Part shown: piece by piece, positions 1-49,503 of the stretch
How the letters are laid out: every line of letters starts with the position of its first letter
How positions within the stretch are numbered: the stretch's first letter is position 1
Source of the DNA: Candidatus Rokuibacteriota bacterium
GTDB taxonomy: Bacteria > Methylomirabilota > Methylomirabilia > Rokubacteriales > CSP1-6
DNA: 49,503 bases
Direction: 5' to 3'
Assembly: GCA_016209635.1 (NCBI GenBank)
Contig: JACQWC010000153.1
Span: 1 to 49,503 of the forward strand
Translations under genes and position numbers: made by a program
The notes under the pieces: model-generated
Databases searched by the model: none
Told to the model about the DNA's origin: nothing
Seen by the model: only the letters and a program-made list of their open reading frames with translations

Positions 1-1
1 C

Positions 2-343
2 GCGGGCCGGCGCGCCGTCTTCTCGGTGCCCCTCGATCTCGCGGGCGTGCCGGAGTTTCAGCGGAAGGTCCTTCGGGTGGCGGCCCGCGTGGCCTTCGGC
101 GAGGTCGCGTCGTACGCCGCCCTCGCCCGGAGGATCGGGCATCCCGGCGCCGCGCGCGCGGTGGGGAACGCGCTCGGCGCCAACCCGGTGCCGCTCCTCA
201 TCCCGTGCCACCGCATCGTCCGCGGTGATGGGACCTGGGGACCCTACGCCCTCGGGCCGCGCTGGAAGACGCGCCTCCTCGCGTTCGAGCGCTCCAGGCC
301 TGCCGGCCGGACGCGCGCCGGTGGTGCTACGATCGGGGCATGA
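2..343 (+). CDS. ogt: Methylated-DNA--protein-cysteine methyltransferase, 5'-truncated by window edge
   Basis: This gene repairs O6-alkylguanine by transferring the alkyl group irreversibly to its own cysteine. The active-site motif IPCHRIV is present, preceded by the helix-turn-helix part (GEVASYAALARRIG, AVGNALGANP) and followed by a WKTRLLAFE end typical of the Ogt/MGMT C-terminal domain. The ORF track starts at an internal GTG (26), but the reading frame is open to the window edge and the upstream residues (AGRRAVFSVPLDL) look like the end of the N-terminal domain. The true start is therefore outside the window. A C-terminal tail of about 15 residues after LLAFE is unremarkable. The stop overlaps the start of the next gene (ATGA), so the two are probably co-transcribed. 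Confidence 0.9.
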   Translation, partial: AGRRAVFSVPLDLAGVPEFQRKVLRVAARVAFGEVASYAALARRIGHPGAARAVGNALGANPVPLLIPCHRIVRGDGTWGPYALGPRWKTRLLAFERSRPAGRTRAGGATIGA

Positions 344-1161
344 CCACCAGGCGAGCCTTCCTGCTCGTGGCGGTCCTCTGCCTCGCGCCCCCAGGCCACC
401 TCGGCGCCGCGGACCTGCCGATCTTCGACGCCCACATCCACTACAGCCAGCCCGACTGGGACGTGCTGACGCCCGAGCGGGCGCTCGGGATCCTCGCCGG
501 CGCGGGCGTGCGTCGCGCCCTCGTCTCGAGCACGCCCGACGACGGCACGCTCAGGCTCCACGCCAAGGCGCCGACCGTGGTCGTCCCGTTCCTCAGGCCC
601 TACCGGAGCCGGGCGGACATGGGGAGCTGGCACCGCGACCCCGCGGTCCAGGCCTACGTGGAGGAGCGGCTCAAGCGCGGGGTCTACCGGGGCATCGGCG
701 AGTTCCACCTCTCGGCCGCGGACGCGGACGGGCCGGTCGTCAAGCGCATCGCCGAGCTGGCCGCGCAGCGGAACCTGTTCCTCCACGCCCACGTGGGCGA
801 CGCGGCGGTGGAGCGGCTGCTCACCCTCTACCCGGGCGTCCGGATCCTCTGGGCTCACGCCGGGATGTCGGCCTCCGCCGCCACCGTCGGACGACTCCTC
901 GACCGGCACGCCGCCCTCTGGGTCGAGCTCGCCCTCCGGACCGACGTGGCGAGCGGCGGGACCCTCGACCCGGAGTGGCGCGCCGTCTTCCTCCGCCATC
1001 CCGACCGCTTCATGGTCGGGACCGACACGTGGGTCACCTCCCGGTGGGAGTCGCTGGCGGACGGGATGCGCGAGATTCGGCGCTGGCTCTCCGAGCTCCC
1101 GCCCGACGTGGCGGAGCGGATCGCCTACCGGAACGCCGAGCGCCTGTTCCCCCTGCCCTGA
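340..1161 (+). CDS. Exported amidohydrolase-family (Amidohydro_2-like) hydrolase
   Basis: A 273-residue TIM-barrel metal-dependent hydrolase. It begins with a Sec-type signal peptide (TTRR, hydrophobic stretch LLVAVLCLA, Ala-rich cleavage region near residues 22-25), so it should act in the periplasm. Metal-site landmarks in order are FDAHIHYS after the signal, LFLHAHVGD near the middle, ILWAHAGMS, and FMVGTDTW near the C-terminus, matching the His-X-His, His, His and Asp ligands of the amidohydrolase superfamily. The substrate cannot be read from the sequence. Its ATG overlaps the ogt stop. It converges on the Nudix gene with one base between the two stop codons. Confidence 0.85.
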   Translation: MTTRRAFLLVAVLCLAPPGHLGAADLPIFDAHIHYSQPDWDVLTPERALGILAGAGVRRALVSSTPDDGTLRLHAKAPTVVVPFLRPYRSRADMGSWHRDPAVQAYVEERLKRGVYRGIGEFHLSAADADGPVVKRIAELAAQRNLFLHAHVGDAAVERLLTLYPGVRILWAHAGMSASAATVGRLLDRHAALWVELALRTDVASGGTLDPEWRAVFLRHPDRFMVGTDTWVTSRWESLADGMREIRRWLSELPPDVAERIAYRNAERLFPLP

Positions 1162-1170
1162 GTCAGGGCA
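1154..1170. terminator. Palindrome across two convergent stop codons, possible bidirectional terminator
   Basis: TGCCCTGA-G-TCAGGGCA is a perfect 8-bp inverted repeat around one base. It contains the TGA of the amidohydrolase (plus) and the TGA of the Nudix gene (minus). Three base pairs per arm follow automatically from two convergent TGA codons one base apart; the other five pairs do not. There is no T tract on either side, so a role in termination is only a suggestion. Confidence 0.3.
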
Positions 1171-1579
1171 CGGACGCGACCAGGCGCCGATCGGAGTCGT
1201 AGCGGAGCCGGGTCAGCGCCTCGTCCCGGTCGGCCCACCCGACCTCGTCCACCTCGTGGTCGTGGTCGCCGACCTTCTCGAGCGGCCGCATGAGGAACCA
1301 GCGCACCGTCTTCTTGATCCGCCGGCCGTCGCGCTGGAACCAGTAGATGACCGGCCCGAGATCGCGCACGACCTCGCACCGGTAGCCGGTCTCCTCCTGG
1401 ACCTCACGCAGCGCGGCGTCGGCGCTGGTCTCCCCGGGCACCAGCGTCCCCTTGGGCAGGGTCCACACGGGCCGGTTGCGGAGGTCGCGGGCGCGGATCA
1501 GGAGCACCCGCCCGCCCTCGTCCAGGACGAGGCCACCCGCCGAGAACTCGAAGACCGGCCCGGAGTGCCCTTCACCCAT
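1163..1579 (-). CDS. Nudix hydrolase
   Basis: A 138-residue single-domain Nudix protein that hydrolyses a nucleoside diphosphate linked to another moiety. The Nudix box is complete: GTLVPGETSADAALREVQEETGY fits GX5EX7REUXEEXGU, starting near residue 44. The N-terminal strand (FEFSAGGLVLDEGGRVLLIR) and the WTLPKG segment before the box resemble MutT/Ap4A-hydrolase-like housekeeping members. The exact substrate is not predictable. The gene is divergent from the molybdenum hydroxylase gene, with about 75 bp between start codons. Confidence 0.9.
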   Translation of the reverse strand: MGEGHSGPVFEFSAGGLVLDEGGRVLLIRARDLRNRPVWTLPKGTLVPGETSADAALREVQEETGYRCEVVRDLGPVIYWFQRDGRRIKKTVRWFLMRPLEKVGDHDHEVDEVGWADRDEALTRLRYDSDRRLVASVP

Positions 1580-1653
1580 CGCCTGCCCATGATACCCGCG
1601 TGGTAGTATTTCCGTCCGTCGTCCACCACGCGCATCGAAGGGAGATCGACGCG

Positions 1654-3936
1654 ATGGCCGTCCAGCATGTGGGTCGCCCCCTCAAGCGGCTCGAGGATCC
1701 CGGGCTCATCACCGGCAGCGATCCGTACGTCGCCGACGTTCGCCTCGAGAACCCGCTCGCCATGGCCGTCGTCCGCAGCCCGTACGCCCACGCCGAGATC
1801 CGGGCGATCGACGCGCGCGCCGCGACGAAGATCCCGGGCGTCGTCGCCGTCTTCACGGGAAGCGACCTGAACGCGGAGATCGGCGTGCTCCACACCCCGC
1901 TGCCCCCCGAGGCCTTCGACTCCATGAACCGGCAGGGCCACCCGCTGCTCGCCGAGGGGCGCGTCCGGCACGCCGGCGAGCCGGTCGCCGTGGTGCTCGC
2001 CGAGGACCCGCGCATCGCCGCCGACGGCGCCGAGGCGGTGGTCGTGGAGTACGCACCGCTCCCCGCCGTCGTCGACCCCGAGGCGGCGCTCGAGCCGGGG
2101 AGCCCGCTGATCTACCCCGAGTCGGGCTCGAACGTGGCGGTCCGGCTCAAGCGCGAGAAGGGCGACGTCGACGGAGCCTTCGCGCGCGCGGCCGTGGTGC
2201 TCGAGGTGAAGCTCGTCAACCAGCGGGTCATCCCGTTCGCGATGGAGCCGCGCGCGTGCAGCGCCGTCTGGGACGCCCGGGCCGGGAAGCTGACCGTCTG
2301 GGGCGACACGCAGATCCCGCACCGCATGCGGGACCAGATCGCCGGCGCGCTCGGGCTCGAGCCGGCGCGGGTGCACCTCATGACCGCCCGCGTGGGCGGC
2401 GGGTTCGGCGCCAAGGTGCCGGTCTACTCCGAGGATCTCCTCGTTCCGCTGCTCGCGCGGAAGCTCGGCCGGCCGGTGCGCTGGAACGCGACCCGGCGCG
2501 AGGACGTCCTGGCCACGGGCCACGGGCGCGATATGCGCTGCCACGCGCGGGTCGCCGCCGACGCGAACGGACGGATCCTCGGGCTGGACGTCAAGATCAT
2601 CGGCAACGTGGGCTACTGCCTCTACCACGTCGGCGCGATCCTGCCCGTCCTGTGCGGGCAGATGATCACCGGCTGCTACGACGTCCAGACGGCGCGCGTC
2701 GAGGTCGTGGCCGCCTTCACCAACACGATGGGGACCGTGCCGTACCGGGGCGCCGGCCGGCCGGAGGCCGCCTATTTCATCGAGCGGGCCATGAACCTCC
2801 TCGGCGACCGGCTCGGGCTCGACCCCGCGGAGGTGCGCCGCCGGAACTTCATCCCGCCCGACCGCTTTCCTTACACGACGATGATGGGGAACGCCTACGA
2901 CAGCGGCGACTACGCGCGGACGCTTGACCACGCGCTGGCCCGCGCCGGCTACGCCGCGCTCCGGTCCCGGCAGGAGGCGGCCCGGCGGGCCGGCCGGCTT
3001 GTGGGCGTCGGCGTCGCGTGCTACGTGGAGATCTGCGGCTTCGAGGACGACGAGGTCTCCGACGTGGTCGTCGGGGACGACGGCCGCGTCACCGTCCTGA
3101 CGGGCTCCGCCTCGCACGGGCAGGGACACGAGACGGCCTACGCGCAGCTCGTCGCGGACGAGCTCCAGGTCCCGATCGAGATGGTCACCGTCGTCCACGG
3201 CGACACCGAGCGGGTCCGCAACGGCGTCGGGACCTTCGGGAGCCGGTCGATCGCGCGCGGCGGCATGCACGCCCTCGCCAACGCCAAGCAGGTGCGCGAG
3301 CAGGCCAGGCGCACCGCGGCCGGGCTCCTCGAGGCGGCTCCCGAGGACATCGTGCACGAGGACGGCCGGTTCCATGTGCGCGGCGTCCCCGACCGCGCCG
3401 TGACCTGGTGGGAGGTCGCGGCGAAGGCCGGAGGCGGGCTGGTCTCTCGCCAGGACGTGCAGGGCAACGGCACGCTCTTCCCGTTCGGCGCGCACGTCGC
3501 GGTCGTCGAGGTCGACCGGGAGACGGGGCGGGTGCGCCTCGAGCGCTACGTCTCCGTCGACGACAGCGGCTTCCTCGTCAACCCGCTCCTCGCCCAGGGC
3601 CAGGTGCACGGCGGCCTGGCGCAGGGCATCGGGCAGGCGCTGTGGGAGGGGGCCGCCTTCGACGAGACCGGCCAGCTCCTGACCTCGACCCTCATGGACT
3701 ACGCGCTGCCCAAGAGCGACGACCTCCCCTCGTTCGAGAACGACCACACGCGCACGCTCTCGCCGCGCACCGCGCTCGGCGTCAAGGGCATCGGCGAGTC
3801 GGCGACCATCGGCTCGACACCGGCGATCGCCAACGCGGTCCTGGACGCGCTCCGACCGCTCGGGATCACGCATCTCGACCTGCCGCTGACCCCCGCGAAG
3901 ATCTGGGCGGCGATCCGCGAGGCGATCGCGCGGTAG
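1654..3936 (+). CDS. Xanthine dehydrogenase-family molybdopterin-binding subunit (CoxL form II-like), orphan
   Basis: The large catalytic subunit of a molybdenum hydroxylase, about 760 residues. It carries the aldehyde-oxidase/xanthine-dehydrogenase a/b hammerhead (GSDPYVADVRL onward) and the molybdopterin-binding domain. PYRGAGRPEA corresponds to the AYRGAGR motif of form II CoxL-like proteins rather than the AYXCSFR of true CO dehydrogenase. GVKGIGESATIG near the C-terminus holds the catalytic glutamate. I chose the ATG at 1654, because AAGGGA lies about 10 bp upstream and the protein then begins at the conserved GRPLKRLEDP segment; the ORF-track start at 1600 adds 18 unlikely residues. No FAD or 2Fe-2S subunit gene is adjacent, so partners must be encoded elsewhere. 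The substrate is unknown. Confidence 0.9.
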   Translation: MAVQHVGRPLKRLEDPGLITGSDPYVADVRLENPLAMAVVRSPYAHAEIRAIDARAATKIPGVVAVFTGSDLNAEIGVLHTPLPPEAFDSMNRQGHPLLAEGRVRHAGEPVAVVLAEDPRIAADGAEAVVVEYAPLPAVVDPEAALEPGSPLIYPESGSNVAVRLKREKGDVDGAFARAAVVLEVKLVNQRVIPFAMEPRACSAVWDARAGKLTVWGDTQIPHRMRDQIAGALGLEPARVHLMTARVGGGFGAKVPVYSEDLLVPLLARKLGRPVRWNATRREDVLATGHGRDMRCHARVAADANGRILGLDVKIIGNVGYCLYHVGAILPVLCGQMITGCYDVQTARVEVVAAFTNTMGTVPYRGAGRPEAAYFIERAMNLLGDRLGLDPAEVRRRNFIPPDRFPYTTMMGNAYDSGDYARTLDHALARAGYAALRSRQEAARRAGRLVGVGVACYVEICGFEDDEVSDVVVGDDGRVTVLTGSASHGQGHETAYAQLVADELQVPIEMVTVVHGDTERVRNGVGTFGSRSIARGGMHALANAKQVREQARRTAAGLLEAAPEDIVHEDGRFHVRGVPDRAVTWWEVAAKAGGGLVSRQDVQGNGTLFPFGAHVAVVEVDRETGRVRLERYVSVDDSGFLVNPLLAQGQVHGGLAQGIGQALWEGAAFDETGQLLTSTLMDYALPKSDDLPSFENDHTRTLSPRTALGVKGIGESATIGSTPAIANAVLDALRPLGITHLDLPLTPAKIWAAIREAIAR

Positions 3937-3952
3937 GCGCCGCGCGGGAGCC

Positions 3953-5602
3953 GTGGATCTGCTCGCGCACTTCCCGGCGGGCTTGAGACCCCGCCCCGAG
4001 CAGGCGCGGCTCCTCGCCGAGCTGGGCCGCGCCTTCGCCGGCGCCGAGGCGGACCTGGAAGCCCCGCGGGTTTTCTTCGTGGAAGCGCCGCCGGGAGTCG
4101 GCAAGAGCCATGTCGCGGTGACGCTCGCCGCCTGGAGCGGCAGCGCGTACCTCCTGACCTCCCAGAAGCTCTTGCAAGACCAGTACGAGCGGGAGTTCGG
4201 CGGGCAGATCCAGCTCGTCAAGGGCCGCGACAACTACTGGTGCGAGCGCTATCCCGGGGCGCGGGTGACGACCTCGCACGGCATGTGCCGGCGGCCGCGC
4301 GGGCCCTCGTGCCAGTGCCCCTACGCCCGGGCGAAAGCCGCCGCGCTCGCGGGCCCGATTTTCTGCGCCAACACGACGTACTTCCTCACGCTGCGCCTGT
4401 GGCAGCGCGAGCAGCTCGAGCGGCGGCGTCTCCTGATCATCGACGAGGCGCACACCCTCGAGGCCCAGCTCGTCTCCGTCCTCACGGTGGCGTTCTCGCC
4501 GGCCGAGATGCGCGCGTGGTTCGGCGGGCCCCTGCCCCGGCTCGACTCCGCGGATGACTACCGGGGGCTCATGGGCGAGCACCTGGCCCGGCTCGAGGAC
4601 CAGCGCGGGCTGATCGACCGGACCCTCGAGGACCTCCAGCCCCCCGGCGTCGGCCTCGCCGAGCTGCTCGCGCTCCCGCCGTCACGCGAGGAGCAGACGC
4701 TGATCTCCGAGCTGGACCGGCTCGACAGCGCGCTGGCGCGGGTCCGGTTCTTCGTCGACGCCGGCGAGGGCGAATGGGTGGTGCGCTACCCCGATGTCTC
4801 CGACGCCACGCTCGAGCTGGTCCCGCTCAGCGTCGCCCCGATGGCGCGCGACCTCCTCCTGGAAACCGCCGACCTCACGGTGCTGTCCTCGGCGTTCCTC
4901 GGGCGCCGCTCGGTCCTGGCCGAGTACTTCGGCCTCGCGGAGGAGCGCGTGCGCCAGCTCGCGAGCCCCTCCCCGTTCCCTCTCGAGCGGCGGGTGATCG
5001 TGTACCGGCCGGTCGGCGCGCTCTCCCGCGCCACCCTGCCCGACCTCGAGCCCGCCCTCTTCACCGAGGTCGCGGCGATCCTGGCGCGCCACCGGGACGA
5101 GAAGGGGCTCATCCACGCCGCCTCCTACGCCGCCGCGCGCCGCCTCGCCGCGGACCTCGCGGCGCGGGCGCCGGCGGAATCCCGACGCGTCATCTTCGTG
5201 GATGCCTCCGTGGCCAAGGCGCGCGCGCTCGAGCAGCACCGCGCCTCCCCCCTCGCCACGGTGCTCCTCTCGCCCTCGCTGCGGGAAGGCGTGGATCTCC
5301 CCGACGACTTCCTGCGATTCCAGATCCTCACGAAGATGCCGTACCCCGATCTCGGCGATCCCTGGACCGCGGCCCGGCAGGCGCGGGATCCGCGCTGGTA
5401 CGCGCTCGAGACGGCCAAGGCCCTGGTGCAGGCGTACGGGCGCTCGTGCCGCCACGCGGACGACCGCGGCACGACCTACATCCTCGACGCGCAGTTCAAG
5501 CGCTTCGTCACCCGCTATCGCCCGCTCCTGCCCCCGTGGTTCCTCGACGCGGCCGAGGAGGCGCTCCGCGCCCACGCGGCCAGGGCGCCAAGCGCCGGGT
5601 AG
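3953..5602 (+). CDS. DinG/XPD-family Fe-S ATP-dependent DNA helicase
   Basis: A superfamily 2 helicase of 549 residues, shorter than E. coli DinG. Walker A is APPGVGKSH (near residue 45) and the DEAH box is IIDEAHTLEAQ. Between them, cysteines at residues 97, 112, 120 and 122, plus one in the following IFCANTTYF segment, lie where XPD/DinG proteins bind a 4Fe-4S cluster. The C-terminal motor half has SLREGVDLPDD and a QAYGRSCRHADDRGTTYILD stretch matching motifs V and VI. It probably unwinds 5'-tailed DNA, forks or R-loops. The start is GTG, 16 bp after the preceding stop, so co-transcription with the molybdenum hydroxylase is likely. Confidence 0.85.
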   Translation: MDLLAHFPAGLRPRPEQARLLAELGRAFAGAEADLEAPRVFFVEAPPGVGKSHVAVTLAAWSGSAYLLTSQKLLQDQYEREFGGQIQLVKGRDNYWCERYPGARVTTSHGMCRRPRGPSCQCPYARAKAAALAGPIFCANTTYFLTLRLWQREQLERRRLLIIDEAHTLEAQLVSVLTVAFSPAEMRAWFGGPLPRLDSADDYRGLMGEHLARLEDQRGLIDRTLEDLQPPGVGLAELLALPPSREEQTLISELDRLDSALARVRFFVDAGEGEWVVRYPDVSDATLELVPLSVAPMARDLLLETADLTVLSSAFLGRRSVLAEYFGLAEERVRQLASPSPFPLERRVIVYRPVGALSRATLPDLEPALFTEVAAILARHRDEKGLIHAASYAAARRLAADLAARAPAESRRVIFVDASVAKARALEQHRASPLATVLLSPSLREGVDLPDDFLRFQILTKMPYPDLGDPWTAARQARDPRWYALETAKALVQAYGRSCRHADDRGTTYILDAQFKRFVTRYRPLLPPWFLDAAEEALRAHAARAPSAG

Positions 5603-5617
5603 CGGCGCGGGGCGCCG

Positions 5618-5650
5618 CCGACCAGCTCGCCAGCGGCGAAGAGACCGGGA
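5618..5650 (-). pseudogene. Fragment of a TcuA-like flavoprotein gene, duplicated from elsewhere
   Basis: Read on the minus strand, this stretch encodes FPGLFAAGELVGG, the conserved C-terminal FAD-binding segment of fumarate-reductase-like flavoproteins. The 33 bases match positions 13274-13306 inside the complete flavoprotein gene with a single mismatch. Similarity fades on both sides; upstream codons (RLLGPAPRF) read plausibly but have no start or full domain. It lies in the 183-bp gap between two convergent transcripts (5603-5785), which otherwise holds no recognisable gene. Either a decayed gene end or a small duplicated piece explains it. Confidence 0.5.
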
Positions 5651-5785
5651 AAACGGGGCGCTGGTCCGAGCAGCCGCTTCAGCCCCATTGGTGGGGACTC
5701 AGACCACCGTCGGCCGGCCAGCACTGCGCGATCACCCGCTCGGGGACTCGTGGGGCGCCCCAGTGCGGCACCGGGCCGCCACCGC

Positions 5786-6556
5786 TCATTCCGGGCGCCG
5801 GAAGTCGGGCCCGGTCAGCCGGCCGAGCGCGGTCGTGCCCGCCTGGGCGCCCCATTGCCGCCCCCGCAGCATGATGGCGCCCGCCCGCGCCTCCCGGCCG
5901 GCACCGTCCGGCACGGCGAAGCGCCGCTGCAGCGTGGCGCTCAGCAGCGAGAGCGCATAGCAGCACACGAAGTAGACGATGGCCACGAACCCGTAGATCT
6001 CGTACGACCGGTATACCCGGTTGTTCACGTTATTGGCCGCCCGGAAGAACTCCGTCACACCGATGATGTAGGCCAGCGAGGTTCCCATGAACAGAGCGAT
6101 GAACCGACTGACGAGGGCCGGGCTCATGTTCCGGAGCGCCTGAGGCAGCACCACATGGCGCATGGCCTGGAGGTGGGTGAGCCCGACGGCCCGGGCCGCC
6201 TCCACCTGCCCTTTCGGGATCGACTGGATCCCCGCCCGGATCACCTCCGCCATGTAGCTCGTGTTGAACAGGATGAGGGCGAGGAGGGCCGCGTTGACGG
6301 GCGTCGTGGCCCGGCCGGTGAGCACGGGCATGAGGAAGAACACCCAGAAGATGACCATGATCAGCGGCACCGTGCGGAGAAGGTCGATGTAGAGGATGGC
6401 CGGCCACCGCAACCACCACCACGGGGAAAGCCGTAGCATCGCGAACATCGTGCCGCCTGCGAAGCTGCCAGCCATGCTGACCGCCGCAAGGATGACCGTC
6501 CACCGGAGGCCGGTGAGCATGTAGGGCAGGTTCTCGACGATGACCTGGAGATCCAC
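5786..6556 (-). CDS. Polar amino-acid ABC transporter permease (HisM/GlnP family)
   Basis: Inner-membrane permease of about 256 residues. The HisMQ-type pattern is visible: LRWTVILAAVSMAGSFAGG (first TM), LYIDLLRTVPLIMVIFWVF, then the EAA loop QVEAARAVGLTHLQAMRHVVLPQAL that docks on the ATPase. The ORF track merges it with an upstream shadow; I chose the GTG at 6556, just after the stop (6562) of the sister permease, giving MDLQVIVENLPYMLTGLRW. The last 40 or so residues after QRRFAVPDG are longer than usual and low in recognisable features. It is the last gene of the transporter operon and would pair with the preceding permease. Confidence 0.88.
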   Translation of the reverse strand: MDLQVIVENLPYMLTGLRWTVILAAVSMAGSFAGGTMFAMLRLSPWWWLRWPAILYIDLLRTVPLIMVIFWVFFLMPVLTGRATTPVNAALLALILFNTSYMAEVIRAGIQSIPKGQVEAARAVGLTHLQAMRHVVLPQALRNMSPALVSRFIALFMGTSLAYIIGVTEFFRAANNVNNRVYRSYEIYGFVAIVYFVCCYALSLLSATLQRRFAVPDGAGREARAGAIMLRGRQWGAQAGTTALGRLTGPDFRRPE

Positions 6557-6561
6557 GCCAA

Positions 6562-7218
6562 TCAGCCCACCCGGAGGTCGAGCCGCACTGCGCGCTCGAT
6601 AGCGGCCATGAGCAGCACGATCGAGAGCGCGAGGAGCACATAGAGGATCGTGATCGCCGTCGCTGCCTCGAAGCCCCGGAAGGTCATGGACTCGATCTGC
6701 TGGGTCTGGAACGTGAGCTCCGTCACGCTGATGGTCATGGCGATGGACGAGTTCTTGATGACATTGATGAACTCGATGCCGAGGGGCGGGATGACCCGAA
6801 TCAGAGCCTGGGGCAGAACCACGTGGCGGATCGCCTGGTACGGCGTCATCCCGAAGGAGCGGGCCGCCTCGATCTGGGTGCGGGGAATCGACTGGAGGCC
6901 CGAGCGCATCACCTCGGCGATGTACGCGCTCGTGTAGACGGTGAGCCCGATCACGGCGGCCGGGAACGACTCGAGCCCGACCGCGAAGTACCAGAAGAAG
7001 AGCTGGACGATCAGCGGGATGTTCCGGAAGAACTCGATGTAAGCGCCGCACAGCCAGCGGAGGGAGACCGCGTCCGCCCGGCGGCCGATACCGATCACCC
7101 CGCCCAGAGCCAAGCTTAGCACCATGCTCGCGGCCGAGATCTCCACGGTCAGGAGGAGACCCTGCCGGAGCAGGTGCCGGTAGACCAGGAGCACGCTCCA
7201 GTCGAACGTGTAGGCCAT
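6562..7218 (-). CDS. Polar amino-acid ABC transporter permease (HisQ/GltJ-type)
   Basis: A 218-residue permease with five or so predicted membrane segments. It begins LLRQGLLLTVEISAASMVLSL, has YIEFFRNIPLIVQLFFWYFAV, and the EAA loop QIEAARSFGMTPYQAIRHVVLPQAL. The FRNIPLIVQLFF signature is typical of glutamate/aspartate and general polar amino-acid uptake permeases. It lies downstream of the binding protein and 5 bp upstream of the second permease, so the two probably form the heterodimeric channel. Confidence 0.92.
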   Translation of the reverse strand: MAYTFDWSVLLVYRHLLRQGLLLTVEISAASMVLSLALGGVIGIGRRADAVSLRWLCGAYIEFFRNIPLIVQLFFWYFAVGLESFPAAVIGLTVYTSAYIAEVMRSGLQSIPRTQIEAARSFGMTPYQAIRHVVLPQALIRVIPPLGIEFINVIKNSSIAMTISVTELTFQTQQIESMTFRGFEAATAITILYVLLALSIVLLMAAIERAVRLDLRVG

Positions 7219-7305
7219 GGCGCCGCCTCGGCGTGCGCCTAGAAGCGCGGCGGTCTGCGCATCGTGAAAGGATGCCCCGTCGGTTCGACCGAGCCGGCTA
7301 GCGCA

Positions 7306-8112
7306 CTACAGCTTCCAGGGGAAGATCCGCAGCTCGGGATCGGGATCGACGCCGAGGAGCTTGCGGTGGACGGCCTTGTACGTCCCATCCTCCCACATCT
7401 CGATGAGCGCGAAGTTGATGAAGTCCCTCCACTTGGAGTCATTCTCGCGGACGGCGATCCCCATCGGGGCCTTCGACGTCGCTCCGCTCACCACTTCCAG
7501 CTCGGGATGGTCCTTCGCGAAGAGGTAGAGGGGGACGTCATCGTCCACGTAGGCGTCGGCTTTGCCCTGCTTCACCGCCAGCACCGCCTGCGGCTTGTCC
7601 TGGAAGACGAGCGTCTTGGCCCGCGGCTGCTCCTGGAGGACCTTCTTCTCCCACGGGGTGCCCTGGGTGAAGGTCACGGTCTTCCCGGCCAGACTCGCGT
7701 AGCCCCTGATCCCGCTGCCCTTCTTGACGAGGAAGCTGCCGCCGCTCAAGAAGTACGGGATCGTGAAGTCCACCACCTTCTCGCGCTCGATGGTGATCGT
7801 GAAACTCGCCGCCAGCACGTCGACGGTGCCGTTCGACAGCATCGGGATGCGGTTCGCGGAAGTCACCGGACGCAGGTCGAGCTTGACCCCCAGCTTCTTC
7901 GCCAGGTAGTTCATGATCTCGATGTCGAATCCGACGAGCTGCCCGTCCTTGTCCGTGTAGCCGAACGGGGGGTAGTCAGCCTTCACGCCCGCGATCAGCG
8001 TCCCTCGCTTCTTCACGACATCGAGCGTGGACTCCTGAGCCGCCGCCGGGCTCGCCCAGGCCACCGTCAGGACCGCCACCAGCACTGCTGTGAGCACCCG
8101 TGTCACACGCAT
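7306..8112 (-). CDS. Amino-acid ABC transporter periplasmic substrate-binding protein (family 3)
   Basis: A 268-residue solute receptor for the adjacent transporter. A clear Sec signal peptide (TRVLTAVLVAVLTVAWASPAAAQ) is followed by the family 3 pattern: RGTLIAGVKADYPPFGYTDK, GFDIEIMNYLAKKLGV, DVLAASFTITIEREKVVDFT (the SBP_bac_3 signature), and YASLAGKTVTFTQGTPWEK. Ligand specificity cannot be read directly. The aromatic and acidic first lobe fits a polar or small amino acid. About 90 bp of non-coding sequence separates it from the downstream permease and about 40 bp from the upstream ATPase gene. Confidence 0.93.
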   Translation of the reverse strand: MRVTRVLTAVLVAVLTVAWASPAAAQESTLDVVKKRGTLIAGVKADYPPFGYTDKDGQLVGFDIEIMNYLAKKLGVKLDLRPVTSANRIPMLSNGTVDVLAASFTITIEREKVVDFTIPYFLSGGSFLVKKGSGIRGYASLAGKTVTFTQGTPWEKKVLQEQPRAKTLVFQDKPQAVLAVKQGKADAYVDDDVPLYLFAKDHPELEVVSGATSKAPMGIAVRENDSKWRDFINFALIEMWEDGTYKAVHRKLLGVDPDPELRIFPWKL

Positions 8113-8155
8113 CGTCGTCCCTCCTCCTCGGGTTCCCTTCCAGGACCGCGCGTCG

Positions 8156-8884
8156 TCAATGGGCCAGGATCTTGCTCAGGAACATTTGTGTGCGGGGGTT
8201 GGCCGGCCGCGCGAAGAAGGCCTCCGGAGGCCCTTCCTCGACGATGCGCCCGTCGTCCATGAACACGACGCGGTCGGCGACCTTCCTCGCAAAGCTCATC
8301 TCGTGCGTGACCACCACCATGGTCATCCCGTCCCGCGCCAGGCCGACCATGACGTCCAACACCTCGTTGATCATCTCCGGATCTAGCGCGGAGGTCGGCT
8401 CGTCGAAGAGCATGATCCGCGGCTGCATGGCGAGCGCCCGGGCGATGGCGACGCGCTGCTGCTGCCCCCCCGAGAGCTGACTCGGGAAGGCGTCGGCCTT
8501 CTCGGGCATGCCCACCCGGGCGAGAAGGTCCCGAGCCGCGCGCTCGGCCTCGGCGCGCGGCTGGCCCCGCACGATGACGGGCGCCAGAGCGATGTTCCGG
8601 AGCGCAGTCATGTGCGGGTACAGGTTGAACGACTGGAACACCACGCCGATCTCCGCTCGGAGCCGGCGCAGGTCGGTGCCGGGGGCGCCCAGCACCCGGC
8701 CGTCTACGATCACCTCGCCCTGCTGGACCGGCCCGAGGCCATTGATGCACCGGAGCAGGGTGCTCTTCCCGGAACCCGAGGGCCCGCAGACCACGAGCAC
8801 CTCGCCGGCGGCGACCTTGAGGTCGACGTCACACAGCACTTGGTGGGAGCCGTACCACTTGCTCACCCGGCGGAACACGATCAT
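8156..8884 (-). CDS. Amino-acid ABC transporter ATP-binding protein (GlnQ/GltL-type)
   Basis: A 242-residue ATPase. Walker [17 protein letters not shown]-loop [16 protein letters not shown], signature [17 protein letters not shown], Walker [16 protein letters not shown] and the switch histidine [10 protein letters not shown] are all present, the last two being characteristic of the polar amino-acid family. The ORF track runs the frame up to 10036, but that extension lies antisense-frame within the aminotransferase. The real ATG at 8884 overlaps the aminotransferase stop (ATGA), indicating translational coupling and a shared operon. Confidence 0.95.
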
Positions 8885-10248
8885 CGAGCGCGGCTCAGCT
8901 CCTCGACAGCCGCGGTGATCCCACGGTCGAGAATGTCGGCGGCCCGGTCCAGCTCGGCATGGGTCGAGTAGAACGGGGGCACGAACCGAAGGACGCTCCC
9001 GTTCCGGCGCACGCTCAACAGGAGGCCGCCGGTCAGGCAGTGGCGGGAGATGGCCTTGCCCGCCTCGAAGTACGGCGCCCTCGAGTGGCGGTCCCGCACC
9101 AGCTCGATGCCCTGGATCAGTCCCCGGCCGCGGACATCGCCGATCACCTCGTGCTCGACCGCCAGCGTCTCCAGGTGACTCCGCCAGTACTTCCCGACCT
9201 CCCGGGCACGCTCGGGGAGGTTGTCGCCGACAATCACGTCGAGACTCGCGATGGCGGCGTTGCAGGGCAGCGGGTCGTTGGTGTGCGAGTGCCCGACCAC
9301 GAGCCCGCGCTGCGCGACGACTTCCTCGATTTCGGCCGTGGTGATGACCGCGCTGATCTCGATGCCTCCCCCGAAGTGCTTGGCGATGGAGAGCAGGTCC
9401 GGGATGACGCCCTCCTGCTCGCAGGCGAACATGCTGCCGAGCTTGCCGAGCCCGGTCTGCGACTCGTCGAAGATGAGGAGCATGTCCCGCTCCCGGCACG
9501 CCCGCTTGAGCGCTCCCAGCCAGCCGGAAGGGGGCTCGATGACGCCGCCCGCGCTGAACAGAGGCTCGGTGATGACGGCGGCCAGGCTGCCGGTGGACTG
9601 GGCGTCCAGCACCTCCATGCTCCCCTTGAGGCAGGCCAGCTCGCACTTGGGGAAGGTGAGGCCGATCGGACAGCGATAGCAGTAGGGGGCCATGATCGCG
9701 TAGGTGCCGGGGGTCATGGGGCCGTAGCCCTGGTGCCAGCCGGCGAAGGTGAGCGATCGGCTCGCCTCCGACATCCCGTGGAAGCTCACGTGCGGGCTCG
9801 CCACCTCGAAGCCCCCCGTGTACTTCTTGGCGATGGCGACGGCAGCCTCGTTGGAATCGCTCCCCGAGCCGAGGAACATGGATTTCTTGAGGGGAGGCGG
9901 GGCGATCTCGCCAAGCCGGCGGGCCAGCTCGATCTCCTTCACGTTGAAGTAGCTGCTGCTGGCATGGATGAGCGTGTCGCAGCTTTCCTTGATGGCCTCC
10001 ACGATCGTGGGGTTGCTGTGGCCGAGGGCGGAGCACATCTGCCCCGAGTTGTAATCGAGGTACTCCTTGCCGTTGACATCGCGGACGACCGAGCCCCGGC
10101 CTTCACTGAGGACGGGCCCGCTGAAGCTCCCCTTGTCCATGCGGCCGCGGAAGCTGTACTCGCGCGCGATCTCGAGCCACTGCGCCTCGGTGCGCGTCTC
10201 TCCCTGGGGGCCTGCCGCTGTCGTCGTGCCCGTGGGCTTGGTCATCAT
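8881..10248 (-). CDS. Class III PLP aminotransferase, 2,2-dialkylglycine decarboxylase-like
   Basis: A fold-type I PLP enzyme of about 455 residues. Segments [59 protein letters not shown] and [10 protein letters not shown] (Schiff-base lysine) match the order and wording I remember for dialkylglycine decarboxylase, including the SGQM glutamine that in that enzyme helps decarboxylation. A plain omega-aminotransferase is the main alternative. AGGAGG sits 4 bp before ATG 10248 and 7 bp before ATG 10245; either is a better start than the ORF-track ATG at 10332, which would overlap the regulator gene. Being between a GntR regulator and a transporter, it probably acts on the imported amino compound. 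A Cys-rich segment [18 protein letters not shown] near the middle is notable. Confidence 0.85.
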
Positions 10249-10270
10249 GGCGCCTCCTTGTGCTCCTGGC

Positions 10271-10963
10271 TCAGGCGAGCTGGGGGTTCTCTCTGAGAAG
10301 GTCGGCCAGCGCCCGGTAGGCGCGCTCCGCACTCAGTCGCGCCTGGCGACCGGCGGCGGCGGCATCCCCCTGGACGAGCGCGTCCAAGATGCCCCGGTGC
10401 TCCTCGAGCGAGACGGGGAGCCGGCCCGGCAGCGACATGGCGAGGTGCCGGTACCGGAGCGTCTGCTTGCCCAGGCTCTCGAGGAGTTGGATCAGCCGCC
10501 GGTTCGGGCAGGCGTCGCGGATGACCTGGTGGAACTGAAGGTTGAGGTCGTAGTACCGGTGCACGTCGTTCTCCTTCACCGCGCGGCTCATCTCGCCGAA
10601 GATCCGCCGCATGCGCTCCACACCCGAGGGCTTGACGTGGGGGCCGGCCCGACTCGTGTAGAGCTCCTCCAGGTGGGCGAGGATCTCGAACGTGTCGGTG
10701 ACCTCCTGGGAGGTGATGGCCGCCACCTGCACACCCCGCGGCTCGTTGGACACCAGGCCCTCGCGCTCCAGCATGCGGAGGGCCTCGCGGACCGGAGCCC
10801 GGCTGACCCCAAAGGCCTCGGCCAGCGCCAGCTCGATGAGTCGCTCACGAGGCTTCCGATCCCCGGCGATGATTTCGGCCTCCAGCCGGGCCGCAATCTC
10901 GTACGCGCGCGATGAGGCGGGAAGGCGCGCTGTCTTCTTCACGGTCAACCGTCTTGTCGCCAT
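10271..10963 (-). CDS. GntR-family transcriptional regulator with FCD ligand domain
   Basis: A winged-helix repressor/activator of the FadR subfamily, about 230 residues. The HTH reads LAEAFGVSRAPVREALRMLEREGLV, followed by the wing RGVQVA and an all-helical FCD domain. FCD metal ligands are visible in YYDLNLQFHQVI and EEHRGI, but the usual third histidine near the end appears to be arginine (RQARLSAERA). I prefer the ATG at 10963 (ATRRLTVKK) over the ORF-track ATG at 11014, because a perfect operator-like palindrome ends three bases before it. The gene is immediately upstream of the aminotransferase and transporter and is the obvious regulator of both. Confidence 0.85.
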   Translation of the reverse strand: MATRRLTVKKTARLPASSRAYEIAARLEAEIIAGDRKPRERLIELALAEAFGVSRAPVREALRMLEREGLVSNEPRGVQVAAITSQEVTDTFEILAHLEELYTSRAGPHVKPSGVERMRRIFGEMSRAVKENDVHRYYDLNLQFHQVIRDACPNRRLIQLLESLGKQTLRYRHLAMSLPGRLPVSLEEHRGILDALVQGDAAAAGRQARLSAERAYRALADLLRENPQLA

Positions 10964-10965
10964 TC

Positions 10966-10975
10966 TTGTCGACAA
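10966..10975. promoter_or_regulatory. Palindromic operator for the GntR/FCD regulator
   Basis: TTGTCGACAA is a perfect 10-bp palindrome of the TNGTNNACNA type bound by FadR-subfamily GntR proteins. It ends two bases before the proposed ATG (10963) on the minus strand. A TATTGT hexamer overlapping it could be the -10 box; there is no Shine-Dalgarno between palindrome and ATG, so the mRNA may be leaderless. Binding here would block transcription initiation, giving negative autoregulation of the regulator and the downstream operon. Confidence 0.55.
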
Positions 10976-11035
10976 TATGGCGCGACGGTAGCAGAAGCGC
11001 CCAGCCCGAGTCAACCGCGCTCTAGGGTGGCCCCT

Positions 11036-12193
11036 TCACGCCTCGCTCAGCCCGTAGAGCCGCGCGCAGTTGTCCCAGAGGATCTTCCGCTTGCTCTCCT
11101 CACCCACCCCCTCGAGCCCGAGGAAGGCGTCGATGGCGTGGGGGTAGGCCGAGTCGTCGTGGGGCCAGTCGCTGGAGATGACGATGTTGTCGTCCCCGAG
11201 CGCGGGGATCGCGTACCGGACGACCGCCTCGTCCGGCTCGACCGCCACCCAGCAGTGACGCCGGAAGTACTCGCTGGGGGGCCGCGACAGGGGGAACCGC
11301 GCGTCGTCGCCGAACTTCTCTACCCGCTCGTCCAGGGTCCAGAGCCACCACGGCACCCAGCTGCAGCTCCCCTCGAGAAACGCCGCCCGGAGTCCGGGGA
11401 ACCGCTCGAACACCCCTCCGGTGAGCAGGCTCCCGACCGCGAGCATCATCTCCACCGGGTGCGCCGCGGCATGCGCCATCGCGAAGTTGTCCATGAAGCG
11501 CCGGCCCAGGTGCTCCTGGTAGGCCATCTGGATCCCGTGGAACGCGACGGGCACCCCGAGCCGTTCGGCCTCCGCCCACAGCGGATCGTAGGCCGGGTCG
11601 TACCACGGCCGGCCGTTGACGGGGTGGTTGGAGAGGACGAGGGCCACCGCCCCCAGTTCGCGCACGCACCGGCGAGCCTCCTCCACCGCGAGGCGCACCT
11701 CGTGGAGCGGCATCACCGCCGCCGCCTTGAGACGCGCCCGGTCCTTCTCGCAGAAGTCGGCCAGCCAGCTGTTGAAGGCCCGACACACGGCGGCCGACAG
11801 CTCGGGGTCCAACCCGTCGATGCCGATGAGGTGGGAGCCGATCGTGCGGAAGACGATGGCCACGTCGATGCCCTCCCGGTCCATCGCCTGCAGCATCGCC
11901 TGGGGGTCGTCTCCGCGGAGGTCCTCGGCCGGGTCGCGGTACCGCCCGCTCGCGACGTGGCGGACGCGGGCCTTCTCGCGCCGCACCCGCGCCAGCCGCC
12001 GTCGCTCGGGCCGATCGAGGAAGGCCGGGAAGACCCGGCCCTCGAACTGCCAGCCCTCCATGTTCGACCCCTCGATCGGCTCGAACCGCGGCGCGCGGTC
12101 CTTGAACCGCGGCTCCAGGTAGCGGAGCCAGAGGTCGTGGGGCTCCACGACGTGGATGTCGCTGTCCATGACCCTGAACCCGCGCTTGGCCAT
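11036..12193 (-). CDS. Amidohydrolase-family (Amidohydro_2/ACMSD-like) metal-dependent hydrolase
   Basis: A 385-residue cytoplasmic TIM-barrel enzyme. The N-terminus VMDSDIHVVEPHDLWLRYLE carries the D-x-H metal motif in the form common to PF04909 proteins; further ligand regions are VPVAFHGI, FAMAHAAAHPVEM and the C-terminal NIVISSDWPHDDSAYPHA. Members of this group decarboxylate or hydrolyse cyclic acids, and many are found in aromatic or terpenoid catabolic clusters. The ORF track extends the frame to 13699 through the SDR and flavoprotein genes; the ATG at 12193, with GGAGGG/GGAGG upstream, is the sensible start. It is last in the EthD-flavoprotein-SDR series and precedes the GntR gene by about 70 bp. 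Confidence 0.88.
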   Translation of the reverse strand: MAKRGFRVMDSDIHVVEPHDLWLRYLEPRFKDRAPRFEPIEGSNMEGWQFEGRVFPAFLDRPERRRLARVRREKARVRHVASGRYRDPAEDLRGDDPQAMLQAMDREGIDVAIVFRTIGSHLIGIDGLDPELSAAVCRAFNSWLADFCEKDRARLKAAAVMPLHEVRLAVEEARRCVRELGAVALVLSNHPVNGRPWYDPAYDPLWAEAERLGVPVAFHGIQMAYQEHLGRRFMDNFAMAHAAAHPVEMMLAVGSLLTGGVFERFPGLRAAFLEGSCSWVPWWLWTLDERVEKFGDDARFPLSRPPSEYFRRHCWVAVEPDEAVVRYAIPALGDDNIVISSDWPHDDSAYPHAIDAFLGLEGVGEESKRKILWDNCARLYGLSEA

Positions 12194-12249
12194 CCTCCGG
12201 CCCTCCTCGCCCGTCCCGTCGTGAAGCGCCCGGCGTCCCGGCTTCCCGC

Positions 12250-13098
12250 TCAGGCCTGACCGGCGGCCTGCCGCAGCGCGGCCCGCATCTGTCCGAGCGC
12301 CTCCTGCTGCGGCGTCCAGAGCCGCCCGCCGATGAGCCCTCCGTCCACCACGAGATCGTGGCCGGTGACGAACCGCGAGTCGTCGCTCGCGAGCCACACG
12401 GCCGCGTGCGCGATGTCGTCGGGAAGCCCCGGGCCCCGCAGGGGCTGCATCCCGGTAAAGATCTGCTGCATCACCCCGGCCGTCTTCTCCGCCGCGTCGT
12501 CCGGGAGTCCCGCCACCTTGCCGAAGATGCCGGTGACGATGGCGCCAGGGGAGATGCTGTTCACGCGCACGCCGCGCTCGCCCAGCTCCATGGCCACACA
12601 GCGCGTCAGGTGGATCACCGCCGCCTTTGCCGCGCTGTAGATCGTCGAGGACGAGTAGCCCGCCCGGAGGCCAGCCACGCTGCCGTTGTTGATGATGCTC
12701 CCCGAGCCCTGCTTCTTCATGACGGGCGCCGCGTGCTTCATACCGAGCATCACGCTGCGCAGGAGGACGGCAATGGCGGCGTCGAAGCGGTCCACCGGGA
12801 TGGTCTCGATGCCGCCGGCCGGGGCGGGGCCGCCCGCGTTGTTGAAGAGGCAGTCGAGGCGCCCGAACCGGGACACCGCGTGGTCCAACACGGCCTTGAC
12901 ATCGGCCTCCCGGGTGACGTCCGCGCGCACGAAGCTCGCCCGCGGGCCGAGCGCCGCCGCGACGCCCTGCCCCAGATCCTCGCGGCGCGCGGCGATGACG
13001 ACGGACGCCCCCTCCGCGACGAATATCTCCACGGTGCGGCGGCCGATACCGCTCGTGCCACCCGTGACGATCGCGACCTTCCCGTCCAGCTTGCCCAT
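12250..13098 (-). CDS. Short-chain dehydrogenase/reductase (SDR)
   Basis: A classical SDR of 282 residues using NAD(P)H. TGGTSGIG (residues 13-20) binds the cofactor, followed by VVIAARR, NNAGG, then the catalytic triad region with Ser in INNGSVAGL and YSAAK. The C-terminal VTGHDLVVDGGL is standard. The residue after the second strand is Ala-Arg-Arg, which favours NADP(H) in many SDRs, though not decisively. The alcohol or ketone substrate is unknown, but its location between a flavin dehydrogenase and an amidohydrolase suggests a step in the same degradative route. Confidence 0.92.
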   Translation of the reverse strand: MGKLDGKVAIVTGGTSGIGRRTVEIFVAEGASVVIAARREDLGQGVAAALGPRASFVRADVTREADVKAVLDHAVSRFGRLDCLFNNAGGPAPAGGIETIPVDRFDAAIAVLLRSVMLGMKHAAPVMKKQGSGSIINNGSVAGLRAGYSSSTIYSAAKAAVIHLTRCVAMELGERGVRVNSISPGAIVTGIFGKVAGLPDDAAEKTAGVMQQIFTGMQPLRGPGLPDDIAHAAVWLASDDSRFVTGHDLVVDGGLIGGRLWTPQQEALGQMRAALRQAAGQA

Positions 13099-13155
13099 GG
13101 CGTCTCCCTCGAAGTGGGCAGATCGAGGCCGGCCGGCGCCTCCAACGAGGCAGCG

Positions 13156-14646
13156 CTACGTGTGGCGGGCGGCTGCGGCGGCCGCGCGCGCCGCCGAGCG
13201 ACCCGCGATCCGGCCGAAGACCGCGCCGGCCATCAGCCCCGCGCCGCCGGGATAGTTGTGGTAGAAGAGGCCCCCGACCAGCTCGCCGGCGGCGAAGAGA
13301 CCGGGAATCGGACGCTGCTCGCAGTCGATCACCTGCCCCGACTCGGTGATCCGGAGGCCGCCGAAGGTGAACGTGATGCCGGTGGTGACCGCGTAGCCCA
13401 GGTACGGCGGCGTGTCGAGCGGGAGCGCCCAGTTCGACTTGGGCGGCGTGATGCCGCGCGTGGCCTTGCCGTCCTTGATCGCCGGATTGAAGGCGCCCGG
13501 CTGCACGGCTCCGTTGTACTCGCGCATGGTCCGGAGGAAGCCCTCGACGTCGATCTCGAGCTTCCGCGCCAGCTCCTCGAGGGTCGACGCCTCGGCCTTC
13601 GTGACCTCGCGGATCCGGTACTCCTCGCGGAGCAGGTGAACGACCTTCTGGTCGAAGATCTGGAAGGCGGCACGCTGCGGCTGCTCGATGATCCGGCATC
13701 CGTACTTGACGTAGGTGTAGTTGCGGAAGTCCGCCCCCTCGTCGACGAACCGCTCGCCGCGGAGGTTCACGATGAGCCCGAGCGGATACGAGTGCTTCTG
13801 GAAGCCGTCGCCGACCTTACGATCGCCGTGCCACGGCGCGTTCAGGTCCCAGGCGACGGCGTGGCAACCGCTCCAGTGGCCCCACGGCAGGGCCCCGATG
13901 TCGAGCGCCATCCGGATCGCGTCGCCGGTGTTGTAGGGCGTGCCGCGCACGCGCGCGAGGTCCCAGTTGCGGCCGAGGTAGCGCGTGCGCATCTCGGCGT
14001 TCGCCTCGAAGCCACCGGCCGCGAGGACCACGCCGCCGCCCTCGACCGTTTCCGTGCCGCCGGGCGTCCGGACCTCGACGCCCGTGACCGCGCCCCGGGC
14101 GTCGACGACGAGGCGCCGCGCCTTCGCCTCGAAGCGGACGTCGATTCCCGTCTTGGCCGCCGCCGCGTACTCCATCTCGACGAGGCCGGGACCGCCGCCG
14201 ACCGCTTCGAGGACGAGCCCGCCCCAGAAGCGAAAGCGATCGCCGACCCGGTAGGCCTGGCGGCCGAACATCGGGATCCACCGGACCCCTCTGTCGCGCA
14301 TCCACCGCACCGTCGGCTGCGACTCGCGCACGAGGATCAGGGCGAGGTCCGGGTCCGCGCAGTCCTCGGTGACGCGCATCAGGTCGTCGTAGTAGGTGTC
14401 CTCCGGGTAGGGGTCGACCTCCATCGAGGCGGCTTCCTCGTCCGAGAGGTCGCCCACCAGCTCGCGCAGCTCGTCGAAGCTCTTGAACGCGAAGCGGAAG
14501 CCGCCGGCCGTGAAGAACGAGTTGCCGCCGCGCCACGCCTCGGGCGCCTTCTCGAGCACGAGGACGCGCGCGCCCTCCTCACGGGCGGAGAGGGCCGCGC
14601 ACAGGGCCGCGTTGCCACCCCCGACGACGATGACGTCGTACGCCAC
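13156..14646 (-). CDS. FAD-dependent dehydrogenase of the fumarate reductase / TcuA type
   Basis: A 496-residue flavoprotein. The Rossmann motif VIVVGGGNAALCAALSA at the N-terminus (GxGxxA variant with Asn) and LEKAPEAWRGGNS resemble FAD-dependent tricarballylate dehydrogenase, and the C-terminal GLFAAGELVGG...YPGGAGL is the second FAD-contact region. The catalytic core contains FGGLRITESGQV. TcuA-like proteins oxidise carboxylic acids by inserting a double bond, but ketosteroid dehydrogenases share this fold, so the substrate is open. I chose GTG 14646, directly before the Rossmann strand; the ORF-track ATG at 14799 would add about 50 residues that are the EthD gene in another frame. Confidence 0.85.
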   Translation of the reverse strand: MAYDVIVVGGGNAALCAALSAREEGARVLVLEKAPEAWRGGNSFFTAGGFRFAFKSFDELRELVGDLSDEEAASMEVDPYPEDTYYDDLMRVTEDCADPDLALILVRESQPTVRWMRDRGVRWIPMFGRQAYRVGDRFRFWGGLVLEAVGGGPGLVEMEYAAAAKTGIDVRFEAKARRLVVDARGAVTGVEVRTPGGTETVEGGGVVLAAGGFEANAEMRTRYLGRNWDLARVRGTPYNTGDAIRMALDIGALPWGHWSGCHAVAWDLNAPWHGDRKVGDGFQKHSYPLGLIVNLRGERFVDEGADFRNYTYVKYGCRIIEQPQRAAFQIFDQKVVHLLREEYRIREVTKAEASTLEELARKLEIDVEGFLRTMREYNGAVQPGAFNPAIKDGKATRGITPPKSNWALPLDTPPYLGYAVTTGITFTFGGLRITESGQVIDCEQRPIPGLFAAGELVGGLFYHNYPGGAGLMAGAVFGRIAGRSAARAAAAAARHT

Positions 14647-14660
14647 GGGGCAGCCGGTCC

Positions 14661-14975
14661 CTAGCCGACGACCTCGCTCAGCTGCATCTGGGGCTTGATG
14701 TCCGTATAGTTGGGGACGTCGCCCATGATCTCCTTGCCGTGGACGCCCAGGCCCTTCTGCAGCTCCTCCGCCGATCTCAGGTAGACGTGGACGATGCACA
14801 CGTAGGGCGCCGGCGAGCCCGGAGCGCCGCCGGCCATCCCCCTGGCGATCTCGTAGCGCACGAAGCCGAAGTCCTTCAGCCGCTGGGCCACCATGGGCAT
14901 GTGCTTTTGCTGGAAGTAGGTGAGGTCGAACTTCTTGCCGGACTCGTTCGAATAGAGGACGGACAGGCAGATCAT
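14661..14975 (-). CDS. EthD-domain (dimeric alpha/beta-barrel) protein
   Basis: A 104-residue protein of the EthD family. It begins with a strand (ICLSVLYSNESGKKFDLTYF), has the conserved HMPMVAQRL helix containing the family's histidine, and YVCIVHVYLRSAEEL as a second strand-helix unit. EthD proteins occur beside ether- and ring-degrading enzymes and may act as small lyases, isomerases or heme-linked helpers; the biochemical role is often unknown. It is the first gene of the minus-strand cluster, stops 15 bp before the flavoprotein start, and is presumably co-expressed with it. Confidence 0.8.
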   Translation of the reverse strand: MICLSVLYSNESGKKFDLTYFQQKHMPMVAQRLKDFGFVRYEIARGMAGGAPGSPAPYVCIVHVYLRSAEELQKGLGVHGKEIMGDVPNYTDIKPQMQLSEVVG

Positions 14976-15011
14976 GGGCGCCTCCCGCGGTCTGGAATGA
15001 TGCGTCGTACC

Positions 15012-15812
15012 CTACGCGGGGGGTTCGGACGTGTCAACACCACGTGCCTGGCACAGCATCTCGATCAGGACCTCGCGGGTCGCCGGGGCGCTCGTGACCT
15101 CGCGGGGGAACGGGATGCGGACGCTCCAGCGGCGCCGGCCCTGCCGGAGCCGGAGCTTGAACCCCAGGCGGTCCACCGCGGCCATCGTCGCCTCCTCGGC
15201 CTCGACGCCGGCGAAGCACCGCGCGTACGCGAGCAGCGCGTCGGGGTGGTCGCGGTTCATGTGCTCGAGGACCCCCGCCGCCGCGTCGGCCAGCGGGTCC
15301 GGGCGCGCCGCGCGGTATTCCGCGGCGTCGACCCAGCCCATGGCGGCGAACCCGCCGACGAAGTACACGTCGGCGACGTCCAGCCGCCAGAAGGCGAAGT
15401 CGCCGAAGTCCGCCCAGTACGCGGCCGTCTCGTGGCTGGCGAGATACGTCGCGCGCACGGTCGCGGCCTCGCCGGCCGGGACCGGCCTCGCCTCGCCCAT
15501 CAGCGTGACACGGCCGGCGGCGAGCGGATCCCCCGTGACGCCCGGCTGGGCGACCAGGAGGCTCGCCCGGGGGTCGGCCTGGAGGTTCTGCGTGTGCATC
15601 GCCATCGAGCTGATCAGGAGGAGCGGCCGGCCCTCCCCGTCGAGCCCGTACGGCATGATCGACGCGAACGGGTGGCCGGGGTGCCTGCGCGAGAGCGTGG
15701 CGAGCGCGCCCGTGCGACCGAGGTACATGAGCGTCCGCGCCCGCTCGGCATACGTCGGCTCGGGGATCCGCGGCGCGTCGGATGCGCTCGGCGGGCCCGC
15801 GTGGCGGCTCAC
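15012..15812 (-). CDS. HugZ-like FMN-binding protein (PNPOx-like plus DUF2470)
   Basis: A 266-residue two-domain protein. Residues about 20-170 form a pyridoxamine-phosphate-oxidase-like split barrel (RTLMYLGRTGALATLSRR, PLLLISSMAMHTQNLQADPRASLLV, RVTLMGEARPV). Residues about 180-260 form the DUF2470 domain, with VLEHMNRDHPDALLAYAR carrying the histidine-rich helix. Proteins of this architecture include HugZ/HutZ heme-degrading or heme-storage proteins, but many are uncharacterised flavoproteins. The GTG start at 15812 overlaps the stop of the upstream HsdM-like remnant (GTGA), so translation may depend on that short frame. Confidence 0.85.
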   Translation of the reverse strand: MSRHAGPPSASDAPRIPEPTYAERARTLMYLGRTGALATLSRRHPGHPFASIMPYGLDGEGRPLLLISSMAMHTQNLQADPRASLLVAQPGVTGDPLAAGRVTLMGEARPVPAGEAATVRATYLASHETAAYWADFGDFAFWRLDVADVYFVGGFAAMGWVDAAEYRAARPDPLADAAAGVLEHMNRDHPDALLAYARCFAGVEAEEATMAAVDRLGFKLRLRQGRRRWSVRIPFPREVTSAPATREVLIEMLCQARGVDTSEPPA

Positions 15813-16177
15813 AGCATCTTGCGCAAGGCCGCGATCGCGTCAGCCACCTCGCGCCCCTTGGCCTCGATCAGATCGAGCAGCTCCTCGGGCGTGTCCTCGT
15901 CCTTCTTGGCGCTCACCGCCCGCGCCCGCTCGGCCTCCCGCGCCTCGCGCTCGTGCGGGATGGGAAGGAGGAGGATCCAGGTCAGCTCCGGAACGTACTG
16001 GAGCGCTGCGGCGCAGTTGGAGCGCCGCATGATGTCGCAGATGCTCTTGACGGCAGCGTCGACCGACTGCGGCGTCGCGAGACGCCTGCCGCTTTGAAAG
16101 CCCGATTTCAAAGCGCCGGCTCGGCGAACAGTTCCCGCAGCCCCTTGACTGCTGGCCGCCCTTCCTTCAGGAGCCAC
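15809..16177 (-). pseudogene. Type I restriction-modification HsdM N-terminal remnant
   Basis: The middle of this short frame (VKSICDIMRRSNCAAALQYVPELTWILLL) closely matches, from memory, the N-terminal helical domain of a family of type I methyltransferase HsdM subunits. A complete HsdM has about 500 residues; here the catalytic SAM-binding domain and NPPY motif are absent. The frame jumps after about 40 such residues to a charged helical tail (PEELLDLIEAKGREVADAIAALRKML). This looks like an internally deleted gene that stayed in frame. The true start is uncertain: ATG 16177 lies within the upstream gene, and a TTG at 16111 overlaps that gene's TGA. A functional small helical protein cannot be excluded, because its stop is coupled to the HugZ-like gene. 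Confidence 0.55.
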
Positions 16178-16644
16178 CGTGTGAAGAAGAGGACCTCAAG
16201 ATTCTCGATGGCGCCAGTACGCGGGCTCCGTCGCGCGATCACGTTGTATTCGAGCTGTTCCGTCTCCTGGTCGGGGTACGGGGAGACCTTGTTGATGTAG
16301 AGGATGTCGCCCTCCTCGTCGTACTCGAACTTCAAGGCCGTTTCCATTCCACGTCCCCCTTCACCGGCTATCGCGTCGATTCTCCCGAGATCCCGTCTCG
16401 TCTTGAAATCTAGAAGGATGACATCTTCATTCTCAGGCAGGTCGAAAGTGTGATCTCGCGCGTTATAGTGTTTGCGGAAATTCCGGTCAATGGTTCTCAG
16501 TTCTCGAACCACGCACTTTCCATTCGCCGGATTTCTAATCCGGAGGTAGTCTCTCTTTAGAGCTGGTTGCGGCGACACCCACACCCATCCCTCGCCGGTT
16601 TCGTCATGAAGAGCCGCGAAGACACGGAATACCTTGGTGGCCAT
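16108..16644 (-). CDS. Hypothetical protein with C-terminal DUF2283-like domain
   Basis: 178 residues. The second half (ALKFEYDEEGDILYINKVSP...LEYNVIARRSPRTGAIENLEVLFF) resembles DUF2283, a small domain of unknown function often found in toxin-antitoxin-like or mobile neighbourhoods. The first 95 residues match nothing I know. An ATG at 16347, just before the DUF2283 part, is preceded by AAGGGGG at good spacing, so the domain may also be made separately; the long form could be a fusion of two small genes. The region 16380-16620 is visibly richer in A+T than its neighbours (ctaatccggaggtagtctct and similar), consistent with horizontal acquisition. It overlaps the HsdM remnant. Confidence 0.6.
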   Translation of the reverse strand: MATKVFRVFAALHDETGEGWVWVSPQPALKRDYLRIRNPANGKCVVRELRTIDRNFRKHYNARDHTFDLPENEDVILLDFKTRRDLGRIDAIAGEGGRGMETALKFEYDEEGDILYINKVSPYPDQETEQLEYNVIARRSPRTGAIENLEVLFFTRWLLKEGRPAVKGLRELFAEPAL

Positions 16645-16653
16645 TCTCGTCCG

Positions 16654-19581
16654 CTACTCCCGCGTCGCGGTGAACGGACAGATCTGGTTGTAGGCGCAGC
16701 TCCGGCAGGCGCGGTAGGAGGGGGTCGCCTCGAAGCGCCGCGCGCGGATGCCCGCGGCCGCGTCCTTGATCGCCGCGACCGCTTCCTCGGCGTCCTCCTC
16801 GCCGGGCATGTGGCGGCCGACCAGGTTCGATTCGAGGAAGCGAAGCTCGACCCGTTGTGGGAACGCGCCCGTCATCTCACGCCAGGCAAGCGCGTAGATC
16901 TTGAGCTGGAGGCTGTCGGCCGCCCGCCGGTCGGCGACCTTCTGCCCGGCGACCTCGCCCGTCTTGTAGTCGATGATCGTCGCGCCCAGGAGATCCTCGT
17001 CGATGCGGTCGAAACGGCCGCGCACGCGGTCGGGTCCCAGCGTGAAGCCGAAGTCCTTCTCGACCCAGGTCGGTTTCGCCCCGTTCGCCTCCTCCTCGTG
17101 CCAGAAGCGGGCGAGCGCCTCGCGGCCGGCAGCCTTGCGCGCCTCCTCGTGCTCCCACGTGAGAAAGCCCTGGTTGTCCCACTCGCGCTCGTAGCACGCC
17201 AGGAGGTCCTCGAGCGAGGTGTAGTTGCCGGCGGCGCGACGCAGCAGGTAGTACTCGACGACCCTGTGGACCGTCGCGCCATACACGACCGGGTGGTGGC
17301 GCAGGATCGGAACGCGCAGCAGGTGGACGTAGCGGTACTTCAGCGGGCACGTCTGGTAGTCGTCCACCTGCTTGTGGCTGATCAAGAGCTCCTCGTCCGG
17401 CGCCATCGGCGGGAGCGCCCCGCCGTCGGGCTCGGCCGGCGGCGCGAAACACTCGATCTCCTCGATCGCCTTCGCCTTGAAGGGGCGCGCCGCGTCCTTC
17501 GGGAGGTCGAGCGCCTCCAGCACGAACTGGCTCACCTTGCGCTCGCGCGCGCCGCCGTAGTCGCGGGCGCTCGTCAGGTAGAGCTCGCGCTTGGCACGCG
17601 TCATCCCGACGTAGAAGAGGCGCCGCTCCTCCTGCTTGTGATAGTCGCCGGGCGGCAGCGACTCGCGGATCAGCTCGACCGGCACCTCGAGCGCCTCCTT
17701 CCGGCGGCGCAGCGGGAACTTGTCCTGGACGAGGTTGACGAGGAAGACGACGGAGAACTCGAGACCCTTGGCCTTGTGGACGGTCAGCACGTGCACCGCC
17801 GGCGTCTCCACGTCGGCCTCGGCGATGGCCGGGTCTTCGCCGGCGTCGATCAGCGCGTCGAGGTGGGTCACGAACTCGCGCACGTTGTCGTAGCGGAGCG
17901 CCTTCGAGGCGTCCTGGACACGGCGGAAGAACTTCGAGATGTTCTGCACCTCGGCCTCGTCGCGCGCCGTCGCAGCCTTCGACATGCGCGCCAGCCAGCC
18001 GGTGTCCACCAGGAATTGGTAGAGCAGCTCGCCCGTCGGCAGCTCGCGCGCCAGCTCCATGTAGCGCACGAGGTCGGCGACGAGCCGCCGGATCGCCTCG
18101 CGCCCCTCCTCGCTCGTTTCCTCCGACGGCTCGGGCTGCTTCTCGACGCCGCGCAACACGTCGAACAGCCACCGGTGGCGGCGGTCGGCGTGCGTGGCGC
18201 AGCGTGTGAGGTCCACGATCGGCACCTGGTAGAGGTCCGACGAGGCGAGGTAGTGCGTGCTGATCGAGTCGTCCGGGTGCGCGACCGCCCGGAGGAAGGC
18301 GATGAGCAGCCGGATCTCCGGGCGCCCGTAGAGCCCGGCGTTGCCGGAGAAGGTCCACGGAATCCCGCGGAGGTTGAAGGAGCGCAGGAACTGGTCGGCG
18401 TCGTCGTTCGAGCGCACCAGCACGGCGACGTCGTCGTACTTCCACACGCCCGTCTCGACGCGCGCGCGGATGAGCTGCGCGAGCGCGTCGGCCTCCTGCG
18501 TGGCGGTCTCGTAGTGGAGATGCCGGGGCTCGGGGCCGTCGGGCTCGCGCACGGCGGCGAGCTTCTTGGTGATCCGGTACGTCCGGCCCTCCTCGCCCTC
18601 CTCGAGCCGGTCGGGGTTGTTGAGGATGAGCCGGTAAGCCGCGTCGAGGATCCGGTGGTGCGACCGGTAGTTCTCCGTCAGGACGACGACGCGCGTCTGG
18701 GGGAAGTCCCGGAGGAAGCTGCGGAAGTTCGACACCGCCGCCCCGCGCCAACGGTAGATCGCCTGGTCGTCGTCGCCGACAGCCGCCACGTTGGCGTGGC
18801 GCGCGCCGAGGAGCTTCACGATCTCGAACTGCGCCCAGTTGGTGTCCTGGAACTCGTCCACCAGGATGTAGCGGAAGCGCCGCTGGTAGGCGCCGAGCAC
18901 GTGCGGGCGCGCGCGCAGCAGCTTGAGGACGAGGGCGATCTGGTCACCGAAGTCGATCGCGCCACTGGCGCCCATCAGCTCCTGGTACTTCGCGTACGTC
19001 CGGGCCAGCTCGCTCTGCTGCGCCGCGCGCTCGCCCAGCTCCGCGTCGTCGGGCGCCGCCGCGGCGAGCCGCTCGGCGCACGCGGCGTACTCCTCCGGCG
19101 AGATGTCCTCGTCCGTGCAGCGGCTGATGAGCGTGATCAGCGCCTGGATGTGCCGGGTCGGGTCGCCGAGGGGACGATAGCGCTCGAGCGGCAACTCGAA
19201 GAGCCGGTCACGGAAGAAGATCACCTGCTCGGCGCGGTTCAGCACGCGGAAGTCGGGGGTGAGCCCGATCTCGAGCGCGTGCTCGCGCAGCATCCGGTCG
19301 CCAAAGGCGTGGAACGTGGCGATCTCGACGTACGCGTAGCCGTACGGGACGAGCGTGTCGACGCGCTCCTCCATCTCCGCCGCCGCCTTGTCGGTGAACG
19401 TGAGCGCGAGAATCTCCTCGGGGCGCGCCTTCTTCTGGGCGATGAGCCAGGCGATGCGGCGGGTGATGACGGTGGTCTTGCCGGTCCCGGCGCCGGCGAC
19501 GATGAGCAGGGGGCCCGTATCGTGGGTGACGGCCTTCCGCTGCGCATCGTTGAGGCCGTCGAGGATGGGGCCACCCGGCAT
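16654..19581 (-). CDS. UvrD/PcrA-like superfamily 1 helicase fused to PD-(D/E)XK Fe-S nuclease domain
   Basis: A 975-residue helicase-nuclease. Helicase motifs in order: LNDAQRKAVTH (Q motif), AGAGTGKTTVITRR (Walker A), FTDKAAAEMEERV, LVDEFQDTN (Walker B), GDDDQAIYRWRGA, VLTENYRS, and VHKAKGLEFSVVFLVNL. After about residue 730 comes a RecB-like nuclease: RGRFDRID, then IIDYKTG (D...DYK catalytic core). The cysteines CPLKYRYVH and the terminal CRSCAYNQICPF are placed as in AddB/Cas4-type Fe-S nucleases. No separate AddB is adjacent. The start is ATG 19581, just before the Q motif; the ORF-track extension to 19788 is antisense to PfkB codons. Likely role is DNA repair or end processing. Confidence 0.9.
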   Translation of the reverse strand: MPGGPILDGLNDAQRKAVTHDTGPLLIVAGAGTGKTTVITRRIAWLIAQKKARPEEILALTFTDKAAAEMEERVDTLVPYGYAYVEIATFHAFGDRMLREHALEIGLTPDFRVLNRAEQVIFFRDRLFELPLERYRPLGDPTRHIQALITLISRCTDEDISPEEYAACAERLAAAAPDDAELGERAAQQSELARTYAKYQELMGASGAIDFGDQIALVLKLLRARPHVLGAYQRRFRYILVDEFQDTNWAQFEIVKLLGARHANVAAVGDDDQAIYRWRGAAVSNFRSFLRDFPQTRVVVLTENYRSHHRILDAAYRLILNNPDRLEEGEEGRTYRITKKLAAVREPDGPEPRHLHYETATQEADALAQLIRARVETGVWKYDDVAVLVRSNDDADQFLRSFNLRGIPWTFSGNAGLYGRPEIRLLIAFLRAVAHPDDSISTHYLASSDLYQVPIVDLTRCATHADRRHRWLFDVLRGVEKQPEPSEETSEEGREAIRRLVADLVRYMELARELPTGELLYQFLVDTGWLARMSKAATARDEAEVQNISKFFRRVQDASKALRYDNVREFVTHLDALIDAGEDPAIAEADVETPAVHVLTVHKAKGLEFSVVFLVNLVQDKFPLRRRKEALEVPVELIRESLPPGDYHKQEERRLFYVGMTRAKRELYLTSARDYGGARERKVSQFVLEALDLPKDAARPFKAKAIEEIECFAPPAEPDGGALPPMAPDEELLISHKQVDDYQTCPLKYRYVHLLRVPILRHHPVVYGATVHRVVEYYLLRRAAGNYTSLEDLLACYEREWDNQGFLTWEHEEARKAAGREALARFWHEEEANGAKPTWVEKDFGFTLGPDRVRGRFDRIDEDLLGATIIDYKTGEVAGQKVADRRAADSLQLKIYALAWREMTGAFPQRVELRFLESNLVGRHMPGEEDAEEAVAAIKDAAAGIRARRFEATPSYRACRSCAYNQICPFTATRE

Positions 19582-19612
19582 GCCGCTCCGACTATACCAT
19601 CGGCCCCGCGGG

Positions 19613-20557
19613 TCAGCGGCGAACGGTCGGACCGCCGGCGAGGACCTCCTCGACGTCGCGCGCGCTGACCAGCGCGATGTCGCCCCACGTCGAGCACTTG
19701 AGCGCCGCGACGGCGCTCGCCGCGTCGACCGCCTCCTGGAGCGTGCGCCCCTGGAGGATCGCCCACAGGAACCCGGCGACGTAGGCATCGCCGGCGCCGA
19801 TCGGGTCCACCACCTCCACCGCGAGCTTCCGGCTCGGGCGGACGACCAGACCTCCGTCGAGCGTGAGCGAGCCCTCCGGCCCCTGCAGCAGCGTGACCGT
19901 CGCCTTGGGCGCCAGGCGCGCCAGCGCGCCCAGCAGGTCCTCTCCCGTCCCGTCGAGGTCGAAGATCGTCCGCGCCTCGGCGTCCCCCAGGAACAGGTAG
20001 CGCGCCACCGGGAGGACCTCGCTCATGAACTCGCGCGCGGCGCTCGGTGACCAGAGTGATGCCCGGTAGTTCACGTCGAAGGAGAGCTCGGGCGCCTCGC
20101 GGAGGGCGCGGCGCACAAGCGCGCGGGAGGACTCGCCGAGGGCCGGCGTCACGCCGCTCAGGTGCACGAGGCGGGCGCGCCGGACCGGCTCCCAGTCGAC
20201 CTCGTCCGGCGTGAGGCGCGCGAACGCCGAGTCGCGGCGGTCGTAGAGGATGCGGATCGGCCGCGGCGGGACACCGTACTCCATGAAGTAGACGCCGACG
20301 CGCGCGTCCTCGAGCAGACGCACGTGCGCGCAATCGACACCGTGCGCCGTCAGCTCGCGCCGGATCCGCTCACCCCAGGCGTTCGCCGGCAGGGCCGAGA
20401 TCCAGGCGGTCCGAAGTCCGAGGCGGGCGCACGCGGTGGCGACGTTCGCCTCGGCGCCGCCGATCTGCACGTCGAGCTGGCGCGCCGTCTCGAGGCGCGC
20501 AGGCGAGGGAACCGACAGCCGGACCAGCACCTCGCCGAGCGTGACGAGGTCGTACAT
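19613..20557 (-). CDS. PfkB-family carbohydrate kinase (2-keto-3-deoxygluconate kinase-like)
   Basis: A 314-residue ribokinase-fold sugar kinase. The first PfkB signature lies in QIGGAEANVATACARLGL (near residue 31), and the second is VDPIGAGDAYVAGFLWA with the catalytic Asp in GAGDAY. LVTLGEVLVRLSVP at the N-terminus and the substrate-lid strands around RPIRILYDRRDSAF resemble 2-dehydro-3-deoxygluconokinases, but fructokinase or another sugar specificity is possible. The ATG directly follows the stop of the DUF3108-like gene with no gap, implying co-transcription. Confidence 0.88.
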   Translation of the reverse strand: MYDLVTLGEVLVRLSVPSPARLETARQLDVQIGGAEANVATACARLGLRTAWISALPANAWGERIRRELTAHGVDCAHVRLLEDARVGVYFMEYGVPPRPIRILYDRRDSAFARLTPDEVDWEPVRRARLVHLSGVTPALGESSRALVRRALREAPELSFDVNYRASLWSPSAAREFMSEVLPVARYLFLGDAEARTIFDLDGTGEDLLGALARLAPKATVTLLQGPEGSLTLDGGLVVRPSRKLAVEVVDPIGAGDAYVAGFLWAILQGRTLQEAVDAASAVAALKCSTWGDIALVSARDVEEVLAGGPTVRR

Positions 20558-21352
20558 CTAAGCGTCCAGCCGGATCGTCACGGACGTCCCGAGAATCAAC
20601 GACGACTGGATCAGCTCGGGCCGCCCGGTGAAGCCGAACACGACCCGCGCCGGTCGTCCCTCCATCGCCCAGGACGAGAACCGGCTGAGATCGAAGAGCG
20701 CGGCTGGCTTGCCCGTGCCGGGGTCGCGCGTCGCCTTGAGCACGAGCGGGGCCAGCTCCGCCCGGTAGACGCGCTCGACGTCGTCCGGCCCCTCGTCCTC
20801 CCGCCGCTGGCGGCGCACGACGAGGGTCTGAAGCGTCCCGTCCGCGCGTGGCCGCCATCGTCCGTCCGCGTGGTTCAAGACCGCGCTGATCACGTCATCC
20901 ACGTGCGTCGAGTCCGAGAGGGATAGGGAGTCGTCCGCCGCCCGCAGCCGTCGCAGGAAGAAGGTCTCGCCGCGGAAGTGGTAGTCGATCGTCCGCCGGT
21001 CGTAGTCGTAGGCGACCTCCGACCGCGACTCCCGCCCCCAGACCTGGAACCAGGCGGTCGTCCGAACGGGCGCCCAGCGCGCGCCGCGCAAGACGCCGCT
21101 CGACTCGACGCGGTTGCCGATGCCAACGCCCTCCCCGACGATCCGGACGTCGTACCGGCCCGCCACCCGATCGACAGCCTCGTGGATCGTTCCGGCGAGG
21201 TGGAAGCTGAGCGTCTGGTAGAGGATACCGACCTCGACCGCGTAGGCTGCCCGGCGGGACTGTATCTCGGCGTGGACGCGACCCAGCGGTGCCAGCATGA
21301 ACGCCAAGGGGAGTGTCAGAAACCGTCGACGGGTGGTCACGTGCCTGGACAC
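20558..21352 (-). CDS. Exported DUF3108-like protein of unknown function
   Basis: 264 residues beginning with a twin-arginine-like signal (TTRRRFLTLPLAFMLAP), so it is exported, possibly through Tat. The rest is beta-rich and soluble: VEVGILYQTLSFHLAGTIH, DYDRRTIDYHFRGETFFLRRL, STHVDDVISAVLN, and a terminal GTSVTIRLDA. The overall pattern resembles the DUF3108 group of periplasmic proteins, whose function is not established. It is the first gene of a leftward transcript with pfkB and is divergent from the ketosynthase gene. A TAGAAT hexamer (21375-21370, minus strand) could be its -10 box; I see no good -35. Confidence 0.65.
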   Translation of the reverse strand: MSRHVTTRRRFLTLPLAFMLAPLGRVHAEIQSRRAAYAVEVGILYQTLSFHLAGTIHEAVDRVAGRYDVRIVGEGVGIGNRVESSGVLRGARWAPVRTTAWFQVWGRESRSEVAYDYDRRTIDYHFRGETFFLRRLRAADDSLSLSDSTHVDDVISAVLNHADGRWRPRADGTLQTLVVRRQRREDEGPDDVERVYRAELAPLVLKATRDPGTGKPAALFDLSRFSSWAMEGRPARVVFGFTGRPELIQSSLILGTSVTIRLDA

Positions 21353-21396
21353 GGCTAACCGGTTCGCCTATTCTAGCAGCGTCCAAGCGACAGAAC

Positions 21397-21426
21397 TTGG
21401 TCGTTTGCCGGAACGCCTGCTAACGT
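21397..21426 (+). promoter_or_regulatory. Weak sigma-70-like promoter for the ketosynthase/kinase operon
   Basis: TTGGTC, an 18-bp spacer, then TAACGT lie in the 125-bp divergent intergenic region, 52 bp before the ketosynthase ATG. The match to TTGACA/TATAAT is partial and the base composition makes chance matches possible. It is the best candidate I see for a promoter driving the five-gene rightward series. Confidence 0.25.
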
Positions 21427-21477
21427 AAGCGCGGGGCTACGGTGCGGCGGCACTATTCCTCCGAGAGAGGGCATCGG

Positions 21478-22719
21478 ATGAAGCGAAACGCCGTCATCAC
21501 GGGACTCGGCATCGTCTCGCCGATCGGCGTGGGCGTTGACCAGTTCTGGGAGGCTGCGAAAGCTGGTCGCTCCGGCATCGGGCGCCCCACCCTCTTCGAC
21601 GCCTCCAAGCTCCCTCCGGACTGTCAGATCGTCGGCGAGGTCACCGACTTCGACCCTCGCGACTGGATGCCGGGCCACACGGCGAGAATGGCGGGTCGCT
21701 TCAGTCAGTTCGCAGTGGCGGCCGCGAAGATGGCCCGCGCCGACAGCCGACTCGACACCGCGCAACTTCCATCAGACCAGCTGAAGATCTCGATCGGCAC
21801 CGCAATGAACGGTCAGATTGATCTAGGAGAGTTGACGTTCGAAGCCTTCCTCAGAGGGGAGGATGTATTGCCGTGGACGTGCCTCGAATACCCTGCTCAT
21901 GCGGCAACGAGTCACGTAGCAATGGCAGCAGGTGCTCGAGGACAAACCGCGACGTTCGCGAGCGCGTGTGCAGCAGGTTTGGACGCCATAGGCTGGGCGG
22001 CAGATGAAGTGCGGGTTGGACAGGCTACTGCTGTCTTCGCTGGAGCCACCGAGACCCCATTATCAGAGTACTCCCTCATGCTGTTCCGATCGGTTGGCGT
22101 TCTGTGCAAGTGGCAAGGGCTGCCTCAGGAGGCAAGTCGCCCCTTCGACCGTCTGAGAACTGGATTGGTTCTGGCTGAAGGTGCCGCCATATTGACGGTG
22201 GAGGAGGAGGAGCACGCCAGGGCTCGCGGAGCAGACATCTATGCACGAATCCTTAGTTCAGCAAGCGCTACCGAAGGCACACATCTCCGAAAGGTCGATG
22301 ACACTGGCGAAGCTATTGCTCGGGCCATGACGATGGCGCTTCAGCGCGCACAGCTCTCACCGGGGGAAATCGACTTTATCTGCGCCCACGGGAACTCCAT
22401 GGAAGACTACGATGCGGCGGAGACCGCCGGAATTAAGCGGGTATTCGGACGACACGCTTGGAATGTGCCGGCGTCTTCGCTGAAGTCAATGTGCGGTCAG
22501 GCTTTAGCAGCCAGCAGCGCTATGCAAGTTGTCGCATCTTGTCTTACTCTACGCGACCAAATCGTCCCGCCGACAATTAACTATCAGGTTCCCGATCCGG
22601 CTTGCGATCTAGACTACGTCCCTAACTCTTCACGTGCTGCTCGCGTTCGCACTATCTTGATCCATGCGCACAGCCTGGGTGGATCTCACGTGGCGATGAT
22701 TCTAGCCGCGCCCGATTAA
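21478..22719 (+). CDS. FabF-like beta-ketoacyl synthase with Gln replacing the second active-site His
   Basis: A 413-residue condensing enzyme of the KAS I/II (thiolase-like) fold: VITGLGIVSPIGVGVDQFW, nucleophile Cys164 in FASACAAGLDAI, His304 in CAHGNSMEDYDAAET, Lys336 in SLKSMCGQALAAS. The residue equivalent to His340 of E. coli FabF is Gln341. In FabF both histidines support malonyl decarboxylation, so chemistry may be altered. No acyl carrier protein, ketoreductase or other FAS gene is adjacent. ATG 21478, with GAGAGAGG upstream, fits the family's N-terminus better than the ORF-track start at 21442. GC content drops part-way through the gene, at about 21,780. It starts a rightward series and lies 12 bp upstream of the first histidine kinase. 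Confidence 0.85.
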   Translation: MKRNAVITGLGIVSPIGVGVDQFWEAAKAGRSGIGRPTLFDASKLPPDCQIVGEVTDFDPRDWMPGHTARMAGRFSQFAVAAAKMARADSRLDTAQLPSDQLKISIGTAMNGQIDLGELTFEAFLRGEDVLPWTCLEYPAHAATSHVAMAAGARGQTATFASACAAGLDAIGWAADEVRVGQATAVFAGATETPLSEYSLMLFRSVGVLCKWQGLPQEASRPFDRLRTGLVLAEGAAILTVEEEEHARARGADIYARILSSASATEGTHLRKVDDTGEAIARAMTMALQRAQLSPGEIDFICAHGNSMEDYDAAETAGIKRVFGRHAWNVPASSLKSMCGQALAASSAMQVVASCLTLRDQIVPPTINYQVPDPACDLDYVPNSSRAARVRTILIHAHSLGGSHVAMILAAPD

Positions 22720-22731
22720 GTAAGCTGTCAC

Positions 22732-25206
22732 GTGGCGCAGATCTCCTTCTTCGGCCTCTCCGCGGTTCTTGTGGCACTTGCGCTGTTCGTGTGGCGAGCG
22801 AAACCCGGCAATCAGATTAACCGGTGGTTTGCAGTCCAGACCGTTTTCTTTGCAAGCTGGGTCTTCGGAATCGGGGGACTCCAAGGCGGTATCCATCTTG
22901 ATGTCTGGGGACGCTTTACTTTCGCGAGCGCGAGCCTAATCCCAGCGGCCTTCCTCGCTTTTACGCAATGTTATCCTACTCCTAGCCGCTGGCCACAGCC
23001 TCTTCTTTCTCGGACAATATTCGCGATTGCCGTCGCTTTCGCAGTTCTCTCGCTCACGACTCCGTTGCTTGTCTATGACGTCTCTGTGGGTCCAGAGGGA
23101 CTCGTGCGAAGGACGGGGCCTTTATATCCCGCCTTCTCGGTCTACTTCCTCATCACCTGGCTTGCGGCACTTTGTGTGTTCGTCCGGAAATGGCTCAACT
23201 CACGTGGCCGTGCTCGAGCCCAACTCCAATACCTTGGCACTGGCATTATCATTTCCGGCGCCGGAGGAATTGGAGTAAACCTCTTGCTCCCGCTCATCAC
23301 GGGCCGCTCAACGTACAGCTGGATGGGCCCCTACTTCAGCCTTGTATTTGTCGCGATGGTTGCCCATGCCATCATTCGCCACCGCCTGATGGACCTACGA
23401 CTCGCCATCAACAGGAGTCTCGCGTATGCCGTTGCGATCGTTTGCGTCTCCGCCGTAATTATCACCTTAGGGCGATTCGCCGTCAGGGGATGGACAGCCG
23501 GCACCGTTCCACTGCCTCACGATGTCTTGGTGATCCTCGTTGTCGGACTCCTAATGCTATCCACACCGATCCAGAGTCTATTCGATCGACTTATTGATCC
23601 GTACCTTTACCGAGGCCGCATCGAGTACCCGTCAGCACTGCGTGAAGCAACGCACCGACTCAGCCGCCTCATGCAACCCGCAGAGCTGGCAGCCGAACTC
23701 CGTCAAATTCTTACAGCAGCGTTTGTACCCGATTCTTTCGCGATGCTCGTCAAACCATTCGAAGCTCACGCTCTCGACCATCTTGGCGAAGACACGCCGG
23801 CGGTTGTAGACCTCCTGACCATTGCAATTCTTACAACCGATCGATCCAGCCCCTCTGTCCTAATGGTTAATCCGGGAGACGAGACAGGTCCGAGCAAGAT
23901 CGCTCACGACGCCCTCCGCGCTTCAGGAATTGAAATCGTTGTGACGCTCGGCCGTCGTGGCCAGTTGCTCGGCGCCATCCTGCTGGGTCCCCGGAAGAGC
24001 GGAGACACCTACTTTGCCAAAGATTTGGCGTTCATCGAGTCGCTAGCTGAACTCGCCTCGATTGCTCTCGATAACGCCCTACTTTATCGGCAGCGTATTC
24101 AGATCCTCGAGTACTCCGAGAGACTGCTCGAATCACTCGACTCGGCGGTCGTCGCCGTCGACGTGGTAGGCAAGATCGCGAGCTTCAATCCGGCCGCAAA
24201 GACGTTGCTTGGATTGCGTGACGCCACCCGCGGCGCCCCGCTCGACGCGGTGCCTCCGGAAATCGGCTGGGCTCTTGCCCTCGCGATTCGTGGCTCATCA
24301 GCGCCCCGCGAAGTCGAGGCGAAGATTGACCACGAAGCTCGCGGTCTCCTGCCAGTTATTCTTTCGACCGCCGTCCTCCATGACGATCGCCAGGAAATCA
24401 CAGGAGCTCTCGTCGTCGTGACCGACCTCTCGACCGTCAAGGCTCTGGAACGCAACCAGAGACGCGTCGAGCACCTCGCCCTGATGGCCCGCTTCTACGC
24501 GGGGATTGCACATGAGATTCGTAGCCCACTCACCTCGATCTCAAACTTCATCGCGATGCTCCCCGATCGATTCAACGACCCCGAGTACCGCGACACAGCC
24601 GTGCGTTTACTGCCCATCGAGGTTGCGCGGATCGTGCGTCTAGCGGATCGCCTGCGCCTGATGGCGCCAAGTGAGGGGGGCACACTCACCCGGGTCGCTC
24701 TCGGTCGCCTACTGAGCGACATAGTCGCAATCCACACCAGTGCGGCTGAAGAGCAAGGCGTGAAGATCCTTCTGCATTGTCCTGAGGAGCTACCCAGAAT
24801 TCTTGGCGATACGGGTCAACTTATACAGCTCTTCGTCAATCTTTTGAACAACGCGGCCGAGGCGATGCTCGCTGGAGGACTTGTCCTCATCGAGGTTGTT
24901 CACATCAGCGAGCGTAGCGGCAGCGAGCTTATCAGGGTTCGGGTGATCGACGATGGCGTCGGGATCAGTCCCACGCTCCGCAATAGGATATTTCAGCCCT
25001 TCTTCACCACCAAGCCGGCTGGTACTGGGCTTGGTTTACCAATCTGTCGCGAAATTGCCGACTTCCATCATGCGCGTCTCGAGCTCCTGCCCCAGTCAAG
25101 TGGCCGAGGTACCATTGCCCAGATCGAATTTCCCTGCCTAGCGTTAGAGGCGACGGACCAACACGAGTCATTCGATTCACGCGGTGCTAGAGGCAGTCAC
25201 GCTTGA
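22732..25206 (+). CDS. Multi-TM sensor histidine kinase (7TM-GAF-PAS-HisKA-HATPase), copy 1
   Basis: An 824-residue membrane kinase. Residues 1-215 form a seven-helix sensory region of the HisKA_7TM type, with conserved VWGRFTFA, PAAFLAF and IIRHRLMDLRLAINRSLAYA; two more hydrophobic segments follow to about 285. Then a GAF-like region (about 295-445), a PAS domain (LLESLDSAVVAVDVVGKIASFNPAAKTLLGL), the H-box AGIAHEIRSPLTSI with His594, and an ATPase with N-box LFVNLLNNAAEAM, VIDDGVGIS and FFTTKPAGTGLGLPI. All catalytic motifs are intact. The start is GTG, 12 bp after the ketosynthase stop. GC is clearly lower than in the flanks. It is a tandem paralogue of the next gene and has no cognate DNA-binding regulator nearby. 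Confidence 0.9.
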   Translation: MAQISFFGLSAVLVALALFVWRAKPGNQINRWFAVQTVFFASWVFGIGGLQGGIHLDVWGRFTFASASLIPAAFLAFTQCYPTPSRWPQPLLSRTIFAIAVAFAVLSLTTPLLVYDVSVGPEGLVRRTGPLYPAFSVYFLITWLAALCVFVRKWLNSRGRARAQLQYLGTGIIISGAGGIGVNLLLPLITGRSTYSWMGPYFSLVFVAMVAHAIIRHRLMDLRLAINRSLAYAVAIVCVSAVIITLGRFAVRGWTAGTVPLPHDVLVILVVGLLMLSTPIQSLFDRLIDPYLYRGRIEYPSALREATHRLSRLMQPAELAAELRQILTAAFVPDSFAMLVKPFEAHALDHLGEDTPAVVDLLTIAILTTDRSSPSVLMVNPGDETGPSKIAHDALRASGIEIVVTLGRRGQLLGAILLGPRKSGDTYFAKDLAFIESLAELASIALDNALLYRQRIQILEYSERLLESLDSAVVAVDVVGKIASFNPAAKTLLGLRDATRGAPLDAVPPEIGWALALAIRGSSAPREVEAKIDHEARGLLPVILSTAVLHDDRQEITGALVVVTDLSTVKALERNQRRVEHLALMARFYAGIAHEIRSPLTSISNFIAMLPDRFNDPEYRDTAVRLLPIEVARIVRLADRLRLMAPSEGGTLTRVALGRLLSDIVAIHTSAAEEQGVKILLHCPEELPRILGDTGQLIQLFVNLLNNAAEAMLAGGLVLIEVVHISERSGSELIRVRVIDDGVGISPTLRNRIFQPFFTTKPAGTGLGLPICREIADFHHARLELLPQSSGRGTIAQIEFPCLALEATDQHESFDSRGARGSHA

Positions 25207-25240
25207 GCGAAAGCTGCCTCACTTCCGAGTGACCTAAACG

Positions 25241-27682
25241 ATGGTTCAATTCTCCCTGCTTGCCGTCGCTGCCACCCTCGTGGCTCTCGCAGCGTTTGTC
25301 TGGCGCGCTCGACCGGGGAACGCTATCAACTGTTGGTTCGCTGCGTTTACGATGTTCGTCGGGTGCTGGACTGTCGGCATAGCCGGTCTGCAATCCGGAA
25401 CCTATCTTGAGGTGTGGGGGCGTTTCACGTTCGCGGCGGCAGCCTTCATTCCAGCTGCGTTCCTCGCCTTCACGCGATGCTATCCGACGCTAAGCCGCTG
25501 GCCATCACCTACGGTCATCCGAAGCACTCTCGTCCTTGCAGCTATATTCGCGTTCATGTCCGGATTCACTTCCCTCCTCTTCTATGACGTCTCGATGACC
25601 GAGCAAGGCCTGGCTCGCAAACCCGGTTCGCTCTATGTCCCATTCGCCCTCTATTTTGTAATCACCTTCGGCGGCGCCATCGCCCTCCTCATTTCGAAAT
25701 GGTGGCACGTGCAGGGACTTGCGCGAGCTCAACTTCAGTTCCTGGGGAGCGGGGTCATCATTTCAGGCGCAGGGGCCATCAGCGCGAATCTACTCCTTCC
25801 ACTCGCCACCGGCCGCTCCACATATGCGTGGCTCGGACCCTCCTTTGGTGTCGTACTTGTCGCCCTCGTGGCGCACGCGATCATTCGGCACCGCTTGATG
25901 GACCTGCGGCTGGTGATTCATCACGGGCTGGCGTACGCCCTGGCGATGCTTCTGTCCCTGGCGCCCGTGGCGGTTCTTCTCGCCTTCTTCTGGCCACGAC
26001 TCTCGAGCCACCTGCGCCGCGGTGAACTGCTCATCTTTCTGGCGGCGATCGCGCTGGTCAGCCTGCTCGTCCCACTCACGAAGGATCTCGCCGAGCGAGT
26101 CCTCGATCGATACGTCTACCGGACGCACGCGAACTACCAGCGGATCGTTCGCGAAGCCAGCCAGGTTCTGACCGGCGTCCTGGAGCTCAAGGTGCTGCTG
26201 CCCTTCCTGAGCCGCACCGTCGCTGCCTCGACGGAAGCGGAAGGCGTCGGAATCTACCTGCAAGCCGGGCCGGACTTCGTCAAGGCCAGCGCCGAACGAC
26301 GCCATCCCGAAGGCCGCTTCGAAAGCCCGGAGAGAGCGCCCGCCTCGGTCGCCGAGCTGCTGGTGGAGACGAGACAACCGCTGCTCGCCGAGGAGATCGC
26401 CCGGGAAGGGCCGTCCGATGGAACGCGGCTCGGCTGGCAGGACCTGACGCGGCTCAACTGGTCGCTCGTGCTGCCGCTCTTGTCGAAGAACGCCGTCATC
26501 GGCGCGATCGTCGTGGGGCCCAAGCGCTCGGGGGACCCGTTCTACCCTCAAGACTTGGATCTCCTGATGACGCTGGCCAACCAGGCCGGGATCGCGATCA
26601 AGAACGCCCAGCTCTACGCGCAGGTGGTTCTGGTGAACGAATACATCCAGAACATCGTGGCGACGATCGAGAGCGGGGTCGTGGCCATCGACCCAGCCGG
26701 CCGCATTACCTTGTTCAATCGGGCCGCCGAGCAGCTGACCGGCCACTCATCGGCGGAGATGACGCTCCAGCACGTGTCGGCCCTCCCGGCCTCCCTCAGC
26801 GAGCCGCTGCTCACCACGCTGGACGACGGGCTCGGTCGCACCGAGCCGGACGTCGACCTGCCCGGCGCCGGCGTGACCCGTCCCGTCATCTGCACGACCT
26901 CTCCCCTGCGCGACCCGGCCGGAAGCGTCCTCGGAGCCGTCGCGGTCTTCAGCGATCTGACCCCGCTGAAGGAGCTCGAGATCGAGCGTCGCCGGGCGGA
27001 GCGGCTGGCCTACTTCGAGGTACTGGCCTCGGGGATCGCGCACGAGATCAAGAACCCGCTCGTGGCCGTGAAGACCTTCGCCCAGCTCGTGCCGCGACGG
27101 CAGGGTGACGAGCGGTTCCTCGACAACTTCAGCCGCATCGTCACGCGCGAGATCGCACGGATGGAGCGGCTGGTGGACCGCCTGCGCACGCTCTCGCGAC
27201 TGAGCGAGCGCCCGCGCCACTCGCTCGATCTGCGCACGCCGATCAGCGAGGCGCTCGAATTCCTCCAGGCCGCATTCGACGAGAAGCGGATCGCGGTGAC
27301 GGTCGACCTCGGCGACGCGCCGCGCTTCGTCGCGGGCGACCACGGCGAGCTGGAGCAGCTCTTCCTCAACCTCACGCTGAACGCCCACGAGGCGATGGCG
27401 CCGGGGGGCGCGCTCGAAGTCCGACTCGCCGCCACCGAGAGCGCCGCGATCGTGACGGTCGCGGACACGGGCGCGGGCGTCCCGCCCGAGCTGCTCGAGC
27501 GTATCTTCGATCCGTTCTTCACCACGAAGCAGCGCGGCTCGGGGCTGGGTCTCGCGATCTGCGCCGGCATTGCCGACGCCCATCGGGCCAAGCTCCGGGT
27601 CGCGAACCGCACGGGTGGCGGGGCCATCTTCACCGTCGAGTTTCCGCTCACGGCGCCCGTCACGGCTCCGGTACAAGCATGA
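25241..27682 (+). CDS. Multi-TM sensor histidine kinase (7TM-GAF-PAS-HisKA-HATPase), copy 2
   Basis: An 813-residue paralogue of the preceding kinase with the same layout; the first 220 residues are more than half identical (VWGRFTFAAAAFIPAAFLAF, IIRHRLMDLRLVIHHGLAYA). Two further TM helices, a GAF domain (about 300-455), PAS (NIVATIESGVVAIDPAGRI), H-box SGIAHEIKNPLVAVKTF with His601, N-box LFLNLTLNAHEAMAPGG, VADTGAGVPPE and FFTTKQRGSGLGLAI are all intact. The first 650 bp have the lower GC of the upstream kinase, whereas from about 25,880 the sequence returns to high GC. The stop overlaps the next ATG (ATGA), so it is translationally coupled to the pseudokinase. Confidence 0.9.
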   Translation: MVQFSLLAVAATLVALAAFVWRARPGNAINCWFAAFTMFVGCWTVGIAGLQSGTYLEVWGRFTFAAAAFIPAAFLAFTRCYPTLSRWPSPTVIRSTLVLAAIFAFMSGFTSLLFYDVSMTEQGLARKPGSLYVPFALYFVITFGGAIALLISKWWHVQGLARAQLQFLGSGVIISGAGAISANLLLPLATGRSTYAWLGPSFGVVLVALVAHAIIRHRLMDLRLVIHHGLAYALAMLLSLAPVAVLLAFFWPRLSSHLRRGELLIFLAAIALVSLLVPLTKDLAERVLDRYVYRTHANYQRIVREASQVLTGVLELKVLLPFLSRTVAASTEAEGVGIYLQAGPDFVKASAERRHPEGRFESPERAPASVAELLVETRQPLLAEEIAREGPSDGTRLGWQDLTRLNWSLVLPLLSKNAVIGAIVVGPKRSGDPFYPQDLDLLMTLANQAGIAIKNAQLYAQVVLVNEYIQNIVATIESGVVAIDPAGRITLFNRAAEQLTGHSSAEMTLQHVSALPASLSEPLLTTLDDGLGRTEPDVDLPGAGVTRPVICTTSPLRDPAGSVLGAVAVFSDLTPLKELEIERRRAERLAYFEVLASGIAHEIKNPLVAVKTFAQLVPRRQGDERFLDNFSRIVTREIARMERLVDRLRTLSRLSERPRHSLDLRTPISEALEFLQAAFDEKRIAVTVDLGDAPRFVAGDHGELEQLFLNLTLNAHEAMAPGGALEVRLAATESAAIVTVADTGAGVPPELLERIFDPFFTTKQRGSGLGLAICAGIADAHRAKLRVANRTGGGAIFTVEFPLTAPVTAPVQA

Positions 27683-29628
27683 AGACGGTGCTCCTCGTCA
27701 CGCCCGACGAGCGGCTGCGCGCGCGTCTCGGCCGGGCGCTCGCCGCCTACTCGGTGTTCGTCGCGCAGAACGACGGCGATGCTCTCAAAACGCTCCGGCT
27801 CATCGAGATCGATCTGGTGATCCGCGAGGGCGCCGGACCGGGACACGGGCTCGAGGCGTTCGTGTCGAGACTGAAGGAGGTCGCGCCGGAGGCCCTGACC
27901 ATCGCGATCGAACCGGCACTGGACGAGGTCGACGCCGCCGATTTCGTCGTTCCCGGCGGTTTCGGCCAGCGCGAGCTCGAGGCCGCGCTTCGCCGCGCCG
28001 CCGAGAAGCACCGCCTCGCGCGGGAACTCGCGACCCTCCGTTCGCGGGCCGCATCCCCGCCGCCGGCCCCGTCCGCCGCCGAGGCCCCCTGGGACGGCGC
28101 CACGCTGGCGCGGATCCTGACCGAGTTCACCCGCGTGTTCGCCGCGGGCTTCGATCTCTCGCGGCTCCTCGACATGTTCCTCGACGCGATCGGCAGGCTG
28201 GTCCGACCCGTACGGATGGCGCTGCTGCTCCCCGACCCGAACGGCGAGGACTATCGGATCCGGGCACACCGCGGCTTGCCGCCGCAGCTCGTCGATTCGC
28301 TGCGCCTGTCGGCGACCACCGGGCTCTCGCGCTGGCTCGCCACCCAGGGTCGGCCGGCGCGGGTGCAAGACCTCGCCGACGCGGAGGTCACCCGCGAGCT
28401 GACGCTGCTCCAGGGCGTCGTCGCCATTCCGTTGCTGGCGAACGGCGAGCTGGTCGCGATGCTCGTCATCGGCCAGCCGGTGATGGGCGGACAGTACGAT
28501 CGGCGCGAGACGGAAACCCTGTTCGATCTGGCGGCGCATGTGGCCACCGCGATCCGCAACATCGCGCTCCACGAGCAGCTCCGGCGCGAGATGGAATTCA
28601 ACGAGCGGATCCTCGCGCACATGTCGAGCGGCGTCATCACGATCGGCCGCGACCACCGGGTGGGAACGCTGAACCGGCGCGCCGAGGAGATCCTGGAGCT
28701 CGCCGCGCAGACCGTCCTCGGCCAAGATCTCCGGGTCCTGCCGTCCCCCCTGGGCGATATGCTCTTCGGGACGCTCTCGTCCGGTCACGCGCTGGCCCGG
28801 TCCGAGATCCAGCTGGCGCTCCGCGGGCGATGGCTCGAAGTCTCGACGTACCCGATCTACGGCGATGAGCCCACGCCGCTCGGCGCGGTCCTCGTCTTCG
28901 AGGACCTGACGGCGCAGAAGGAGCTCGCGAACCAGAAGCGCCAGGCCGAGCAGCTCCAGCTCCTCACCCGCGTCGTCGCGCGCATCGCCGACGAGATCAA
29001 GAATCCGCTCGTGTCCATCAACACCTTCATGGAGCTGATCGAAGAGCGCTTCGACGACCCGGATTTCCGCAAGCACTTCTCCGCCGTCGTGGGACGGGAC
29101 GTGCGGCGCCTCGTCCAGGTCTTCGAAAAACTTGCGGGGCTCGTCAGCGAAGGTGAGTTAAACTTCGTGCCGGTGGACGTCCATACGGTCATTGATGAAC
29201 TGGTGGCCGCGATCGAGCTGGGCGACGACACGATCGGCAAGCCCGTCCAGCTCGAGGTCGCCCGCGAGACGACCCCGCAGGTGGTCAAGGTCGACCCGGC
29301 CCAGCTCCGCAAGGCATTTTCCTACCTCGTCCGATACCTCGGCCACAACTCTCCCGTCGAGCCGGCGAAGGTCTCGATCTCGGTCGGACGGCATCCCGAC
29401 GGGGACGGGGATGCGGGCGTCCGGGTCCTCTTCACCTCGCGCACGGCTGCGGTCGCTCCGGACAAGCTCCAGCGCCTGTTCGACCCGGTCCAGATGGTGC
29501 AGGAGAGCCTGATCGACGTCGGTCCGGCCGTGAGCCAGCGCCTGATCGAGGCCTTCGGCGGACGCCTGCGCCTGCGCCAGAGCCGGCACGAGCTGGCCTT
29601 CCTCGTGACGCTCCCCGCGGCCCCATGA
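27679..29628 (+). CDS. Degenerate (pseudo) histidine kinase: pseudo-receiver, GAF, PAS, HisKA-like, HATPase-like
   Basis: 649 residues, soluble. Residues 1-115 have a receiver fold pattern (KTVLLVTPDERLRARLGRAL), but the acidic pair, phospho-acceptor Asp (replaced in DLVIREGAG) and the KP motif are lost. GAF (about 150-305) and PAS (ILAHMSSGVITIGRDHRVGTL) follow. The H-box reads VARIADEIKNPLVSI, with Asp438 exactly where the phosphorylated His should be. The ATPase region lacks an N-box, DxGxG and the GTGLGL loop (AFSYLVRYLGHNSP, RVLFTSRTAAVAP). The frame is long, undamaged and coupled at both ends to active kinases, so it is probably a selected non-catalytic partner rather than a decaying gene. 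Confidence 0.8.
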   Translation: MKTVLLVTPDERLRARLGRALAAYSVFVAQNDGDALKTLRLIEIDLVIREGAGPGHGLEAFVSRLKEVAPEALTIAIEPALDEVDAADFVVPGGFGQRELEAALRRAAEKHRLARELATLRSRAASPPPAPSAAEAPWDGATLARILTEFTRVFAAGFDLSRLLDMFLDAIGRLVRPVRMALLLPDPNGEDYRIRAHRGLPPQLVDSLRLSATTGLSRWLATQGRPARVQDLADAEVTRELTLLQGVVAIPLLANGELVAMLVIGQPVMGGQYDRRETETLFDLAAHVATAIRNIALHEQLRREMEFNERILAHMSSGVITIGRDHRVGTLNRRAEEILELAAQTVLGQDLRVLPSPLGDMLFGTLSSGHALARSEIQLALRGRWLEVSTYPIYGDEPTPLGAVLVFEDLTAQKELANQKRQAEQLQLLTRVVARIADEIKNPLVSINTFMELIEERFDDPDFRKHFSAVVGRDVRRLVQVFEKLAGLVSEGELNFVPVDVHTVIDELVAAIELGDDTIGKPVQLEVARETTPQVVKVDPAQLRKAFSYLVRYLGHNSPVEPAKVSISVGRHPDGDGDAGVRVLFTSRTAAVAPDKLQRLFDPVQMVQESLIDVGPAVSQRLIEAFGGRLRLRQSRHELAFLVTLPAAP

Positions 29629-31937
29629 CCACCGCAGCACCGCCGATCCTCCAGTCGCGCATCCTCGTCGTCGACGACGAGTTGGGGCCGCGCGAGTCGC
29701 TCCGCATGCTGCTCAAGCCGTCCTACCAGGTGCGAACGGCGGAGAGCGGTCGCGTCGCGCTGGACGAGCTGCCGAAGTTCCGGCCCGATCTCGTGATCAT
29801 GGACATCAAGATGCCCGAGATGGACGGGCTGGAGGTCCTGCGGCGCATCAAACGCATCGAGCCGTCCATCGAGGTCGTCATGATCACGGCGTACGCGTCG
29901 CTCGAGACGGTGAAGCTGGCCCTGACGCACGGCGCGTTCGAATACCTCATCAAGCCGTTCTCGCGCCAGGACCTCGAAGACGTCGTGCGCCGCGCGCTGC
30001 TCCGCCGCCAGGCCGACCTCGGCACGCGGGGCCAGGTCACGAAGCTGGTGGAGGAGATGCGGAGCCTGGCCGCGAAGACGCGCCAGCTCGAGGAGACCGC
30101 ACGGCGGGAAGCGGCCGAGCAGTCGTTGCGGGTGACGCAGCTCTCGATCCTGAGGGAGATCTCCGGCACGATCGTCGGCCAGCTCGACCTCCACGAGGTG
30201 ACGACCGCGGTCATGGAGCAGCTTCGCACGGCGCTCGGCTATGACAGCGTGATGGTCACGCTGGAGGCCCCGCCCTCGACCGAAGCCGAGAGCGCCTGCT
30301 TCGTGACCTGCCAAATCCGCGACGCCGAGGGGCTGCTCGGGTACCTCGTCGTCGACAACCGCCCGTCCTGGCGTTCCATCGATCCCCGCGAGCGCGAGCT
30401 CCTGGAGATGCTCTCGGAGTACCTCGCGATCGCCGTGCGGAACTCACGGCTGTATGGCGAGATCGCCGAGACCAAGCGCTCCCTCGAGCAGCTGATCGCG
30501 TCGGCCGGCGACGCCATCATCTCCGTGAACGCGTCGAACTACATCCACGGCTGGAATCCCGCGGCCGAGCGCATCTTCGGGCTCGGCGCGGGCTCGGCGG
30601 TGGGCCGTCCGATCACCGACTTCCTGCCGAGCGCCCACTACGCGGAGGCCCGGCGGCGGCTGGCGGACGGCGCCCCCATGCACGCGTTCGAGACCACGAC
30701 GACGTCCGGACGGACGCGCCCGACCGAGCTCGCCGTGACGCTGTCGGCGCTGCGCGACCGCCAGGGGCAACTCGAAAAGCTGATCGCCATCGTTCGTGAT
30801 GTCACCGCGCAGCGCGCGCTGGAAAACCAGCTGCACCAGTCCGAGAAGTTGACGGCGCTCGGGCAGCTCGCGGGCGGCATCGCGCACGACTTCAACAATC
30901 TCCTGCAGGCGATCCTCGGCTACGCCCAGCTCATGCGGCAGAATCTGGACAACGCCGAGCTCGTGCAGCGGTCGCTGCGGGTGGTCGAGGATGCGGCGCT
31001 CGACGGGTCCGAGACGGTGCGCCGGATCCAGCAGTTCTCTCGCCTCCGTCCGGATGAGGAGTTCATGGCCGTCGACGTCAATCAGATCGTGCAGAACGCC
31101 GTCGCCATCACCCGGCCACGCTGGGATGAGAAGATCGCCCACGAGAATCGCCCCCTCGACCTCCGGCTCGAGCTCCGGGCCGTCCCGCCCATCAACGGCC
31201 GCCCGGCCGCGCTGACCGAGCTGATGACCAACCTGATCCTCAACGCGATGGACGCCATGCCCGAGGGGGGCACGCTCACGATCGGCACGCGCGTGGAGGA
31301 CGGGCGGTCGGTCGTCGTGACGGTCGCCGACACCGGTATCGGGATGCCCGAGGCGGTGCGCCGCCGCGTCTTCGAGCCGTTCTTCTCGACCAAGGGCGAG
31401 CGCGGCTCCGGCCTCGGCCTCTCGATGGCGTACTCCATCGCGAAGCGCCACGGCGGCGAGATCGGCGTCGAGAGCGAGCCCGGCCGCGGGGCGATGTTCA
31501 CGCTCACCTTCCCGGCCGCCGCCGAGGCCTCCGGAAAGGCGACGCCCGCCTCGGCGACCCGGCCCCGCCGGACGGCGCGCATCCTCATCGTGGACGACGA
31601 GCCGAAGGTGCTCGGCACACTCGCGGAGATGCTCAAGAGCGCCGGTCACACCGTGACACCGGCGTCGACGGGCGCCGCGGCGCTGGCGGACTACGCACGG
31701 GGCCGTTTCGACGTGGTCCTCACCAACCTCGGCATGGTCGGCATGAACGGCTGGGAGCTCGCCGAGCGGCTGCGCGTCGTCGATCGGTCGGTGCCAATCC
31801 TCTTCATCACGGGCTGGGCGCTGCGCGACGAGGACCATCCTCGCCTGATGACGCTCAACATCCACCGGTGTCTCTTCAAGCCCGTGCGTCCCGACGAGCT
31901 CGACGCGGCGATTCAGGCCGCGCTCCAGCCCGCCTGA
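29625..31937 (+). CDS. Soluble hybrid histidine kinase REC-GAF-PAS-HisKA-HATPase-REC
   Basis: 770 residues. N-terminal receiver (ILVVDDELGPRESLRML) with phospho-acceptor Asp60 in VIMDIKMPEMDG and Lys in YLIKPFSRQ. A coiled-coil linker (about 125-170) leads to GAF (about 175-285), PAS (ASAGDAIISVNASNYIHGWN), H-box AGGIAHDFNNLLQAILGYAQL with His421, and an intact ATPase (LMTNLILNAMDAMPEGG, VADTGIGMPE, GERGSGLGLSM). The C-terminal receiver (ARILIVDDEPKVLGTLAEML) has Asn701 in place of the acceptor (VLTNLGMVGMNGWE), so it should not be phosphorylated. The intact N-terminal receiver could accept phosphate from the two membrane kinases. Overlaps the pseudokinase stop by 4 bp. Confidence 0.9.
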   Translation: MTTAAPPILQSRILVVDDELGPRESLRMLLKPSYQVRTAESGRVALDELPKFRPDLVIMDIKMPEMDGLEVLRRIKRIEPSIEVVMITAYASLETVKLALTHGAFEYLIKPFSRQDLEDVVRRALLRRQADLGTRGQVTKLVEEMRSLAAKTRQLEETARREAAEQSLRVTQLSILREISGTIVGQLDLHEVTTAVMEQLRTALGYDSVMVTLEAPPSTEAESACFVTCQIRDAEGLLGYLVVDNRPSWRSIDPRERELLEMLSEYLAIAVRNSRLYGEIAETKRSLEQLIASAGDAIISVNASNYIHGWNPAAERIFGLGAGSAVGRPITDFLPSAHYAEARRRLADGAPMHAFETTTTSGRTRPTELAVTLSALRDRQGQLEKLIAIVRDVTAQRALENQLHQSEKLTALGQLAGGIAHDFNNLLQAILGYAQLMRQNLDNAELVQRSLRVVEDAALDGSETVRRIQQFSRLRPDEEFMAVDVNQIVQNAVAITRPRWDEKIAHENRPLDLRLELRAVPPINGRPAALTELMTNLILNAMDAMPEGGTLTIGTRVEDGRSVVVTVADTGIGMPEAVRRRVFEPFFSTKGERGSGLGLSMAYSIAKRHGGEIGVESEPGRGAMFTLTFPAAAEASGKATPASATRPRRTARILIVDDEPKVLGTLAEMLKSAGHTVTPASTGAAALADYARGRFDVVLTNLGMVGMNGWELAERLRVVDRSVPILFITGWALRDEDHPRLMTLNIHRCLFKPVRPDELDAAIQAALQPA

Positions 31938-32108
31938 GCGTCTCGCCAGCTGGTCGGCTGGCACGCGACTCGTGGATTCGTGTTGCGGACTCCAACCCGC
32001 TCCGCTATGTTCGAGACGCACGAGCAAAAGGGGGCTCGAATTCTTGTCGCTCGGCGTCTTGTTAGCCCTTGGTAAGTAGCGTCGTGGCGCATGGCGCAGG
32101 AGGGTGCG

Positions 32109-32534
32109 ATGGGAAAGATCAACTGGAGTCGGGTGTTTTTGGGCGGGTTAGTCGCGTGGGTCGTAGCGATCCTGCTTGGGGGCGTAGCAATGTTTCTCTA
32201 CGTGCGAACCGAGGTGACTGCGACCTGGAAAGGACTGGGCCTCGAATTCCCACAAGGGCCAGGGCTTGCTGTGTTCTGGCTCGTGTTCGTCTACGTGGCC
32301 GTGGTGATGGCTATCTGGCTATATGCGGCCATCCGGCCGCGCTACGGGCCGGGGGTAAAGACTGCTGTGGGCGCCGGCCTAGCCTTCTGGCTCATCGGAA
32401 AGTTCCTGCACACGATGTTCCTGGGTGCGGTAGGAGTGTATCCCATACGGTTTGTGGTGATAAGCATGGCCACCGACCTGGTGGTGACGGTCGCGGCTAC
32501 GGTCGCGGGCGCCTGGATGTACAAGGAAGAGTAG
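32109..32534 (+). CDS. Small four-TM membrane protein of unknown function
   Basis: 141 residues from the ATG at 32109, chosen because AGGAGGG ends 4 bp upstream; the ORF-track ATG at 32091 precedes that ribosome site. Four hydrophobic helices are evident (VFLGGLVAWVVAILLGGVAM, LAVFWLVFVYVAVVMAIWLY, a third around LAFWLIGKFLHTMFLG, and VISMATDLVVTVAATVAGAW). The protein ends MYKEE. It resembles anonymous integral membrane proteins common in soil bacterial genomes; no functional motif is visible. The 171 bp before it (31938-32108) hold no recognisable gene. Confidence 0.7.
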   Translation: MGKINWSRVFLGGLVAWVVAILLGGVAMFLYVRTEVTATWKGLGLEFPQGPGLAVFWLVFVYVAVVMAIWLYAAIRPRYGPGVKTAVGAGLAFWLIGKFLHTMFLGAVGVYPIRFVVISMATDLVVTVAATVAGAWMYKEE

Positions 32535-32535
32535 T

Positions 32536-32567
32536 CGCGGGCCACTGGAGTGGCAGCGGTGGCCGCG
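32536..32567. terminator. Bulged hairpin between convergent genes
   Basis: CGCGG-g-CCAC pairs with GTGGCCGCG around a loop of about 13 bases, just after the stop of the four-TM gene and before the end of the leftward Cys-rich peptide gene. No T tract follows on either strand, so it may be a stability element or a weak bidirectional terminator. Confidence 0.3.
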
Positions 32568-32579
32568 AGGAGAGGCGGT

Positions 32580-32663
32580 TCAGGCCTTCTTCATGGGCCG
32601 GCCGCAGCAGATCTTCTGCGCCATCGCGACCTTCCCGCACTTCGCGCAGCGGAATCCAGCCAT
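32580..32663 (-). CDS. 27-residue Cys-rich zinc-ribbon-like microprotein downstream of thiolase
   Basis: Too short for the ORF track. The minus-strand frame starts with ATG 4 bp after the thiolase stop and encodes a 27-residue peptide. It contains CAKCGK near the N-terminus and ICCGRPMKK at the C-terminus, i.e. a CxxC plus CC arrangement able to hold one zinc ion or an Fe-S centre. No long alternative frame covers this stretch, and the spacing implies co-transcription with the thiolase. Thiolases of some lineages work with zinc-ribbon/OB-fold DUF35 partners, but this peptide is far smaller. Function unknown. Confidence 0.55.
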   Translation of the reverse strand: MAGFRCAKCGKVAMAQKICCGRPMKKA

Positions 32664-32667
32664 CGTC

Positions 32668-33813
32668 CTACAACCGCTCGATGATGGTGGCGATGCCCTG
32701 ACCGAACCCGATGCACATCGTCTGGAGCCCGTAGCGCGTGCCGGTGCGCTCGAGTTCGTGGAGGAGCGTGGTCATGAGCTTGGCGCCCGTGCAGCCCAGG
32801 GGGTGGCCGAGCGCGATCGCCCCGCCGTTCACGTTCACCTTCGCCATGTCCGGGTGAAGCTCGCGCTCCCAGGCCAGCACGACCGACGCGAAGGCCTCGT
32901 TGATCTCGAAGCGATCGATGTCGTCGAGCCCGAGCCCGGCCTTCTTCAGCACGCGCTGGGTGGCCGGGATCGGCCCCGTCAGCATGATGGTCGGATCCAC
33001 GCCGGCCAGCGCGGTCGCGACCACGCGGGCGCGCGGGCGGAGCCCGAGCGCCTTCGCCTTCTCGGCCGACATGACCATGAGCGCTGCGGCGCCGTCCGAG
33101 ATCTGCGACGAGTTGGCCGCGGTCACGACGCCGTCGGGCTTGAAGGATGGCTGGAGCGCGGCCATCTTCTCCCGGTTCACGGGGACCCGCACCCCCTCGT
33201 CGGTGTCGAACACGGAGCCGTCGGGGAGGTTCACGGGGACGATCTCGCGCTTGAACCGGCCCTCGGCGATCGCGCGGCCCGCCTTCTCGTGGCTCTCGGC
33301 GGAAACCGCGTCCAGCTCCTCGCGCTTGAGCCCCCACGTCTCCGCGATCAGCTCGGCGGAGATGCCCTGCGGGACGATGTTGTATCGCTCCTGGAGCCGG
33401 GGCGACAGTGGTCCCGCGCCGGGCCCCGTCGCGTTCGAGCCCATCGGCACCCGCGTCATGTGCTCGACGCCGCCGGCGATGACCGCCTCATACTGTCCCG
33501 ACATGACGCCCATGGCGGCGAAGTTCGCCGCCTGCTGGCCCGAGCCGCACATCCGGTCGAGCGTCGTCCCGCAGACGTCGAGCGGCAAGCCCGCGATGAG
33601 CGCCGCGTTCCGCGCGATGTTCATGCCTTGCTCGCCGAGCTGGTCGACGCAGCCGAGGATCACGTCCTCCACTTCGGTCGCATCGATCCCGACGCGCTCG
33701 ACCAGCGCCCGCAGCGTAAGCGCGATCAGGTCGTCCGGGCGGATCCCCGAGAGCCTGCCGTTCCGCTTCCCCACCGCCGTCCGCACTGTCCCCACGATCA
33801 TCGCGTCTCGCAT
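32668..33813 (-). CDS. Thiolase (acetyl-CoA C-acyltransferase)
   Basis: A 381-residue thiolase that either cleaves 3-ketoacyl-CoA with CoA or condenses acetyl-CoA. The acyl-binding Cys lies in [14 protein letters not shown] (near residue 87), the active-site His in [18 protein letters not shown], and the second Cys in [20 protein letters not shown] is also standard. Length and motif spelling fit degradative FadA/acetyl-CoA acetyltransferase types; the sequence does not separate these. It has its own promoter candidate upstream and the Cys-rich microprotein directly downstream. Confidence 0.93.
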
Positions 33814-33861
33814 CGCGTCCTCCCTCGTGCGACTGCACCTCGTCCGACTGAACGCGGATTC

Positions 33862-33890
33862 ATTCTACCGGGGCGCCGGCGGAGCCGCAA
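33862..33890 (-). promoter_or_regulatory. Sigma-70-like promoter of the thiolase gene
   Basis: On the minus strand, TTGCGG and TAGAAT are separated by exactly 17 bp, in the 101-bp gap between ttuA and the thiolase gene. The predicted start of transcription is about 40 bp before the thiolase ATG. The -10 is a good match (5 of 6) and the -35 is partial. Confidence 0.45.
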
Positions 33891-33914
33891 TGCGGCGCGC
33901 CACTCCCGGATCGC

Positions 33915-34817
33915 CTACGTCGCGCGCTTGACCTGGTCGGCGAGCTTGCAGAAGGCGCAGACCGTGCCGGTCGTCACCTGACCGCAGCGCGCGCACTCGC
34001 GGAGCGGCGGGGCCGGGGCGCCCGCGAAGACCGGGCGCGCCCGCTCGAGGAACCCGAAGAGGAAGTTGTGCTTGGCGCCGGGCGACGCTTCCTCCAGGCG
34101 GTTCAGGATCTCCTTGTGGGCGATCGAGGTCGCGCCCTCGGCGAACGGGCACTCGTCCACGATGTAGTCGATCCGGCGGAGGAAGGCGAACGCGGCCGTC
34201 TCCCGCTCGGAGAGCCGGTAGAGCGGCTTCACCCGGCGCACCAGCTTCGCGTGCGTGGAGGGGAGCGCGGGCGACTGGCGAGGCAGCGCGTCCGTCTGCC
34301 AGTGCATCACCGAGCCGAACAGCGTCGCCGCCTCGTCGTCGAGGTTGTGGCCGGTGGCGACGACCGGGAAGCCGTGCTCGAGCGCGGCGCGGTTCATCAG
34401 GTAGCGCTTGGAGAGCCCGCATCCGGAGCAGGGCGGCCGGCGAGTGACCCGCTTGATGACGGGCACCGGCGCCCCGACCGCCTCGGCGACGCTCGAGACG
34501 ATCAGGGGCACGCCCCGCGCCGAGGCGAACCTTTCACACGTGGCCCGGGATTCGACGGAATAGTCGAAGATGCCCAGGTCGAGATGGAGGCCGCTCGTCT
34601 CGTACCCCTCGTCGATCAGCACGTCCCAGAGGGCGAGGGAGTCCTTGCCGCCCGACACGGCGACGAGCACCCGCTCGTCGCGGGTGAACATGCGGTGCTT
34701 CCGGATGGCCTCGCGGACCTGGTTGCGGAAGAACTCGAGGAAGTCCGGCGCGCAGAACGCCGCGTTGTGCCGGCGCAGCTCGATGCTCGCCTGCTCGCCG
34801 CACTTGCGGCACTTCAC
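33915..34817 (-). CDS. ttuA: TtuA/TtcA-family tRNA 2-thiolation enzyme
   Basis: A 300-residue ATP pyrophosphatase that puts sulfur on a tRNA uridine, by analogy with TtuA (m5U54 of the T loop). The PP-loop is VAVSGGKDSLALWD. Zinc fingers flank the core: CRKCGEQ...NAAFC at the N-terminus and CARCGQVTTGTVCAFC at the C-terminus, as in the TtuA subgroup. The catalytic Fe-S cysteines are seen in PPCSGCGLSKRYL and DECPFAEG, with VVATGHNLDDEA between. The start is GTG, overlapping the stop of the TtuB-like gene (GTGA), which strongly supports the sulfur-carrier pairing. Confidence 0.88.
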   Translation of the reverse strand: MKCRKCGEQASIELRRHNAAFCAPDFLEFFRNQVREAIRKHRMFTRDERVLVAVSGGKDSLALWDVLIDEGYETSGLHLDLGIFDYSVESRATCERFASARGVPLIVSSVAEAVGAPVPVIKRVTRRPPCSGCGLSKRYLMNRAALEHGFPVVATGHNLDDEAATLFGSVMHWQTDALPRQSPALPSTHAKLVRRVKPLYRLSERETAAFAFLRRIDYIVDECPFAEGATSIAHKEILNRLEEASPGAKHNFLFGFLERARPVFAGAPAPPLRECARCGQVTTGTVCAFCKLADQVKRAT

Positions 34818-35023
34818 GGCCGGGTCCCCCCACCGCCCGACATCACCGGACGCAGCTCGATCGTGTCGTGGTCGGCGACCACCTGGTCCGCGGTGATCAG
34901 CGTGTCGCCGCGGATCACCAGGACCGTCTCGGGGATCACGTCGAGCTCCTTCAGGACGTCCTTCACGCGCCGCCCGCCCGCCACCTCGATCTCGCGCCGG
35001 GGGTTTCGGAGGACGACCTTCAT
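34814..35023 (-). CDS. ttuB: TtuB/ThiS/MoaD-like sulfur-carrier protein
   Basis: A 69-residue ubiquitin-like protein (VVLRNPRREIEVAGGRRVKDVLKELDV, then VLVIRGDTLITADQVV and DTIELRPVMSGG). It should be adenylated at a C-terminal Gly-Gly and carry thiocarboxylate sulfur to TtuA. TtuB normally ends in SGG. Here the frame continues as SGGGGTRP, so five residues follow the first diglycine and three follow the last. Processing to expose the diglycine, or tolerance of the tail, must be assumed if it works as in Thermus. Its stop overlaps the ttuA GTG. Confidence 0.8.
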   Translation of the reverse strand: MKVVLRNPRREIEVAGGRRVKDVLKELDVIPETVLVIRGDTLITADQVVADHDTIELRPVMSGGGGTRP

Positions 35024-35030
35024 CGGCCGC

Positions 35031-35036
35031 AGTATA
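35031..35036 (-). promoter_or_regulatory. -10 element (TATACT) for ttuB, possibly leaderless
   Basis: TATACT lies 7 bp before the ttuB ATG on the minus strand, the distance expected when transcription starts at the ATG itself. No Shine-Dalgarno or convincing -35 is present. This suggests a leaderless ttuBA mRNA, with any upstream promoter contacts lying in the decayed tctA sequence. Confidence 0.35.
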
Positions 35037-35041
35037 CCCCC

Positions 35042-35946
35042 ATCTACTACGGCTCGATGTACGGGGGGTCGACGACGTCGATCCTCGTCAACGTCCCCGG
35101 CGAGGCGGCCTCCGTCGTGACCGCCATCGACGGGTACCAGATGACCAAGCAGGGGCGGGCCGGCGCCGCGCTCGCCGTGGCCGCTGTCGGCTCATTCTTC
35201 GCCGGCTCGATCGGCGTCGTCGGCATCATGCTGTTCGCCGCCTGGTTGGCGGACCTCGCCCTCCACTTCGGCCCCCCCGAGTACTTCGCGATGACCGTGA
35301 CGGGCCTGGCGCTCCTGTCGCGCCTGTCGGGCGGCTCCGTGCTCCACGCGAGGCGGCGAACAACGGCGCCACCGCGGGCGCGATGGTGCCACTGCTCTCC
35401 CTCGGCATCCCCTTCTCGCCGGCCACGGCGATCCTCCTCGGCGCGCTGGTGATCCACGGTATCCAGCCCGGGCCGCTCCTGATCGCGCAGCGGCCCGAGG
35501 TCTTCTGGGGCGTCGTGGCCAGCATGTATATCGGCAACGCGATCCTCCTGGTCTTCAACCTGCCCCTCGTCGGGATGTTCGTCAGCGTGCTGCGCCTGCC
35601 CCAGCACGTGCTCGCCACGCTGGTGCTGCTCCTCTGCCTCGTCGGCGCCTACAGCCTGAACAACAGCCTCCTCGACCTCTGGGTGCTCGTGATCACGGGC
35701 ATCGCCGGCTACGGGCTGCGGAAGCTGGGGATCGATCCGGCGCCGCTCATCGTCGCCCTCGTCCTGGGTCCGTTGATGGAGAAGACCCTCGTCCAGTCGC
35801 TCTTCATGGTGCGGGGCGACTGGACGGAGATCGTCGGGCGTCCCCTGACGTTCGCGATGCTCGCCGCGGGGGCACTCGCGCTGATCGGGCCCCCGCTGGT
35901 CCGTGTGCTCCGCCGCCGGGCGGGGCGCGGATCACCTCCGGCCTGA
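35042..35946 (+). pseudogene. tctA: Decayed tripartite tricarboxylate transporter permease (TctA)
   Basis: Two frames together carry TctA pieces. Frame 1 (35042-35345) reads IYYGSMYGGSTTSILVNVPGE, a TctA hallmark, and continues to FGPPEYFAMTVTGLALLSRL. The next part, from about 35347 in another frame, reads EAANNGATAGAMVPLLSLGIP and HGIQPGPLLI, a region normally about 200 residues further on. It then runs to the end of the family (LVALVLGPLMEKTLVQSLFM). The first 80 or so residues are missing as well. The gene is therefore 5'-truncated, internally deleted and frame-shifted. No TctB or TctC is adjacent. The 564-bp ORF beginning at 35383 could still express a membrane fragment, but not a transporter. 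Confidence 0.8.
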
Positions 35947-35960
35947 CGGGAGCGTCTGCG

Positions 35961-36749
35961 CTACTTCGAGGCCAGGACGATCGGGCCGGTGGGCGTGTCC
36001 ACGCCGCCGGCGGGCTCGAGCGTCACCGCGAAGACGTCCACCGGCGGCCCGGCCGCCGGCGGCGCGCGGTGACTCCCACGGCCGGAGGCGTCGACCTCGA
36101 AGAGCCCCGCCGCGCGTGGCGTGCCGCCCGCGATCGTCCAGAGCTCGTACGTCTTCCCCGGCGGCGCCGGCGGGAGCTTCTCGACGAAGACGTGGCCGCC
36201 CGCCGTCGCGTGCCAGATCACGCGGCCCGTCGCGTCGGGGCTCGGCCCGGCACCGCGGAGCGCCAGGACGCGGGTCGCCGGGTCGCGCAGGAGGTCGACG
36301 ACGCTCTGGTAGGCAGCGACCTGGGCCCGCAGGGACGCCTCCTCGCGCTGGAGGCTCCGGCGCAGCGCCGCCATCTCTCGGGCCATCGTCCCGAGGCGCG
36401 CCTCGTAGTAGCCGGCGACGTAGGCGCCCGTCAGCGCCGAGCCCACGACCACCGCGGCGGCCGTTCCCACCGCCCACCGGACCCAGCCGCGGCGGGGAGC
36501 CGGTGCCCGGGCAGGCGCAGAGGATTCCACCCGAGCGCGACGGAGGAGCGACTCCCTCACGTCGGGCGGCGGGATCCTCGGCGGCCCGGCGAGCGTCGCC
36601 TTCGCGAGCGTCTCGGTCGACTCCCGCAGCGCCGCCTCGCACCGCGGGCACCCCTGGGCGAGGTGGCGCTCGAACTGCGCCAGCTCGTCGCCGTCGAGGG
36701 CGCCGACCGCGTAGACCTGCGCCAGGGTCTCGAAGACTTCGTGGTTCAT
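35961..36749 (-). CDS. Anti-sigma factor of the RskA (anti-sigma-K) type
   Basis: A 262-residue membrane anti-sigma factor. The N-terminal ZAS-like helix holds His29, Cys34 and Cys37 in FERHLAQGCPRC. One TM helix (WAVGTAAAVVVGSALTGAYVAG, near residue 95) places the C-terminal RskA domain (PPGKTYELWTIAGGTPRAAGLF, FAVTLEPAGGVDTPTGPIVL) in the periplasm. A coiled-coil segment (MAREMAALRRSLQREEASLR) follows the TM. Its ATG overlaps the sigma factor stop (ATGA). It presumably sequesters the sigma factor until redox change or proteolysis releases it. Confidence 0.9.
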   Translation of the reverse strand: MNHEVFETLAQVYAVGALDGDELAQFERHLAQGCPRCEAALRESTETLAKATLAGPPRIPPPDVRESLLRRARVESSAPARAPAPRRGWVRWAVGTAAAVVVGSALTGAYVAGYYEARLGTMAREMAALRRSLQREEASLRAQVAAYQSVVDLLRDPATRVLALRGAGPSPDATGRVIWHATAGGHVFVEKLPPAPPGKTYELWTIAGGTPRAAGLFEVDASGRGSHRAPPAAGPPVDVFAVTLEPAGGVDTPTGPIVLASK

Positions 36750-37297
36750 GCCGGTCGTTCCACGATTTCCCGGAGCCGCTCCAGCCCCAGGCGGATCCGC
36801 GTCTTCACCGTGCCCAGGGGCTGCTTGAGTCGCTCGGCGATCTCCGTTTGCGTCAGCCCGCCGTAGTACGCGAGCTCGAGGACCTCTCGCTGGGTCGGCG
36901 CCAGCCGTTCGAGCGCGGTCCGGATGATCCCGCGGTCCTCGGCCTGCTCCGCCGCGTCACCGCCGGGCTGCTCTGGCGCGGCGGCGACGGCCTCGTCCAC
37001 CGGCGCGACGAACGTCTCGCTTCTTCTACGGATGGACCGCACCCGGTCGATTGCGCGCGTCCGTGCCCGCATGACAATCCACGCCTCGGGGCTGCCGCGC
37101 GCGGCATCGTACGTGCCCGCCGCCTCCCAGGCCCGCCAGAAGACCTCCTGGAGGACGTCGGCGGCATCGGCGTCCGCCCGGACGATCCTCAGGACCAGCG
37201 GGTAGACGAGCGGCGCGTAGCGATCGTAGAAGTGCGCGAAGGCGTCCCGGTCGCCGGCCGCCATCCGGCGGATGAGGTCTTGACCCGAGATCGCCAT
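36746..37297 (-). CDS. ECF RNA polymerase sigma factor (SigK-like)
   Basis: A 183-residue ECF sigma factor. Region 2 is FAHFYDRYAPLVYPLVLRIVRADADAADVLQEVFWRAWEAA with the DVLQEVF core; region 4 is LAPTQREVLELAYYGGLTQTEIAERLKQPLGTVKTRIRLGLERLR with a clear HTH. The linker between them is short and Ala/Glu-rich. Pairing with a downstream RskA-type anti-sigma gene fits the SigK/ECF19 arrangement. Target genes are unknown; autoregulation is likely for such pairs. Confidence 0.93.
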   Translation of the reverse strand: MAISGQDLIRRMAAGDRDAFAHFYDRYAPLVYPLVLRIVRADADAADVLQEVFWRAWEAAGTYDAARGSPEAWIVMRARTRAIDRVRSIRRRSETFVAPVDEAVAAAPEQPGGDAAEQAEDRGIIRTALERLAPTQREVLELAYYGGLTQTEIAERLKQPLGTVKTRIRLGLERLREIVERPA

Positions 37298-37310
37298 GCG
37301 CGTCCTTGAC

Positions 37311-37335
37311 TATCAGACGCCCCGGGCATTGACAA
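37311..37335 (-). promoter_or_regulatory. Possible promoter of the sigma/anti-sigma operon
   Basis: In the 56 bp between the sigma gene and the MscS gene, the minus strand reads TTGTCAATG, then about 10 bp of G+C, then CGTCTGATAG just before the ATG. The TTGTCA and CGTC/ATAG blocks could be either a housekeeping or an ECF-type promoter. Evidence is limited to position and a partial match. Confidence 0.22.
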
Positions 37336-37353
37336 GCGGGGGGCGGGCCATCC

Positions 37354-38247
37354 TCAGGCGCCGCCCGCCTGATCCACCACCACGCGGAGCGGCGGCGCGG
37401 CCGCGCGCTTCGGCTCGCCCATGTAGATCGTCCGGTGCGGGAACGGGAACTCGATCCCGTGGGCGTCGAACGCCTTCTTCAGGCGGCGGTTGAACTCGCG
37501 AGCCACGCGCCATTGCTTGATGGGTCGCGTCGTGACGCGACACTTGATGATCACCGCCGAGTCGGCGAACTGGTCCACGCCGAGCACCTCGAGCGGCTCG
37601 ATGATGTCGGGACCGAACTCGGGATCCTGGCGCAGCTCCTCGCCGACGTTCGCGATGATGCCCATGACCGCGTCGGGGTCCTCCCGGTAGGCGACGCCGA
37701 TCTCGAAGACGTAGCGGGAGTAGTCCCGCGTCATGTTGGTGACCCGCTCCACGCCCCCGTGGGGGACGATGTGGACGTTCCCCGCGAGGTCGCGCAGCGT
37801 GAGGGTCCGGAGCCCGATGGACTCGACGAGCCCGCCGGTGCCGCCGATGACCACGACGTCGCCCACCCGCACCTGATCCTCCAGCAGGAGGAAGAACCCA
37901 CTGATCACGTCCTTGACCAGGCTCTGCGCGCCGAAGCCGAAGGCGAGCCCGCCGATGCCCGCGGCGGCGAGCAGCGGCCCGAGGTTGATGCCCAGCTCGG
38001 ACACCACGAGCATCACGCCCACGCCCAGGATCACGACCACGATCGTGCGCTGGATCACGTGCGTCAGCGTGGCGACGCGCTTGGCCTCCTCGGTGTCGGG
38101 CTCCGCCTTCACGATGACGCCGCGGAAGCGGTTGACGAGCGGCCGGCTCAGCCTGAGGGCCACCCAGGTGAGCACCAGGATCAGCGCGATCCGGCCGACG
38201 GGTTGCAGGGACTTCAGCCAGTGACTCTCGAGCATGGCGTCCATCAA
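37354..38247 (-). CDS. Small-conductance mechanosensitive channel (MscS family)
   Basis: A 297-residue channel that opens under membrane tension to release solutes in osmotic downshock. Two N-terminal TM helices (IALILVLTWVALRL, IVVVILGVGVMLVVSELG) precede the pore-lining helix LLAAAGIGGLAFGFGAQSLVKDVISGFFLL, the MscS signature. The beta domain follows (VRVGDVVVIGGTGGLVESIGLRTLTLRD), then the alpha/beta vestibule ending GIEFPFPHRTIYMGEPK, with a short tail. It stands alone, upstream of the sigma factor gene and downstream of the aromatic operon, which ends 29 bp away on the same strand. Confidence 0.93.
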   Translation of the reverse strand: MMDAMLESHWLKSLQPVGRIALILVLTWVALRLSRPLVNRFRGVIVKAEPDTEEAKRVATLTHVIQRTIVVVILGVGVMLVVSELGINLGPLLAAAGIGGLAFGFGAQSLVKDVISGFFLLLEDQVRVGDVVVIGGTGGLVESIGLRTLTLRDLAGNVHIVPHGGVERVTNMTRDYSRYVFEIGVAYREDPDAVMGIIANVGEELRQDPEFGPDIIEPLEVLGVDQFADSAVIIKCRVTTRPIKQWRVAREFNRRLKKAFDAHGIEFPFPHRTIYMGEPKRAAAPPLRVVVDQAGGA

Positions 38248-38275
38248 GCACCTCCGGTGGTCGCCGGCCGCGTCC

Positions 38276-39586
38276 TCAGCCTCCGAGGGGTCCCCGGGGC
38301 TCGCGCCGGATGACGCGGCGGGCCTTGAGCTCGTAGCGGGGGAGGCTGCGCGGCGGGACGGGCTCCACCGGGAGCCGGATGCCGAGGCCGACGCGCAGGG
38401 CCTCCTGGATCGGGCGGGCCGTCCCCGCCTCCCCGATCTCGACCAGGACGCGGACCTCGTCGAGCTCCCCCTGACGGAACACCTCGATCTGGAACTCGTC
38501 GACGGCGGGGAAGCGGCGCAGGATCCCCTCGATCGCTGCCGGAAAGACGTTGACCCCGCGCACGATCAGCATGTCGTCGAGCCGCCCGAGGATGCCGCCC
38601 TGGAGCCGCATGAAGGTCCGCCCGCAGGGGCACGGACCGTCCGCCAGCCGGACCCGGTCGCCGGTGCGGTAGCGGATCGCGGGCGATCCGGCGCGACCGA
38701 GATTGGTGAGCACCAGCTCCCCCTCCGGCGCCGGCGCGCCGGTCGCGGGGTCCACGACCTCGGCGATGAACTCGGACTCGTTCACGTGGATGCCCGCCTG
38801 GGCCTCGCACTCGTAGCCGTAGGCGCCCATCTCCGTCATGCCCGCGTGATCGAACGCGCGCGCCCCCCAGCCCTCCTCGATGCGCGCCCGGACCTCGGGG
38901 ATCCCGGCGCCCGGCTCGCCCGCGTGCACGGTCACGCGTACGGGGAGCTTGCGGAGCTCGACCCCGCGCTCGCGCGCGACCTCGACGAGGTGGAGCGCGT
39001 ACGAGGGGGTACAGACGAGGGCGGTCGCGCCGAGCGCCTCCATCCAGGCGAGCCGTGTCGCCGAGTCCTGGCCGCCGCCGGGAATCGCCAGGGCCCCGAG
39101 CGCGCGCGCGCCCTCGAACCCCGACCAGAAGCCGACGAAGAGCCCGAACGAGAACGGGAAGAAGACCCGATCGGCGGGCGTGATCCCGGCGCCGCGGAGG
39201 ACGAAGCCCCAGCACCGGGCCCACCACTCCCACGACGCCTGGGTGTCGAGCCAGCGTAGCGGCGCGCCGCTCGTGCCGGAAGTCTGGTGGACGCGGACGT
39301 ACCGCTCGAGGGAATAGGTGAGGTTCGTCCCGAAGGGCGGATGCGCCGCCTGGTCGTCGACGAGCTCCTGCTTCACCGTGAAGGGCAGCCGCGCGACGTC
39401 GTCCCAGCCGCGGAGGTCGGTGGCCGACCCGAGACCGGCGGCCCGCCACTTGCGGGCCACGAAGGCGTTCGCCGGCCCTCCGTCGCTGGAGGGCGCCAGC
39501 AGGGTCTCCCCGAGCGCCAGGAGGCGGCGCCACTGGAGCGCGCGCAGTCGCTCGGGCGTCAGGGTCTCGAGCGTGGGATCGAACAC
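38276..39586 (-). CDS. PaaK-type aryl-CoA ligase (phenylacetate-CoA ligase family)
   Basis: A 436-residue AMP-forming CoA ligase. The P-loop HQTSGTSGAPLRWLD, VHAGEPGAGIPEVR, DHAGMTEMGAYGYEC (acyl-adenylate motif), YRTGDRVRL and LPRYELKARRVIR (C-terminal lysine region) follow PaaK order, and the size matches PaaK rather than longer benzoate ligases. A CPCGR motif could bind zinc, as in some relatives. GTG 39586 starts at FDPTLETLTPERL, 1 bp after the PaaI gene; the ORF-track ATG at 39826 is in shadow sequence. Substrate is presumably an aromatic acid feeding the operon. Confidence 0.88.
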   Translation of the reverse strand: MFDPTLETLTPERLRALQWRRLLALGETLLAPSSDGGPANAFVARKWRAAGLGSATDLRGWDDVARLPFTVKQELVDDQAAHPPFGTNLTYSLERYVRVHQTSGTSGAPLRWLDTQASWEWWARCWGFVLRGAGITPADRVFFPFSFGLFVGFWSGFEGARALGALAIPGGGQDSATRLAWMEALGATALVCTPSYALHLVEVARERGVELRKLPVRVTVHAGEPGAGIPEVRARIEEGWGARAFDHAGMTEMGAYGYECEAQAGIHVNESEFIAEVVDPATGAPAPEGELVLTNLGRAGSPAIRYRTGDRVRLADGPCPCGRTFMRLQGGILGRLDDMLIVRGVNVFPAAIEGILRRFPAVDEFQIEVFRQGELDEVRVLVEIGEAGTARPIQEALRVGLGIRLPVEPVPPRSLPRYELKARRVIRREPRGPLGG

Positions 39587-39587
39587 G

Positions 39588-40001
39588 TCAGCCGCGCGCG
39601 TCGTCCTTCGCCGCGTCCTGAATGTAGAAGGAGCCGGTCGCGACCGCCACGAGCCGATCGCCGCCGTCGCGGACGGTGGCGTCGAGGACGCCGATGCGGC
39701 GGGTCCGCGCGACCACCCGGGCGTCGGCGGCGAGCGTCCCCTCGGAGACGGGGGCGAGGTAGTTGATCTTGATCTCGAGGGTGGCGCAGCGCTCGCCCGG
39801 TCCGAGCTGCGACACGAGCGCCCCACCCATCGCGGTGTCGACGAGGCTGTAGACCACGCCGCCGTGGACGACCCCGTAGGGGTTCATGTGCTCCGGCCGG
39901 ACCGTGAGATCGAAGCGGCAGGCGCCGTTGCCGGACGACGTGCGTCGAATCCCCAGCAGGCGGACCAGCGGCCCCGGATCGGACGCCCCCTCGTCAGTCA
40001 C
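39588..40001 (-). CDS. PaaI-type hotdog thioesterase
   Basis: A 137-residue hotdog-fold protein. RPEHMNPYGVVHGGVVYSLVDTAMGGAL carries the HGG turn and the aspartate on the central helix that PaaI-type enzymes use to hydrolyse (hydroxy)aryl- or acyl-CoA thioesters; TLEIKINYLAPV is the following strand. In an aromatic operon it probably frees CoA from stalled intermediates. The frame overlaps the benzoate-CoA ligase stop by 8 bp and is followed directly by the PaaK-type ligase. Confidence 0.88.
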   Translation of the reverse strand: MTDEGASDPGPLVRLLGIRRTSSGNGACRFDLTVRPEHMNPYGVVHGGVVYSLVDTAMGGALVSQLGPGERCATLEIKINYLAPVSEGTLAADARVVARTRRIGVLDATVRDGGDRLVAVATGSFYIQDAAKDDARG

Positions 40002-41544
40002 GCAGCTTGAACCGCTGGATCTTCCCGGTCGCGGTCTTCGGCAGCTCGGCCACGAACTCGATCCACCGGGGGTACTTGTACGGCGCGATCTTGTCCTTCA
40101 CGAAGGCCTTCAGCTCGTCGGCAAGCCCCGGCGCCGCGCTCGCCGGCTCCTTGAGGACTACAAAGGCCTTGGGCTTGACGAGGCTGTCGGTGTCCTCCTT
40201 GCCCACCACCGCGGCTTCCAGGACTGCGGGGTGCCCGACGAGCGTCGCCTCCACTTCGACCGGCGAGACCCAGATCCCGCCGACCTTCAGCATGTCGTCC
40301 GAACGCCCGCAGTACCAGAAGTAACCGTCCTCGTCCTGGTAGTACTTGTCCCCGGTCTGGATCCAGGAACCGAAGAGCGTCTCCTTCGTCTTCTCGTGCT
40401 TGTTCCAGTAGAAGGCCATCGTCGAGTCGCCCTTGACCCGGAGGTTGCCGATCTCCCCCCGTGGCACGGGCAAGCCCGCGTCGTCGACGATGCACGCCGC
40501 GTAGCCGGGCACGGGAAGCCCGGACGAGCCGGGCCGCGCGCTCCCGGGACGGTTCGACAGGAAGATGTGCAGGATCTCCGTCGTCCCGATGCCGTCGACG
40601 ATCTCCACGCCGAACCGGTCCCGCCAGCGCTTGTAGATCTCGGCGGGCAGCGCCTCTCCCGCCGAGACGCAGACACGCAGCGACGAGAGGTCGTAGCGCG
40701 TCTCGGGCTCCTTGGCGGCGAGCATCGCCGCGTAGAGCGTCGGGACGCCGAAGAAGATGGTCGGGCGATGGCGCGAGATGACCTCGAAGACGCCCTCGGG
40801 CGTGGGCCGGTGCGGGTAGAGCACGCTCTGCGCCCCGACCCCCATCGGAAAGTAGCCCGCGTTCCCGAGCCCGTACGCGAAGAAGAGCTTGGCCGCCGAG
40901 TAGACCCGGTCCGTCGCCCGGAGTCCCAGCACCTGCTTCGCGTACGTCTCGGTCGAGACCACCATGTCATGGTGGAGGTGCACCGCGCCCTTGGGGAAGC
41001 CGGTGGATCCGGACGAGTAGAGCCAGAACGCGGCGTCGTCGCGCGAGGTCGACGCGGGGGCGAGGGTCGCCGACGCCTTGGCGACGCGATCCTCCCACGA
41101 GAGATAGGCGCCCGGCGGGCCACCGGCGACGAGCACGTGCCGGAGGTGCGTCGCCTGCGGGAGCATCGGACCCGCCTCCGCCAGGAGCGGCGCCGAGACG
41201 ACGGCGACCCTGGCGCGGCTGTCGTTCAGGAAGTAGAGGTAGTCGGCGCCCCGCATGAGCGTGTTCACCGGAATCGGGACGGCGCCGATCCTGATCGCGC
41301 CCCAGAACGTGCCGAGGAACTCCGGCGCGTCGAGGCAGAGCATCAGCACGCGATCCTCCATCTCCACGCCCAGCTCGAGGAGCGCGTTGCCGGTGCGGTT
41401 CGCCAGGTCCCGGACGTCGCCGTAGGTCAGCGTCCGGTCCTCGTAGAAGAACGCCGGCGCGCTCGCCCGGCCCTCCTCGAGGTTCCGGTCGACGAAGTAC
41501 GTCGCGACGTTGAACTGCGTGGGCAGCGTCTCGGACGCGTTCAC
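39994..41544 (-). CDS. Benzoate-CoA ligase (BadA/BclA-like)
   Basis: A 516-residue AMP-forming ligase making benzoyl-CoA (or a hydroxybenzoyl-CoA) from the acid, ATP and CoA. The motif LYSSGSTGFPKGAVHLHHDM is the benzoate-CoA ligase form of the P-loop; LFFAYGLGNAGYFPM, VSAGEALPAEIYKRW, DGIGTTEILHIFLSNRPG, WIQTGDKYYQDEDGYFWYCGRSDDMLKVGG and the catalytic LPKTATGKIQRFKL lysine follow in the expected order. Its neighbours BoxB, BoxC and HcrABC match the pathway downstream of its product. Confidence 0.93.
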   Translation of the reverse strand: MNASETLPTQFNVATYFVDRNLEEGRASAPAFFYEDRTLTYGDVRDLANRTGNALLELGVEMEDRVLMLCLDAPEFLGTFWGAIRIGAVPIPVNTLMRGADYLYFLNDSRARVAVVSAPLLAEAGPMLPQATHLRHVLVAGGPPGAYLSWEDRVAKASATLAPASTSRDDAAFWLYSSGSTGFPKGAVHLHHDMVVSTETYAKQVLGLRATDRVYSAAKLFFAYGLGNAGYFPMGVGAQSVLYPHRPTPEGVFEVISRHRPTIFFGVPTLYAAMLAAKEPETRYDLSSLRVCVSAGEALPAEIYKRWRDRFGVEIVDGIGTTEILHIFLSNRPGSARPGSSGLPVPGYAACIVDDAGLPVPRGEIGNLRVKGDSTMAFYWNKHEKTKETLFGSWIQTGDKYYQDEDGYFWYCGRSDDMLKVGGIWVSPVEVEATLVGHPAVLEAAVVGKEDTDSLVKPKAFVVLKEPASAAPGLADELKAFVKDKIAPYKYPRWIEFVAELPKTATGKIQRFKLRD

Positions 41545-41569
41545 CGTGGCACCTCCCTCCCCGACGGGG

Positions 41570-42031
41570 CTACCGGCGGGCCCGTCTCCGGGTGACCGTC
41601 TTCTTCCGCGCGGCCTTCGGGGCGGGCCGCCCCCGGCGCACGGCCATGGCTTCGATCTCGACGAGCAGCTCGGGGCGGACGAGGCGGCTGACGACGAGCA
41701 GGGTGTTGGGCGGAAAGGTGCCGTCGGGGAAGTAGCCCGGAAACACCTCCGCGCGCGCGCCCATGAAGCCCGGGATGTCCTCGGCGCGCGTCAGGAACGT
41801 CTGGAGACGAACGACATCCCGCATGGCGCAGCCGCCCGCCTCGACGACCGCCCGGACGTTCTCGAGCGCCTGCCTGGTCTGGCTCACGATGTCCTGGCCG
41901 GCGACCCGGCCCCGGGCGTCCATCCCCACCTGACCCGCTACCACGACGATCTCGCCGCCGGGTACCACCATCCCGTGCGAGTACATCCCGAGCGGCGTTC
42001 CGAGCGCCTTCGGCTGAATCACCTTAGCCAT
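41570..42031 (-). CDS. RidA/YjgF-family protein
   Basis: A 153-residue RidA-like trimeric protein; canonical RidA proteins deaminate reactive imine/enamine intermediates. MYSHGMVVPGGEIVVVAGQVGMD, ALENVRAVVEAGGCAMRDVV and TLLVVSRLVRPELLVEIEAMA (with the conserved Arg) are typical. A Lys/Arg-rich tail of about 20 residues (KAARKKTVTRRRARR) is unusual. ATG 42031 is used; the ORF-track start at 42142 lies inside a hairpin. RidA homologues are common next to aromatic degradation genes, where their substrate is undefined. Confidence 0.88.
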   Translation of the reverse strand: MAKVIQPKALGTPLGMYSHGMVVPGGEIVVVAGQVGMDARGRVAGQDIVSQTRQALENVRAVVEAGGCAMRDVVRLQTFLTRAEDIPGFMGARAEVFPGYFPDGTFPPNTLLVVSRLVRPELLVEIEAMAVRRGRPAPKAARKKTVTRRRARR

Positions 42032-42071
42032 GAACGGCCTCCTCGAAGATGCCCGCGCCGGGTTGCAGCGC

Positions 42072-42146
42072 GAGGTGCGGGGTGGTGGGCAGTCCCCGCG
42101 CGAGTGGGGTTCCGAGCAAAGGGGGCTGCCCCCACCCCGCACCCCC
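42072..42146. repeat. Large imperfect inverted repeat (hairpin) between boxB and ridA
   Basis: The arms GAGGTGCGGGGTGG(T)GGGCAGTCCCC (42072-42097) and GGGGGCTGCCCCCACCCCGCACCCC (42121-42146) are complementary over about 25 bp with three or four mismatches/bulges, around a 23-base loop. It occupies almost all of the 120 bp between the boxB stop and the ridA start. There is no T tract, so it is not an obvious intrinsic terminator. A REP-like element or an mRNA processing or stability structure inside the operon would fit. Confidence 0.65.
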
Positions 42147-42151
42147 TGCCG

Positions 42152-43569
<1,418 letters not shown>

Positions 43570-43570
<1 letters not shown>

Positions 43571-45261
43571 CAGACTCTCCTTCGGTCGAACTCGCTCCGC
43601 TGGCCGGTCCCGTAGACGGACAGCGCGCCCTTGGGGCCGACGGCGTTCGGACGCTGGAAGATCCAGTTCTGCCATGCCGAGAGGCGGCCGAAGATCTTCG
43701 TCTCGAGGGTCTCCGGGCCGCCGAACCTCAGCGACGCTTCCATGCCGGTGAGCGCGTCGGGCGAGAAGGCCGCGCGCTCCTCGATCGCGATGCGCACCTC
43801 GTCGTCCCAATCGATGTCGTCGGGTGTGAGCGTGACGAGTCCGGCCTCCGCCGCCGCGGCGGCGTCCAGATCCTGGCCGATGCGGCCCTTCAGGTCGTCG
43901 ACGCGACCCGGGTCGTCCAGGAACCGGCTGGCGAGCCGCCCGAGGCCGTTGGGCATCGGGTAGGCGCCGAAGTTCGTCGCCGTCAGGCGCACCGTCGCCG
44001 GGGGCCGTCCGTCGCCCGCGCGGGCGCCGGCCAGCATGTACGAGCGGTCCGCGCCCAGCGCCAGCTCGAGCAGCGTGCCCGTGAAGGACGAGCCCGGCTC
44101 GATCAGCGCGAACAGGGAGCGGGGCGACACGTCGAGGCGCTTGAACATACGCTTGAGGAAGAGACGGATCTCCCGCACGAGCCAGTCGGCCTGGTGGTCG
44201 ACCAGCGCGCGGTCATGGGCCTCGACCAGGTCGGCGCTCCCGGTCGCCCTGAACACCCAGAGGCCGATCGCCTCCTCGTTGGTGCGCAGGTGGAGGATCA
44301 GGTCGTCCAGCTCGCGCGCTAGCCGGAGCGGCCAGAAGGCGTCGCCGAGGGCGTGGATCCGCTCGACGTCGGCGGGTGGCGGGCCCTCCGGCGCGCTCAC
44401 GGTGATGTCGGCGACGCCGCGCTCGCGGTCGATGGCGCACGCGACGTGGCCGTACCCGATCCGATCGCCCTCGATGGTCCGCTCGAGCGGCGAGAGGACG
44501 ATGCCCCGGGCCCCCGCCGGTCGGTCGGTCCGGGCCGCGAACTCCGCCGCCCGCTGCCGCACGGTCTCCTCGAGCCTCGAGCGCGGCACGACCTCGTCCA
44601 CCAGCCGCCACTCCACCGCGCGCTTCCCCTTGATGCCCTCCTCCAGCGTGCAGAAGACGTCCGCGCGGTCGCGGCGCACGCGGCGCTTGTCCACGAGCCG
44701 GGTCAGCCCGCCGGTGCCCGGCAGGACCGCCAGCAGCGGCACCTCGGGCAGCGCCACCGACGTGTTCCCGTCGTCCGCCATGAGGATGTAGTCCGTCGCC
44801 AGCGCCAGCTCGTAGCCGCCCCCGGCGCAGGGTCCGTTGACGGCGCAGAGGTAGAGCTGGCGCGACTCGGCCGTCGCCTCCTCGATCGCGTTCCGCGTCT
44901 CGTTGGTGAACTTGCAGAAGTTCACCTTCCAGCCGTGCGTCGACTGGCCGAGCATCCGGATGTTGGCGCCCGCGCAGAAGACGCGCTCCTTGGCGGAGGT
45001 GAGGATCACCGCCCCGACCTCCGGGTGCTCGAAGCGCAGGCGCTGGACGGCGTCGTAGAGCTCGATGTCGACGCCAAGATCGTACGAGTTGAGCTTGAGC
45101 TCGTAGCCGGGCCGGAGCCCGCCGTCCTCGCTCACGTCCATGGCGAGCAGGGCGATGCGGCCGTCGAGCGTGAGCCGCCAGTGCCTGTACGCGCCCGGCG
45201 CGGTGCGGAAGTCGACCGGCGCGCGTCCGCCGTCAGTCACGTCGCCGTCCGTCCTCGACAT
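43570..45261 (-). CDS. boxC: Benzoyl-CoA-dihydrodiol lyase BoxC
   Basis: A 563-residue enzyme with two crotonase-like halves. It hydrolytically opens the ring of the benzoyl-CoA epoxide to 3,4-dehydroadipyl-CoA semialdehyde and formate. The first half has VFCAGANIRMLGQSTHGWKVNFCKFTNETRNA and NGPCAGGGYELALATDYILM, the crotonase oxyanion-hole regions in BoxC form, and PLLAVLPGTGGLTRLVDKRR. The C-terminus ends FGRLSAWQNWIFQRPNAVG, also diagnostic. It sits 9 bp after the XRE-cupin regulator. Confidence 0.95.
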
Positions 45262-45270
45262 CGCTCGCGC

Positions 45271-45819
45271 TCACCCCAAGATGACCCACAGCGCCCGGGC
45301 CTCCTTCGTGCCGAGGTTCTCCCAGCCGTGCGGCGTGCCCCCGTCCAGGAGGGCGCTGTCGCCCGCGTCCAGCACGTACCGGTCGCCGTTGTAGTGGAGG
45401 CCGACCCGGCCGCCGATCACGTAGAAGAGCTTCATCTGGCCGGGCTTGATCACGACCTTCTCCGTCGTCACCCCGCGCGACTTCGGCGCGAGCGTCGAGA
45501 CCACCCCGCGGATCTTGCCCTCGAAGAGGCCGGCGCCGAGCACGGCCCAGCGCTCCGACGACCCGTCGAACGACACGACCGGGTAGTCCTTCTTCCGGCT
45601 CACCTGGATCCGGCCGGCCGGCTGCCCGTCGAAGAGCGACCCGATCGGCACACCCAGCGAGGCCGCGATCCGGCCGAGCGTGTGGAGCGACGGGGTGAGC
45701 CGGCCGGACTCGATCTGCGAGACCATGCTCGGCGTGAGCTCCGCCTTCTCGGCGAGCTGGCGCTGCTGGAGCTGGCGCTCGAGCCGCAACGCCTTGATCC
45801 GGTCGGCGAGCGCGGTCAC
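45271..45819 (-). CDS. XRE-family HTH regulator with C-terminal cupin domain
   Basis: A 182-residue regulator. Residues 5-60 form a Xre/Cro HTH (LRLERQLQQRQLAEKAELTPSMVSQIESGRLTPSLHTLGRIA), and residues about 105-180 a cupin_2 barrel (FYVIGGRVGLHYNGDRYVLDAGDSALLDGGTPHGWENLG) for ligand binding. The usual box-pathway regulator BoxR instead joins an XRE domain to a shikimate-kinase-like domain, so this protein has a different sensor. It lies between hcrB and boxC and its GTG overlaps the hcrB stop (GTGA). Embedded in the operon, it could autoregulate it. Confidence 0.88.
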   Translation of the reverse strand: MTALADRIKALRLERQLQQRQLAEKAELTPSMVSQIESGRLTPSLHTLGRIAASLGVPIGSLFDGQPAGRIQVSRKKDYPVVSFDGSSERWAVLGAGLFEGKIRGVVSTLAPKSRGVTTEKVVIKPGQMKLFYVIGGRVGLHYNGDRYVLDAGDSALLDGGTPHGWENLGTKEARALWVILG

Positions 45820-46844
45820 GCCACCTCCTCCTCGCTGCGGAGCGTCTCGGGCAGCCCCGCCAGGCGGCGGAGCGCGCGGGTCACGAACACCCGGGTCATC
45901 CTCTTCCGGTAGGGGTGCGTGAAGTCCGTGTTGTCGAGCGGCTTCGCCGGTCCGGCGGCGAGGTGGGCCACGCGCGCGATCACCTCGCCCGTGAGCCGCT
46001 GGCCCTGGAGCGCGGCCGCCGCGCTCGCGGCCTCGCGCGGCTGCGAGGCGACTGCGCCCAGCACGATCCTCGCCCCGCGGACCGTTCCCCCCGTCCCATC
46101 ACCGTCGAGCCGGACCGCGACGGCGACGCCCAGCACGGGGAAGTCGAAGGAGCCGCGGCGGCGCAGCTTGAGGTAGACGGACCGCCATCCGTCCGGGGGC
46201 GGCAGGGTGAGGTCCGCGAGGATCTCCTCCCGGCGCTTGGCCAGGTACTCGATGCCGTCATCCCGGTAGAGAGTGTCGATCGGGATCGTCCGCTCGCCGG
46301 CGGCGCTCACGAGCCGCGCCCGCGCGCCGAGGCTCCAGAGGACGGGCGCGGTGTCCGACGACGATACCGCCCAGCATCGCGGGCTCCCGGGGGCGACCAG
46401 ACAGATGTCGCCATCCTTCTTCATGCAGAAGCCGACCGCCTTCCGCCACTCGTGAGACTGGTTGTAGTAGTTGCAGCGCGTGTCGACGCAGACGTTGCCG
46501 CCGATCGTCCCCATGTTCCGGAGCTGGGGCGACGAGACGAGCCCGGCGGCGGTGGCGAGGGCCGGATAGTGACGGACGACGTCGAGATCCGCGGCCACCG
46601 CGGAGAGCGTCGTGCCCGCGCCGATCACGAGCCCGCCGTCCGGCCCGCGGCGGATCCCCGCCAGCTCCCGGATGCCCCGGAGCCCGACCAGCGTCGTCGG
46701 CTCGAACTGCCGGCGCTTCATGTTGGGGTAGAGGTCGGTGCCGCCGGCGACGAGCATCGCCTCCTGGCCGTGGTCGGCGATGGCCTTCACCGCGTCCGCC
46801 AGGGTCCGCGGCGCCAGGTAGGTGAAGGGCGGCAGGCGCATCAT
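45816..46844 (-). CDS. hcrB: 4-Hydroxybenzoyl-CoA reductase beta subunit (FAD, extra 4Fe-4S)
   Basis: A 342-residue FAD-binding subunit of the xanthine dehydrogenase family: MLVAGGTDLYPNMKRR and NMGTIGGNVCVDTRCNYY bind FAD. A loop absent from ordinary medium subunits holds Cys124, Cys140, Cys148 and Cys157 (spacings 16, 8, 9). These match, from memory, the Cys122/138/146/155 set that ligates the additional 4Fe-4S cluster in Thauera HcrB. That cluster is diagnostic for 4-hydroxybenzoyl-CoA reductase, which removes the para-hydroxyl using a low-potential donor. ATG 46844 overlaps the hcrA stop (ATGA); the ORF track merges it with a shadow up to 48050. Confidence 0.92.
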   Translation of the reverse strand: MMRLPPFTYLAPRTLADAVKAIADHGQEAMLVAGGTDLYPNMKRRQFEPTTLVGLRGIRELAGIRRGPDGGLVIGAGTTLSAVAADLDVVRHYPALATAAGLVSSPQLRNMGTIGGNVCVDTRCNYYNQSHEWRKAVGFCMKKDGDICLVAPGSPRCWAVSSSDTAPVLWSLGARARLVSAAGERTIPIDTLYRDDGIEYLAKRREEILADLTLPPPDGWRSVYLKLRRRGSFDFPVLGVAVAVRLDGDGTGGTVRGARIVLGAVASQPREAASAAAALQGQRLTGEVIARVAHLAAGPAKPLDNTDFTHPYRKRMTRVFVTRALRRLAGLPETLRSEEEVA

Positions 46845-49303
46845 GCGAAGGGTCTGAGCGCGATCGCCTCGGCGGGCTGGCCGAACGCCGACTCGACGAC
46901 CACGGGCTCCTTGAAGGTGAAGAGCGGGAGCTTCTCGGGTCCCACGCGTGCCGGCTTCCCCTGCCGTCTCAGCTCGAGCCCCTTGACGATCTTGTCCGGC
47001 GTGACCGGCACCTCGTCGATCCGCACCCCCACCGCGTGATACACGGCATTCGCGATCGCCGGGATCACGGGCAGCAGCGGGCCCTGCCCGGCCTCCTTCG
47101 CGCCGAACGGCCCCTCGGGGTCGTCCGTCTCCACCAGCATCGTGTGGATCTCGGGGGTCTCGAGCGTCGTCGGGCTCTTGTACTCGAGCATCGAGGGCGC
47201 CTTGTGCACGAGCTTCCGGAAGACCTGCTCCTCCATCAGCGCCTCGCCGATCCCCATGTAGATCGAGCCCTCGACCTGGCCCTCCACGAGGAGGGGATTG
47301 AGCGCGCGGCCGACGTCGTGCGCGACCCACACGTCGTGCAGCTCGACCTCGCCCGTCTCCTCGTCCACCGTCAGCTCGACGACGCAGGCGGAGTAGGAAT
47401 AGCAGGGCGACGGCCCGACGCCGCCGCCCTTGTACTTCCCCGCGCGCTTGGGCGGCGCGTACGACCCCGCGAACGCGAGCACGCCGTGCAGCGACTCGCC
47501 GAGCTCCACCGCCTGGGCGAAGGGCACGGCCTTCTCCCACTCGTCGGGCACGCCGACCTTCCGGTCGCGGGCCACGAGCGCGGCGGGTGCCACCTCGAGC
47601 TTCTGCGCCACGGCCTTGACGATCACCGCCTTGAGCCGCTCCGCCGCCTGGATGGCGGCCATCCCGCACATGAGCGTGACGCGCGAGGAGTAGGAACCGA
47701 GGTCGACGGGCGTCAGGTCGGTGTCGCCCGGGTGGACGCGGATGTCCTTGGGGTCGACGCCCAGGACCTCGGCGACGAGGTAGGCGAGGATCGAGTCCGA
47801 GCCCTGCCCGACGTCCGTCGCGCCGCAGAGCACGGCGACGCCGCCGCTCCGGTCCGCCCGGACGATGACGCCCGAGTGCGGCATGCTGTTCCAGTAGATG
47901 GCGGTGCCCGCGCCCGTGAGGTAGGCGGAGCAGGCGATCCCGATCCCCCGCCGCCTGGCGTCCCCGGACTCGCCGCGGTGCTCGGCGGTCAGGCCGTACC
48001 GACGGCGCTTCTCTCGCCACGCCGAGGCCTCCACCACCCTGTCGATGCACTCGCCGAGACCGGTCGTCGTGATCGTCAGGTGGTTCGCGGTCTTCGTGAA
48101 GGGCTCGGCGAGGGTGCGGCGGCGCATGTCGGCGGGGTCGAGGCCGAGCTGCTCGGCGGCCTTATCGATCTGGCACTCGAGCGCGAACCGGGGCTGGGGG
48201 GTGCCGTGGCCGCGCTTGGGCCCGCAGGGCGGCTTGTTCGTGAAGATGCGCGCGGCCTCGAACTTGTAGACCGGCATCTTGTAGGTCACGGGGTTGACGA
48301 CGCCCGTGTAGAACACCGACGCCACCCCGTACGAGCCGTAGGCGCCCCCGTCGAGCCAGGTCCGGAGGTGGCACCCGGTGATCTCCCCCTCCCGGGTGAA
48401 GCCCGTCTTGATCCACATCAGCACGGGGTGGCGGCCGCGGTGAACGTAGAAGACCTCCTCCCGCGTCAGCGCGATCTTCACCGGCCGCCCCGAGAGCTGC
48501 GAAAGCTTGCAGGCCGCGATCTCGTGCGCGAAGGGATCGAGCTTGCCACCGAACCCGCCGCCGACCGGCGCGGCGACCACGCGAACGTGGGCGGCCGGCA
48601 CGTCGAGGATCTTCGCGAGGAGGCGATGGACGTAGTGCGGCGTCTGCGTCGACGACCAGAGCGTCAGCTTCCCGTCCGGTCCCCAGTGAGCGACCGCCGC
48701 GTGCTGCTCCATCGGCAGGTGGGTGTTGCCCTCGTAGTGGAAGACGTCCTCGCGCACGAGATCGGCCCGCGCGAACGCCGCCTCCACGTCGCCGAACTGG
48801 AGCGACACGTTCTTGTGGATGTTCGGTCCGTCCCCGTACTCGTGGATGCGGACCTCGGGATGGGCGAGGGACTCCCCGATCGACATGAGGGCGGGCAGCG
48901 GGGCGTACTCCACTTCGATGAGCCGGCACGCCCGCTCGGCCGTCTCCTCGTCGACGGCGGCGACGGCCGCCACCGCGTCACCCACCATCCGCACCTTCTC
49001 GGTGCAGAGCGCCTCCTCGTCCTGCGAGACCGGCAGGGTGCCGACCTTGACGCGCGGGAGGTCCCAGCCCGTGATGACCGCGTACACGCCGGGGAGGGCG
49101 CGGGCGGCGGTGGGATCGATCCGCGTGATGCGCGCGTGCGCGTGGGGGCTTCGGAGGACCCTGCCGTACGCCATCCGGGGCAGGAAGAAGTCGTCCGCGT
49201 ACCGGGTGTCGCCCGTGACCTTCGCCCACGCGTCGATCTTCGGGAGCGGCTGGCCGATCACCGAGAACTCGTGCTTCCGCTCGGAGGGGGGCTCGGCGCT
49301 CAT
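46841..49303 (-). CDS. hcrA: 4-Hydroxybenzoyl-CoA reductase alpha subunit (molybdenum cofactor)
   Basis: An 820-residue large subunit. The N-terminus (VIGQPLPKIDAWAKVTGDTRYADDFFLP) and the segment FTNKPPCGPKRGHGTPQPRFALE follow HcrA and related form II enzymes. Further landmarks: THLPMEQHAAVA, VAAPVGGGFGGKLDPFAHEIA, the GATDVGQGSDS substrate/cofactor loop, and PFGAKEAGQGPLLPVIPAIANAV with the catalytic Glu. With HcrB and HcrC it should form the (alpha-beta-gamma)2 Mo/FAD/Fe-S enzyme that dehydroxylates 4-hydroxybenzoyl-CoA to benzoyl-CoA. The ATG at 49303 overlaps the hcrC TGA. Confidence 0.9.
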   Translation of the reverse strand: MSAEPPSERKHEFSVIGQPLPKIDAWAKVTGDTRYADDFFLPRMAYGRVLRSPHAHARITRIDPTAARALPGVYAVITGWDLPRVKVGTLPVSQDEEALCTEKVRMVGDAVAAVAAVDEETAERACRLIEVEYAPLPALMSIGESLAHPEVRIHEYGDGPNIHKNVSLQFGDVEAAFARADLVREDVFHYEGNTHLPMEQHAAVAHWGPDGKLTLWSSTQTPHYVHRLLAKILDVPAAHVRVVAAPVGGGFGGKLDPFAHEIAACKLSQLSGRPVKIALTREEVFYVHRGRHPVLMWIKTGFTREGEITGCHLRTWLDGGAYGSYGVASVFYTGVVNPVTYKMPVYKFEAARIFTNKPPCGPKRGHGTPQPRFALECQIDKAAEQLGLDPADMRRRTLAEPFTKTANHLTITTTGLGECIDRVVEASAWREKRRRYGLTAEHRGESGDARRRGIGIACSAYLTGAGTAIYWNSMPHSGVIVRADRSGGVAVLCGATDVGQGSDSILAYLVAEVLGVDPKDIRVHPGDTDLTPVDLGSYSSRVTLMCGMAAIQAAERLKAVIVKAVAQKLEVAPAALVARDRKVGVPDEWEKAVPFAQAVELGESLHGVLAFAGSYAPPKRAGKYKGGGVGPSPCYSYSACVVELTVDEETGEVELHDVWVAHDVGRALNPLLVEGQVEGSIYMGIGEALMEEQVFRKLVHKAPSMLEYKSPTTLETPEIHTMLVETDDPEGPFGAKEAGQGPLLPVIPAIANAVYHAVGVRIDEVPVTPDKIVKGLELRRQGKPARVGPEKLPLFTFKEPVVVESAFGQPAEAIALRPFA

Positions 49304-49503
49304 CGTCTATCTCCCACCCGACTGCCGCCCGTCATCCGGAGCGCGGCCATCTCCACCGCGTCGAGGATCTTCGTGTAGCCGGTGCAGCGGCAGAGGTTCC
49401 CGGCGAGGGCCTCCTCGACCTCGCGCCGGGTGGGCGCGGGGTTCCCATCGAGGAGGGCCTTCGCCGTGACTAGGATCCCCGGCGTGCAGTAGCCGCACTG
49501 GGC
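49300..49503 (-). CDS. hcrC: 4-Hydroxybenzoyl-CoA reductase gamma subunit (2Fe-2S), truncated by window edge
   Basis: Only the last 67 codons are present; the gene runs off the window. The frame is not the one shown in the ORF track (49307-49498). It reads QCGYCTPGILVTAKALL and GNLCRCTGYTKILDAV, the second 2Fe-2S cluster motif (CxxC...CxC) of the small subunit of molybdenum hydroxylases. The plant-type ferredoxin domain lies outside. The TGA overlaps hcrA's ATG (ATGA). Upstream promoter and any further operon genes, such as boxA, are not visible. Confidence 0.93.
   Translation of the reverse strand, partial: AQCGYCTPGILVTAKALLDGNPAPTRREVEEALAGNLCRCTGYTKILDAVEMAALRMTGGSRVGDRR

Follow-up and report, generated by a model that had tools for sequence, protein, structure and literature searches.

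A conserved, basic 27-residue CxxC/CC microprotein, probably metal-folded, encoded behind a thiolase gene in Rokubacteria

Desulforedoxin is a homodimer with an Fe(Cys)4 centre as its hallmark. Together with the N-terminal domain of desulfoferrodoxin it shares the succession of CxxCG and CCGxPMK with the microprotein described here, which differs in its length of 27 aa, in being strongly basic and free-standing, and in the loop joining the cysteine pairs, which at nine residues is six residues shorter than its counterpart in the solved structure of desulfoferrodoxin (1dfx). Very small, free-standing proteins with four cysteines are also found among the one-domain zinc-finger μ-proteins of Haloferax volcanii; for HVO_2753 and HVO_0758 the zinc finger, essential cysteines and deletion phenotypes have been demonstrated (PMC10716476). 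The Haloferax proteins are longer and carry two C(P)XCG motifs. No homology is claimed; by analogy, they may be considered the closest functional analogues of the microprotein. Zinc-ribbon proteins of the DUF35 type (PF12172/PF01796) are encoded beside thiolase-superfamily genes, e.g., SSO2064 and PhlB (PMC2954200), and resemble the microprotein in that their genes adjoin those of this superfamily. However, DUF35 proteins are longer, at about 140 aa, and contain an OB fold, which cannot be accommodated in 27 aa. The combination of zinc ribbon, OB-fold and profile match that defines DUF35 was absent from the microprotein: Pfam yielded no DUF35 match at E values up to 1, and the match to PhlB in a sequence search of the PDB was insignificant (E 1.1).

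The window, i.e., the whole analysed stretch of 49,503 nt from a Candidatus Rokuibacteriota bacterium, carries the microprotein gene on the minus strand (32580..32663, stop codon included). Read from its ATG at 32663 down to 32580, the frame encodes MAGFRCAKCGKVAMAQKICCGRPMKKA. The initial annotation had noticed a tiny complete frame starting 4 nt past a thiolase stop codon, with CAKCGK and ICCGRP and too short for the usual length cut-offs; the frame and both motifs are present, and the last point is supported on length alone. The thiolase stop codon occupies 32668-32670 on the same strand, leaving a spacer of four bases (GACG) to the ATG, and the stop/start junction (32664..32675, minus strand; tgtAGGAcgATG) contains an AGGA Shine-Dalgarno-like stretch that overlaps the thiolase stop. 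One of the motifs GGAG, GAGG or AGGA preceded the gene in 25 of 33 relatives, the window's own gene not being counted, versus 19 % of random positions. A six-frame translation of the 49.5-kb window revealed the microprotein as the sole frame with a start codon and the pattern C..C-x(5-17)-CC. Terminator or promoter signals were looked for around the gene and were not found.

Thirty-four distinct nucleotide versions of the gene encoded 25 distinct proteins. Their mean entropy was 0.27, 0.27 and 0.80 bits at codon positions 1, 2 and 3, while the flanks on both sides were unconserved with 1.7-1.8 bits, and the pooled pN/pS was 0.23 in the microprotein frame versus 0.55-2.0 in the five other frames. 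The substitution pattern, a check which the initial annotation had suggested, thus indicated coding. Since variation is concentrated on the third codon position and the flanks are unconserved, the frame is, as judged from sequence variation, a genuine protein-coding gene; synonymous-biased substitution was found together with a kept start, stop and ribosome-binding site, as expected of a small gene. A chance ORF was ruled out by the codon-position pattern, the pN/pS and the unconserved flanks. A conserved RNA element in place of a protein was rejected, because Rfam gave no match and the variation sits on the third codon positions of this very frame. In the 24 genomes allowing a comparison of both genes, the pN/pS was 0.25 for the microprotein versus 0.20 for the thiolase.

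Seven residues, C6, C9, C19, C20, G21, P23 and M24, were invariant in an alignment of 20 diverse versions. The microprotein of the window has seven Lys/Arg and zero acidic residues; the rokubacterial versions read had six to nine Lys/Arg and no or one acidic residue each. Scores against curated families stayed under the cut-offs, with 19.3 bits for Desulfoferrod_N of Pfam (PF06397, cut-off 23) and 14.2 bits for desulf_FeS4 of NCBIfam (TIGR00319, cut-off 36.05 bits), and full membership in the desulforedoxin family was rejected on these grounds. Weak Desulfoferrod_N matches (E up to 0.1, best 9.6e-5) were obtained for 18 of the 20 members; they extended over the two cysteine pairs and GxPMK and contained a single gap. 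In an alignment to 1dfx the same elements paired up, with a six-residue gap between them. The ligand order of desulforedoxin, CxxC, CC and then GxPM, is present in the microprotein, but the pairs are separated by nine residues instead of about 15. The scores under cut-off and the six-residue gap point to a desulforedoxin-like Cys4 knuckle and not to a family member by cut-off; a shortened version of this knuckle is the best reading of the sequence. Binding of a metal is very probable from the cysteine pattern, and zinc would be a likelier ligand than iron. The initial annotation was probably correct in its reading of metal binding.

Rokubacteria are soil and groundwater bacteria. According to a protein search, 37 of the 57 family genomes carried a close relative of the microprotein, with an open frame and 63-100 % identity, as did one genome from another family of the same order; a profile search recovered the same relatives plus a divergent type. 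The genomes surveyed were mostly MAGs, so that some absences may be assembly gaps. A second type, with the motif CCGAPMKK, occurred in further Rokubacteria and in three genomes of the Zixibacteriota group and shared the CxxC-x9-CC spacing and the basic charge. The forms of the three Zixibacteriota-group genomes comprised 34-35 aa and had strong Shine-Dalgarno sequences and basic N-termini. Nine residues separated the cysteine pairs in every version read, in both types and both phyla. Copies of the CCGAPM type were not near the orthologous thiolase. The ORFs next to these copies and to the unlinked copies varied, and a mutual comparison by eye revealed no common partner. Three weak, diverged matches (E 7e-6 to 4e-5) in a genome of genus g19 (G084; contigs C421, C64 and C363) perhaps represent a multi-copy variant. 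In GWA2_70_23, a second copy (L063) has lost the first ligand (C6Y) beside an intact copy (L048) in the same genome; both are located away from the thiolase gene.

The genes preceding the microprotein gene lie on the minus strand as well. The thiolase (381 aa, 32668..33813) has the domains Thiolase_N and Thiolase_C and belongs to the acetyl-CoA C-acyltransferase subfamily TIGR01930. It is preceded by a gene for a TtuA-like tRNA 2-thiouridine synthetase (300 aa, 33915..34817) with a PP-loop and the TtuA LIM N-terminal domain, a neighbour kept in most relatives, and by a gene for a ThiS/SAMP2-like sulfur carrier (69 aa, 34814..35023) that overlaps the TtuA start by 4 nt. The usual order in relatives was ThiS-like, TtuA-like, a variable insert, thiolase, microprotein and a convergent sensor-kinase gene. 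The sulfur carrier keeps the motif ELRPV(M/I)SGG in the window and in the loci L041-L073. In nearly all genomes read, a variable C-terminal tail follows the GG (GGTRP in the window), with L057 alone stopping at GG; with such a tail, trimming would be needed to expose the diglycine. One match to Prok-JAB (PF14464) above the cut-off in the window's genome (G000:C21:6129-6464) is a candidate for the trimming protease. On the plus strand, four consecutive large frames (22732-31937) resemble sensor kinases and response regulators by eye. The last of these corresponds to the convergent gene with which the thiolase-microprotein block ends on its far side in most relatives. A 147-aa membrane-like protein is encoded between this kinase gene and the microprotein gene (32091-32534, plus strand); it was without counterpart in the relatives read and without a Pfam match at cut-off.

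An orthologous thiolase was present in 42 genomes of the family, including two (G034, G082) in which the gene is cut by a contig end. In 29 of these 42 genomes the microprotein gene started at most 300 nt downstream of the thiolase gene on the same strand, often within less than 35 nt, and the same adjacency was observed in one genome of another family. The initial annotation had suggested to search for homologues behind thiolase genes and would have been contradicted by missing conservation there; these 29 genomes keep the microprotein in this place. The adjacency gave rise to the proposal of a metal-binding partner or stability factor of the thiolase: the microprotein would bind the enzyme and stabilise it or tune acyl-CoA binding, by analogy with the DUF35 proteins, zinc-ribbon proteins known from thiolase operons and from the PhlABC complex (PMC2954200). 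Co-occurrence was indeed positive. The thiolase was found in 32 of 37 genomes with the microprotein versus 10 of 20 others (32/5/10/10; Fisher p = 0.005, phylogeny not corrected), and this leaves room for a thiolase-related role in most lineages. However, strict co-occurrence, as expected of a dedicated partner, was not observed. Five family genomes (G007, G010, G023, G030, G033) had an intact microprotein without the orthologous thiolase, and ten had the thiolase without a close-type microprotein. Six of these ten carried the thiolase and the kinase gene on one stretch; here, in four genera (G002, G003, G029, G074, G075, G086), the thiolase adjoins the sensor-kinase gene with no such motif between. 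Furthermore, the two genes were on separate contigs in G009 and G094, and the microprotein gene was upstream of the thiolase gene in G021. In G010 (L047), a C-terminal thiolase remnant (5744-5911) with the last ~26 residues nearly intact was located between the TtuA gene and the intact microprotein gene; by its sequence, it is a thiolase gene caught in decay. Adjacency to the thiolase is frequent, yet neither necessary nor sufficient. The pattern of presence and absence and the remnant in G010 weaken the case for a dedicated thiolase subunit, and since the microprotein outlasts the loss of the thiolase, it is probably not such a subunit. Also against a partnership speak the ordinary acetyl-CoA C-acyltransferase type of the neighbour and the missing OB-fold of the microprotein. 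Other thiolase paralogs might serve as partner in the genomes without the ortholog. Of the initial proposal, the small gene itself and its frequent place behind the thiolase were confirmed, and its four cysteines are arranged as is typical of metal sites, but the specificity for the thiolase was not borne out by the five and ten discordant genomes. We consider the absence of a dedicated thiolase role likely and a thiolase partner unlikely.

In several genomes that have lost the thiolase, the microprotein gene is still linked to the ThiS and TtuA genes, and thus an accessory role in tRNA thiolation is worth considering. ThiS, TtuA and microprotein share block and strand, the order in G010 is TtuA, thiolase remnant and microprotein, and in the thiolase-less genomes G007, G023, G030 and G033 the TtuA gene lies on the same contig at a distance of at most 10 kb. 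The microprotein could help TtuA to hold tRNA or metal, or could serve it by handling sulfur or iron. With its action on tRNA and its dependence on an Fe-S cluster (PMC7138817), TtuA would be well matched by a basic metal knuckle. However, TtuA was detected in 49 of the 57 family genomes, so that co-occurrence says little, and the linkage may simply reflect synteny. ThiS-TtuA occurs without the microprotein gene in several genomes, and the copies in G009 and G094 are unlinked. An accessory of ThiS-TtuA is hence improbable, somewhat more so than a thiolase partner. We hold it to be similarly doubtful that the two types constitute a previously undescribed cross-phylum family of basic Cys4 proteins of 27-35 residues with a minimal desulforedoxin-like fold, a family that would assist the ribosome or tRNA thiolation of the TtuA type by binding RNA or tRNA. 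A minimal desulforedoxin, acting as a redox-active iron protein that carries electrons or scavenges reactive oxygen, would agree with the best family match, to desulforedoxin and the desulfoferrodoxin N-terminus, and with the CxxC and CC ligand pairs, but is very unlikely in view of the match under cut-off, the loop shortened by six residues, the strongly basic character, the lack of an attached superoxide-reductase domain and a whole-genome scan of the 57 family genomes that found no PF06397 protein over the cut-off.

We lean, by a small margin over even odds, towards an autonomous basic Cys4 knuckle microprotein at the end of the ThiS-TtuA-thiolase block that is independent of the thiolase. 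The product would fold round one tetrahedrally coordinated metal ion, most likely Zn2+, with C6, C9, C19 and C20 as ligands, and would form a desulforedoxin-like knuckle with an inter-pair loop 6 residues shorter than that of desulfoferrodoxin. Seven Lys/Arg and zero acidic residues would provide a compact, positively charged surface, which suggests as most likely function that of an autonomous adaptor. This adaptor may dock on RNA, on the ribosome or on an acidic protein surface, comparable to the archaeal zinc-finger μ-proteins. RNA or the ribosome can be named as target only tentatively; the basic charge by itself is no proof of RNA binding. The gene would usually close the ThiS-TtuA-thiolase block, and the thiolase would not be needed.

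The conserved, basic microprotein is, from its sequence, probably metal-folded, and no curated Pfam or NCBIfam family covers it at cut-off. With 27 residues, it would rank among the smallest self-standing metal-folded proteins. This size makes it accessible to chemical synthesis and NMR, by which the minimum sequence for a desulforedoxin-like site may be defined. The microprotein is under a constraint similar to that of its 381-residue thiolase neighbour and exemplifies a conserved gene that escapes length cut-offs in an uncultivated phylum. The loss of the neighbouring thiolase and the retention of the small gene illustrate that adjacency does not equal partnership.
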